The translations under genes were made by a program, and so were the position numbers. From positions 1-42,374 of the forward strand of contig JAHDIR010000024.1 of NCBI GenBank assembly GCA_020630675.1: a stretch of 42,374 nt of DNA, written 5' to 3'. A model generated the notes under the pieces. That model had not been told where the DNA came from. It made no database searches and saw only the letters and a program-made list of their open reading frames with translations. Positions 1-42,374 of the stretch are shown piece by piece. This stretch comes from Bdellovibrionales bacterium. Its GTDB lineage: Bacteria; Bdellovibrionota; Bdellovibrionia; Bdellovibrionales; UBA1609. Positions within the stretch are counted from its first letter, which is position 1, and every line of letters starts with the position of its first letter.

Positions 1-130
1 GTGATAGACGAATAAGACTTAGGTCATATTAATGAAAATTGGGGCAGCTTTTTTTAAAAAATATTTACTTTTGTGTTGGCGTAAGTATTAAATTATTAAT
101 TTTTTTAATAAGATATACCGAAACATAAGT

Positions 131-2017
131 ATGGTTATAAATGACGACTTTACTTGTAAGCAAAATTCTTCTCCGCATAAAAATTTTGCGTTAGTTAAGA
201 ATATCTACTCGGCGTCTCCACTTGATCGTATCGCCTCTTTCATCATTGACTACTTTATTATCTTATCTCCTTTGATTACTTTGTTTACAGCTCCTTTTAA
301 AAAACAGTTGGGCTTGTCTGGACTGGTTTATGGAGAAATTGATAGTCAGATTATATATCTAAATATTTTAGTCATAATTTTTTTATTAAGCTTTTTATAT
401 AACTTATTATTTACATACTTTTTAGGCTCAACTTTAGGGCAACTGTTTTTAGGTTTAAAGGTAGGAACAATAATAAAAAATAATAAATTAGGGGTGTTTG
501 AAGTTTTTGTTAGATCCGCAGTTTATAATTTTTCTTTATTACTATTAGGCTTACCTTTTCTTTTTAGTTTTACGCATAAAGGTCGTCGTAGCATTCATGA
601 TTTATTGTCTGACACATTTGTTTACTCAATAAAAGAAAAAAAAGTTTCTCGTTTAGCTCCGGTTTTTATTTCTAGAAGCTTGGTGTCAATTGTTTCTGTT
701 TTTATTGTTTTTGGAAGCTTATTAATAATTCAATCTTTAATAAGTGAAAATACAACAATTGGTAGTTTTGATAGTGAGAGTGAGCTTTGTGAAGAAGTTA
801 CGAAAGCTGCAGAAACTTGGCCGGAACAAAATGAAGTACAACCAAAACGCTTAAGTATAGCTATGGCATTATTTGCTATTGAAGAAATTGATAAAGACTG
901 TCTAGAAATTGAATCTACTTATGTTTTTGACAGTGGGGAAGAAGCGGGCTTGGCCTACCTTGCCAACGCCTTTATATATGCCGACCAGCCGAGTTTGTCG
1001 GATAAGTATTTAGAGAAAGTTTGTCAGTTAGATCTAAATTCAGAAACTTGTAAAATGGCTTCTGTTATTGATCACTGGGCTATGGATAGGTTGGGTCAGG
1101 TCGGTGAAATTTTAAATAATTTAGTCACAGATTCAGTTTATGTTAACCTTTGGAAAACGCGATTTTTATTATCTGAAGGTTTATACGATCAGTCTCTTGC
1201 GACATTGTCAAAACTTCCTAAGCTGTCCATATTATCATCTTTTTCGTCAATAAATAAAGTGAAGTTATTTTGGTATAAAGAAAAATATGAACAAGCTTCC
1301 CTGGTGTCTGATATGGTTTACGAAAAAGAAAACCCATCTGAGTCAAAGCGATTATCATCTTGGCTTTGTTTTGAGGAACTAGAAAAAAACTGTGAAAGTG
1401 TTGAAAGTACAAGTTGTCAGGTGGTTGAATTAAACTCCTCTTCTGAAGAGGGGTATGCTGGTTTAGCAATGTTAAAAAAACTGGAGTGTAGTCAACAGTT
1501 ACAAACTTACTACAAATATAATTGGGACCCAGAAGTGTTTTCGCTCATCAACTTTAAACTAGAAGCTGAAAAAAAAGATTTAAACGACTTAACAGGGTTG
1601 ATCTCAACAGACTTCACTCAATCTAGGCTTTCTTATGAAGCTATATCAACTTTTTTAAAACTTAACCCAGATGTTAATACCCAAATGCTATCTGCTTTTG
1701 AGGATTGGACCTCTCAGTTGTCAGAAAGTTTTAGAAAAACAGAGTTGGCTGGTAAAATAATGAATTACCTTGTAAAAGAAAAAAAGTATGAACAAGCTTT
1801 AGAGTACGGAGAGAAGTTTTTAACAAAAAACTCAAGTATAGATTATCAAAAAAACTTAGTGGTCAGCGCTTATTTTTCTCATAAAAAGCTAAAGGCAAAA
1901 TTTTATTTTGATTTAGTGGAAAGTGAAAGTAAGTCAAGGGCTAAGTTGAATCGTACGATTGCCGGCACAAGTGACTTTGATAAAGTAAAGGCAATAATAG
2001 AGAAGGGGCATAAATGA
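131..2017 (+). CDS. RDD-family membrane protein with C-terminal TPR-like domain
   Basis: The first ~175 residues form an RDD domain. Seen: SPLDRIASFIIDY at about residues 30-42 with the Arg and Asp that name the family, two more hydrophobic segments at about 75-100 and 128-148, and the GRRSIHDLLSDT signature near 150 that closes the domain. A fourth hydrophobic stretch at about 183-205 leads into a ~420-residue soluble part of repeated helix pairs (for example KKYEQALEYGEKFL near 557), which reads as degenerate TPR repeats. RDD proteins are multi-spanning inner-membrane proteins, some linked to ion transport. The large soluble domain is unusual and suggests a scaffold role (inference). The ATG at 131 has no strong Shine-Dalgarno sequence. 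The stop overlaps the rhomboid start by 4 bp (ATGA), so the two are probably translationally coupled. Confidence 0.8.
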   Translation: MVINDDFTCKQNSSPHKNFALVKNIYSASPLDRIASFIIDYFIILSPLITLFTAPFKKQLGLSGLVYGEIDSQIIYLNILVIIFLLSFLYNLLFTYFLGSTLGQLFLGLKVGTIIKNNKLGVFEVFVRSAVYNFSLLLLGLPFLFSFTHKGRRSIHDLLSDTFVYSIKEKKVSRLAPVFISRSLVSIVSVFIVFGSLLIIQSLISENTTIGSFDSESELCEEVTKAAETWPEQNEVQPKRLSIAMALFAIEEIDKDCLEIESTYVFDSGEEAGLAYLANAFIYADQPSLSDKYLEKVCQLDLNSETCKMASVIDHWAMDRLGQVGEILNNLVTDSVYVNLWKTRFLLSEGLYDQSLATLSKLPKLSILSSFSSINKVKLFWYKEKYEQASLVSDMVYEKENPSESKRLSSWLCFEELEKNCESVESTSCQVVELNSSSEEGYAGLAMLKKLECSQQLQTYYKYNWDPEVFSLINFKLEAEKKDLNDLTGLISTDFTQSRLSYEAISTFLKLNPDVNTQMLSAFEDWTSQLSESFRKTELAGKIMNYLVKEKKYEQALEYGEKFLTKNSSIDYQKNLVVSAYFSHKKLKAKFYFDLVESESKSRAKLNRTIAGTSDFDKVKAIIEKGHK

Positions 2018-3066
2018 TTTTCCCTTTTCCAAAGTTAAATTTTTCTTTTTTTAAAATTCCTGTCACATGGATTCTGATTATTTTTAATTCACTTGTTTTT
2101 TTTGTTTGTTCTTTTGAGTCAAACGAATTTAAAAATGAAGTTCATAAAATTTTAGAAGATAAATTTTTTTACACAACGCAAGCCAGAGTTTATAAAAACT
2201 ATGTTCTTGCTCACCCAGATCAATACGGTTTCTTTACAAAACAAGTTCTTTTGTATGGCTGGGAAAGCTCACTGAAAAGTAGAGTTATATCTATGTTTGC
2301 TCTAGGAGATCAAAAATTCACTCAAAATATTTTAGGTCAAAGTATAGCCGGTGATACTGTGGCCATTTCTTATTGGCGTGATAATTTTAAAAAAATTAGT
2401 CGATTACAAAAATCAAATTCGAGTTACTCTTTAGGGGTTATTGGCCAGCCTTCTTGGGTCAATTTTTTATCGTATCAATTTACTCATGCGAGTTACGCAC
2501 ATATTTTTAGTAATATGTTGTTTTTATTATTTTTTGGTGCCCTCATTGAGCCATTGTTTGGCTCTTTAATGGTGCTTCTCATTTATCTAGGGTCGGGAGT
2601 GGTTGCCGCTCAAGTTTTTTTAATTTTTTCTCAGGATGTAAATGCTCCATTGGTAGGAGCCAGTGGTTCAATTAGTGGCCTAATGGCTTTTTATTGTTTA
2701 GCCGCTTTTAAAAAAAATATGAGGTTTTATTATTTTTTATTCATTCCAAAACCTGAATACTTTGGGCGCGTTCATTTGCCTGTGGGGGTTCTCTTTTTTT
2801 ATTGGCTTATGAGTGATCTGGCCGGATTTCTTAGTCAAGTTAGTGAGCACACAGGTGTTGCCTATGTTGCTCATTTGGGTGGGCAAGTGGCAGGAGCTTG
2901 TGTTGCAGTCATACTTTTACTGGGTTGGAAAGTTTTTAAAAAACAATACCTATCAGTTAATGATGAAGTGAGCTTTCAGCCTCAGCCGTTAGCTGTCTTC
3001 ACTCGGAGCAAAACCTCTTCTCATGGTATTTTCGGTGATACATCTAGGTTCCATAAATTGCCTTAA
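2014..3066 (+). CDS. Rhomboid family intramembrane serine protease
   Basis: Rhomboids cleave transmembrane helices within the membrane. Seen: the GxSG motif at G215-A-S217-G218 with Ser217 as nucleophile; His287 in AHLGG as the second dyad residue; and H163xxxN167 (AHIFSN), matching the His/Asn oxyanion pair of the rhomboid core. At 350 aa it is longer than minimal bacterial rhomboids because about 110 polar residues lie between the first transmembrane helix (about 17-33) and the HxxxN helix, probably a periplasmic or L1-like insertion. The start overlaps the RDD gene by 4 bp, suggesting one operon. The last 78 bp overlap the 3' end of putA on the other strand, so the two tails share DNA. The family call is firm; the substrate is unknown. 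Confidence 0.9.
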   Translation: MIFPFPKLNFSFFKIPVTWILIIFNSLVFFVCSFESNEFKNEVHKILEDKFFYTTQARVYKNYVLAHPDQYGFFTKQVLLYGWESSLKSRVISMFALGDQKFTQNILGQSIAGDTVAISYWRDNFKKISRLQKSNSSYSLGVIGQPSWVNFLSYQFTHASYAHIFSNMLFLLFFGALIEPLFGSLMVLLIYLGSGVVAAQVFLIFSQDVNAPLVGASGSISGLMAFYCLAAFKKNMRFYYFLFIPKPEYFGRVHLPVGVLFFYWLMSDLAGFLSQVSEHTGVAYVAHLGGQVAGACVAVILLLGWKVFKKQYLSVNDEVSFQPQPLAVFTRSKTSSHGIFGDTSRFHKLP

Positions 3067-5973
3067 ATAATCAGGGCCACCAGTTTTACTTCCGAGCCCA
3101 GAAAGTTTATAGCCACCAAAGGGGTGCCGTTCGACCATAGCTCCGGTAATGCTGCGGTTGATATATAAGTTACCCACTTCGAGCTCTTCTTTCACTTTTT
3201 CAATGTGAGCCGGGTTTCTTGAGTAAATTCCGCCAGTCAAAGCAAACTCAGTCGAATTGGCAATTTGAATGGCATCATCTAAATTCTTGGCTTTTATGAC
3301 GGCTAACACAGGGCCAAAAATTTCTTTTTGGGCAAGGTCGCTATCTGCCGTTACATCAGAAAATATAGTGGGAGGAATAAAATATCCATCATTAATTTGG
3401 GGGCCTTGGTAAGCTAATGTGTGCTGGCCTTTATATCTTTCGATAGTCTCCTGAATTCGTTGATAAGCCTCTTTGTCTATGACAGGACCTAAAAAAGACT
3501 CAGGGTTTTTAGGGTTGTCTTGAACTATACTGGTTGTAGCATCAATGAGTCGGTCTAAGAATTTTTGATAAACCCCTTCGAGAACAATGACTCGACTACA
3601 GGCAGAACACTTTTGTCCTTGAAAGCCAAAGGCTGAGTAAACGGCACCACTGACAGCTTGGTCTAAGTCAGCATCATTATCTATGATCAGTCCGTTTTTT
3701 CCACCCATCTCAATAATACATTTTTTGGTGTGCTGTTGACCATTTACAACTTGGCTTGATTTGCTTAATATTTCAAGTCCAACTTCTTTAGAGCCAGTAA
3801 AGCAAATTAGGTTCACATCAGGGTGCTCAACTAAAGCTTTACCAATGGTTTCTCCACGTCCGGGAAGAAATTGAAAAGTATCAAGCGGAAATCCAGCTTG
3901 TTGTAAAAGTTTAATTAGCCAAGCGGCAGTGAGAGAGCTTTGCTCGGCAGGTTTAATGACAACTGTGTTACCTGTTACTAAGCTAGCAGCAACCATTCCT
4001 GTCAAAATCGCTAAGGGAAAGTTCCAAGGAGCAATCACCGCAGAAACTCCTTTCGCACGGTAATGATAGTGACTCGTTTCTCCTAAAGCTTTTCCTACTT
4101 TTTTTGCCCCTGACAATTCCCTCATGTCTTTGGCGTAGTATCGACAAAAATCAATGGCCTCAGTGATGTCTCCATCGGCTTCTCCCCATGGTTTGCCAAC
4201 TTCAAGTGTTTGTAGGCTCATGAGTTTATATCGATTGGCTTGAATAAGATCAGCTAATTTGTCTAAAAGGTTTGCTCTTTCAACGGCTGGGGTTTTTGAC
4301 CAAGATTTTTGAGCCTTTTTAGCAGACTGTACTGCTTGATCGACATGTTCTGCTTGGGCCATATAAACTTGCCCTAAGGTTTGGCTTGGCTCAGAGGGGT
4401 TTAGGCTGTCTAAAAGCTCATGGCTTGTGACATCTTTACCATCAATAAACAAAGGGTATTTGTTGTTAAATTCATTGGGCCAAGCTTCTAGGTGTTGTTG
4501 TACTTTTTGACGTTCACTTTTGTGAGTAAAATCAATGAGAGCTTCGTTATTAAACTTATATTTCTTAGCCACTTGCTCTTCTAGCTCAGGCTGATATTTG
4601 GGCGCCGCTAAGAGTTGATCCATACTTTCATTTTCTACAAACTTTGATCTTAAAAAAGATTCATTAGATGTATTTTCAAGAAGGCGTCGAACAAGGTAGG
4701 CCATGCCAGGAATGAGTTCACCAACTGTCGCATACTCCCTTAGGCGGTAGTTGTGATGAATCAAAGAGTTTTTAATGGTGTCGGCCATTCCAAAGAGCAT
4801 TTGTACTTCGATAGACTTTTGAGGAATATTGTATTGCTTGGCAAGAACTAGGGCGGCGGCAATGGAGCGGACGTTGTGAGAACCAATGGCTAATTTTGTT
4901 AAAGGGTAGGATTTAATGAGTTCATGAGCACATTGCTCAAAGTTAAAGTCCGAGTGAGCTTTTTGAGTGTAAACAGGAACGGGCCAATTCATTTGATTGG
5001 CGTGAATGACTTCGTAGTCCCAGTAAGCTCCCTTCACAAGCCGAACAGTAAATGGGCATTGGCGTTCTCTGGCAAAGTCGACGAGCTCTGTGGTGTCTTT
5101 GAGAGAATCTTTAAGGTAAGCTTGAATAACAATACCAAAGTGAGGGTAGGATTTGAAGTCATCTTCACAAATAAGTTCTTTAAAAACTTCTAAAGTAAGG
5201 TCTTTATGTTCGTAATCTTCCATGTCCAAGTTAACAAAACAATGGTTGTCTTTGGCTAATTTGTAAATAGGGCGTAGGCGATCTTTAATTTTTATTTTAG
5301 AAGCTTCCCAAGCGACGTCTTTAATTTGCGAGTAAATGGAAGTCATCTTAACAGAAATATTAACCTTGGGAATTTCCCCATTTTCATCTTCATCAATAAG
5401 AGGATTGTGTTTCCAGTTTTTGGAGGCAGCAATTAATTCATTGAGAAGTTCAATATATCTTTTTTGATAATCAAGAGCTTCGGTCTCACTTAACGTAGCT
5501 TCCCCCAGTAAATCGACAGTAAAGGCAATGGGTTTTTTTCGAGCTTTGTTTAAAACAGGAATGGCTTCTTTAGGGGTGGCACCAGTGATGAACATTTTTG
5601 CCATCTGTGTGATATTTTTTTTAACTGTTCCAGCAAGAAGGCCTGGAGCTAGGGCACCAATACCAACGCCAACATTAAAGATACTTGGAAGTTCTTTATT
5701 GTCACTGGCAAAGTATTCCTTCAGGTGACTGGCAACTTCGGCGTTGGAGTTGAGACAAGGGAGAACATCAACAAAACGAAACATTTGAGTTTTGAAACTA
5801 TCATTTTTCATGCTCCAATCCATCACCTTTCCGTACCACCAGTCTTTATTAAAAATAGACTTACCATCAGACTTCATATGTTTAAAAATTTCTTCACCTT
5901 GTGATTTAACTAAGGCTTGAAGCTCTGGTTGGCTGTATAAGGGGTTTGTATTTTTAGTTGCGTAATCTGACAT
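2989..5973 (-). CDS. putA: Bifunctional proline dehydrogenase / delta-1-pyrroline-5-carboxylate dehydrogenase PutA
   Basis: PutA oxidises proline to glutamate in two steps, with FAD in an N-terminal PRODH barrel and NAD in a C-terminal aldehyde dehydrogenase domain. Seen: barrel motifs such as NLDMEDYEH, VRLVKGAYWDYE and GSHNVRS, then from about residue 510 a full ALDH domain with APWNFPLA, the IIEMGGKNG segment with the general-base Glu, and the catalytic Cys in GQKCSACSR (about residue 789 in this numbering). At ~994 aa it is the short form without the DNA-binding domain of the 1320-aa E. coli protein, so it is probably not its own repressor. An ATG at 5985 is in frame, but its bases form the TGAGGT ribosome-binding sequence for the ATG at 5973, so 5973 is preferred. 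No partner gene is adjacent. Confidence 0.95.
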   Translation of the reverse strand: MSDYATKNTNPLYSQPELQALVKSQGEEIFKHMKSDGKSIFNKDWWYGKVMDWSMKNDSFKTQMFRFVDVLPCLNSNAEVASHLKEYFASDNKELPSIFNVGVGIGALAPGLLAGTVKKNITQMAKMFITGATPKEAIPVLNKARKKPIAFTVDLLGEATLSETEALDYQKRYIELLNELIAASKNWKHNPLIDEDENGEIPKVNISVKMTSIYSQIKDVAWEASKIKIKDRLRPIYKLAKDNHCFVNLDMEDYEHKDLTLEVFKELICEDDFKSYPHFGIVIQAYLKDSLKDTTELVDFARERQCPFTVRLVKGAYWDYEVIHANQMNWPVPVYTQKAHSDFNFEQCAHELIKSYPLTKLAIGSHNVRSIAAALVLAKQYNIPQKSIEVQMLFGMADTIKNSLIHHNYRLREYATVGELIPGMAYLVRRLLENTSNESFLRSKFVENESMDQLLAAPKYQPELEEQVAKKYKFNNEALIDFTHKSERQKVQQHLEAWPNEFNNKYPLFIDGKDVTSHELLDSLNPSEPSQTLGQVYMAQAEHVDQAVQSAKKAQKSWSKTPAVERANLLDKLADLIQANRYKLMSLQTLEVGKPWGEADGDITEAIDFCRYYAKDMRELSGAKKVGKALGETSHYHYRAKGVSAVIAPWNFPLAILTGMVAASLVTGNTVVIKPAEQSSLTAAWLIKLLQQAGFPLDTFQFLPGRGETIGKALVEHPDVNLICFTGSKEVGLEILSKSSQVVNGQQHTKKCIIEMGGKNGLIIDNDADLDQAVSGAVYSAFGFQGQKCSACSRVIVLEGVYQKFLDRLIDATTSIVQDNPKNPESFLGPVIDKEAYQRIQETIERYKGQHTLAYQGPQINDGYFIPPTIFSDVTADSDLAQKEIFGPVLAVIKAKNLDDAIQIANSTEFALTGGIYSRNPAHIEKVKEELEVGNLYINRSITGAMVERHPFGGYKLSGLGSKTGGPDYLRQFMEPRCITENTMRRGFAPSEDS

Positions 5974-6049
5974 GCTATACCTCATTCAAAAGTGCTAGTG
6001 GGCCTTTAGGGCGCATAGCTTTAACTCTTAAAAAAATCATTGGCCATTT

Positions 6050-6078
6050 TTTACAGTTTTTTATCCCATCAAGTCCAA
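6050..6078 (-). promoter_or_regulatory. Possible putA promoter
   Basis: On the minus strand a TTGGAC -35-like hexamer (6073-6078) is followed after exactly 17 bp by TGTAAA (6050-6055), which matches four of six -10 bases. It lies about 75 bp upstream of the preferred putA start and below the hairpin terminator at 6099-6134. This is pattern matching in AT-rich DNA and is weak. Confidence 0.25.
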
Positions 6079-6098
6079 TGAAAAAAGAGGTGGTTAAC

Positions 6099-6134
6099 AA
6101 AAAAAAGATGGTTCCGGGAGCTTTCGCTCCCATC
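6099..6134 (-). terminator. Orphan intrinsic terminator-like hairpin
   Basis: On the minus strand GATGG (6134-6130) pairs with CCATC (6111-6107) and encloses GAGC-GAAA-GCTC with a six-base bulge. Eight T follow directly. An alternative, stronger GGGAGC-GAAA-GCTCCC pairing uses the same loop but sits nine bases from the T-run. It would end the candidate RNA above and insulate putA. Confidence 0.4.
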
Positions 6135-6284
6135 CCGGCAGACCTGATTATTAATCAGTAGAAGTGTTTGAGCTTTTAAGGTCGCCATGGTTATGGCAGA
6201 AGCTCGATGATACAGACTAATAAGGCAAGATAAGGGCCAGGTTTTTGGAGCCATAATGGCCTGTCAGCTCAAAACTAGCCCTTA
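6099..6284 (-). ncRNA. Candidate structured small RNA, unidentified family
   Basis: Read on the minus strand this segment folds into consecutive stem-loops and ends in a U-run. Stem 1 pairs AAGGGCTAG (6283-6275) with CTGGCCCTT (6240-6232), and inside it TTTTGAGC pairs with GCTC-C-AAAA. Stem 2 pairs GAGCTT (6205-6200) with AAGCTC (6175-6170) and contains GCCAT-AACC-ATGGC. Stem 3 is CTGATT/AATCAG around 6144-6158. The last hairpin carries a GAAA loop and abuts eight U residues at 6106-6099. No gene on the minus strand lies immediately upstream (the flanking gene is on the plus strand), so the terminator has no mRNA to end. It does not match 6S, tmRNA, RNase P, SRP RNA or the riboswitches I can recall. 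Transcription is inferred. Confidence 0.4.
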
Positions 6285-6725
6285 GTTTTAATTTTTTAAT
6301 AGGGTCTATAAGCATCTCTAGGTGTCAGAATGTTTCCAAATGACACCCCTGAAAACGTCTCAAAGAAAGGCTTATGGGAGCACTAAGTAATTGTTTTTAC
6401 TTTATTATTGTTTCTAGTTTTTTTATATGTTGGGTCTGTGGAGGGGGTGACCTAAATTGAGTCATTGCTTCTTTAGAGGTGTTAGCTTTTTTACCACTAT
6501 GATAAAAGCAAATAAAAACAAAGGTTTACAAACACAAAAACACCTACTTTAAAGGCTTTTTTTGGAGCATGAAAAATATCCTTGGCAAAGCCCTAGAATG
6601 TCACTCAAAAGTCAGTGGGGTGACAGCTTTAATATGTAATTATTTCATACATTTAGCTGTTGCTCTCACTTTGTGTCTTGGTCTGAGACTTGCCTTACTT
6701 AAGAGCAGTAAGGAGATTATTTATT

Positions 6726-7364
6726 GTGATCAAACTCATATCAAGAGCACTTATAGTTGTAGTTGTTAGTTTAGTTTTGCAGGCTTGTGGTAAGCTAGCC
6801 CCTGAACTAAGTTGTAATATGGCGAGAAACTCACAAAAGCAGCGTGTTGCTTGGACAGATGCTCGTTTACCAGTAAAGCTTTATATCCATAACTCGGTCC
6901 CTAGAAAGCATCATGAAGACTTAAAAAAGGCCGTTGAGTTTTGGAACAATAAATCTAACCAAGAGCTTTTTGAGATAGTTAGTTTCTTTACGGATGGCAA
7001 TAGCTCTCCTAAAAGAGATGGTTATAATATGATTTCTTGGAAAGACACTTGGGAGTCTGAGAACTCAACAGAGCAAGCACGAACTCAATTAAATTGGTCT
7101 AAAACGTCTTTATACGAAGCAGACATTGTAGTGAACGACCATAACTTTGATTATGCGACTTTTGATGAAGAGTTAAAGGGTAAGATCGTAGATTTTACCA
7201 GCTTAATGATACATGAGTTGGGTCATGTTTTAGGTTTGGCCCATAATGAGGATCAATCCAGTGTTATGAATACTAAATTAGCCTATGGTGAAGATCGCCA
7301 GGAAACTGAGAATATTGTCGATGTGAAATCATTATCTTGTGAATATGACATGAAAGACATTTAA
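6726..7364 (+). CDS. Matrixin-like zinc metalloprotease lipoprotein
   Basis: The protein has the metzincin zinc motif HExxHxxGxxH-type, H163-E164-L-G-H167...H173 (HELGHVLGLAH), followed by a Met-turn SVMN with Met181. This places it with matrixin/M10-like peptidases. The N-terminus is a lipoprotein signal: a short positive region, a Val-rich core and the lipobox LQAC with Cys21, so it is probably an outer-membrane-anchored protease facing the periplasm or outside. The start chosen is GTG 6726, preceded by TAAGGAG ten bases upstream. A longer frame from TTG 6690 would add 12 residues and has no ribosome binding site. At 212 aa it has only a minimal catalytic domain, with no visible propeptide. 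Targets are unknown; prey or self-surface proteins are possibilities (inference). Confidence 0.85.
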   Translation: MIKLISRALIVVVVSLVLQACGKLAPELSCNMARNSQKQRVAWTDARLPVKLYIHNSVPRKHHEDLKKAVEFWNNKSNQELFEIVSFFTDGNSSPKRDGYNMISWKDTWESENSTEQARTQLNWSKTSLYEADIVVNDHNFDYATFDEELKGKIVDFTSLMIHELGHVLGLAHNEDQSSVMNTKLAYGEDRQETENIVDVKSLSCEYDMKDI

Positions 7365-7473
7365 AGAAGTTACAAAATGGAACTGTTTGATCGCATTAAA
7401 AACATATTTAAGTTAATTTAAGTTTTTTATGAGCCTGGCTATATATAGACTTAAGTCACATGAGGAGAGACCA

Positions 7474-7701
7474 TTGATCGTACCAAAAAATCGTTTAAGT
7501 TTAGCTAAAAAATCAAAAAGTAGTTCTATGCCTGTGTCTGAAAGCAGTGATTTGCAGCCAATGACTTACGAGTCTTTTCAAATGGATACAAAGGCCGAAT
7601 GTCTTTTTGCTAGCCTTCAAGCTAAATTCTCACAAATAGATGATCTAATGGGTGAGTTATCTTACCTTAATAAAGAAATTCAAAAATCCCTTAAAAATTA
7701 A
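7474..7701 (+). CDS. Small hypothetical protein
   Basis: This 75-residue protein is not recognised. It begins with a basic stretch (KNRLSLAKKSKSS), and its last ~35 residues (FASLQAKFSQIDDLMGELSYLNKEIQKSL) have heptad spacing that suggests a short coiled coil. The preferred start is TTG 7474, six bases after GAGGAG. An in-frame ATG at 7429 lacks a ribosome binding site. The gene lies 110 bp after the matrixin gene on the same strand and ends at a hairpin shared with the convergent gene. No signal peptide is seen, so it is probably cytoplasmic. Confidence 0.55.
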   Translation: MIVPKNRLSLAKKSKSSSMPVSESSDLQPMTYESFQMDTKAECLFASLQAKFSQIDDLMGELSYLNKEIQKSLKN

Positions 7702-7703
7702 AA

Positions 7704-7730
7704 CTCCGCCAAGCATATACTCAGGCGGAG
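7704..7730. terminator. Shared hairpin between convergent genes
   Basis: CTCCGCC (7704-7710) pairs perfectly with GGCGGAG (7724-7730) around a 13-base loop. On the minus strand it is followed by TTTTAATTTTT, a usable U-tract for the gene ending at 7761. On the plus strand the T-run is weaker (CTTTC...TTTT). Confidence 0.7.
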
Positions 7731-7760
7731 CTTTCAATGATTTTCTAAATTTTAAAACTT

Positions 7761-8612
7761 TTACTCAACAAGCTTTTCTTTTTTCTTTTTAACTAATGTA
7801 CTAACAATGGAAGACATTTTTTCGTCAGAGCTCATAGCTTCAGAATTTAATGTAGCTTCAATAATTTCTTTAATACGTTGAATTTCTTTTTTCACCATAT
7901 AGAACTCTTCTGGATTTGAAGACTCACCAGAGAAACAAAGAACATTATTAGTAGTTAAGTTAGCCCAAATCCAACGTCTTGGCTTCCACTTTAAATTCAT
8001 ACTCATTAATTCATCATGGTGACTGTAAAGAGCCGTTACTTTTTCAGCGAAGTGAGCTTTCACTAGCTCTAGAATTTCACGCTTAGCTTCATCCGTTTCT
8101 TTCTGGATTCTTTTGGTAAGAATTCTTACGGCTCTTTTGTTGAAGTAAATTTTAATTCTTGTTTGTCTTAAAGGCTTTGGCTCACGAAAAATTCTCCATT
8201 TTGGCATATTTTGTAAAAAAAGCTTAAGGTTTTGATCGGCATCATTATCAATATCAATCATTTGATCGTGAAAAAACTGACAGGCTCCAAGGGACTCCTG
8301 ACCAAAAGCGTCGTCTTTGCGAGCATACTTACCAATATATTGACGAACTCTCTGGTGGTCATCAAGAACGACATTACCAGTGTCACTTTCAGAAATGGTG
8401 AGGTTGACATGACGACCATAAGCAATCAAACCATCATAGCCAGAACCATTTTCGTGCTTAGAGTCAATATTAGCTGTTCTTTTAAGATCGTTGTAATCGT
8501 ACAAGCCATTGTACTTTTGAGAGCCATAAAATTGAGTCATGGATTTAGCATTGACTAATGGGCTAATAAATAAAGAGCATAACCCAACAAATATTGACAT
8601 TTTATTTAGCAT
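7761..8612 (-). CDS. Secreted hypothetical protein
   Basis: The first 22 residues are a clear Sec signal peptide (MLNKMSIFVGLCSLFISPLVNA, split here as MLNKMSIFVGL and CSLFISPLVNA) with an AxA-like cleavage site at VNA. The 260-residue mature part is not recognised. It has a soluble mixed composition, two isolated Cys residues (in LGACQFF and NVLCFSG) that could form a disulphide, a basic central region around KPLRQTRIKIYFNKRAVRILTKR, and a Lys-rich tail. The start has GAGGT four bases upstream. It is transcribed away from the small acidic membrane gene at 8822, with a 209-bp divergent spacer, and is probably periplasmic. Confidence 0.7.
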   Translation of the reverse strand: MLNKMSIFVGLCSLFISPLVNAKSMTQFYGSQKYNGLYDYNDLKRTANIDSKHENGSGYDGLIAYGRHVNLTISESDTGNVVLDDHQRVRQYIGKYARKDDAFGQESLGACQFFHDQMIDIDNDADQNLKLFLQNMPKWRIFREPKPLRQTRIKIYFNKRAVRILTKRIQKETDEAKREILELVKAHFAEKVTALYSHHDELMSMNLKWKPRRWIWANLTTNNVLCFSGESSNPEEFYMVKKEIQRIKEIIEATLNSEAMSSDEKMSSIVSTLVKKKKEKLVE

Positions 8613-8821
8613 ACGTACCTCGCTTAAACTGATTGCTAAAAGTTAAATTCGTTAATTCACTCTAAGGGATATTGTGGAAAGAATCAGAAATTTCTTTCAA
8701 ATTATCACATTGGTATAAAATCACTTAAAATTTGTATTAAAATTGTATTTTTTTGTTTCAAAATGATGAATAAGTTCTAGTTTCTGTATACAATTTAGAG
8801 ACAACTTTGAGTGGGGTAGGT

Positions 8822-8989
8822 ATGAAAAATATAATTTTTATCATCATTATTTTTATTTTAGGGTTTTTCTCTGCCCAGTATTTTATGGGGCCTGAAGAAA
8901 TAGCCGATCAAGAAAGTATAGAGGCTGTTGAAGAAGAAGTTTATGAAAGTAGCCATGAACCTATAAAAAAAGAAAGAAACAAGCGTTAA
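8822..8989 (+). CDS. Small acidic membrane protein, 5' part of a probably frameshifted gene
   Basis: This 55-codon frame encodes an N-terminal membrane anchor (MKNIIFIIIIFILGFFSAQYF) followed by an acidic tail. ATG 8822 is preceded by GGGGTAGGT, a good ribosome binding site. The frame ends at 8989, just after a seven-A run at 8965-8971. From 8967 onward the +1 frame is open, encodes the same Lys/Glu-rich style (KKETSVKTEGEKAA) and runs on to 9296. The simplest reading is one ~157-residue gene broken by a single extra A, or one whose expression depends on slippage at the A-run. Function unknown; an anchored periplasmic or cytoplasmic coiled-coil protein is likely. Confidence 0.6.
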   Translation: MKNIIFIIIIFILGFFSAQYFMGPEEIADQESIEAVEEEVYESSHEPIKKERNKR

Positions 8990-9044
8990 AACTGAAGGTG
9001 AAAAGGCAGCCTCTGTATCAACAAAAAAAACAGAAGACGAGGTC

Positions 9045-9296
9045 ATGCCCTCTAACCCAAAAATTGAGCGCATTAATGGTCAATTAGAAAAATTGGATCA
9101 AGCTATTTCAGAAAAGTTAAAAAAGCTAAAAAAAATAGATGCTGATTATGCTGATAAACTCCAAAAAGAATTGACGGCAAAACCAACTGAGCCTTTGCCT
9201 GGTGATGATAAATTCACTGAAAAAGAATATAGCAATGCTGAAGATGATGGCCAGCTTCCGAGTGCTGAAGACTTAGAGGAGCCGCAAGAACAATAA
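9045..9296 (+). CDS. Acidic coiled-coil protein, 3' part of a probably frameshifted gene
   Basis: This frame from ATG 9045 gives 83 residues with a coiled-coil segment (INGQLEKLDQAISEKLKKLK) and a very acidic C-terminus. The same frame is open back to 8967 with no other standard start codon, and upstream codons already read as protein, joining smoothly to the membrane-anchored 5' part in the other frame. The ATG has GAGGT only two bases before it, too close for an efficient site. It is therefore best seen as the C-terminal half of the 8822 gene, not an independent gene. A 107-bp gap separates it from the heme cassette. Confidence 0.55.
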   Translation: MPSNPKIERINGQLEKLDQAISEKLKKLKKIDADYADKLQKELTAKPTEPLPGDDKFTEKEYSNAEDDGQLPSAEDLEEPQEQ

Positions 9297-9403
9297 TAGC
9301 ATTCTCTTTGTTTCGAACTAGAAGTGTCTAACTTTTAGTGTCTTAATTTGAATCGTACACCATTTTTTTTACAGTTTTAAGCTCTAGATTGTTAAGATAA
9401 ATT

Positions 9404-11656
9404 GTGCCTTTAACTTCAAAATTATTCTTTCATTTTTTAGTGTTCATTTTTGTGTTCATTTTCAGTTCGCAAGTTTTTGCTTTATTAGACGTTGCAGGAA
9501 AAGGAAATGTTGAAGACCGAAGAGAACTAAAATTACTGTACACCTTTGATGAAGCTAGCAATGCGAATTTAATTCTTAATCAAGTTCATAAAAATGATTT
9601 ATCTCATCCAACTCACCTTGTTATCAGAGGAAATAGATCCAGTGCTGTTCTATCTGAAGGAAGCCTTAATTTTCAAAAAAATGCCATCTTAAACAGAACA
9701 GAATCAAGAATAGTGAATGCTGATATTGGCGCCGAACTTAATGATGACACTTTAGTCACCATAGATCTTAAAAAAGAGATTGCAAGAAACTATCTTCGGC
9801 AAGCCGTTTATTTAGAGTCGCAAGGTGTCGTCGAATTTAACAACCTCTGTAGCAATGATAAGGAAGCTACACTGCAATTTTTTTTTAAACCTAGAAATGA
9901 AAATTATTCCTCAGCCACATCAAACCTTTTTAGACTACAAAACCCAACGTCAGAAATGAGTTCCTTTCATTTGAATCAAGAATTTAATCAACAACGGCTT
10001 AAAATTAAAGTGAACTCTTCAACTTCAAAATTTAGAAGGAATGACTTAGATTTTACTGGTGTTCAAAATGAGGCCATAGTTTCTGTGAGTGAAAATAAAA
10101 AAATAGATAAGTACTTTTTGTTGCACTCGCCCGCAGGTAAAGAGGGTTGGTTCAGCCAAGATGAGAGCTCAAGTGGTGGCAATAGTATAAAAAAAATCAA
10201 TAATTTTTCAGGTTCAAAATTACTTATAGGAACAGCGAACTTTAAGTACGGTGTTGGAGTTTCAGATAAAATCAATCAGTTAAATCTTATTAATAATGAT
10301 GAGGATCTCAGAGAGTTTATTCAATACAATGCTGGGGGCTATGTTGGCTCTATCGAACAGATCGCATTTTATTGCCGTAAAACAACACAGTCTGAGGCTT
10401 TGGGCGGCGAGTATTTAGACACTTCGAGAATTAAGGTCACCCCAAGTTTAACAGGTGAGCCCACCCAGGCAGAGAAAGTAGCGGTTAGATTACTCAGTTT
10501 AATTGCTAAAAAGAAAATACCTATTGATGCTGGCATTGTGAAAGATGCCGCTGTTCATATTGGCCGCGGGGACTACAAAAAAGCTGCGCGTATCGGAGTT
10601 GAACTTCCAGATTTTTATAATAACACAGTCAAAGAAATGGGCTTGAAAATGTCCAACCGTGAAGAGTCGGTGGATGTTCCTCTGAATGACTTTGCTGCCA
10701 CTATGGTGGGGGTGGTTAGAGATCAAATAAACGCCAAAGAGCTTTTAACGGGAAATTTTTATTATCGTGGGCATCGCTTAGTGGGTGTACCTGCCGACTT
10801 GAAAACTCATATTTTGCAATCAAATATCCATTACAATGAGCTTGATAAACAAGGTTATGACTTAAAAAAAGCTTTAGTGCGTGTTGATGGACAAAAAATA
10901 TTAGATCGAAAAATGCTTCCAATAAGTCACCCAGACCCCGCAGGAGTTTTAACCTCACGAGCTTATTTATCAGCACACGCAGTCGCTGGTACAAATAGGC
11001 GTCAAGTGGAGTATGCCTTTAAGGAGTTTATGTGTTTGGAAATGAGTGAGGTTGCCGACACTGAAGTTTCTGACTTGAGGGTTGGGCGTGATATTGATCG
11101 GTTTCCTGCCAACAGCAATAAAAAATACCAAACTAGCTGTAAAGGTTGTCACACAGTTATGGATGGGTTTCGAGGAGCTTTTGCAAAAATAGATTTTCAT
11201 CCTAGCAGAAACTTCGTTATGCATGGTGATCAGCATAAAATTAATCGGGTAAAGATCGGTAAAGACCACTTTGATTATCCAAAAGATAAAAACATAGAAA
11301 GTATATCTTACAAGGTCAACCATAATGAATTTGTTTTCCCTAATGGTTATGTCACTCGTGATGATTCTTTTTATAATTACGCCAACCGTGGATCAAATAA
11401 AGTTTTGTTAGGTTGGAGGTCACCAGCAAGTAAGGGCTACGGAATTGGTCAGTTTGGTCAAATGATATCAGAAAGTAAACGCTTTAGTCAGTGCATGGTT
11501 AAGCGAGTTTTTGAAGCCATTTGCCCTGTAAATATTAATGAAAATATCCTTTCTAAATTAGAAAATTATGTCAACGACTTTGAAAAGTCTGGCTATAACA
11601 TGAAAGCCTTATTTATAGAGGCGGCGGTGAGTCCTCTTTGTTTGGGAGGCAATTAA
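9404..11656 (+). CDS. Secreted LamG-like / DUF1592-DUF1588-type c-heme protein
   Basis: The N-terminus is a signal peptide ending near VFA (residue 26). Residues ~30-330 alternate short beta-like segments with LLYTFDEA near the start and VGSIEQIAFYCR near the end, as in concanavalin A-like/LamG folds. From ~355 the pattern follows planctomycete-type DUF1592/1588/1585 proteins: RDQINAKELLTGNFYY, then AGVLTSRAYLSAHAVAGTNRRQVE, shown here as AGVLTSRAYLS and GTNRRQVE, a CxxCH heme site C579-K-G-C582-H583 followed by MDGF, and a C-terminal helical region (FSQCMVKRVFEAIC). It is the first gene of a tightly packed cassette with the next three. The GTG start at 9404 lacks a strong ribosome binding site and is uncertain. 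Domain names are from memory of pattern, not a search. Confidence 0.7.
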   Translation: MPLTSKLFFHFLVFIFVFIFSSQVFALLDVAGKGNVEDRRELKLLYTFDEASNANLILNQVHKNDLSHPTHLVIRGNRSSAVLSEGSLNFQKNAILNRTESRIVNADIGAELNDDTLVTIDLKKEIARNYLRQAVYLESQGVVEFNNLCSNDKEATLQFFFKPRNENYSSATSNLFRLQNPTSEMSSFHLNQEFNQQRLKIKVNSSTSKFRRNDLDFTGVQNEAIVSVSENKKIDKYFLLHSPAGKEGWFSQDESSSGGNSIKKINNFSGSKLLIGTANFKYGVGVSDKINQLNLINNDEDLREFIQYNAGGYVGSIEQIAFYCRKTTQSEALGGEYLDTSRIKVTPSLTGEPTQAEKVAVRLLSLIAKKKIPIDAGIVKDAAVHIGRGDYKKAARIGVELPDFYNNTVKEMGLKMSNREESVDVPLNDFAATMVGVVRDQINAKELLTGNFYYRGHRLVGVPADLKTHILQSNIHYNELDKQGYDLKKALVRVDGQKILDRKMLPISHPDPAGVLTSRAYLSAHAVAGTNRRQVEYAFKEFMCLEMSEVADTEVSDLRVGRDIDRFPANSNKKYQTSCKGCHTVMDGFRGAFAKIDFHPSRNFVMHGDQHKINRVKIGKDHFDYPKDKNIESISYKVNHNEFVFPNGYVTRDDSFYNYANRGSNKVLLGWRSPASKGYGIGQFGQMISESKRFSQCMVKRVFEAICPVNINENILSKLENYVNDFEKSGYNMKALFIEAAVSPLCLGGN

Positions 11657-11657
11657 G

Positions 11658-12296
11658 TTGAATTTAAAAATAAAAATCCCCACACTCTTGTTTTTAAGCC
11701 TACTTGTCTTCACGATGCAAAACTGCGGAGAGTACCACTCTATGCAAGACTCTGATTACAGTTCCTCATTTCTTAGTGATGAAGACCTTTACGGGGAAGG
11801 ACAGCGAGTTCCTTTTCAGATGCTTTCTAAAAAACAAGTTCTTTCCAGTTTAGTGACTGTGGCTGGTCTTCGAGAGGCCGATGAGGCTTTAAAAACCACC
11901 AGCTTAAAGTTAAGCCCGATATTATCAGAGAAGTCAGAAGTGATTAAATATAATTCTCCTCGAGGAATGACCTATGCCAATATCGCAGGTGACACTTGCA
12001 GACAGCTGATTGTTCAAGAAAAATTAGAAAAAAATAAAAGGCTGATCACCTATGGGTTGCCAATCAATATATCTTTAATCTCACCTCAAGAAATTGAAAA
12101 TACAATTCGCTCGTTTGCCCGATCTTTTTGGAGTCGTAATGAAACTGTTGAAGAACTCCAAATTATCAAACAAAGTTTACTGGAGTTTAAAAATGTTAGG
12201 GAAGTGGCCAGCCTTAAAGAAGAAGAAAGAGCTGAGCGCCAAACTCTTTTTTTATGTACATCAATGCTTTCAGCTTTAGAGGCCATAACCTATTAA
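11658..12296 (+). CDS. Hypothetical lipoprotein of the heme cassette
   Basis: A signal peptide with a hydrophobic core (LLFLSLLVFTM) ends in QNC-G, giving a probable lipid-modified Cys23. Asn at -1 is unusual for E. coli lipoboxes, but the same NCG ending occurs in the fourth gene of this cassette. The mature ~190 residues are mainly helical, with a single later Cys pair (DTCRQL and LFLCTS), and contain no heme motif or known domain. TTG 11658 begins one base after the upstream stop, with GGGAGG about eight bases before it. The tight spacing indicates co-expression with the cytochrome-like genes. A structural or assembly partner is plausible (inference). Confidence 0.7.
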   Translation: MNLKIKIPTLLFLSLLVFTMQNCGEYHSMQDSDYSSSFLSDEDLYGEGQRVPFQMLSKKQVLSSLVTVAGLREADEALKTTSLKLSPILSEKSEVIKYNSPRGMTYANIAGDTCRQLIVQEKLEKNKRLITYGLPINISLISPQEIENTIRSFARSFWSRNETVEELQIIKQSLLEFKNVREVASLKEEERAERQTLFLCTSMLSALEAITY

Positions 12297-12308
12297 GGGG
12301 AAAAAATA

Positions 12309-13694
12309 ATGAAAAAAATATTTAAAAAAAAGATTCCCTTTTGGGCCGAATGTGGTCATAAAAAACCGGTGACTCGTCGTGAGTTATTATCTTTAACAGG
12401 AGGAGCTTTTGTCGCCAGTATGGCCTCACCAACCTTACTCCATGCCCTCACCACAGCCCAATGCCCACCCACGCAGCCCTCACAAGGAATGATCCCTTTT
12501 TTCTCCCTTCATTTGTCAGGTGGTGCAGCGATGTCTTCAAACTTTTTTCCCATGGGCAAAGATGGTTCGCCCATTAAAGATCGATCAAGAATGGGTCTAG
12601 GTTTAGGAGATATTCCTATAGAAAAGGCATTTGGGGGAGCTACTTTTGCTGGAAATGGAATTAGTAAAATATTAACGGGCATGAAATCACAGATGGGGAG
12701 TGCCGAAGAAAAGACGTCTTTTGTAGGATTGTGTGTAAGCTCTTTTGACGATTCGGATAAAAATAGATTTGATCCCACCGGGCTATTGCTTCATACCGGC
12801 TATTACGGAAACTATTTACCGCAAATAAATAGTTTGCCCGGGACAAAAATGAATATTCAGTCAGCTATGATTAAGCCAACAACTCCTTTTTTAGTGAAAA
12901 CCGTTAGCGATATGGAGAATGTTCTCAACTTATCAGGAAGCATGAAGAATTTAAGTAAAAATGAAAAATTTCAAATTGGAAAACTCATTTCTAAACTCAA
13001 CCGTTCACAGTTAAAAAAAATTTCAAGAGCTCCCTCAAGTGCGAGTATTAAAAAAGTATTTGAATGTGCAGGGTTGAAAAATGAGGCCTTGCTAAAGCAA
13101 GGGGGGGCTGATGTAAACCCCTTTGCTAGCCAAAGTAAACATAGAAGTCGTTTTTCAAGTATTTGGAGAAATCAAACTTTATATGGAGCGATGGCCTATA
13201 ATACATTGCTGACACAAAGTGGTCCGGCCCATATTGCTTTGGGGGGCTACGACTACCATAACGGAACAAGAACTAGAGGTGACCAAATGGATTTACAGGC
13301 GGGACAACTCATTGGACGTCTTATTGCATCTGCCGATTATTTACAAAAGCCAATTTTCATCATGGTCAGTTCTGATGGCGCTACGGGTTCTCCAAACTCT
13401 AGAGCATTAGATGCGCCTTGGACCACTGATTATGGGCGGGCCAGTAGTGTTTATATGATTTCTTATCACCCCACCAAAAGGCCAACCACTTCAAAAAACC
13501 AACTAGGAAGTTTGCTAGATTCTCAAGCGGTTGATGAGAGTTTTATTTTAGGTAAAGAGCCTGAAAGAGCTGCTTTAGGGGTGTTTGCTAACTACTGTTC
13601 TTTAATTGGTCGAATGGACTTATTGGATAAGTTGCCAAGAAAGCCTTTTGAAGCCCATGAATTAGAGCAAGTTTTGGCTTTTCATAAAGGGTAA
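12309..13694 (+). CDS. Tat-exported DUF1501-like protein
   Basis: A long n-region precedes a twin-arginine motif, T22-R23-R24-E-L-L, and a hydrophobic segment ending in an AxA-like site, so export by Tat is likely. The mature part resembles DUF1501 proteins of the alkaline-phosphatase/sulfatase superfamily: near residues 310-365 it has GGYDYHNG, an acidic helix with GDQMDLQAGQLIGRL, and IFIMVSSDG, in the order of the family's GGWDTH...D...VVVMSEFG block. The usual EFGRT is replaced by SDGATG, so metal binding and activity are uncertain. Planctomycetes pair DUF1501 genes with cytochrome-like DUF1549/1553 or DUF1592 genes, and this arrangement is similar. ATG 12309 follows AAGGGGA. It lies 12 bp after the lipoprotein and 7 bp before the next gene. 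Confidence 0.75.
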   Translation: MKKIFKKKIPFWAECGHKKPVTRRELLSLTGGAFVASMASPTLLHALTTAQCPPTQPSQGMIPFFSLHLSGGAAMSSNFFPMGKDGSPIKDRSRMGLGLGDIPIEKAFGGATFAGNGISKILTGMKSQMGSAEEKTSFVGLCVSSFDDSDKNRFDPTGLLLHTGYYGNYLPQINSLPGTKMNIQSAMIKPTTPFLVKTVSDMENVLNLSGSMKNLSKNEKFQIGKLISKLNRSQLKKISRAPSSASIKKVFECAGLKNEALLKQGGADVNPFASQSKHRSRFSSIWRNQTLYGAMAYNTLLTQSGPAHIALGGYDYHNGTRTRGDQMDLQAGQLIGRLIASADYLQKPIFIMVSSDGATGSPNSRALDAPWTTDYGRASSVYMISYHPTKRPTTSKNQLGSLLDSQAVDESFILGKEPERAALGVFANYCSLIGRMDLLDKLPRKPFEAHELEQVLAFHKG

Positions 13695-13701
13695 TGATAA
13701 T

Positions 13702-14925
13702 TTGAAACAAGCGAATATATATTTTTCATTTTTATTTGGTGCCCTTGTTCTTGGTTTTTATACCAACTGTGGAGGAAGCTTTAGTGCTCAAGGAAACTTA
13801 AGTAGCACATCTTCTTTAGGCGGGGATTTCTGTGATACTGTACTAAACAAAGCCTTTAATAGTGGAATTTACTCTTTTTTAAGAACTAATTGTAAAGCCT
13901 GTCATGAAAGCGGTCCAGGACAAGGCTTGTTTGCTAACAGTGATCAAAATATAGCCTTTGCCACGTTTAAAAGCTTTGGGTTTCAACGTATCAGTGAAAA
14001 TGCAGTTGATAATTCTCATGCCAGTGGTTTTACCGGCGATCCACTGAAGCCTCAGGTCAATGAATTGAACCAATCATGGGCAAATACACAAAAGGAATAC
14101 AATGAATGTTTAGCCAGTAGAAACTCTAAGGCCAAGAGCCAGTTTGATTTATTAACTTCTGAAGTGTCTTTTATGGTCAATGACGAGTGGCAGACTTTAT
14201 CTTGGGATTTAAATCACAATCGTTTTCCAGGAAATGAAGAACACACCATAGACGCAACTTTTAAAGTCGATGTTAAAAATTATTATGGGGAAGGAGAGCA
14301 AAAACCTGAAGAGCCCATTGGTCTTCTTTTGAGTCAGCCTCGTCTCGCCTTCACTGGTGAGCAAAATAAAATTTATATGGAAGGTGTTTTGCTTCAATCT
14401 AATGGTGTCGCCTTGGAGGATTTTGAGGCCTGGTCTCAACTAATTCTTATTGTTGATAAGCAAAAAGAGTCAATGGGAATAGTTCCTGACTCCGTCATTA
14501 TTAATGAGAAAGACCGAAATTTTATTTATGTATACTCCGATCAGCAGCCAAGTATTGACCGGCTCAATTTATCTTTTATCAATATTATTAATAATACAGG
14601 GGGAGCCAATGACCACCTTGTTCCTGATGAACCTAACACAATTGATGCCACAGAAGAAAAACCAATTATAACCAGAAATATCACCTATGCCGATCTTACT
14701 GGAATGGGAGAGTTTGCTGTTTTTAAAAATAGTTGCTACAGGTGTCATGGCAATGGCGAACAAAGAGGTGGTTTTGCCATTGATAATATCGCTCAGGCAA
14801 AAACTAGACGCGATTTAATTATTAAAAGTATAAATGACCCCATAGAACCCATGCCGTTGGGCGGGAGGTTAAGTTTAAAAGACATTGCCATCATTGAGAA
14901 ATGGGTCAGTGATGGTGCACTTTAA
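13702..14925 (+). CDS. Diheme c-type cytochrome-like lipoprotein
   Basis: The signal peptide ends in FYTNC-G with Cys23 as the likely lipidated residue. Two heme c sites are visible: C64-K-A-C67-H68 and C345-Y-R-C348-H349. The second is followed by Met384 in EPMPLGG and the helix IAIIEKWVSDGA, which is the usual tail of a small cytochrome c domain with Met as axial ligand. Between the hemes, residues ~150-320 look like a beta-rich domain of copper-dependent monooxygenase or immunoglobulin style, unassigned. TTG 13702 starts seven bases after the DUF1501-like gene. As an outer-membrane or periplasmic electron carrier it could accept electrons from its cassette partners (inference). Confidence 0.8.
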   Translation: MKQANIYFSFLFGALVLGFYTNCGGSFSAQGNLSSTSSLGGDFCDTVLNKAFNSGIYSFLRTNCKACHESGPGQGLFANSDQNIAFATFKSFGFQRISENAVDNSHASGFTGDPLKPQVNELNQSWANTQKEYNECLASRNSKAKSQFDLLTSEVSFMVNDEWQTLSWDLNHNRFPGNEEHTIDATFKVDVKNYYGEGEQKPEEPIGLLLSQPRLAFTGEQNKIYMEGVLLQSNGVALEDFEAWSQLILIVDKQKESMGIVPDSVIINEKDRNFIYVYSDQQPSIDRLNLSFINIINNTGGANDHLVPDEPNTIDATEEKPIITRNITYADLTGMGEFAVFKNSCYRCHGNGEQRGGFAIDNIAQAKTRRDLIIKSINDPIEPMPLGGRLSLKDIAIIEKWVSDGAL

Positions 14926-14980
14926 TTTTATAATTGCATTTTATTTTAAAACGAACGTTGAAAGTTTACTTGGCTTTTGC

Positions 14981-15841
14981 TTAAGCTTTTTTAACTTGTA
15001 TCACTAACATTTGAGCATTGACATCATAAGACTCAATAACTTGTTTTTTATCGACAGGGTGCTCAAGAGCTAGGACATCGCGAGTGCTTTGATAATTATG
15101 GGTTTCAATTTTTCGACCAATACCTTCATGTTGTTGGCTGTGTGCTCTTTGAGCAGAAACTGTGAACTGATTGGGCTTAATAATGACATTAACATTTTTA
15201 CGGTCATGCTCAGGAACATTTAATAGAAGTGTATAAAACTCATCATCTTCAACAAGCTGAGCTTGGTAGCCACTGAGTTGATAGAAAGCATCACCAGGAA
15301 TAGTTGGGTTTTCAATAAAACGACTAATAATTTCTTTTTCTCTTAAAGCTACAGACTTCAAAGCTTGGTCCTCTGATTTTTTATACATCTCAAGATTAAA
15401 CGAATGGCGGTCCTGTAGCTCTTTTAAATGCTTTCGTTGAAGCTTATTGCCCTCATTTTTATAATAGGCATCTAATTCGTTTAACTTTTGTTTATAATAA
15501 GTTTTCTTTTTTTCAAGGGCTTTTGAAAGCTCATCTATTCGTAGCTCACCTTTTGTCTTAATGTGTTCGTAAGTTTTATTATGGTTGTCTCTTATTTTTG
15601 TTATCGCGTATTGAGCCTTGCTGTTTTCCAGCTCAATATTCTTATGACCAACACTTTTAATATGATTAATGGCAGCTCTTTCTTCACTTTTGGCTTTTCT
15701 TAGTTTTTCATTATAAGCTTTGCCAATATTTTGAATTTGTTTTTCTTTTTCTTGGATAATTCGCTCTTGGCGATTGATTTGTTCGTTTTTATGATCAGAA
15801 AAATGACTGCCAAGGGATTTTGAAAAAATGTCACTCGACAT
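14981..15841 (-). CDS. Coiled-coil protein with C-terminal Hsp20/alpha-crystallin-like domain
   Basis: Residues ~20-175 are a long, highly charged coiled coil (for example EKEKQIQNIGKAYNEKLRKA). Residues ~195-286 read as a small-heat-shock domain: DEFYTLLLNVPEHDRKNVNV, a strand IKPNQFTVSAQR, then a variable loop, VLALEHPVDKKQVIESY and the closing NAQMLVIQVKK. This corresponds to the family's order of beta strands with the A-x-x-x-n-G-x-L element changed to DVNAQML. Classical sHsps have only a short N-terminal arm, so a ~150-residue coiled coil in its place is unusual. AGGAG precedes ATG 15841. The upstream gene stops eight bases before, so the two form an operon. A holdase or cytoskeletal role is possible. 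Confidence 0.65.
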   Translation of the reverse strand: MSSDIFSKSLGSHFSDHKNEQINRQERIIQEKEKQIQNIGKAYNEKLRKAKSEERAAINHIKSVGHKNIELENSKAQYAITKIRDNHNKTYEHIKTKGELRIDELSKALEKKKTYYKQKLNELDAYYKNEGNKLQRKHLKELQDRHSFNLEMYKKSEDQALKSVALREKEIISRFIENPTIPGDAFYQLSGYQAQLVEDDEFYTLLLNVPEHDRKNVNVIIKPNQFTVSAQRAHSQQHEGIGRKIETHNYQSTRDVLALEHPVDKKQVIESYDVNAQMLVIQVKKA

Positions 15842-15849
15842 AGAATCTC

Positions 15850-16164
15850 CTAGTGTTTGTAATTTGTGGCTGTCAGTAGTGTGCTCTCAACGATGTGAAA
15901 ATAAGTACGTAATAAAATTTCATAGTTGTCGGGGTTAAGATTGTTAATGTACCTTTGTTTTTCTTCAAAGCTTTCTTTGGTGATAAGATCTGAAAACAGC
16001 TCTTGAATTTTATCCATATTTTCAAAGTTAAAAAAATCTAGTTCTTCTGTAGGAATTTGTAGGATTTTGGCAATAGTATCATTGTCATAAAGAAGGTGAA
16101 TTCCCTTCATAGACTGGGTAAGTAGTACTTCAATTTTATCTAAACTATTGTCGTCAATTTGCAT
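15850..16164 (-). CDS. Hypothetical acidic protein upstream of the sHsp fusion
   Basis: This 104-residue protein begins MQIDDNSLDKIEVLL and is rich in acidic and Leu/Phe residues, predicted helical, with no signal peptide. It is not recognised. AGGAAG lies eight bases before ATG 16164. A longer frame from TTG 16245 lacks a ribosome binding site and its Pro-rich extension does not look like protein. It is co-transcribed with the coiled-coil/sHsp gene (eight-base gap), which suggests it is a partner or regulator of that protein (inference). Confidence 0.6.
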   Translation of the reverse strand: MQIDDNSLDKIEVLLTQSMKGIHLLYDNDTIAKILQIPTEELDFFNFENMDKIQELFSDLITKESFEEKQRYINNLNPDNYEILLRTYFHIVESTLLTATNYKH

Positions 16165-16262
16165 ATAAACATCTTCCTGATGATCGGCTGGGGGTGGAGT
16201 CCTTTCCCTGTTATTATTTTCCAGGAAAACCCCTGTTTTAGGCAAGCTAAAACTGTGCTGGT

Positions 16263-16291
16263 TGACATGATATGTCGCTGCAGCCTATGAT
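16263..16291 (+). promoter_or_regulatory. Near-consensus sigma70 promoter
   Basis: TTGACA (16263-16268) is followed after exactly 17 bp by TATGAT (16286-16291): a perfect -35 and five of six -10 bases. Transcription would begin near 16298. This lies downstream of the ATG at 16272 and so excludes it, leaving ATG 16320 as the start of the next gene with a ~22-base leader. Confidence 0.75.
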
Positions 16292-16319
16292 AAAAGTCGA
16301 CAAAAGTTGGGGTTTTCAG

Positions 16320-17129
16320 ATGGATAGCGAACAAGAAAAAATTATTATCGATAAAGACAAAGGTCTGGTCTTTGACAATGAACAAGAGCTATTAGAATTC
16401 TTTGCACCAGATATTAATAAGTTTGAAGAAGAGCTATTTCATTTACGATCCAAAAAAGATATTCCTGAAAAGCAGTTTACTAAGTTTGAAAAAAATTTGG
16501 AAGAACTCATAGAAAGCCCTGATGAGGTTTGGGAAGAGCTAGATTCCACCGAACAAGAAAACTTAGCTGTTTTTTTAAAGTACTTCCCTGAGCAAAAGGC
16601 CTACCATATTGCTCTCACTTATCTTACTGATGACATTCCTAGCTTTATTTATCTTCATTTTCCCAGTAATGATGAAGAGCTAATTGAAAAGTACCGTCGT
16701 GGGCAGTTAATTTATGATGCCGAATCAGATATTTCTGTTTTGGGGGCCATTGATGGTGACTCCTTGATGGAGGGGGATAGCTTAGCTCGAGGGCTTTATG
16801 AAGCGATGTTAAAATTAAGAAGCTCTGATGATATACCTGAGGATCACTTTATAGATTACGCCGCTTACCGAGAAGAAAGTATTGAACAGGCCGATGAAAT
16901 TTGGCGATCAAATAATTCTGCAGGACATGTTTTGGTGACTTTTATTAAAGAGTACTCTGTTGAAGGGCAAAGTAACTTCTTTTATGTGGCAGTGACCCAA
17001 GAAGATGGCCATTCAAATACTCATGCTTTGTTATTTACTTTTCCCACACAAGACACCTCACTGGTTGAACGTTACCGTAACGGCGAAAACTTACAGGCCG
17101 ATGAAGTCGTTCAGGAATCTTCCCACTAA
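16320..17129 (+). CDS. Acidic cytoplasmic protein with duplicated ~95-residue domain
   Basis: The protein has two related halves. Residues 39-132 and 163-260 share the order LxLRSxxDIPExxF, a charged helix with DE(V/I)W, a segment ending (F)xKxxS/P, a short beta block and a closing FPxxD...E(R/K)YRxG. This is an internal tandem duplication. The N-terminal 35 residues are very acidic, and there is no signal peptide or membrane segment. The fold is not recognised; it could resemble the PBECR-type nuclease-fold domains described in phages, but I cannot support this. ATG 16320 is preceded by TTGGGG and fits the promoter at 16263-16291. It is divergent from the sHsp-fusion operon. Confidence 0.7.
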   Translation: MDSEQEKIIIDKDKGLVFDNEQELLEFFAPDINKFEEELFHLRSKKDIPEKQFTKFEKNLEELIESPDEVWEELDSTEQENLAVFLKYFPEQKAYHIALTYLTDDIPSFIYLHFPSNDEELIEKYRRGQLIYDAESDISVLGAIDGDSLMEGDSLARGLYEAMLKLRSSDDIPEDHFIDYAAYREESIEQADEIWRSNNSAGHVLVTFIKEYSVEGQSNFFYVAVTQEDGHSNTHALLFTFPTQDTSLVERYRNGENLQADEVVQESSH

Positions 17130-17151
17130 AAAAGGGGAGTGGGCTTAAGAG

Positions 17152-17928
17152 TTAATAAGGTTGTAAACAAGCCGATTCAATTTCACTTTTAAACATTTGT
17201 TCGCTCAGGCCACTTCCTTTGCGTCCAATCATGGGGTGCAAATTAATCATATAGCTGGAGTTATCTGCTTTTTCGTAAACATTAGGGTCAGCCGGGTAGG
17301 AAGGTAACAAAGCTGCTTGGTTGGCTATAGCAACATTTGAACCAGAAGATTCATAAAGCGCAGTTAGTAAGCTTTCATACTTTAAATCTAACCCCCTAAG
17401 TACAATGTCAAAGTCATCAAGAAAATTGGCAGTAGTGTATCCATAGTTATTTAATGAGTTATGAGAAATCACTTGCTCAATCACTCCTTTGGATAAACTA
17501 TTGATAGTTGTGTTCATACTGACTTCAGTTCTGGAATTTTTATGGAGAAAAACAAACTCCACGGGAGAGCTTTCAGTCATAACTCCGCCTCCGCTCACCT
17601 CATATTGTTTAAAAAATTGAATATACTTTAAGCCACTGACAACATCCGCAGGAACTTCTTTTAGTCTTAAGTAAATTTGATCAGGAATATTTACTCCATT
17701 TTTAAAGTACAACTCCAACTGAGAGTCAAAGTTGACGTTGTTCATTTTAAGAGGTGCACATAGCGCTTGCAACGCACCTGAGGCGTCATAAACCTCTTCG
17801 TCGTCTTCATTAACATTAATGTCAGCACGGCTTTCAAAGCTTGTATTTCCTGAGTCAGATAAATGACTTCCACATGAGGCTGTAAAACCTAAAATAAGAC
17901 CCAATAATATAAGATTGTAAAACTTCAT
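17152..17928 (-). CDS. Hypothetical lipoprotein
   Basis: A signal peptide ends in the lipobox FTASC, with Cys19 as the lipidated residue, followed by a Ser/Asp-rich linker (about 20-50). The rest is a ~200-residue soluble domain with two further Cys (ALCAPLK and SACLQPY) that may form a disulphide joining the start and end of the domain. No family is recognised. The ribosome binding site GGAGGG three bases before ATG 17928 is strong. It converges on the duplicated-domain gene, with a weak CCCACT/AGTGGG hairpin in the shared end. Confidence 0.7.
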   Translation of the reverse strand: MKFYNLILLGLILGFTASCGSHLSDSGNTSFESRADINVNEDDEEVYDASGALQALCAPLKMNNVNFDSQLELYFKNGVNIPDQIYLRLKEVPADVVSGLKYIQFFKQYEVSGGGVMTESSPVEFVFLHKNSRTEVSMNTTINSLSKGVIEQVISHNSLNNYGYTTANFLDDFDIVLRGLDLKYESLLTALYESSGSNVAIANQAALLPSYPADPNVYEKADNSSYMINLHPMIGRKGSGLSEQMFKSEIESACLQPY

Positions 17929-18108
17929 AATCCCTCCCCCTTATCAACAACTACCTTAAAGTAGAGCAAAGACAGTGCCAGCTGTCCTTTTATAAAGTAA
18001 GTAAAATCAATGGCTTATAGTCTAAAAAGTGGTCTCATAATAAAACAAGTGTCAGTCTTATTTCTTCAAAGTTGACATGTCAGAGTTGATCAGTGATGCT
18101 TTGTAAGT

Positions 18109-18996
18109 ATGGGAAAATACAAAATAAATTTAACTGTTTATTTTCTAATCGTCTGTCAATGGACTTTAGTGTCTTGTTCGTTGTTGCCGAAAAAAATAAA
18201 TCATTTGTCGGTGGTTAAATTAAAAGCCCCCATATTCATTCACCTCAAGGGAATTCAAGGCTTTGAAGAGACCAGTGGCCTTTATTCTAAATCTGTTGTC
18301 TCCGATATCGTTGAAGATAAAAAAGTTGAAAAAGAGGTTAAGTTTGCTAAGTTTCAGTTAAAAACAGAAACTCTATTGGTGGATCGTGGGCAAGCCCATA
18401 TTCACTTTTTATTAAAAACATTAGCTCGCAAAGGCAATATGGACCTCAATGACTTGGCAGTTCCTGAGCTTGGGGAGGAGCTAAGAGTAACAATGTACCC
18501 TAACGCCGAAGTTGTAAATGTTGAGGGCAAAGCTAAAACCTCTATTTTTTATGTGCCTCCCATCTCTTTACCTCTACATAAAGTAAAAGTTGGTGATACT
18601 TGGCAGTTAAAAAGAATTTGGTTAACCAAAGAAACTAAAATTCCTGTTCTTATTAATATGACCACTGAATTTAAAAATTATATTCGTTGTGGAAAAAATA
18701 AAATGTGTGCTGATCTAGAACTGAACGGATATATAAATTTACCAACGGCAGACCCAGATAAGATTAAATTAGAAAGCCAAATTCGCGGTAGAATATTATT
18801 TGCAATAGATTCCGGAAATATTCTTTGGTCGCATGTAAGAAGCCGAGAAGTTATCTCTGCAAGCGGTAGTGCTCAAGTGATTGAGAGTTGCACAAAGGCT
18901 GCACTTATAGCACCTGTTGATGAGGCTCTCTTTAGTGAGCCAATATCTTGTGACCCCACTCAGTCTGAATCTTTGTTGTGGCCTTTGTCATCTTAA
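18109..18996 (+). CDS. Hypothetical lipoprotein
   Basis: The N-terminus is a lipoprotein signal with lipobox LVSC (Cys23). The mature part is beta-rich, with alternating hydrophobic strands such as KFAKFQLKTETLLVDRGQ and a central VGDTWQLKRIWLTKE. It resembles the general plan of DUF6263-type surface proteins, but this is uncertain. Four Cys (RCGKNKMCADL, ESCTK, ISCD) are in the second half and may form disulphides. The start has no obvious Shine-Dalgarno sequence. A -35-like TTGACA lies at 18072-18077 but no good -10 follows. It converges on mutS2 with a 28-bp gap. Confidence 0.65.
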   Translation: MGKYKINLTVYFLIVCQWTLVSCSLLPKKINHLSVVKLKAPIFIHLKGIQGFEETSGLYSKSVVSDIVEDKKVEKEVKFAKFQLKTETLLVDRGQAHIHFLLKTLARKGNMDLNDLAVPELGEELRVTMYPNAEVVNVEGKAKTSIFYVPPISLPLHKVKVGDTWQLKRIWLTKETKIPVLINMTTEFKNYIRCGKNKMCADLELNGYINLPTADPDKIKLESQIRGRILFAIDSGNILWSHVRSREVISASGSAQVIESCTKAALIAPVDEALFSEPISCDPTQSESLLWPLSS

Positions 18997-19024
18997 AAAA
19001 AATTATTTGGGTTTGAGTTTTAAA

Positions 19025-21370
19025 TTAGAGGCTAGGATCTTTAAGCTCTACCCAGGTGACTCCGTCACCACCTTGGTTTTTGTTTCCTGAGCTCCAGTTT
19101 TTTACGTAAAGACATCTAGAAAGGTAAGACCGAGTGGCTCTTTTTAAACTATTGGTACCATGGCCATGAATCACTTTAACTCTATCTAATCCTTGCACTG
19201 TGGCTTTGTCGAGCTCAATTTCAATTTTAGATATAGCTTCATCTACGCTCATTCCACGTAAGTCGATAGAGTTTTGCCCATCAATTTGAGAGAGCTTATA
19301 AAAGCCTTTTGATTTTAAAACTTGTTGGGTCGGATTTTCCAGATTAGCCGTGTTGAGCTGAAGAAGCTTCCAATCTAATTGAAGCCTCATGCTCTGTGAA
19401 ACGACATCAACAAGTCCTTTATTGTTAGGGCTACTTTGTACAAGACCTTCTTTCTTTAAAGAAGTAATAAACACTTTTGAGCCGGGAGGAAATTTTTGAG
19501 CAAATTCCGCCACGGTTTGAGGAGTGTTATTTTCAGGCTGAAGATTAGGTTTTACAATCTCCGGAAGTTGACTTTTGACCTTTTGGAGCTCACTGTTTTT
19601 TGATAAAACATCGCCAGCTTTGTTAACGCGAATGAGTTTTTCAATTTTTCTTTCGGCGCGAATGACACTTTTTTCAAGCATAAGTTCTTTTTCTTTTTCG
19701 TGTCGAGCGATTATGTTTTTATATTTTGTCAGTTGCTTTTCAAAAGACTTTTTTGCCTCATTAGCTTCTAGAGTTCTTAGTTTCAGAGAGTTTTTTAACT
19801 CAGTGACTTCATCGATCGACTGAATATACTCTTTTTTATCTGGTGAAATATAATCTAAAGCACGGTCTATAATTTCAGGAGATATGCCAATTCTTTTTGC
19901 CGTCTGAATGGCTAATGAGTCGCCTGAAATTCCTTGTAAAAATTGATAGGTGGGACCTTTTTCTAAGTCAAACTCTAAGCTCCCATTGATTACAGGGCCG
20001 TTATCCGGCCAGTGGTTTTTAAGGTGGCTAAAATGCGATGTAATAACAGCAAAAACATTATTTTTGCAATAAATATCAATAAAGCTTCGCGCTAGGGCTG
20101 AGCCTTCCTCGGGGTCTGTAGAGCTACAAATTTCATCCACCAAAACAAGGCTATCAGAGCCTTTTAAGTGAGTGGCTTGCTCTAATATTTTAAGGTGGCT
20201 GGCAAAGCTACTTAGATTTTGCGACACACTTTGGTGGTCTCCGACGCTGGAAACAATATGGTTAACAAATGGAAGTTCTGATTCCGGTGAGGCGCAAACC
20301 AAAAGACCACACCTAGCCATATGAATAGCTAAGCCAATAGATTTTAATAAAACAGTTTTTCCTCCGGCATTGGGGCCAGACAAAAGTAAAATTCTTTGAT
20401 TGGAGTTTAGAGTGACAGAATTGGAAACAACTTTTTCATCTTGCAGGAGAAGTATAGGGTTTTTTAAGGAAAGTAAGTTAACTTGATCTTTAGTAAACTG
20501 ACATTCATGGGCATTTGTTTTTAAGGCTAATTGGGCTTTCGAAAAATAGATATCAAAAAATAATAAAGATTTTGAGGCGCTACTGAGGTCAGAACTTAGG
20601 GCATAAAAGTAATTAGAAATTTCTAATAAAAGTCTTTCGATTTCTTTTTTTATGTCGAGTTCAATCTCTCTTATGGTGTTGTTTGTTTTTACAACCTCAG
20701 AGGGTTCCATAAAAACAGTTTGCTTACTTTGGCTAGAGTCGTGAATAATACCTTCAAAGCGATGTTGCATGCCACTTTTAATGGGCAGAACCCACCGACC
20801 TTCTCTTGTTGTTACGTATTTGTCTTGAATAATATCTTCAATTTCATAACTTTTTACTAATTTGTCCAAAGTCTTTTGTATGCTCGAGCTAAGGTCTTTC
20901 TTTTTTTTATTAAGCTCATGGAGAGTTTGGCTGGCATCAGAGCGAATTAAGCCATCATTTGTGATTAAGTTTTCAATTTTATTTAAGCCCTCTTCTGGCG
21001 AAAAAAAAGTTAATAAGTGCTCTTGGAGAATAGGGGAGACAAATTGACTTAAAGTTTCTTTAAGTGAAAAGTATTCAATAAGAAAAAAACGTATGTCTTT
21101 GAGTTGTAAAGGGTTAAGGTGAGAGTTCTTTTCAACTAGTGGAAACCAGCTTAAAAATAAATCTAGGCTTTCCATTGAGGGCCTGACCCCAGATTTTAAA
21201 ACACTTTTGCACTCTTCAATGGTTTTAAAACTCACTTTGGCTTGACCTATATTGGGCAAAGCATCTGTGGCTCTTAAGTCTTCTTGAGCTTGGGAACTAC
21301 TAGCATATTGACAAAGACGTTCGAGTAAAAAATTCCAATCCAAATTATTTAATAGTGAAGTGCTTGGCAT
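19025..21370 (-). CDS. mutS2: Endonuclease MutS2
   Basis: MutS2 binds branched DNA and stalled or collided ribosomes. Its ATPase is MutS-like, and its C-terminal Smr domain is a nuclease. Seen: Walker A at residues 332-339 (GPNAGGKT), LVDEICSSTDPEEG as Walker B with following loop, a long coiled-coil clamp at about 510-610, a KOW-like segment near 640 (GSKVFITSLKKEGLVQ), and a complete Smr domain from ~700 (IDLRGMSVDEA, then VIHGHGTNSLK). The length of 781 aa is normal. The gene starts three bases after lnt ends and has no obvious nearby ribosome binding site besides AAGGAGA 14 bases upstream, so it is probably translated with lnt. Confidence 0.95.
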   Translation of the reverse strand: MPSTSLLNNLDWNFLLERLCQYASSSQAQEDLRATDALPNIGQAKVSFKTIEECKSVLKSGVRPSMESLDLFLSWFPLVEKNSHLNPLQLKDIRFFLIEYFSLKETLSQFVSPILQEHLLTFFSPEEGLNKIENLITNDGLIRSDASQTLHELNKKKKDLSSSIQKTLDKLVKSYEIEDIIQDKYVTTREGRWVLPIKSGMQHRFEGIIHDSSQSKQTVFMEPSEVVKTNNTIREIELDIKKEIERLLLEISNYFYALSSDLSSASKSLLFFDIYFSKAQLALKTNAHECQFTKDQVNLLSLKNPILLLQDEKVVSNSVTLNSNQRILLLSGPNAGGKTVLLKSIGLAIHMARCGLLVCASPESELPFVNHIVSSVGDHQSVSQNLSSFASHLKILEQATHLKGSDSLVLVDEICSSTDPEEGSALARSFIDIYCKNNVFAVITSHFSHLKNHWPDNGPVINGSLEFDLEKGPTYQFLQGISGDSLAIQTAKRIGISPEIIDRALDYISPDKKEYIQSIDEVTELKNSLKLRTLEANEAKKSFEKQLTKYKNIIARHEKEKELMLEKSVIRAERKIEKLIRVNKAGDVLSKNSELQKVKSQLPEIVKPNLQPENNTPQTVAEFAQKFPPGSKVFITSLKKEGLVQSSPNNKGLVDVVSQSMRLQLDWKLLQLNTANLENPTQQVLKSKGFYKLSQIDGQNSIDLRGMSVDEAISKIEIELDKATVQGLDRVKVIHGHGTNSLKRATRSYLSRCLYVKNWSSGNKNQGGDGVTWVELKDPSL

Positions 21371-21373
21371 GAG

Positions 21374-22909
21374 TTAGGCTTGTCTCCTTTTCCTTTCCCA
21401 GAGAATAACTCCGAATAAAAGAACTAACTTTAAGTAAATAAATAAATTAGGGAACTGGCTGTAAAAAGTAGGCTGTGGGTTAGATTTATAAGGAACTTCA
21501 TAAGTGTGGGACCAAAGAGAGCTCATGGGTGATGGCTCTAGGAAGTCTCCGTTGGCTAAAACAACAGTGGATATCCCAGTATTTGTTGAGCGTATAAGGG
21601 GTCTTCTTACTTCTATGGCACGGGCCATTGTCATATAGAGGTGTTGGTAAGGTTCAGCATAGTCACCATACCAAGAGTCATTAGTGACGTTGAGAAGAAC
21701 TTCAGCGCCGAGTTGACTCAGCTCTGTTGTAAAGCGAGGAAATAAACTTTCATAGCAAATTTGAATTCCAAAATTAGTATTTAAAAAAGAAGTGACTTGT
21801 GGCCCCTTCCCAGGCTTAAAGTTGGAAACCTGCGGTAAAAGCTTTCGAATGGCCGGAAAAAAATGACTTCCAGGAATATACTCACCAAATGCTAAGAGGT
21901 GTGTTTTACTATAATAGGGTAGAACATATTCTCCATTTTCAACAAACATAACTGAGTTTGCTGTTCTGCCATCTTTCGTCGAAGAGTAGGTTCCAGTAAT
22001 TAAGTTAATTCCTTCTTTTTTTAATTGGGTTATTAACTGCTGAGCGGGAAGGCTCGGGCTTTCGGGGCCCATTTTAACTGGAGAGGCTGTTTCTGGCCAC
22101 ACCAAAAAGTCAGGAGAGTGTTGGGCCTGTTCTTTTCTGGAAAGTTCCATATATTTATTAATAATTTTTGAGCGAAAGTTATAGCCGTGAATTCGGTACT
22201 GTTCTTCTAGATTACCAATGTTAGCTTGTATAATTCCAGCTTTTAAAGACTTGTCGGGTTGCGGAAGGCGTTGCTTTAAATAGCTTCCAGCTCCGGTACT
22301 AGTCGCTAAAACAAAAAGAGTTAGGGCAAAATAAGAAACTTTTTTTTTAAAAGACTTTTTCGGAAGAAAGATAATGTAGAATGCAAAAATATTTAGATAG
22401 ATAATCAGGGCACTGAGCCCTTCGAAGCCAATCCACTCCGCCAATTGATAAGTGGGGGTTGGCAAAGTCATTAAGGTGTAGCCAAAGTTCCAAGGAAATA
22501 TAGTTGGAACATAGGACTCGAATAAGGACGTTAAGGTGGCGATAACAAATAAAGAGGCCCCAAGGTTGAGTTGTGTTCTTTTTTTGATGAAGGAGTATAA
22601 AACTCCGGCAAGGGGAATGTAAAGGTTGGTAAAACTACAATAAGCAATAAGGCCTAAAGCTGATAGAAGCCAGGGTAAGTTTCCAAAATCATGTATTGTG
22701 AGTAAAATCCAATTGAACCCAATCAAGGTTAATGTGAATTGAGCGATCCAGCCTGACCAAAATATTTTTTTGGTAGAGTGTTCTTCAGTCCAAAGTTTCC
22801 ATAAGGGGGCAAAGGCAAAGAGGCTGGCCCAAGGAGGAAAAGGAATAAAACTTGTGCCTATAAAAATTCCTGTTAGTATGGAATAGATGATAAATTTATT
22901 TTTTAGCAT
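21374..22909 (-). CDS. lnt: Apolipoprotein N-acyltransferase
   Basis: Lnt adds the third acyl chain to lipoproteins in the inner membrane, using phospholipid. Seen: a hydrophobic N-terminal part with about seven membrane segments to residue ~205, then a nitrilase-fold periplasmic domain with the catalytic triad Glu273 (VWPETASP), Lys335 (YYSKTHLL) and Cys385 (QICYESLF). A last membrane helix is at ~490-505. The length of 511 aa matches the family. This fits the many lipoproteins in the window. It is transcribed from a 50-bp divergent spacer shared with the zinc-ribbon gene, upstream of mutS2. The ATG at 22909 lacks a clear ribosome binding site. Confidence 0.95.
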   Translation of the reverse strand: MLKNKFIIYSILTGIFIGTSFIPFPPWASLFAFAPLWKLWTEEHSTKKIFWSGWIAQFTLTLIGFNWILLTIHDFGNLPWLLSALGLIAYCSFTNLYIPLAGVLYSFIKKRTQLNLGASLFVIATLTSLFESYVPTIFPWNFGYTLMTLPTPTYQLAEWIGFEGLSALIIYLNIFAFYIIFLPKKSFKKKVSYFALTLFVLATSTGAGSYLKQRLPQPDKSLKAGIIQANIGNLEEQYRIHGYNFRSKIINKYMELSRKEQAQHSPDFLVWPETASPVKMGPESPSLPAQQLITQLKKEGINLITGTYSSTKDGRTANSVMFVENGEYVLPYYSKTHLLAFGEYIPGSHFFPAIRKLLPQVSNFKPGKGPQVTSFLNTNFGIQICYESLFPRFTTELSQLGAEVLLNVTNDSWYGDYAEPYQHLYMTMARAIEVRRPLIRSTNTGISTVVLANGDFLEPSPMSSLWSHTYEVPYKSNPQPTFYSQFPNLFIYLKLVLLFGVILWERKRRQA

Positions 22910-22959
22910 TATTTAGTTTTAGATGAGTTAATGATCAATGTCACGGATGGAGATTGGCC

Positions 22960-23928
22960 TTGGAAAAGAGTTCTATAGAAGATATCAGCAAAGTCCTCGA
23001 TTTTAATTTTAAGAATAGCCTTATTTTAAAATCCTTAGATGTTCATTGCCCCAACTGTGATCGTCATTATGTCGTGAACCCTCATGAAATAATGGTTCCT
23101 AAGCCCTCTTTTGTCTGTAAATCCTGCTCAACCTCTTTTTTCATTAACTATCCAGAATGTGCCTTTGAAAAAAAAATCTTTGGAGTGGCCGCAGAGCGCA
23201 AAGCGTTATCAAAGGTGGATTTTCAACTTAACAGTCACTTTGTTGAGACCCCTCCAGAAGAGGCGCAAATACCTTTGCCTTTAGATGAAGTTGCCTCCCT
23301 TCCTCAGGAATCGCCATCAACAAAACAAGAAGCTAAGAATTCACTCAGCTTAAAAGAAAGTCAAAAAAATCAAGATGCTTTGCTGCCGACAGAAAACCAC
23401 CTTGTAACTCCTGTCAAAGCCTGCCCGAAATGTGAATTTGTTAACCCGGCCTCTATTGAAGAGTGCCTTAAGTGCTCTGTCGTTTTTTCTAAGGTGCATT
23501 CACAAACTCAGTTTGGGCAAAAAGTGTTTGCCAGCGATGAACTAAAAGATTTGTGGGAGCTCGCTATTGATAATTATGAAGTAGAGTCTGCTCACGATAA
23601 CTTTATTCGTTATAGCCATGTTGAGGGTAACCTTGAATATGCTTCACAAAAATATAACTCTATACTTTCTGTCAATCCTTATGATGATATGGCTAACGCT
23701 ATGAAAAAAAGAATTATATCATTGTCGGCCATAGATATGGAAAAATCCGCGATAGAGCCTGTGAAAAGTGTGTTCCGCTTTTTTAATTTAACCACTCTGA
23801 CTGTGGCCTTAGGTTTGTCCCTAATTCTGTTGGGGTATGTATTCCCTGAATTCAAAAATCTAATGGGAATTGGCGCTTCTTCATTGTGTTTGATTGCTGG
23901 CTTAAGATACTTACAAATTAGAAACTAA
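22960..23928 (+). CDS. Zinc-ribbon membrane protein (MJ0042-type finger)
   Basis: The N-terminus carries a zinc ribbon, CPNCDRHYVVN...CKSCSTSF at about residues 25-60, of the MJ0042 kind. After a Pro/Ser-rich linker a second ribbon, CPKCEFVNP...CLKCSVVF, lies near 150-175. Residues ~190-255 are helical. Two hydrophobic helices close the protein at about 267-285 and 292-310. Such architecture occurs in membrane-anchored regulators of delta-proteobacterial-type bacteria, but no function is known. The preferred start is TTG 22960, seven bases after GGAGA; an in-frame TTG at 22954 would be too close. The gene is divergent from lnt. Confidence 0.65.
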   Translation: MEKSSIEDISKVLDFNFKNSLILKSLDVHCPNCDRHYVVNPHEIMVPKPSFVCKSCSTSFFINYPECAFEKKIFGVAAERKALSKVDFQLNSHFVETPPEEAQIPLPLDEVASLPQESPSTKQEAKNSLSLKESQKNQDALLPTENHLVTPVKACPKCEFVNPASIEECLKCSVVFSKVHSQTQFGQKVFASDELKDLWELAIDNYEVESAHDNFIRYSHVEGNLEYASQKYNSILSVNPYDDMANAMKKRIISLSAIDMEKSAIEPVKSVFRFFNLTTLTVALGLSLILLGYVFPEFKNLMGIGASSLCLIAGLRYLQIRN

Positions 23929-23931
23929 TAA

Positions 23932-23965
23932 ACAGCGTCTCGAGAAATTAGCGAGACGTAGCTGT
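23932..23965. terminator. Bidirectional hairpin at convergent gene ends
   Basis: ACAGC-GTCTCG (23932-23942) pairs with CGAGAC-GTA-GCTGT (23952-23965), with a three-base bulge and a nine-base loop. It lies just after the zinc-ribbon gene and contains the last codons and stop of the subtilisin gene. A T-rich stretch (ATTTATTGTTTTT) follows on the plus strand. Confidence 0.65.
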
Positions 23966-25285
23966 ATTTATTGTTTTTGATAGTTCCTCTTTCATGCTTT
24001 TGGCAAAGCTACTTAAACCTCTTGAGTTGTCGGTGCCGCCAAAGGCCTCTGTAGTTAAGCCTTTATTTTCTTTGATGGTAAAAGCATCTTTTTTAATATT
24101 CACTGTGTTTTTAGCAACGATACCAGAGGCACTAACACCAGAGTCTAAAATAGTCAGAGCTCTATAAGTATTTAACCTTTTCTTATATTTAGTTTTTCCT
24201 GACAACCTTTGATCTAGGTCTCCGGTTTGGGTTAAATGCTTGATGATTTTTTGTGGTGTAAAGTCTGGAAATCGAGCTAAAATTAATGCCGCCACTCCTG
24301 TAACAAAAGCTGTGGCTTGAGACGTGCCCGTCATGATTCCATATTTACCACCAGGTAAGGTTGATCTAATTTTATTTCCTGGAGCTGCTAGGTCAACAGA
24401 GGCGGCTCCGTAGTTGCTCGATGGTAAGACATATTTATTTTTATCAACAGCTGTTACAGATATGATATTAGACATTTTATAGTCAGCCGGGTAGTAGCCA
24501 TTTATATCTGAGTTAGAGCGTTCGTTGCCGGCGGCAGCAACAAATAATACTCCCGCTTTTCTTGCCATTTCAATGGCTTTTCTCTCAGCAGGGCTGGCTT
24601 CAAGTCCGCCCCCTGAGTAGTTAATAATATTGGCTTTATTTTTAACGGCATACTTGATGGCTTCAACGGTGTTAACGAGGTTGTTAATTCCGGGAGCTTT
24701 TGGATCATAATATTTTAAAATCATTAAGCTGACATCAGGAACCACTCCAGCAACACCACCATTACCATGAGTCGCACCAATAATTCCAGCAATATGGCTA
24801 CCATGTCCGTGATTGTCTGAAACGTCTCCATTTTTAGTGATGAAATTACAACCATGATAGTCATCTACACAGCCGTTGCCATCATTATCAATCCCGTCGC
24901 CAGGAATTTCCCCCTTGTTTTTCCATAAGTTCTTAATTAAGTCGGGGTGTTTAAGGTCAATACCAGTATCAATCACAGCCACAATGATCTTTTTGTTTCC
25001 TTTTGCTTTCAGCCTTTGCCAAGCTTTAAAAGCATCAACAGATTGAATACCCCACATTTTTGAAACTTCTTTTTTTAGAATACTGGTTTCTTCTGAGGAG
25101 TCTGAAAATTTAACTGGTCCAAGTAAAGTATCTCTTTGTGTGTTCTTTTTTATTTCACTAGAGAATTCTTTCTGCTCAAAGTTGGACTGACTTAATTGGC
25201 CAGCGAAAAGAGTAGATAATGTAAGTATTAAAAAACTAAGACTTAGTTTTTTGTTTCTAACTTCTTTGTTCTTGAGTGATTTCAT
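23948..25285 (-). CDS. Secreted subtilisin-like serine protease (S8)
   Basis: The triad is visible in order: Asp106 (VIDTGIDLKHPDL), His161 (NHGHGSHIAGI) and Ser322 (GTSQATAFVTG), with oxyanion Asn254 in AAGN. The N-terminus has a positive region and hydrophobic segment (LSLSFLILTLSTLFAG) that acts as a signal. A short propeptide-like part follows, and a KMWGIQSVDAFKAW segment typical of proteases that process themselves. An insertion GIDNDGNGCVDDYHGCNF around 131-148 is Asp-rich and may bind calcium or form a disulphide. The C-terminal ~80 residues are not part of the catalytic fold. ATG 25285 follows GGGGAG; an in-frame TTG at 25312 lacks a ribosome binding site. The secreted protease could attack prey or environmental protein (inference). 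Confidence 0.9.
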   Translation of the reverse strand: MKSLKNKEVRNKKLSLSFLILTLSTLFAGQLSQSNFEQKEFSSEIKKNTQRDTLLGPVKFSDSSEETSILKKEVSKMWGIQSVDAFKAWQRLKAKGNKKIIVAVIDTGIDLKHPDLIKNLWKNKGEIPGDGIDNDGNGCVDDYHGCNFITKNGDVSDNHGHGSHIAGIIGATHGNGGVAGVVPDVSLMILKYYDPKAPGINNLVNTVEAIKYAVKNKANIINYSGGGLEASPAERKAIEMARKAGVLFVAAAGNERSNSDINGYYPADYKMSNIISVTAVDKNKYVLPSSNYGAASVDLAAPGNKIRSTLPGGKYGIMTGTSQATAFVTGVAALILARFPDFTPQKIIKHLTQTGDLDQRLSGKTKYKKRLNTYRALTILDSGVSASGIVAKNTVNIKKDAFTIKENKGLTTEAFGGTDNSRGLSSFAKSMKEELSKTINTATSR

Positions 25286-25629
25286 AATTTTCTCCCCAAT
25301 TTGTTTCAACAACCTACCTTTTACAAAAGCAATTTAGGGCCCTTTTTCAAGAAAACATAACTTACTGATATAATTACTTTTTATTGAAATGAGACATTTG
25401 TTTTTTAAGTAAGTATCAGGCAACTGACAAAAAAGTGGACGATTATTGATTAAGAAGCTTAACTCCGTAAAAAGCTAGAAAATGATAAAATTGTCTTATT
25501 GTGAAACATAAAACCAACCAAAATTTTTATTTATCACTTCATTTTTAATGAGCAAATTTCTTCTAATGCCTAATATTAAGAGGGCCGATAAGCCTGTGAC
25601 CGACATCTTAGAAAAAAGGACTAAATTTT
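25286..25629. other. 344-bp divergent non-coding region
   Basis: It separates the subtilisin and OmpA-like genes. A 46-codon frame starting ATG 25567 is open but lacks a ribosome binding site and overlaps the OmpA-like gene. I see no hairpin or operator I would defend. Confidence 0.4.
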
Positions 25630-26160
25630 TTGAAGCTTATATTTTTAAGCCTGCTATTTTTGTTAACGACTTATTTATCAAGTTCTTGGTATGTTTGTCA
25701 TATTAGAAATCAATGTGTGTTTAAAAGTGGTTCTAGTTTACTCGCACATGAAAGTTTTCATAATAAAAAAACGGTTAAAGAAAATAAGCTTAACCTTGTA
25801 AATGAGTATCAAGAAAAGTTTCATATCTTAAATGGCAGAATTCATTTCAAGCTCGGAGCTCGGGAGCCACTTAAGTCCAAAGCTGTCTTAAGCTACCTAA
25901 AAGAAGTGAGTGAAAAGTGGAAGGAAAACCCTGAGGCAACGATCCAAGTGGTTGGACACACTGATAACAAAGGGGCCCGAAAATCCAATTATCAATTAGG
26001 CCTTTTTCGGGCAAAAATTATCACTCGGGGCTTAGTGGCTCAGGGGGTCAGTCAAAAGAAAATTAAAACACGATCATTGGGTGAGGACCAGCCTTTAAGT
26101 TCCAATAGAACAAGTCGAGGAAGGTTTAATAACCGTAGAGTTGAGATTAATATTCAGTAA
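25630..26160 (+). CDS. OmpA-like peptidoglycan-binding protein
   Basis: Residues ~65-176 form an OmpA-C domain: VVGHTDNKGARKSNYQLG includes the Asp that binds diaminopimelate, followed by FRAKIITRGL with the matching Arg and the closing NRRVEINI. The first 20 residues are a hydrophobic segment (LIFLSLLFLLTTYLSSSW), which may be a membrane anchor or signal. The protein would tether the envelope to peptidoglycan. The start is TTG 25630 with AAGGA nine bases upstream; no ATG is available. The next gene begins after 10 bp with its own AGAGGTG site, so they are probably co-transcribed. Confidence 0.8.
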   Translation: MKLIFLSLLFLLTTYLSSSWYVCHIRNQCVFKSGSSLLAHESFHNKKTVKENKLNLVNEYQEKFHILNGRIHFKLGAREPLKSKAVLSYLKEVSEKWKENPEATIQVVGHTDNKGARKSNYQLGLFRAKIITRGLVAQGVSQKKIKTRSLGEDQPLSSNRTSRGRFNNRRVEINIQ

Positions 26161-26170
26161 GAGGTGAATT

Positions 26171-26779
26171 ATGTTTATAGATATTTTTTCCAGTTCTCCA
26201 GCTTTGGCACAAATTCTTTGTATGCTATTAGTGGCTGCGATCATTGGCTATTTTTTGGGTCACTTAATAACCAATAAGCGCATGAGCAAAAAATTAGAAG
26301 TTTATGAAAAAAAAATGTATAAAGTTGAATCTCGACTGGAAGAAATGGAGCTGATTAAAGATAAACAAGCACTGTTGTTTGACAGTAAAAAAGAACTCAC
26401 TGAAAAACTCAATGAATATGATTCTCTTTTAAGCTTAACAACTGAAGGAGAGTCCATTAAGAAATCATTGAATGCACTTAATTTTGTTCCATATAAAGAG
26501 TTTTCACAAACCGTCGATGCGCAAAATAAAATCATTGAAAAGCAAAAGAAAGAGAATACCCAAGTTTTTAATAATTACTTAGAAAAAAGTGTGAATGATA
26601 TGGAAATCCTAAAGGAAAGCATTTCTAAAAAAATGAGTCAATTTATGGATACTTTTGATTGGGCTCATAAGCTACAAAGTTTAGGCTTAGAGGTTAGTAG
26701 GCAAGTACAGAGCTCCAAGGCAGAAGATAATGAAAGTGAGGGCTCTGTTGACAGTAGCTCAGAAGACCAAGCGAGTTAA
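26171..26779 (+). CDS. Membrane-anchored coiled-coil protein
   Basis: One hydrophobic helix (about 12-31, ILCMLLVAAIIGYFLGHL) is followed by a long charged coiled coil over residues ~40-165, and a Ser/Glu-rich disordered tail. No domain is recognised. GAGGTG lies six bases before ATG 26171. Its neighbour is an OmpA-like peptidoglycan-binding protein 10 bp upstream, which suggests an envelope role. It converges on the lipoprotein gene at 26787 with only seven bases between. Confidence 0.7.
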   Translation: MFIDIFSSSPALAQILCMLLVAAIIGYFLGHLITNKRMSKKLEVYEKKMYKVESRLEEMELIKDKQALLFDSKKELTEKLNEYDSLLSLTTEGESIKKSLNALNFVPYKEFSQTVDAQNKIIEKQKKENTQVFNNYLEKSVNDMEILKESISKKMSQFMDTFDWAHKLQSLGLEVSRQVQSSKAEDNESEGSVDSSSEDQAS

Positions 26780-26786
26780 AAATATT

Positions 26787-27218
26787 TTACCGTCTAATAG
26801 GTAATAAGGTGCAGTTTTTTAAAAGAAGTCGGCTATGTCCTTGGTCGCCATAAATTCTATCGGGTTCTCCATGCACGGCCACCCAGTCTCCCACAAGAAG
26901 TTTTTTTAAAAGATTAAAGTTTTGATCTGTGGGGTGGCTATGGCATGAAATTCTCTGGCTTCCAATATCAACGATTGATTCGACACCACTATAAGCAAAA
27001 TCAACGCTAAGTACCTTTCCTTGAAAAACATGATTTTCATACTTTTTTAGGCAGTGAAGGGCGACATTATTGTAGCGAGAGCGAGAGCATTCTCCCATTT
27101 TAAATAAAACTTTATCATCTTTAGAGAGATTTATTCCTTTTTTATTTTTGGGTTTGGAAGAGCAAGCAGTAAAAGCCAAAGCTAAACTGAAAACATAGAT
27201 AATTATTTTTTTTGTCAT
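26787..27218 (-). CDS. Lipoprotein with OB-fold-like domain
   Basis: Lipobox FTAC gives Cys19. The mature ~120 residues alternate strands with a pattern HVFQGKVLSVDFAYSG, ISCHSHP, LLVGDWVAVHG and LLLKNC that resembles an OB-fold of the tRNA_anti-like type found in secreted bacterial proteins. Two Cys (SCH and KNC) plus GECSR and HCLKK could give disulphides. Function is unknown. The gene starts inside the stop of slt (ATGA, 4 bp overlap) with GGGAG upstream, so it is co-translated with the transglycosylase and may modulate it (inference). Confidence 0.65.
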   Translation of the reverse strand: MTKKIIIYVFSLALAFTACSSKPKNKKGINLSKDDKVLFKMGECSRSRYNNVALHCLKKYENHVFQGKVLSVDFAYSGVESIVDIGSQRISCHSHPTDQNFNLLKKLLVGDWVAVHGEPDRIYGDQGHSRLLLKNCTLLPIRR

Positions 27219-29332
27219 AAGTTTTTGCTCCCGATTTCAAGGCACTCTTTAGGAAAATAGATACTTCCTTGGCTATTGATGAGTTGATAAAAAACATAGT
27301 TTCTCATAACAAGTTTTATATAATTTCTAGTTTCTTCGTATGGAATGTCTTCGATAAAACTTAAAGTATCATTTTTGTAACGAGTTTTTAACCAAGATCG
27401 AATGGCTTTTTCGTTGGCATTATAAGAAGCTGTCGCTAATATAAAGCTTTGGTTATATTTTTTCCATAAACTTTTTAAGTAAAAAGACCCAAGTCGAATA
27501 TTAACTTCAGGTAAAAATAAATCATCAACACTATTATAATTCACAATAATTTCTTTTTGAGCTGTTTTGGCAACCTTAGGAATTAGCTGTAATAAGCCAA
27601 AGGCGTCAGCAAAGCTGCGTGCTTTGGGGTTAAATGCAGACTCTTGGCGCATGATAGAGTATATAATATTGGGGTCAAAACTAAACTCTTTAGCGTTTGC
27701 ATAAACCTTATCTTTAAAGGGCTGTGGAAATAAAAATTCTGGCCTTTTAGAAAGCAGGCTAATCTGTCGTTCTGGGCTTTGAATAGAGACAAGGTAAAAG
27801 AATTCAAGATAAAGTTCAGTTTTTGCGTAATAATGAAATATGGTACTAAAGTCATTTTCTTTTAATGAGCTTCTAATTTTTTTGACTCGATTTTTTAAAA
27901 GTTCTTTGGCGGCACCAAGTTCATCTAATAGTAAAAGCCAGTCTACGGTGTCGAGTTGTAACTTCTCTTTTAAGGCCTGATGAGTTTGGTAAGTTTGTTG
28001 CGTGCTTTTATGATAAGATATTTTTTTATTAAGAAAGTGGTGAGCTAAGAGGGAGTAAATACTCATTGGGTGTTCTTTAATAAGCTTTAAAAAAAGAGGT
28101 CGTGCTTTCTTTTTTTTGTTTAAATCATAGTTTATTTTAGCTTGCCAAAAAATATACTTAGCTTTTGAAAAAACATTTTCTGTAGATAGAGTCAGCTTTT
28201 TAAGGCTTGTTAGGGCCTCAGAATAACGTTTTAGTTTCTTCTCGTTCCACGCAAGATGCCATGAAATTTTATCTTTAAGGTCAGAATTTTTTGCCCGTTC
28301 TTTTTGTGCTTTTTGGAGCCACCATATAGAACTTTTGTAGTGCAGCTTTTCTTCTGCTATCCGAGCAAGAACCCAGTAAACTTCAGCTAGAGTGTACTTT
28401 TTGTTGAGTAACTGAATGGCCTTTTTTAAAGTTTTTTCTGCAACAGTTCTTGAGGTGTAAGTCCAGCTAGCTCTAGCAAAATCAAGGCTTGAATCGTGTA
28501 TAAGCTTAAGGCTGACACTTTTTTTATTTAATCTTCTTACTTTTAAAATGAGCTTATAAAGCCTCTCCAGTTCTTTCACATACTGGGGGTACATTCGCTG
28601 TAGCTTATAAGATTTACTTAAGCCCTTGTAGGCTTTGAACTTCACTGTACTCGAAAAGTGTCCATTTATGATTTTATCATAATATTTTTTTGCCGAAGGA
28701 AAATCACGATTTTTTCGGTAATCATTAGCCACCTTAAGATAGTCCGATTTTTTTTTCATTTTTAAAAAACGAGGGGCTATTTTTACTAGGCGTTGTTGGC
28801 TTTGAAGGATCCACTTTTTTTGTCGAGTTTTCTTTGCTTTTTCTAATGCTTTTTGAGTCCATTGTACTTTTTCAAAATAAGGGAGGTATTCTTTAGATTT
28901 TTTTAAAAAAACCTCAATGCAATGAGTGCTTACAAGATCTTTACAAGTTTTTAGGTTTATAGATCGCGCCTCTTTATTTAACCAAAATGGAATTTCAGAA
29001 GGCGGCGAAATTTTTTGGTCAGAGCAGTACTCGGAAGCTCTGAGTTGAGCGAGCTTATTAAAGTAAAAATTTTTATCAACGCTTAATAGCGAATAGATTT
29101 GGCAGGCTTCTTTCTTATTTTTAGTTTTTATTGAGTTGGCAAATGCGTATTGAGCTAATTGTTGCCAGTGGGGGTTCTTTGCATTGCTAAGTAAAAGGTT
29201 GAAGTTTTCTCGAGAGGGTGTTTCTTTAAAAGCTTTAAGTTGATTGATAAATACAGAATTTGGTAGGGCCGGTGTTTTATTGGCTAAAACTATACATGGA
29301 ATAAATATAAGTAGGAAAAAAAATTTAATCAC
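27215..29332 (-). CDS. slt: Soluble lytic murein transglycosylase (Slt70-like)
   Basis: Slt enzymes cleave peptidoglycan glycan strands to anhydro-muropeptides in the periplasm. Seen: a signal peptide (MIKFFFLLIFIPCIVLANKT), a long helical superhelix over ~30-510, and a C-terminal SLT domain with catalytic Glu564 in IMRQESAFNPKA, FGLLQLIP, and ATASYNANEKAIRSW further on. The length of 705 aa is slightly above E. coli Slt70. Lys-rich helical repeats are common in the first part. The start is a GTG (29332) without clear ribosome binding site. It is followed by a lipoprotein that overlaps by 4 bp, and preceded by eamA and htpX on the same strand. Confidence 0.9.
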   Translation of the reverse strand: MIKFFFLLIFIPCIVLANKTPALPNSVFINQLKAFKETPSRENFNLLLSNAKNPHWQQLAQYAFANSIKTKNKKEACQIYSLLSVDKNFYFNKLAQLRASEYCSDQKISPPSEIPFWLNKEARSINLKTCKDLVSTHCIEVFLKKSKEYLPYFEKVQWTQKALEKAKKTRQKKWILQSQQRLVKIAPRFLKMKKKSDYLKVANDYRKNRDFPSAKKYYDKIINGHFSSTVKFKAYKGLSKSYKLQRMYPQYVKELERLYKLILKVRRLNKKSVSLKLIHDSSLDFARASWTYTSRTVAEKTLKKAIQLLNKKYTLAEVYWVLARIAEEKLHYKSSIWWLQKAQKERAKNSDLKDKISWHLAWNEKKLKRYSEALTSLKKLTLSTENVFSKAKYIFWQAKINYDLNKKKKARPLFLKLIKEHPMSIYSLLAHHFLNKKISYHKSTQQTYQTHQALKEKLQLDTVDWLLLLDELGAAKELLKNRVKKIRSSLKENDFSTIFHYYAKTELYLEFFYLVSIQSPERQISLLSKRPEFLFPQPFKDKVYANAKEFSFDPNIIYSIMRQESAFNPKARSFADAFGLLQLIPKVAKTAQKEIIVNYNSVDDLFLPEVNIRLGSFYLKSLWKKYNQSFILATASYNANEKAIRSWLKTRYKNDTLSFIEDIPYEETRNYIKLVMRNYVFYQLINSQGSIYFPKECLEIGSKNL

Positions 29333-29388
29333 AATGATATGGTAGGTAAAAAAAAATCAAAGCACAAGGGAGAAGCTTAAATCCAATG

Positions 29389-30288
29389 CTACTTTTTAAA
29401 TACAGCCACTCCCACTCCTGCAACAACAAGGAGAGCGCCGCCAAGGCTAGAGAGAGTCATTACTTCCGGCGAAACAAAGCTCATGTCAAAATAGCTCATA
29501 ATTTGAAATAAAGAGATGGTGATTAAAGGGTTTATAATAATAATTAAACTCACCTGACTTGCAGGTGCTCTTTTGAAGGCTTCTCCGAGAAATCCATAGG
29601 CAACGACCGTGTTAAAACCTAAAAAAAGTAAAACTAAAAACTGACCAAGGCTTAGTCCTAGTAGGGGGGAGATTTGAGCTCCTGGAAGAAGAATAAAAGC
29701 TGCGACAGTATAAACAAAAAAGTTAAACAGATGAAGGTTGGCTTGGCCCGCCACTTTTTGTAAAGAGCTAAAAATAGCCCATGATATAGCAGCCGCAAAA
29801 ATCCATAAATTACCAATGAGATATGAATTTTGATTTCCAAATGAGTTTTCGAGTTGGTTTTTATAAAATAGAAAAAAACCAAGGGCAGCTATAGCCATAC
29901 CTAATAGCTGGCTACGGCTAGGGGTTTCTTTAAAGTAGAAGATTCCAATTAGAATTAGAAAGGTCGGGGCCAGCTGAATCATGACTTGAGCATGACTGGC
30001 GTTAGTCATTTCAATGCCTTTCATATAGCCATAGTAATTGATGGCTAAAAAAAGACCGGCAAGAAAGCCTTTTAGGTTCCACTTAAAAATAGCAGCTAGT
30101 CCGTATTTTTTTACAAATTTAAAAAAAATAAAAAGTAGTGAAGAGGCCACAATCATACGTGCCCACACAATAGTAGGGGTATCAGTAAAGCTCAGCGCGT
30201 ATTTTAAAAATATGGCGAGCACTGACCAAAAAACAGAGGTGATCAGTGCGAAGAGTAGGCCTGTTTTTTTTAAGGGATAGTGATCAAT
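29389..30288 (-). CDS. EamA/DMT-family transporter, probably with ATT start
   Basis: The protein has about ten hydrophobic helices in two EamA halves, a membrane permease fold for metabolites or amino acids. The longest frame from a standard codon starts at GTG 30222, cutting into the first helix. In the same frame upstream the DNA encodes DHYPLKKTGLLFALITSVFW, exactly the expected first half of that helix. No ATG, GTG or TTG is available before the TAG at about 30300. The ATT at 30288 overlaps the htpX stop as ATTGA, which mimics the ATGA coupling used elsewhere here, and gives a 299-residue protein of normal family length. An infC-like ATT start is inferred. The alternative is a short protein from GTG 30222. 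Confidence 0.7.
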   Translation of the reverse strand: MDHYPLKKTGLLFALITSVFWSVLAIFLKYALSFTDTPTIVWARMIVASSLLFIFFKFVKKYGLAAIFKWNLKGFLAGLFLAINYYGYMKGIEMTNASHAQVMIQLAPTFLILIGIFYFKETPSRSQLLGMAIAALGFFLFYKNQLENSFGNQNSYLIGNLWIFAAAISWAIFSSLQKVAGQANLHLFNFFVYTVAAFILLPGAQISPLLGLSLGQFLVLLFLGFNTVVAYGFLGEAFKRAPASQVSLIIIINPLITISLFQIMSYFDMSFVSPEVMTLSSLGGALLVVAGVGVAVFKK

Positions 30289-31192
30289 AAGACTTATCTC
30301 GATTTTGTTCTAGTACACGAATACGCTCTTCAATAGGAGGGTGTGTTGATAGTAAGGCCGCCAGTTTTGACCGTTTCACTCCAGATATCTTAAGGGCTGC
30401 AATAGGGTCTTGTTTTTTACTATCAACCACAGGGTGGTTCGACGCTAAAGCTCTTAGGGCTGAAATCATTTTTGCACGTCCAGCATACTTTGCGCCACCG
30501 GCATCGGCTCTATATTCTCTTTTTCTTGAAAAGTAGCTAACAACGATAGAGCCTAGAATACTTAAAGCCACCTGTAAGGCCATATAAATTCCAAAACGTA
30601 AAAAGGGGTTCGGTCGGCGGTTTTCACCAGCAAGCTGTCCTGCAATCATATCTGATAGAATACGGGCCAAGAATAAGACCATCGTGTTCATCATGCCAGT
30701 AATTAAAGTCATAGTGACCATGTCACCATTGGCAATATGAGCTATTTCATGACCAATAACCCCTTCCACTTGATCTTTATCCATATTTTGTAAAAGGCCA
30801 GTAGACACTGCGACTAAGGCGTTATTTTTACTTGGACCAGTCGCAAAAGCATTTACATCAGGAGAGTTATAAATGCCAAATTCAGGCATTTTTGTGATGC
30901 GTGCGGCACGAGACATATTATAGACCATATCAAGAAGCTCTTTTTCTTGGCCGGTTGCTGTTTTTGGGTCGACCATTTGAACTTTCATTTTCCATTTTAC
31001 TAGTTTTTTTGAGGCAAACAATGAGAATAAAGCTGAACCCATGCCGAAAATGGAGTAGAAAATTAGATAATAGGCGTAATTACTGAGCTCGATACCCAAG
31101 TAGGCACAAACAAAATTTATGCCCAGAGAAACAGTGGTTAAAACCAAAAAGTTAACAATTAAAAACATTCCTATTCGTTTAATCCAGGCCAT
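30284..31192 (-). CDS. htpX: HtpX membrane zinc metalloprotease
   Basis: HtpX degrades misfolded inner-membrane proteins, together with FtsH in E. coli. Seen: two N-terminal membrane segments (about 8-32 and 38-60), the zinc motif H148-E-I-A-H152 (GHEIAH), a further pair of hydrophobic stretches at ~155-180 and 195-218, then REYRADAGGA holding the third ligand. The length of 302 aa is typical. AAGGAG lies seven bases before ATG 31192. It is downstream of clpA and followed by the eamA gene with coupled stop and start. It is part of the proteostasis block here. Confidence 0.95.
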   Translation of the reverse strand: MAWIKRIGMFLIVNFLVLTTVSLGINFVCAYLGIELSNYAYYLIFYSIFGMGSALFSLFASKKLVKWKMKVQMVDPKTATGQEKELLDMVYNMSRAARITKMPEFGIYNSPDVNAFATGPSKNNALVAVSTGLLQNMDKDQVEGVIGHEIAHIANGDMVTMTLITGMMNTMVLFLARILSDMIAGQLAGENRRPNPFLRFGIYMALQVALSILGSIVVSYFSRKREYRADAGGAKYAGRAKMISALRALASNHPVVDSKKQDPIAALKISGVKRSKLAALLSTHPPIEERIRVLEQNRDKSY

Positions 31193-31280
31193 GAAATTGC
31201 TCCTTAAAATTGATTTAAATTAATATAGTTTTACAATTGCTGAAGTTAATAAGCAAGGTGTTTACCAATAAGTTGAACAA

Positions 31281-31310
31281 GCCTTGAGACATTCTATGGC
31301 CGTCTCAGGC
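31281..31310 (-). terminator. Possible clpA terminator
   Basis: On the minus strand GCCTGAGAC (31310-31302) pairs with GTCTCAAGGC (31290-31281), with one bulged A and an eleven-base loop, in the 191-bp gap between clpA and htpX. The following TTGTTC is a poor U-run, so it may instead be a regulatory element of htpX. Confidence 0.35.
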
Positions 31311-31383
31311 AATTTTGATGTTGGAAAAAATACCATAGTCTTCCATATTTGCTGTAAAATTTGAGTTAAGTTTTGGTTAAAGT

Positions 31384-33711
31384 TTAACTTGGCTCAGGAA
31401 TTTTATTACCTTTTTTATGATCTAAAAGCTTCACTTCCGTGGCGCTCAGTTGCATATTGGTGTCAAATAATAGCTGGTGGCCAATCATTTTAACAAGCAC
31501 ATTCCCGCCTTTTTTTAACTGGCCAAATAGTATTTCATCAACCAAAGGTTTTTTTAGTTCTTCGTTGATAGTTCTTTCAAATGGCCGAGCTCCATATTCA
31601 GGTTTAAAGCCTTTTTCAAACAGCCAATCAAGAACTTGGGCTTCAAGATGTAAATGAATATTCTTTTCTTTGAGTTGGGATTTTAATTGATCAACAAATT
31701 TTGAAATAACATTTAACAATTGAGTTTTTGCCAGTGGTTTGAACTCAACAATAGAGTCTAGTCGGTTGATGAACTCTGGCTTAAAGTGCTTTTTAATGGC
31801 GTCGATAGACAAGGTGGAGCTATCCACTTTGCCAATGCCAACAACTCCTTTTGAGGCCGCCTGAGCTCCAGCATTACTAGTCATAATTATAATGCAGTTT
31901 TCAAAGTGAGCCACTTTTCCATTTGAGTCTGTGAGTTGTCCATTGTCCATCACCTGTAAAAGTATATTAATTAAGTCGGGATGAGCTTTTTCAATTTCAT
32001 CAAAAAGTAAAACTGAATAAGGTGACTTGGTCACAGTTTCAGTGAGTAGACCGCCTTCATCAAAACCAACATAGCCGGGAGGAGCACCGACAAGACGAGA
32101 CACTGAATGTTTCTCCATGTACTCACTCATATCAAAGCGTAAAAACTGAACTCCCATATGGTGGGCAAGCTGTTTGGCAAGTTCAGTTTTGCCAACACCA
32201 GTTGGGCCGGCAAACAAGAATGATCCAATCGGCTTATTCGTCTTGCCAATTCCTAGGCGGGCCATTTTAATATTTAAAACCACTTGTTCTATAGCAGGGT
32301 CTTGGCCAAAAATTTTACCTTTTAAGTGGGTCTCTAAATGTTTTAGTTTTTCAGTTTCAGAAGAGGAAACAGTTTTGGGTGGCAGTTGAGTCATTGTTGA
32401 AATAATGTACTCAATATCTTTGACTTGAACCACTTTCGATCGCTTACTTTTTGTGTTTTGGTTGAGTAAAGCGCCTGCTTCATCAATGACGTCAATGGCT
32501 TTGTCGGGAAGAGCCCGGTCATGTAGGTGCTTTGCAGAAAGCTCAACGGCAGCTTTAATAGAGGGCTTTGAGTAAGAAACTTTATGAAACTCTTCGTACT
32601 TTGTTTTCAACCCTTCAATAATGTTTATACTGTCTTTAATTGAAGTCGGGGCGACATCAACTTTTTGAAAACGACGAAGTAAAGCTTGGTCTTTCGAAAA
32701 ATGGTTTTTAAACTCCTTGTAAGTGGTTGAGCCCATGCAGCTGAGTTCACCACTAGCTAGCGCCGGCTTAAGAAGGTTAGAGGCGTCCATGGTACCTCCC
32801 TGGGTACTGCCAGCTCCAATGATTGTATGAATTTCATCAATAAATAAAATAGCCTTGGGTTTTTTCTTAATTTCACCGAGTAGTTTTTTGAGTCTTTCTT
32901 CAAACTCTCCTCTAAATTTTGTGCCGGCAATGAGGCTTCCCATATCTAAAGAAAAAATTTCGGCATTTTTTAACCCCTGGGGGACTTTTCCGTTGATGAT
33001 CATTTTAGCTAAACCTTGAGCGATCGCAGTTTTTCCTACCCCCGGTTCTCCAACTAAAATGGGGTTATTCTTTGATCTTCGAGATAATATTTGTAAGCAA
33101 CGGCTAAGAACTTTGTCTCGTCCAATGAGTGGATCAAACTTGTTGTCTTTGGCCATTTGGGTGAGGTTTGAGGTGTAAGCCTCAATGGCAGAAACTGTTT
33201 TTGCCGGGGGTTTTTTTGTTCCGCTCATAGGACCGGAAGACGGAGCATGTATTTCGATTTGTATACTGTTGCCATTGGGCTCTGAGCCGTGAGAGACAAC
33301 ATTCACTAAATCAAAACGACGTAAGCCTTGTTTTCTTAACAAATAAAGAGCCTGAGATTCTTTTTCCTCAAATAAAGAAATAAGAAGGTGACCTATGTTG
33401 ACTTGGGTTTTTCCGGCGCTTTGTACCTGGGCAGCAGCTCTTTGTACTAGGCGATGAAACGCCACCGTCGGCTCAGGTTTTTGCTTTAAATTTTCATTGT
33501 GACTAAGCTCTGCTTTGTTTCGATCTAAAAACTGTATAATTTCTGATTTAAGAGAATCAACATCAACTTGGCATTGGTTCAAAATATTTTGGGCAGTTAA
33601 GTCTTGGCAGAGGGATAATAAAACATGCTCAAGGTTTACCAATTCGTGCTTATAGTTTTCTGCAATAGAAATGGCATGGTTAAGAACTTTTTGTACACTC
33701 TGATCTAACAT
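31384..33711 (-). CDS. clpA: ATP-dependent Clp protease ATP-binding subunit ClpA
   Basis: ClpA is an AAA+ unfoldase that feeds ClpP. Seen: Clp repeat N-domain (1-140), D1 with Walker A 221-228 (GEPGVGKT) and [13 protein letters not shown], a D2 with Walker A 502-509 (GPTGVGKT), and [13 protein letters not shown]. The ClpP-docking tripeptide that is IGL in E. coli reads VGI (GVVGIGK). The length of 775 aa is normal (E. coli 758). The clpS gene lies three bases upstream, the classic clpS-clpA order, so ClpS is co-expressed. No clpP is in the window. A non-conserved Pro/Lys-rich linker is at ~155-175. Confidence 0.97.
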
Positions 33712-33714
33712 AAA

Positions 33715-34041
33715 CTACTCCTTTTCCATGGTGCATTTTAATGGGAATTGAAATTTTTTAGCTTGGGCATGAACAATATAAATTTTAGTTTCAGCCACTT
33801 CATAGGTAAATACCCCAGCCACTCCATGTCCTTTTTCATGAACATCTAGCATAATGGCGTTGGCAGAGGCATCATCATATCTAAAAACATTTTTAAGAAC
33901 GTCAACCACAAAGTCCATCGGGGTAAAGTCGTCGTTAAGCAATATAACTTTATAAAGACTGGGTTCTTTAATAGTGGCTTTAGTTTCGGTGAGGGTGTCA
34001 CCTTCGGACTCTTGGTTAAGTTTAATTCTTAAAGTGTTCAC
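33715..34041 (-). CDS. clpS: ClpS adaptor protein
   Basis: ClpS delivers N-degron proteins to ClpA and modifies its specificity. Seen: LLNDDFTPMDFVVDVL with Asn36-Asp37-Asp38 that grip the N-terminal amine, His68 in VHEKGHG, and the C-terminal EVAETKIYIVHAQAKKFQFP, here VAETKIYI and AKKFQFP. Alignment with E. coli ClpS (106 aa) is collinear. The start is GTG 34041, with no good ribosome binding site (AAAGG is 13 bases away). A TATAAT hexamer lies six bases before it, so the mRNA may be leaderless. It is followed by clpA after three bases and is divergent from dnaJ. Confidence 0.95.
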   Translation of the reverse strand: MNTLRIKLNQESEGDTLTETKATIKEPSLYKVILLNDDFTPMDFVVDVLKNVFRYDDASANAIMLDVHEKGHGVAGVFTYEVAETKIYIVHAQAKKFQFPLKCTMEKE

Positions 34042-34047
34042 TTGTTT

Positions 34048-34053
34048 ATTATA
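34048..34053 (-). promoter_or_regulatory. Perfect -10 hexamer directly upstream of clpS
   Basis: TATAAT occupies 34053-34048 on the minus strand, six bases before the GTG start, so a transcript from it would begin at or next to the start codon. The -35 region (TTAGAA, 16 bp upstream) is poor. A second candidate, TTGACA near 34187-34192, is farther upstream. A small AGGCCT hairpin with U-rich tail (34133-34149) lies between them. Confidence 0.4.
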
Positions 34054-34205
34054 ACCTTTGTTGAAAAGTTTCTAAACTGGTTCTTAGGCGTAAAAAAACA
34101 AGACCTACGTTCACACAGCTTTAGTAAAACAAAGGCCTAAAAAAGGCCTCTGATCTCGTACTTTTAAAGTGTTAATCTTTTGAGGAATGTCAATCTGAGG
34201 TCTTT

Positions 34206-34228
34206 TTATAAGGAATTCAGCCTTATAA
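34206..34228. promoter_or_regulatory. Inverted repeat upstream of dnaJ, candidate operator
   Basis: TTATAAGG (34206-34213) and CCTTATAA (34221-34228) form a perfect 8-bp inverted repeat with a seven-base spacer, 37 bp before dnaJ and ~165 bp before clpS. No CIRCE element (TTAGCACTC-N9-GAGTGCTAA) is present. It could be a heat-shock operator, or a chance AT-rich palindrome. Confidence 0.4.
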
Positions 34229-34264
34229 GCTTGACGTTTAAGAGAAGAAACACATATTTATCTT

Positions 34265-35365
34265 ATGGATTATTATGATATACTCGGTGTGTCAAAAGAC
34301 GCAGACCAAACGACAATAAAGAAAGCCTACAGAAAGTTAGCCATGAAGTATCACCCAGATCAAAACCCTGGAGATGCTGCCGCGGAGGCAAAATTTAAAG
34401 AAGCGGCCGAAGCTTACGATGTACTAAGTAACGATGAAAAAAGAGGTCGTTATGATCGCTTCGGTAAAGCTGGTGTTGGGGGCCCTGGTGGCGGTGGACC
34501 TCAAGGCTTTGGTGATGTTAACGATATTTTTGGGGCCTTTGGTGATATTTTTGGTGATTTCTTTGGCGGCGGAGGCGGCGGTGCTCGTCGTGGAGGACGG
34601 CAAAAGTCTCCTCGTCGACAGGGTTCTGACCTTAGATATTTTCTTGATGTTTCTCTTAAAGATGTAATTTCTGGTGTGCAAAAAAAGATTTCTTTCGAAG
34701 GCGAGTCTGATTGCGACCCTTGCTCGGGAACTGGAGCCGAGAAAGGAACTCACCCCGAAACATGTCCGACTTGTGGTGGTGCCGGTCAGGTGGTGCGACA
34801 ACAAGGCTTCTTCCAAATGGCAACCACCTGTACAAGTTGCTCTGGCAAAGGCCAGGTGATCAAGTCACCTTGTAAGGTTTGTCGCGGGCAAGGAAGAGCG
34901 GTTGATAAAAAACAAATTGAAGTGAATGTACCAGCAGGTGTAGATAATGGAACTCGACTGCGCCTAACCGGTGAAGGAGAAGGCGGTTACCGAGGGGCTC
35001 CTGCAGGAGACCTCTATGTCGAAATTAGGGTAAAAACTGACCAAAACTTCGAAAGACAAGGTACGAGTCTTTTTGCTGGCCTCGAAATTTCCTACTTACA
35101 GGCTCTTTTGGGAGGCAAAATTGAATTTAAAACATTGGATGGAGACGTTGAAATCGATGTTCCTCGTGGTACGCAAAATGAATCTACTTTGAGAGTGTCA
35201 GGCAAAGGTGTTCCCAGCTTGAAAAATAAGCAGCGCGGAGACCTCATGTTGGTGGTGCGAGTAGATATTCCTAAAAAACTAACTTCAAAAGAAGAGTCTT
35301 TATTGCGAGAGATTGCCCAGGCAAAAAAAGAGAAAGTGTCTGAAAAGAAAGGGTTTTTTAGCTAA
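34265..35365 (+). CDS. dnaJ: Chaperone DnaJ
   Basis: DnaJ stimulates DnaK ATPase and binds unfolded protein. Seen: J domain with His30-Pro31-Asp32 (YHPDQNPG), a Gly/Phe-rich linker (about 75-115), four CxxCxGxG zinc repeats (CDPCSGTG, CPTCGGAG, CTSCSGKG, CKVCRGQG) and the two beta-barrel C-terminal domains ending near FFS. The length of 366 aa is typical. dnaJ precedes dnaK, the reverse of the usual dnaK-dnaJ order, and no grpE or hrcA is adjacent. No clear Shine-Dalgarno sequence precedes ATG 34265. An inverted repeat 37 bp upstream may regulate it. Confidence 0.97.
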   Translation: MDYYDILGVSKDADQTTIKKAYRKLAMKYHPDQNPGDAAAEAKFKEAAEAYDVLSNDEKRGRYDRFGKAGVGGPGGGGPQGFGDVNDIFGAFGDIFGDFFGGGGGGARRGGRQKSPRRQGSDLRYFLDVSLKDVISGVQKKISFEGESDCDPCSGTGAEKGTHPETCPTCGGAGQVVRQQGFFQMATTCTSCSGKGQVIKSPCKVCRGQGRAVDKKQIEVNVPAGVDNGTRLRLTGEGEGGYRGAPAGDLYVEIRVKTDQNFERQGTSLFAGLEISYLQALLGGKIEFKTLDGDVEIDVPRGTQNESTLRVSGKGVPSLKNKQRGDLMLVVRVDIPKKLTSKEESLLREIAQAKKEKVSEKKGFFS

Positions 35366-35449
35366 TTATTTTTTGGACCTTGACGAAATAAGAATCGTCT
35401 ACATATTGAATTTGATTTTAAAAATGTGATTGAAAAAGGAGTGATTGAT

Positions 35450-37360
35450 ATGGGTAAAATTATTGGAATTGATTTAGGAACAACAAATTCTTGTGTCGCC
35501 GTAATGGAAGGGGGCGAGTCAAAAGTTCTTGTAAATGAAGAAGGCGCTCGCACAACACCATCTATTGTAGCTTACACTAAAGATAACGAAGTGTTAGTTG
35601 GACAAGTGGCTAAAAGACAAGCTGTCACAAACCCTGAAAATACCATTTATTCGGCCAAGAGATTCATTGGTCGTCGACATGATGAAATGAAAGACGAATT
35701 AGGTTTGATTCCTTATAAAGTAATACCTAAAAACGACGATTGTGCTTTCGAAGTTTTAGGGAAAACCTTAACCCCTGAAGAAATTTCTGCAGCTATTTTA
35801 GGTAAACTTAAAAGAGTGGCCGAAGACTATTTAGGCCAAGAAGTTTCAGAAGCTGTTATTACTGTTCCGGCTTATTTTAACGATGCTCAAAGACAAGCCA
35901 CAAAAGATGCTGGAAAAATTGCTGGCTTTGATGTGAAAAGAATTATCAACGAGCCCACAGCTGCAGCCCTAGCTTACGGCTTAGATAAAAAAGAAGATCA
36001 AAAAATTGCCATCTATGATTTTGGTGGAGGTACTTTTGATATTTCTATCCTCGAAGTGGGTGATAACGTGGTCGAAGTAAAATCGACAAATGGTGACACT
36101 CATTTGGGAGGAGATAACTTTGATAAGGCTATTTTAGAGTGGCTAATTGCTGAGTTTAAAAAAGATCAAGGTATAGACTTGATGGGCGATAAAATGGCCC
36201 TACAAAGGTTAAGAGAAGCTGCTGAAAAAGCAAAAATTGAACTTAGTTCTCGTCAAGAAACTGAAGTTAATCTGCCATTTATTACAGCGGACTCTTCAGG
36301 GCCAAAACATTTAAACTTAAAACTTTCCAAGTCTAATTTCGAAAAAATGACGGACGAGCTTGTGCAGAGATCACTACTGCCTTGTGAAAAAGCTCTTAAA
36401 GATGCAGGTTTAAGTAAAGACGAAATTGACGAAGTAGTTTTGGTGGGTGGTTCTACTCGAATTCCTGCCATCCAAGAAGCTGTTAAAAAATTCTTTGGAA
36501 AAGAGCCAAACAAATCTGTAAATCCTGATGAAGTGGTGGCTCTTGGTGCCGCGATTCAAGGTGGAGTTCTCGCTGGTGACGTGAAAGATGTATTACTATT
36601 AGATGTAACACCTTTATCACTAGGAATTGAAACTCTTGGTGGGATTATGACCAAGTTGATTGATCGCAACACAACGATTCCAACAAAAAAATCTCAGGTT
36701 TTCTCAACGGCTGCTGACAACCAGCCATCTGTGGATGTGAATGTTGTTCAAGGTGAGCGTGAGATGTGTGCGGATAACAAGTCTTTAGGTCGTTTTGAGT
36801 TAGTTGGAATTCCACCAGCACCAAGAGGAGTACCTCAGGTAGAAGTGACTTTTGATATTGATGCCAACGGAATACTCAATGTCTCGGCAAAAGACCTTGG
36901 CACAGGAAAGGAGCAGGCCATTAAGATTACGGCTAAGTCAGGCCTTTCTGAAGAAGAGATCGATAAAATGGTGAAAGAAGCAGAGGCTAATGCCGATGAG
37001 GATAAAATCAAAAAAGAGGCTGTTTCTACAAGAAACGAGCTTGATAGCATGGTTTATCAAACAAATAAGCTTTTAAAAGAAAATGAAAAAGACATTTCTG
37101 CTGAAGATAAAAGTAAGGTAGATGTCGCGGTTGAAAGTGCGCAAAAAGTTCTTGATGATGCGGCCAGTGAAGTGAGTGCTTTAAAAGAAGCTTTGGCTGA
37201 ATTGACAACTGCTAGCCACACTTTAAGCAGCGCTTTGTATGAAAAGCAAAAAGCGAGTGGCTCAGCTGACGGAGCTACTGCTGGAGACTCACAAGAGCCT
37301 CCAAAAAAAGAGGCAGGAGACGACGTTATAGATGCCGACTATAAAGATGTAAATTCTTAA
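35450..37360 (+). CDS. dnaK: Chaperone DnaK (Hsp70)
   Basis: Hsp70 binds and releases unfolded proteins with ATP. Seen: [14 protein letters not shown] at the start of the ATPase domain, [14 protein letters not shown] near 190, [13 protein letters not shown] near 335, the substrate-binding domain with [17 protein letters not shown], shown here as [11 protein letters not shown], and the C-terminal [10 protein letters not shown]. The start was set to ATG 35450, preceded by AAAGGAG; the longer frame from 35426 begins inside the ribosome binding site region. The length is 636 aa. It follows dnaJ after 84 bp and ends at a strong hairpin terminator at 37412-37446. Confidence 0.98.
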
Positions 37361-37411
37361 TCATAAAACTTAGCTCACTTAAAAAAAAAGGGGGCTTAGC
37401 TTTTGATAATA

Positions 37412-37446
37412 AACGCCTTTGCTGATTCAGCAAAGGCGTTTTTTTT
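37412..37446 (+). terminator. Strong intrinsic terminator of dnaJ-dnaK
   Basis: AACGCCTTTGCTG (37412-37424) pairs perfectly with CAGCAAAGGCGTT (37428-37440) around a three-base loop, and the T-run continues to 37446. It lies 51 bp after dnaK. The T-run overlaps the stop of the convergent gene. Confidence 0.95.
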
Positions 37447-38053
37447 ACATGCGGTTGTAGTTATAGGTAAGGCCTAGGCTAAAAAAGGTAAAACTTTCAT
37501 TTATATTAAGGCCAATTTCGGCAAAAAAACTATAGTTTTTGAGTTGTTTTATTTCTAGTTCCGTACCGATTTGAAACTGTAGCGGGACCTCTGTTTCACT
37601 ATCAATAATACTAATTGCAATGGGTAAACTTATGTAAGGCGCTAACTGGCCAACACTTAGGGATACTTTTTTGCTGAGGTAAGGGGTAAGTCTTAAGGCA
37701 AACTCATCAACAGAACCAAGCTTTGCATATTGAAAGCCAGTTAAGAGCCCGATGGCTGGTTGCCTTTCGTAGTCGGGAATAGGCATCCATTTAATAAGCC
37801 CACCCACATGAAAATCAGTTTCGCCAAATCCAAGAAGGGCTCTAAGGTTTATATCTTGGTTGAAAGGTAAATCAAATCGCCCATTAAAATTGAGGCCTGA
37901 GCCTTTTTTCTGATCAATGTATTGGGTTTCAAAATTAAAATTATAACTGTTTTTTTCTAAAATATCTCCGTCCATTAAAGTGGAGGTGTAGGCCCAACTT
38001 GCATTTGTGGTGACCACTAAAAGTAGAGGTAAGATTAGTGTTTTAACGATCAT
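37445..38053 (-). CDS. Putative outer-membrane beta-barrel protein
   Basis: A signal peptide (LILPLLLVVTTNASWA) precedes ~180 residues made of alternating strands (SYNFNFETQYIDQ, GLNFNGRFDL, LRALLGFGET) that end in FFSLGLTYNYNRM. The aromatic-rich closing strand is typical of outer-membrane barrels. It could have 8-10 strands. AGGAG lies nine bases before ATG 38053. No further family is assigned. It is separated by 126 bp from srkA, on the same strand. Confidence 0.7.
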   Translation of the reverse strand: MIVKTLILPLLLVVTTNASWAYTSTLMDGDILEKNSYNFNFETQYIDQKKGSGLNFNGRFDLPFNQDINLRALLGFGETDFHVGGLIKWMPIPDYERQPAIGLLTGFQYAKLGSVDEFALRLTPYLSKKVSLSVGQLAPYISLPIAISIIDSETEVPLQFQIGTELEIKQLKNYSFFAEIGLNINESFTFFSLGLTYNYNRM

Positions 38054-38179
38054 GATTGATTGCTCCTGGCTGTTTTTATTGTTCTTGAACTAGGTTAGCG
38101 CAGAAATTCCTGAGGGTGTAGTTTTAATTCTTAGCTAATAAAATTGGGTCGCTGACTTAAGATAATCAATGAGGCTCTA

Positions 38180-39178
38180 TCAATTTTGTTGAGTTAATTT
38201 CCAGGCAATGTTTTCTAGAACTTCAGTTTCTTCGGCCCAGTAAATGTAATCTTGAAATTGCGGAAAGTATTTGGGAAATATTGGGTCATTCCACCTTTTG
38301 GCAATCCAGCTTGCGTAATGAATAATTCTAAGCCCTCGAAGAGCCTCTATCCATTCGACTTGGTAGTTAGGGAAAGTTCGAAACTCTTCGTAGCCTTTAA
38401 TTAAATGTTCAAGCTCTGGCTTTGATTCACTTAATGGGCCTGAAAGTAGCATCCAGAAGTCTTGTACGGCCGGGCCATTGCAAAAGTCATCAAAATCAAC
38501 CAGTAAAAAAGGGGGGTAGTGCTGTTTTTGATCAACAATATCGTTCATAATGATATTTCCTCGATGGCAATCACCATGAATCCTTAAAAAATCACTAGGT
38601 TCAAGGTGGTCATCGAGGAAGTTTAGTATAGTTTCAGCGCTGGAAAAGTACCTTCGTGATACTTCTGGGGCGACCCACTCTTCCATTCGTTCGAGGTGTT
38701 TCCACCCGTAGTCTTCAGCACACAGAGTAGGTCTGAAATCAGAGCATCTAGTTTCACCAATGTTATGGGTATGGGCGAGTATGCGACCTAGGCTCTGTAA
38801 ATTTTGCAAGGAAAGCTCCTGTGGTAGCCGGCCGATTCCTTTTTTAAAAAGTGCAAAATACAAGCCTTTGTATTGGTGTAAGGTGTTTCCTTGCCATAGG
38901 TAAGGTTGAATGACAGGAACCCCATTTGTCGCCAAATCGTTTAAAAAAATTTGCTCTTCTTTAAGAGCGTCAACCGACCATCTTTGCGGTCTATAAATTT
39001 TTATAATGATATGTTGTTGGAGTTCTTTGGGGCTTTCTTCTTTTTCCAAAAATATATCATAAACTCTGTTTTCATAAGAATTTAATTTAAAGTACTCTCC
39101 GGTAGGTACAAGTCCAACACTTTCAACGGCAGACATGGCCCAGTGGGCAGTCAGTTCAAAAAAGTTATGCTGTGACAT
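38180..39178 (-). CDS. srkA: Stress response kinase SrkA (YihE)
   Basis: SrkA is an APH/choline-kinase-fold protein kinase that protects E. coli from stress-induced death via MazEF and is under Cpx control there. Seen: LNSYENRVY at 32-40 and IIIKIYRPQRWS, the catalytic loop HGDCHRGN at 201-208 (Asp203, Asn208) and the metal-binding DFDD at 228-231, followed by FCNGPAVQDFWM. Alignment with E. coli SrkA (328 aa) is collinear from memory. The ATG at 39178 is preceded by AAGGA; an in-frame ATG at 39238 would add 20 residues with no ribosome binding site. No mazEF is near. Confidence 0.9.
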   Translation of the reverse strand: MSQHNFFELTAHWAMSAVESVGLVPTGEYFKLNSYENRVYDIFLEKEESPKELQQHIIIKIYRPQRWSVDALKEEQIFLNDLATNGVPVIQPYLWQGNTLHQYKGLYFALFKKGIGRLPQELSLQNLQSLGRILAHTHNIGETRCSDFRPTLCAEDYGWKHLERMEEWVAPEVSRRYFSSAETILNFLDDHLEPSDFLRIHGDCHRGNIIMNDIVDQKQHYPPFLLVDFDDFCNGPAVQDFWMLLSGPLSESKPELEHLIKGYEEFRTFPNYQVEWIEALRGLRIIHYASWIAKRWNDPIFPKYFPQFQDYIYWAEETEVLENIAWKLTQQN

Positions 39179-39544
39179 TGGCTGAGTCCTTATTTTTAAG
39201 TTTTGATAGGGGGTTTTTGTCCATATACTAAATGCCAATAGTGCCTTTTGCTATATTGATATTCAAGCTTGATGTTTTGTTATTCGAGCTTTTATTCCTT
39301 CCTGTTTATAAGGGTGTAAGTCCGCTTTATGTTTTTGTCCACTTGCGCCAAAAAAATGGTGTGAAGGGTCTCTATTCTGTTTAAAACAGTTCTGAAGGTA
39401 AAAGTTGGTAGTAGTTGAGGGAATTCTTTTAAGTAGTATTATATTAGGAATTCAGATAAAAGGTCGTGTATACTATTACGAACCTGGCAGGAAAGCTGGT
39501 TTAAGTGCATCACCTATTTAAGGGGTACCAAGGAGAGGTTTTAC
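39179..39544. other. 366-bp divergent non-coding region
   Basis: It separates srkA and the desaturase. It contains TATACT (39469-39474), a -10-like hexamer with no recognisable -35, and an imperfect AACC...GGTT hairpin near 39480-39501 in the probable desaturase leader. AAGGAGAGG precedes the desaturase ATG. I see no gene. Confidence 0.4.
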
Positions 39545-40693
39545 ATGTCTAATTCTACAAGTCCCAAGCTCAATTGGGGAAACACAATTTTTTTAACAAT
39601 ACTTCATATTATCGGCCCATTTCTTATTGGTATTTACTTATATCATTTTGGTTTAAGTTTTTCGCTTGTAACTCTCGGTCTAATTTTTTATTTCTTAACA
39701 GGTTTGTCCATTACAGCTGGGTACCACCGTTTGTTTGCTCATAAGTCATATGTGGCTCATCCAGCTCTAGAGTACTTTTATCTTATCTTCGGGGCGGCTG
39801 CCTATCAAAATTCGGCCTTAAACTGGTGTTTTGATCATAGAATTCACCATAGATATGTCGATCAAGAAGATGACCCCTATACAATTAAAAAAGGTTTTTG
39901 GTATGCTCATATTGGCTGGATTATAGAGGCCAGTAAAGAAAAAAACTTCCCACAATACAAGCGCGATCTTGTTCGTAACCCTAGGGTTGTTTGGCAAGAT
40001 AAATATTATCTTCTTATTTCTACTTTGTCCTCTCTTGTTCTGCCGGCTTTAATCGCAGGCATTTGGGGAGAGTTTTTAGGGGGATTTATTATTGCTGGTG
40101 TGGCGCGATTAATTATTGTTCATCATGCTACATTTTTTATAAACTCTTTATGTCATATGTGGGGTAAGCAAACTTATACAGATACAAATACTGCTAAGGA
40201 TAATTTTATACTTGCTCTTTTCACTTATGGGGAGGGCTTTCATAATTTTCATCATTTATTTCACAATGATTATCGTAATGGCATTCGTTGGTTTCATTTT
40301 GATCCAACAAAATGGCTTATTAAGTTTACCTCTTACTTCGGCTTGGCTCAGAAGTTATATAAGACTCCCTCTCGTAAGATTTTTCTTGCTAAGCTAGAAA
40401 TGAGAAAAAAGAAAATTGCTCAAAAAGAGAGTTTATCTAAGTTAAAATCAAATTGGTCAGACTATATTGATTCCGTCATAGAAAAACTTGATAGTACATA
40501 CGGTGAATGGTTTGACTTGAAAGAGCAATACAAAGTGGCTTACTCTGAATTTAAAAAAAGTAAAACAAAACTAGCTAAAGCCAATATGCAAAAGTTAAAA
40601 ATCGAAGCTAATGAGGCAAAGCTCAGGTACAAGCACACTTACAGGTATTGGCGTTCTTACTCGAGGCTACTTCTTAGGTCTCAATGTGTTTAG
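39545..40693 (+). CDS. Membrane acyl-CoA/fatty acid desaturase
   Basis: These di-iron enzymes insert a delta-9 double bond in acyl chains. Seen: the three histidine boxes H61-RLFA-H66, H98-RI-HH102 and H233-NF-HH237, with paired membrane helices at about 13-55 and 155-198. The last ~95 residues (about 290-382) are a charged coiled-coil or helical tail (KEQYKVAYSEFKKSK and similar) not present in typical bacterial desaturases. A strong AAGGAGAGG site precedes ATG 39545. The enzyme would adjust membrane fluidity. It lies between srkA (divergent) and a secreted unknown (convergent). No terminator is seen. Confidence 0.92.
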   Translation: MSNSTSPKLNWGNTIFLTILHIIGPFLIGIYLYHFGLSFSLVTLGLIFYFLTGLSITAGYHRLFAHKSYVAHPALEYFYLIFGAAAYQNSALNWCFDHRIHHRYVDQEDDPYTIKKGFWYAHIGWIIEASKEKNFPQYKRDLVRNPRVVWQDKYYLLISTLSSLVLPALIAGIWGEFLGGFIIAGVARLIIVHHATFFINSLCHMWGKQTYTDTNTAKDNFILALFTYGEGFHNFHHLFHNDYRNGIRWFHFDPTKWLIKFTSYFGLAQKLYKTPSRKIFLAKLEMRKKKIAQKESLSKLKSNWSDYIDSVIEKLDSTYGEWFDLKEQYKVAYSEFKKSKTKLAKANMQKLKIEANEAKLRYKHTYRYWRSYSRLLLRSQCV

Positions 40694-40718
40694 TGGCTAT
40701 TGTGCAAAAAAATATGTT

Positions 40719-41537
40719 CTATTTAAACAAATTTAGCAGTTTAAAGGTTTTAGGCCTTTTAACTTGAATTGTATGTATCTTTTTGTCTGGGTGCTTTTGA
40801 CTAAACTCTTCACTAACTAAGTAGTAAAGTTGAGTGCTCAGTGTGGCTGTGTAAATTCCATTTTGGTGAGTTAAGTTTTCAATGCTAAAGCTATTAGAGT
40901 CTGTAAAAGAATTATGACAATAGGCAAAGTAAACATCTTTGTCGTTGGTCAGCTCGATTTGTTTTTTTAAGCATAAGTCGTTTATTTCTTGAATGGCTAG
41001 GGCGTACTTAAGGTTGGTGTCAATCATTGGAGAGTAGGAGAGTGTAGCTTCCACTTTTTCGATAACGTACTTGGTGTTTTTAGAGATTTTTAGAAGGAGG
41101 GGAGTTGTGCTCGTAAAAAAGTAATCTTCGGGCTCTCTGAAATTATTATAGTCTTTCATAAAATTTTGATAATCACTACAACGATTGCTGGGGTCTTCGA
41201 AAGAAAAATTTTTATTTGTTTTATTTAAAAAAGTATTTTTGTAAAATTGGGACTTCTCTAAGCAGTCATTATTTGTAGAGCTCATCGCAATGATTTTTGC
41301 GCTTTGATTTAAGTTTTTGCCAAGGCAGCTGTAACCCTCTAGAGTGTGGTTTTCAGATCCTGACTGTGAACAAAACTGTCCAGTAATTAAATCATAGGCT
41401 TTAAAGGAACAAAGCTTATCATTATCTTCAGCAAGGCACTCAAGCACTGATGTGGAGGCTTTCTCTGTGTTAGAGTTGGCCGCTATCACAGAGTTAAGCG
41501 TAGAAATAAAAGTGAAAAGAAAAAATAAAAGTTTCAA
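40719..41537 (-). CDS. Secreted Cys-rich hypothetical protein
   Basis: The start is set at TTG 41537, four bases after GAGGA, giving a clean signal peptide (LLFFLFTFISTLNSVIAA). An in-frame ATG at 41609 lacks a ribosome binding site. The mature ~255 residues have at least eight Cys (LECLAE, KLCSF, FCSQ, SCLG, DCLEK, RCSD, LCLKK, YCHN), suggesting disulphides in the periplasm or outside. No family is recognised. It converges on the desaturase with a 25-bp gap. Upstream lies a long non-coding region with a heptanucleotide array. Confidence 0.6.
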   Translation of the reverse strand: MKLLFFLFTFISTLNSVIAANSNTEKASTSVLECLAEDNDKLCSFKAYDLITGQFCSQSGSENHTLEGYSCLGKNLNQSAKIIAMSSTNNDCLEKSQFYKNTFLNKTNKNFSFEDPSNRCSDYQNFMKDYNNFREPEDYFFTSTTPLLLKISKNTKYVIEKVEATLSYSPMIDTNLKYALAIQEINDLCLKKQIELTNDKDVYFAYCHNSFTDSNSFSIENLTHQNGIYTATLSTQLYYLVSEEFSQKHPDKKIHTIQVKRPKTFKLLNLFK

Positions 41538-41965
41538 GGGGTCCTCTTTTTGAAAGCTGCTTATGACCGACAAGTTTATTAGTGGCTGTATCATAAACAA
41601 TATACGCACATACTCGTTATTCTTTGAATAATTACGGAGACTTTCTTTTTTTATTAACTCTGTTATTAAAGCAAACGCTATGCCATAAAAGGTCGGCTCA
41701 TCTATATTTTATAAGGGGAAGGCTATCGTCTCTGCTTATAAGTTAGCAAAAATAGTCACCAGTCACTTTTTACGTCGTTTAACATATTTGAATATATTAA
41801 TAGGGTTTTTCCTTCAAATTTGTTTTCAATGTATAAATTAACTTTTGCTCGTTGAAATTTTTTAGTATTGAGCTAGGAATAACTTTTGTGACTTAGGGTA
41901 AGTTGGGTAGCAAAAAACAAATTACATGGCCTTTTAATTTGAAGAACTCTAGCGACTGTGTTTTT

Positions 41966-42024
41966 TTTAATGTTTAATGTTTAATGTTTAATGTTTAATG
42001 TTTAATGTTTAATGTTTAATGTTT
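41966..42024. repeat. Heptanucleotide tandem array (TTTAATG)8
   Basis: Eight perfect head-to-tail copies of TTTAATG run from 41966 to 42021, followed by a partial TTT. The unit contains a stop in some frame at each turn, so it is not coding on either strand. Such arrays change length by slippage and can alter promoter spacing. No gene is seen directly beside it in the window. Confidence 0.95.
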
Positions 42025-42319
42025 GGCTAAATTTTTTATCGAAGGATATATCAATTACGCTCTTGTGCCGTTTTCATTGGAAAAGCCTGTCGCAAGAACA
42101 GTTTGTCTTAAGCTATATAACTTAAAGGCTTATTGAAAATAATTTTAAAAAATAGGAATTCACTGGCAATTAAAGTTTTTCAGCGTTTACTTAGTTTTTA
42201 AGTTTTCTATGAAAGAGGTTCTCATCATTATTTGTTTTGTCCGAAGTGCTTGTTTCGACTCAATACAAATAAATTTTCCATAACAAATTGTTTTTTGACC
42301 TATGATCTTAAAGAGGAAA

Positions 42320-42339
42320 AAGTATTAAGTATTAAGTAT
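42320..42339. repeat. Short heptad tandem repeat (AAGTATT)
   Basis: Two full copies of AAGTATT plus a third of six bases lie at 42320-42339, about 300 bp from the larger array and also with a 7-bp period. Short enough to be chance. Confidence 0.6.
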
Positions 42340-42374
42340 GGGTAGTGTTAAAAGTTAATAACCATCTATGTTTA

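Follow-up and report, generated by a model that had tools for sequence, protein, structure and literature searches.

A predicted small RNA with a sigma-54-type promoter appears to be conserved across most of the order Bdellovibrionales

The Qrr RNAs of the Vibrionaceae are intergenic RNAs of about 100 nt that have activator sites upstream and contain several stem-loops and a terminator. They require Hfq, and Rfam contains a model for them. Their dependence on sigma-54 is described in the accessible part of PMC10162802. GlmY/GlmZ of the Enterobacteriaceae are also sigma-54-dependent and have activating sequences upstream that serve a two-component activator (PMC6075780, excerpt). From the order Bdellovibrionales, eight attack-phase RNAs (merRNA and APsRNA1-7) were reported in the transcriptome of Bdellovibrio bacteriovorus HD100, in which growth-phase RNAs were not mappable (PMC3627812, sections available). 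An RNA of 261 bp at 96,455-96,716 was reported from the bd0103-bd0108 hit locus of the same strain (PMC3818213, sections available).

We analysed a contig of 42,374 nt from a Bdellovibrionales bacterium (JAHDIR010000024.1), which is referred to, at its full length, as the window. Sequence comparison indicates that a conserved gene for a small RNA is located on its minus strand. The predicted mode of activation is like that of Qrr and GlmY, and by model the RNA is a member of no Rfam family. It probably extends from 6213 to 6099 (about 115 nt). The features of the locus are listed by position; R1 and R2 are covariance models described below.

2989 to 5985, minus strand: putA, for bifunctional proline utilisation, a variable neighbour located 113 nt past the end of the RNA
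6099 to 6213, minus strand: predicted small RNA of about 115 nt (R1 match at 6100-6207, R2 match with E 2.5e-10, fold z -3.13)
6099 to 6136, minus strand: terminator stem GGGAGC-GAAA-GCUCCC followed by U8 (from sequence, fold and covarying stem pairs)
6137 to 6169, minus strand: linker, mostly single-stranded and rich in C among relatives; the window has a lineage-specific hairpin in it (6158-6144)
6170 to 6205, minus strand: domain P1/P2 (P1, 6205-6200 with 6175-6170; P2, 6198-6193 with 6188-6183)
6225 to 6239, minus strand: predicted sigma-54 -24/-12 promoter TGGCCCTTATCTTGC, a perfect site by sequence
6247 to 6253, minus strand: activator-like half site (proximal) with the sequence TGGCTCC (consensus TGACACC), a short distance upstream of the -24 box
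6321 to 6347, no strand assigned: distal enhancer-like palindrome GGTGTCA-N13-TGACACC, candidate site of a sigma-54 activator
6679 to 6693, plus strand: sigma-54-like site facing the peptidase gene, perfect score
6726 to 7364, plus strand: M10/matrixin-like peptidase lipoprotein gene (PF00413, E 2.3e-8), the constant divergent neighbour

The RNA differs from Qrr in having no Rfam match, in its own two-stem 5' domain and in the absence of Hfq from the tested relatives; in addition, no luxO-like gene is linked to it among the tested neighbours. It is set apart from GlmY/GlmZ by the lack of a model match and of glmS or qseEF among the tested neighbours. With Rfam 15 (4227 models), there was no match at the gathering threshold in the window or in the loci of 20 relatives, and a permissive scan of 5900-6600 gave a best E of 1.9, with all matches far below gathering. 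This agrees with a preliminary description of the locus, which could not name a family. No description of the RNA was found in the literature searched, within which subscription papers are thinly covered. Hfq (PF17209), on which base-pairing RNAs such as Qrr and GlmZ depend, was detected in none of 38 genomes of the order; the control was positive in 5 of 14.

Like merRNA and APsRNA1-7, the RNA is predicted to be a non-coding RNA of this order, but it has other coordinates, and FliA promoters precede three of those listed (PMC3627812, sections available) whereas the promoter found here is of the sigma-54 type. Also, merRNA carries a c-di-GMP-I riboswitch, which the window RNA does not. In a genome with HD100 coordinates (G063), this riboswitch is found at 1,073,868-1,073,951 (minus strand), inside the published merRNA coordinates (1,073,741-1,074,185, minus strand; PMC3627812, same sections), which supports the same coordinate system as HD100. 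The R2 match in this genome, at 1,199,754-1,199,862 (minus strand), is not among the eight HD100 RNAs of Table 2 in PMC3627812, a list restricted to attack-phase-specific RNAs. The hit-locus RNA is likewise an intergenic Bdellovibrio RNA but lies at another place and has another size (PMC3818213, sections available).

The preliminary description had proposed an RNA of four consecutive stem-loops, from 6284 to a U8 run at 6099. Four hairpins and then U8 are indeed predicted for this region (-57.3 kcal/mol, z -3.07, equalled by 2 of 200 shuffles), but only the second (P1/P2) and the fourth (terminator stem) are conserved. The 3' arm of hairpin 1 (6284-6231) includes the -24 box of the promoter, and the hairpin is absent from G003, the nearest relative (same genus, and the closest one that keeps the locus). 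For these two reasons, hairpin 1 is regarded as promoter DNA, not RNA. Hairpin 3 (6158-6144) is present in the window and, in a shortened form, in G003, being private to the window's genus. Between the window and G003, two blocks are conserved: the domain GAGC..GCCAUAACC(A/G)UGGCGACCU..GCUC and the stem GGGAGC..GCUCCC, which is followed by U. Given the usual sigma-54 spacing, the promoter at 6239-6225 would place the transcription start near 6213, 12 nt past the -12 box, so that the originally proposed 5' boundary is about 71 nt too long. The predicted 3' end is within U8. Folded alone, 6213-6099 gives -32.4 kcal/mol (z -3.13, equalled by 2 of 200 shuffles). The claim that no protein gene lies upstream on the same strand within the spacer holds overall, with the exception of a 61-aa ORF that begins at 6254. 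A small-ORF reading of the locus was rejected: this ORF begins ahead of the position at which the RNA is predicted to start, and inspection of the relatives' RNAs revealed no shared ORF.

PutA was found in 42 of the 47 genomes of the family. Around PutA, loci of the same architecture, though more diverged, occur in further genomes behind the motif TGG-N8-TTG(C/A), which is that of the sigma-54 -24/-12 promoter. By DNA similarity, a search of 39 relatives returned three genomes: the own genome, G003 and G024. The last of these matches (E 4.8e-5) lies at an unrelated gene and is due to chance similarity of A/T-rich sequence. Model R1 was built from an alignment (A2) of four relatives (L009, L012, L010 and L022), with the window and the promoter excluded. 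It matched 32 of the 47 family genomes at E<=1, and its sole match in the window's genome is 6100-6207 on the minus strand (E 2.8e-4). Two doubtful matches that lack a promoter (L063, L066) were dropped before alignments A3 and A4 were made; G003, which R1 had missed, was added by hand. Model R2, retrained on 28 aligned matches, finds G003.

At E<=0.1, R2 matches 98 of the 140 genomes of the order, nearly always in single copy; the exceptions, with two copies, are G125 (L140, L141) and G019. Among the 42 genomes without a match at this threshold are G001 and G002, two of the other three members of the window's genus, as well as several small genomes from the family. The class, with three genomes more, gave matches in 95 of 143 genomes at E<=0.01, and the phylum in 91 of 368 at E<=0.001, of which 90 are within the order. 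The one match at this threshold among the 228 phylum genomes outside the order (368 minus 140), in G273, was rejected as false: it lacks a promoter and bears no resemblance to the RNA. The RNA appears to be conserved across most of the order Bdellovibrionales.

Compensatory base changes in relatives, which the preliminary description had asked for, are abundant. In alignment A4 (69 sequences, 68 distinct), all 20 modelled pairs have two-sided changes and 91.4% of the cells pair. The covariation score of 0.542 compares with 0.171 after shuffling and with 0.063-0.115 for slid versions. Fitting A4 to the model biases the alignment towards the structure; P2, however, sits in a block without gaps and varies on its own. 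Two-sided changes were observed in five of five pairs of P1 and in five of five pairs of P2, and the terminator-stem pairs covary as well. The fourth pair of P2 occurs as A-U (37), C-G (14), G-C (14) and U-A (2). Together with the independently conserved promoter (see below), these changes argue for the dedicated small RNA that had been proposed. The loop of the P1/P2 domain is AACC in the window, and every one of the 69 sequences has C as the final base of the P2 loop. The 3'-side internal loop has a conserved CC, which is frequent in A4, as are C-rich motifs in the linker. The linker sequence itself drifts, notably in the window's genus. By inspection, the genus Bdellovibrio has an extra 5' hairpin (GUCUC/GAGAC) ahead of P1.

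A -24/-12 promoter of the sigma-54 kind (GG-N10-GC) is found directly upstream of the predicted RNA. Because the promoter had been left out of the covariance model, its occurrence in relatives is an independent test. Of 40 loci outside the family, 33 have a perfect site no more than 75 nt upstream of the model match, compared to 6 of 3749 random control windows. The 40 loci come from 39 of the 67 genomes outside the family that have a match, hand-picked to span all families. One further locus, in G081, has its site 114 nt upstream because of an insertion. Of 30 R1 matches within the family, 20 have a strict site up to 75 nt upstream, compared to 109 of 5382 random positions. Over all 69 loci, the promoter is found at a narrow range of distances from the RNA and scores 11/11 in 50 loci, 10/11 in 12 and worse in 7. 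In the HD100 locus, the promoter sequence is TGGCCCGCTGATTGC. A sigma-70 promoter was also considered: no site was found at the RNA start, and the two minus-strand sites (6744-6716 and 6604-6575) correspond to the number expected by chance. RpoN is encoded in the window's own genome (PF04552, E 1.2e-64) and in 126 of the 140 genomes of the order; being nearly universal, it makes the co-occurrence of RNA and RpoN uninformative.

Candidate activator sites lie further upstream. Most of 29 loci have a TGACACC-like half site at a fixed position (register -24/-25), a motif that was picked by eye from the same sequences. The palindrome of the family is GGTGTC-N5-GACACC at about -95 to -130. With at least 9 of 12 matches, it occurs between -30 and -150 in 13 of 29 family loci, compared to 31 of 2280 control windows; the motif was defined on the same sequences, so that this enrichment describes rather than tests. 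A search of the window's own genome gave 30 palindrome sites per strand against 39 for a reversed-pattern control; with a count below the control, no regulon can be read from this genome. In the genus Bdellovibrio (L118-L130), the region upstream of the -24 box has a strongly conserved AACACCCCNTCGCCGCAAAGTGTGGTGCAAAAGG block, which is unlike the palindrome of the window's family.

At the 3' end, the window has the signature of an intrinsic terminator, a GC stem and then a U-run (U8). A U-tract is found in only 28 of 69 relatives; in the other 41 there is no clear one, so that termination is uncertain there. A CGCG-type sequence directly follows the stem in 25 of 69 relatives (L118, L119, L120, L122, L131 and others), 24 of which have no U-run. 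In Bdellovibrio, the sequence directly after the 3' stem is CCAGCCGCGCGCGCG.

Of the 69 loci, 55 have the M10 peptidase gene upstream in the opposite orientation, 6 have it downstream in the same orientation (with the RNA inverted), and one has it upstream in the same orientation. A same-strand putA follows the RNA in 22 loci, and in 5 putA is upstream on the opposite strand; isocitrate dehydrogenase is downstream in 16, and some of the 69 loci are cut by contig ends. The RNA of HD100 lies between the isocitrate dehydrogenase and peptidase genes. The link to putA that the preliminary description implied has to be revised, putA being one among several downstream neighbours across relatives. For the peptidase gene, the start codon GTG at 6726, which is preceded by a good Shine-Dalgarno sequence, is preferred over the listed TTG at 6690. 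Among 68 loci, 9, that of the window included, have a perfect sigma-54-like site on the opposite strand, directed towards the peptidase gene, where 1.5 would be expected; the same score is reached by nine sites in the whole window, so that a shared divergent sigma-54 control region is only a hint. The M10 peptidase lipoprotein gene may belong to the same regulon as the RNA. No signal emerged for pairing between the linker and the mRNAs of the four neighbouring genes analysed, with median z of -0.09 for the M10 peptidase (57 loci), -0.03 for putA (26), 0.65 for isocitrate dehydrogenase (16) and -0.38 for an 89-aa ORF (20). Elsewhere in the window, at 9404-14925, a gene run with CxxCH-type motifs was noticed by eye; it codes for large secreted proteins and lipoproteins and is possibly a cytochrome-related cluster.

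We consider it highly probable that the locus codes for a stand-alone regulatory RNA of about 115 nt, which would be transcribed by sigma-54 RNA polymerase with an enhancer-binding protein, end at an intrinsic terminator and act in trans without Hfq. We infer the following course of events. A bacterial enhancer-binding protein would bind the palindrome at 6321-6347, and perhaps also the proximal half site, and become activated. Sigma-54 RNA polymerase would then transcribe the RNA from the promoter at 6239-6225 until the terminator is reached. The RNA would fold into the two-stem 5' domain with its conserved loop, the unpaired C-rich linker and the terminator stem. It would act in trans without Hfq, with the linker or the P1/P2 internal loop contacting mRNAs or an RNA-binding protein.

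Action by trans pairing is favoured over protein binding, and a leader role is the least likely of the three. If the RNA were a protein-sequestering one, its P1/P2 domain, with the loop C that never varies and the recurring C-rich motifs, would bind and titrate an RNA-binding protein. This is a possible but rather improbable reading. The highest conservation is indeed in P1/P2, in the loop C (69 of 69) and in the internal-loop CC and not in a long seed, the linker drifts most notably in the window's genus, and Hfq was found in 0 of 38 genomes. However, a candidate binding protein was not identified, each RNA has only one copy of the domain, and the P2 loop presents no GGA motifs, which are typical of CsrA sponges. 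That the element is a cis-acting leader (riboswitch or attenuator) of a downstream metabolic gene, putA here and isocitrate dehydrogenase in Bdellovibrio, with a regulated terminator stem and read-through, is unlikely. The arrangement would allow it in some loci, where a same-strand gene follows within about 180 nt: putA at 31-172 nt (e.g., L038, L039, L049, L058) and, in the genus Bdellovibrio, isocitrate dehydrogenase at 35-75 nt; the stems without a U-tract in several relatives would permit read-through. But the downstream gene varies between families (of 69 loci, 22 have putA and 16 isocitrate dehydrogenase, with neither or an inverted arrangement in the rest), and the window has a strong U8 terminator ahead of putA. 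Inspection revealed no conserved alternative antiterminator pairing. Elsewhere, putA is 946-1329 nt away, behind an opposite-strand gene in two inspected loci, or divergent (5 loci). With putA distant or behind an opposite-strand gene and the RNA inverted in 6 of 69 loci, the element is not simply a leader.

There is very little probability that no functional RNA exists and that the locus consists of conserved DNA past a promoter, with hairpins that arose by chance and a terminator without a known use. Such a view can point to hairpin 1, which proved to be outside the RNA. It is at odds with covariation in all 20 pairs (0.542 against 0.06-0.12 in slid controls) and with a promoter that is conserved at a narrow range of distances. 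For the trans-acting regulatory RNA that we prefer, a more far-reaching version is put forward tentatively, as possible rather than probable: an order-wide, Hfq-independent core riboregulator under a sigma-54 activator that responds to a nutrient or a signal from prey and possibly drives the divergent M10 peptidase gene as well, through upstream sites common to both. Its P1/P2 domain and C-rich linker would bind an RNA chaperone, and its 3' end in Bdellovibrio and several relatives would be set by a stem with CGCGCG after it in place of a U-run.

Regulatory RNAs of predatory Bdellovibrionales are almost unknown so far. The RNA predicted here is mostly single-copy, has a conserved structure and promoter, and is found in about two-thirds of the sampled genomes of the order, a lineage without detectable Hfq. 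With its exact address in HD100 (1,199,754-1,199,862, minus strand), its expression, RpoN dependence and knockout phenotype would be directly testable.

Follow-up and report, generated by a model that had tools for sequence, protein, structure and literature searches.

Tightly packed genes whose products all carry export signals raise the question of what those products do together. At positions 9404-14925 of the window, the 42,374-nt stretch of Bdellovibrionales DNA analyzed here, four plus-strand ORFs are separated by only 1, 12, and 7 bp: P1 (9404-11656, 750 aa), P2 (11658-12296, 212 aa), P3 (12309-13694, 461 aa), and P4 (13702-14925, 407 aa). P3 begins with ATG, and the other three genes have predicted non-ATG start codons, GTG for P1 and TTG for P2 and P4. 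As read from the sequence, the export signal of P1 is of the Sec type (...SSQVFA), those of P2 and P4 are of the lipoprotein type with Asn ahead of the Cys (MQNC and YTNC, respectively), and that of P3 is of the Tat type (TRRELL); the close packing and the export signals of all four products, as described in the initial annotation, are therefore borne out. Five CxxCH strings occur in the six frames of the window, three of them inside the cassette (one in P1 and two in P4). Genes for TatC and for cytochrome c assembly are present. Promoter and terminator scans gave results no better than shuffles, and a defense system was rejected as an identity for the cassette since PADLOC returned no match.

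The cassette is more than a chance arrangement, because its order is conserved across the phylum and its genes are under purifying selection. We found the P1-P2-P3 order at 53 of 56 assessable Bdellovibrionota loci, the kind of conservation that the initial annotation had proposed to look for, and the gene after P3 is heme-bearing at 56 of 62 loci, with P4 absent or replaced at a few. P3 is present in 158 of 369 Bdellovibrionota genomes (~43% of those examined); a single-sequence scan of genome contigs with P3 recovered only one same-genus relative, and no phage or plasmid relatives of P3 were found. Against a same-genus homologue, dN/dS is 0.11 for P1, 0.07 for P3, and 0.19 for P4, with synonymous sites near saturation, and P2 has a dN of 0.20 with saturated dS.

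Searches of Pfam and NCBIfam with the single window proteins P1, P2, and P3 gave no match (Pfam E <= 1), and their domain assignments rest on homologue families built for the purpose rather than on the window proteins alone. In the P1 family, the C-terminal PSD2 domain (DUF1585) matches 23 of 34 homologues, with a best E-value of 2.2e-7, and PSCyt3 (PF07627, DUF1588) matches 11 of 34. The family aligns to the PSCyt3-PSD2 region of the canonical protein with an hhalign E of ~7e-13, so the DUF1588/DUF1585-like C-terminus that had been proposed holds at the family level. The P1 heme site CKGCH (11138..11152, plus strand, residues 579-583) has its Cys, Cys, and His invariant in 34/34 homologues. 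Upstream of it, residues 350-505 resemble PSD4 (DUF1592) weakly, scoring 22.9 with a shuffled maximum of 21.5.

The small lipoprotein P2, which had been taken for an extra component, turns out instead to be the missing half of this cytochrome. Its alignment to residues 23-171 of the canonical PSCyt3 protein scores 46.1 by hhalign (shuffled maximum 16.2). PSD5 matches 3 of 33 P2 homologues, the PSD3 half on its own is not significant in profile comparison, and C114 and C200 are invariant. On canonical PSCyt3 proteins, P2 and P1 cover neighboring stretches that do not overlap. As judged from these alignments, P2 is the PSD3-PSD5 (DUF1587/DUF1595-like) half and P1 the PSCyt3-PSD2 half of a five-domain PSCyt3 cytochrome, encoded by two genes in swapped order. 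Rather than the one-chain order PSD3-PSD5-PSD4-PSCyt3-PSD2, the C-terminal half comes first at 53/56 loci. The same genome also encodes four unsplit PSCyt3-DUF1552 pairs with the same layout.

Residues 34-336 of P1 (9503..10411, plus strand) are predicted to form a LamG/ConA-like jelly roll (model mean pLDDT 87.2), which aligns to ConA/LamG-like domains with VIA-align Z of 16-17. The LamG-like N-terminus suggested earlier therefore stands for P1 itself. The domain is a lineage-specific gain absent from most homologues, and Laminin_G_3 (PF13385) matches 5 of 34 P1 homologues and not the window P1. The best structural matches of this region are jelly-roll domains of clostridial neurotoxins, and arabinanase, pentraxin, neurexin, and tailspike domains match as well. 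We rejected a toxin reading, as the neurotoxin matches have ~10% identity, represent a common lectin-type fold, and are silent on toxicity.

An alkaline-phosphatase-superfamily fold is predicted for P3 (Foldseek probability 0.98 at E 2.1e-4; VIA-align Z 12.4 with an rmsd of 4.0 over 214 residues), with nucleotide pyrophosphatases, phosphoethanolamine transferases, and sulfatases among the matches at Z 11-12.4. Profiles of P1 and P3 run against the sequences of solved structures gave nothing meaningful. The twin arginine R23 R24 (12375..12380, plus strand) is invariant in 37/37 homologues. Three further plus-strand motifs are putatively at DUF1501 positions: GGYDYH (13242..13259) at that of GGWDTH, with D315, Y316, and H317 invariant; SDGATG (13371..13388) at that of SEFGRT, with D356 and G357 invariant; and TDYG (13425..13436) at that of TDHG, with the His lost and D374 invariant. 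D148 is also invariant, and Ser/Thr149 is mostly kept, with another residue in a few members. P3 shares with DUF1501 (PF07394) the Tat signal, the predicted fold class, and a putative motif order GG-x-D-x-H / S-[ED]-x-G / T-D-x-G. It differs in that Glu-Phe-Gly-Arg has become Asp-Gly-Ala-Thr, in that the TDHG His and the usual first-strand Asp are lost, and in that the Pfam model matches neither the window protein nor any of the 37 homologues. The three motifs are collinear with the DUF1501 profile at a score of 27.9 (shuffled maximum 19.0) and an hhalign probability of only 8%, giving modest support to the divergent DUF1501-like Tat protein, with SDGATG for SEFGRT, of the initial annotation. 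P3 was also considered as a DUF1552 (PF07586) homologue and rejected, with no Pfam match, a core score of 18.7 (shuffled maximum 18.5), and likeness confined to the Tat signal. P3 represents a previously unrecognized family with a predicted alkaline-phosphatase fold and no Pfam or NCBIfam match.

P4 is a diheme lipoprotein, as had been suggested: its heme sites CKACH (13891..13905, plus strand) and CYRCH (14734..14748, plus strand) both have Cys, Cys, and His invariant in 24/24 homologues. The second lies in a cytochrome_CBB3-type domain, for which the window protein scores 30.3 bits against PF13442 (cut-off 27) and which is found in 22/24 homologues at E <= 0.1. M384 and P385 are conserved.

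Planctomycetes and Verrucomicrobia encode many PSCyt, PSD, DUF1501, and DUF1552 proteins. The closest known systems are five-domain PSCyt3 proteins (PF07626-PF07637-PF07631-PF07627-PF07624) paired with DUF1552, whose domain content matches P2 plus P1. These pairs have a single CxxCH, a lipid anchor in Bdellovibrionota, and a Tat-signal-like protein of ~460 aa directly downstream. They are, however, one chain, whereas the cassette has two genes with the halves swapped, a PSD4 that is hardly recognizable, a P3 that is not DUF1552 by profile, and an added LamG domain and diheme lipoprotein. On plasmid pMSHV of Sphingobium herbicidovorans, a DUF1592-DUF1552-cytochrome c'-cytochrome b561-SDR operon has the same succession of PSCyt3 protein, partner gene, and c-type cytochrome; it differs in being unsplit and in encoding, where the cassette has a diheme lipoprotein, a membrane cytochrome b and a cytochrome c of class II. 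Among Planctomycetes, the one plasmid on which gene order was viewed has the form with DUF1552. Plasmid pPL62-3 of Planctomyces sp. SH-PL62 encodes PSCyt1-PSD3 / PSD5-PSD4-PSCyt3-PSD2 / DUF1552, so that the five domains are spread over two genes as in the cassette; the cut there falls after PSD3 rather than PSD5, the order is normal, and DUF1552 is recognizable.

We consider there to be about an even chance that the cassette specifies one cell-envelope redox complex, in which a split, diverged PSCyt3 cytochrome works with an alkaline-phosphatase-fold partner. Lipid-anchored P2 and P1, the latter contributing the PSD4-like stretch, PSCyt3 with one heme, and PSD2, would rebuild a cytochrome made elsewhere as one polypeptide, and P3, exported folded via Tat, would bind it in the role of DUF1552 and probably provide a metal site. 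The three would oxidize a substrate, P4 would carry the electrons away, and the LamG domain, where present, may tether the complex to a surface ligand such as a glycan. A redox role for P1, P2, and P3 with P4 as electron carrier is our best reading by analogy with the Sphingobium operon, and we infer complex formation, the direction of electron flow, and oxidation of a substrate that is, at best guess, carbohydrate-like. Arguing for such a complex are the phylum-wide order of P1-P2-P3 and the heme protein next to them, the alignment of P2 and P1 to adjacent parts of one cytochrome together with three invariant CxxCH sites, the unsplit pairs of like layout in the same genome, the redox context that the Sphingobium operon gives to the unsplit form, the TatC and cytochrome c assembly genes, and the LamG_3-PSCyt fusions and carbohydrate context reported in Verrucomicrobia (PMC5615132). 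The P3 core has no significant profile similarity to DUF1552 and only modest similarity to DUF1501, so that its role as partner is argued from where it lies and how it is predicted to fold. That fold counts against a redox complex, because alkaline-phosphatase folds usually catalyze hydrolysis or group transfer and are not among the redox folds. Also counted against it are the weak PSD4 equivalence in P1, the loci at which P4 is missing or replaced, and a literature search that found neither a function for DUF1552, DUF1592, DUF1588, or DUF1501 nor an activity for a protein in any of these families.

P3 could instead be the catalyst, hydrolyzing or transferring phosphate or sulfate esters or phosphoethanolamine as a secreted member of the alkaline phosphatase superfamily, with the heme proteins merely anchoring, regulating, or protecting it. 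Its structural matches and its five invariant Asp and His residues, with the mostly conserved Ser/Thr149, fit this proposal, which we nevertheless regard as unlikely: the first-strand Asp and the TDHG His are missing, residue 149 is not Ser/Thr in a few members, and three invariant heme sites would be left purposeless. Quite improbable is a surface electron-transfer conduit in which P1 and P4 exchange electrons with extracellular acceptors and P3 is a structural element. All parts are exported and lipid-anchored, and at 14 loci a ~390-aa protein with one CxxCH close to its N-terminus (YxxCxTCHYNxxGNGxLxDYGR) lies nearby; yet the cassette has just one plus two hemes at a spacing far below that of multiheme conduits, the window cassette lacks a porin gene, the ~390-aa protein had no match in this genome (in a search without a positive control), and P3 is the most conserved gene, which is odd for a mere scaffold. 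A role in prey-surface adhesion or processing with the heme part as accessory is very improbable, since, despite the LamG-like domain, an FG-GAP (integrin-type repeat) protein gene directly upstream in some relatives, and the finding of P3 in a predator-rich phylum only (in a search essentially within Bdellovibrionota), most loci retain the core with neither LamG nor FG-GAP and unsplit relatives occur in the non-predators Sphingobium and Planctomyces.

A more tentative and somewhat doubtful reading is that the four proteins form an undescribed redox enzyme found throughout Bdellovibrionota. Its PSCyt3 cytochrome would have been split and the halves re-ordered, and a protein of alkaline-phosphatase fold would help to oxidize a substrate from the envelope or from prey, coupled to heme, instead of hydrolyzing it. 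The cassette is a compact version in which the cytochrome is naturally cut into separately expressible pieces, and it is widespread in the phylum of the genetically workable Bdellovibrio. The question of function is testable here because the two halves, the partner, and the putative electron acceptor each have a gene of their own, so that any one of them can be deleted or its product purified. The cassette is thus a split and re-ordered form of the planctomycete-type PSCyt3 cytochrome, a known but functionally unexplained kind, and is probably a cell-envelope redox enzyme.

The cassette comprises four ORFs on the + strand: P1 (9404-11656), with a Sec-type signal at its N-terminus and one CxxCH; P2 (11658-12296), with a lipoprotein-type signal ending ..QNC; P3 (12309-13694), with a twin-arginine signal; and P4 (13702-14925), with a lipoprotein-type signal ending ..TNC and two CxxCH. 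The successive spacings are 1, 12, and 7 bp, and re-checking of the ORFs showed the coordinates and gaps in the initial annotation to be correct for all four genes. The genome that includes this contig (3.1 Mb, 110 contigs) also has genes for TatC and for a cytochrome c assembly protein. Textbook lipoboxes carry Gly, Ala, or Ser before the Cys, and Asn is unusual by comparison. In a crude count of N-termini in the fetched Bdellovibrionota loci, the candidate lipobox Cys was most often preceded by Asn (66 of ~156), partly because many P2 and P4 homologues are in the count.

Judged from sequence alignment, P1 and P2 each correspond to one half of a known cytochrome; the halves adjoin without overlapping and are carried on two genes. 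The PSCyt3 cytochrome is a five-domain protein (PSD3-PSD5-PSD4-PSCyt3-PSD2, or DUF1587/1595/1592/1588/1585) whose partner gene encodes DUF1552; in Sphingobium herbicidovorans the canonical protein has PSD3 at 27-90, PSD5 at 114-174, PSD4 at 185-312, PSCyt3 at 330-429, and PSD2 at 444-510 of a single chain. The window's P1 and P2 alone matched no Pfam family. Among 34 P1 homologues, 23 matched PSD2 (best 2.2e-7), 11 PSCyt3, and 5 Laminin_G_3; among 33 P2 homologues, 3 matched PSD5 (best 0.0052), with every other Pfam family found in at most one member. The assignment as two halves follows from hhalign placement on an alignment of 17 canonical PSCyt3 proteins. P2, without its signal and lipobox, aligned to residues 23-171 with a score of 46.1, against a mean of 11.8 and a maximum of 16.2 in 50 column-shuffled runs. 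P1 aligned to residues 328-514 (E 7e-13; hhalign E-values are for single comparisons), and its alignment runs on collinearly, weakly, through PSD4. Bdellovibrionota templates gave similar placements, and P3 and P4 yielded no such alignment to the canonical protein. The order is swapped, the half that is C-terminal elsewhere coming first.

Compared with unsplit PSCyt3-DUF1552 pairs, the cassette has the same layout, with P3 at the DUF1552 position. The window's genome also encodes four DUF1592/DUF1588 monoheme lipoproteins, each directly followed by a DUF1552 protein, and relatives have up to 16 DUF1592/DUF1588 genes with DUF1552 nearby. A 3.2-Mb genome of the same genus has 16 DUF1588 and 16 DUF1552 matches versus 4 DUF1588 in the window's genome, a strong lineage-specific expansion. 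A different split occurs on Planctomyces plasmid pPL62-3, where PSD3 (with PSCyt1) has its own gene, followed by PSD5-PSD4-PSCyt3-PSD2 and then DUF1552; the cut point differs from that of the cassette, and the domain order is normal.

P3 homologues (37 searched) matched no Pfam family apart from the Tat signal. The predicted P3 model (mean pLDDT 78.5, pTM 0.80) has its best matches in the alkaline phosphatase superfamily, including TAB5 alkaline phosphatase (Foldseek E 2e-4) and Xac nucleotide pyrophosphatase (VIA-align Z 12.4, rmsd 4.0, 214 residues), followed by phosphoethanolamine transferases, sulfatases, and phosphoglycerate mutase. Invariant residues of the family include R23 R24, G71 G72, D148, D315 Y316 H317, D328, D356 G357, and D374. 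The DUF1501 likeness proposed in the initial annotation gains modest support from the C-terminal half, where GGYDYH aligns on GGWDTH, SDGATG on SEFGRT, and TDYG on TDHG (score 27.9 versus a shuffled maximum of 19.0); DUF1501 and DUF1552 are far more similar to each other (E 2e-12) than P3 is to either. P3 has neither the Asp that would be expected to follow GG nor the His of TDHG, and its metal site may therefore be changed or reduced.

Among close relatives, 32 of 59 have P3, as do 158 of 369 Bdellovibrionota genomes. We fetched 59 loci and labelled their genes with profiles of P1 to P4. The proposed grouping was borne out across Bdellovibrionota: where two readable same-strand genes lie upstream of P3, the nearer is P2 and the farther P1 in 53 of 56 loci, so that the order P1-P2-P3 is kept. 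Of the three exceptions, two keep P1 and have a larger heme lipoprotein instead of P2, and the third has an ORF called on the opposite strand at that position. The next same-strand gene downstream of P3 encodes CxxCH in 56 of 62 cases, and the cassette genes overlap or have short gaps at nearly all loci. Against a same-genus homologue, dN/dS is 0.11 for P1, 0.07 for P3, and 0.19 for P4; P2 is saturated at synonymous sites and has a dN of 0.20. At L062 and L063 two cassettes stand in tandem, the second set being shorter and diverged (P1 373 aa, P2 145 aa, P3 445 aa), with a P2 that lacks the lipobox Cys.

The N-terminal domain of P1 is a lineage-specific addition outside the core. In the predicted model (mean pLDDT 87), residues 34-336 form a jelly roll matching LamG/ConA-like domains with Z 16-17. 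Of 53 P1 homologues, 16 reach at least 590 aa, the remaining family being 330-530 aa; three of the 16 (616-618 aa) are of a type whose aligned members owe their length to an insertion in the C-terminal half. Directly upstream of LamG-bearing P1, on the same strand, L041, L046, and L050 have a gene of ~560-690 aa, and all three encode FG-GAP (integrin-type) repeats; similar-sized genes precede P1 in L040, L042, L048, and L054, and the window lacks such an FG-GAP-type gene.

The second heme domain of P4 scores above the cut-off for Cytochrome_CBB3 and has a conserved Met-Pro; in the first, His106 is invariant and is a possible second heme ligand. The inter-heme part varies among homologues, some of which are monoheme. 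Near the cassette, 14 loci (L051, L168, L170, L172-L175, L179, L181, L183-L187) encode a ~390-aa protein with a single CxxCH close to its N-terminus (CxTCHYNxxGNGxLxDYGR) and no Pfam match, often accompanied by a monoheme lipoprotein of 115-135 aa. Elsewhere in the window we observed a predicted matrixin-type (M10) metalloprotease lipoprotein with HELGHVLGLAH (6690-7364); a minus-strand ORF (14981-15841) without a Pfam match, whose long, charged N-terminus is coiled-coil-like and whose C-terminus resembles a small heat-shock (Hsp20) domain; and a chromosomal protein (16272-17129) matching PBECR2 (E 9e-15), a phage-type Barnase-EndoU-ColicinE5/D-RelE-like nuclease domain.

The cassette proteins are distantly related to known families that have no known function. 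Verrucomicrobia PSCyt genes are reported to have constant partner genes, fusions to carbohydrate-binding modules (Laminin_G_3 among them), and adjoining sulfatases, and to be of no known function (PMC5615132); DUF1501 is described as a Tat protein whose role is unknown and which is encoded in conserved DUF1501-DUF1800 operons (PMC5122149). In the literature searched, we found no description of a four-gene cassette conserved across Bdellovibrionota in which the cytochrome is split and re-ordered and the alkaline phosphatase-fold partner is unclassified. A redox role is pointed to by the invariant heme sites and by an operon of Sphingobium that continues after DUF1592 and DUF1552 with genes for cytochrome c', cytochrome b561, and then an SDR oxidoreductase; the hints of a carbohydrate substrate are confined to LamG and the published Verrucomicrobia context. 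In such a system P2 would be the anchor and would rebuild the cytochrome together with P1, P3 would dock on it as DUF1552 may in the unsplit system, and P4 would accept electrons. The splitting of one cytochrome over P1 and P2 is the main result beyond the initial annotation, which had proposed a four-gene secreted heme/DUF1501 cassette.
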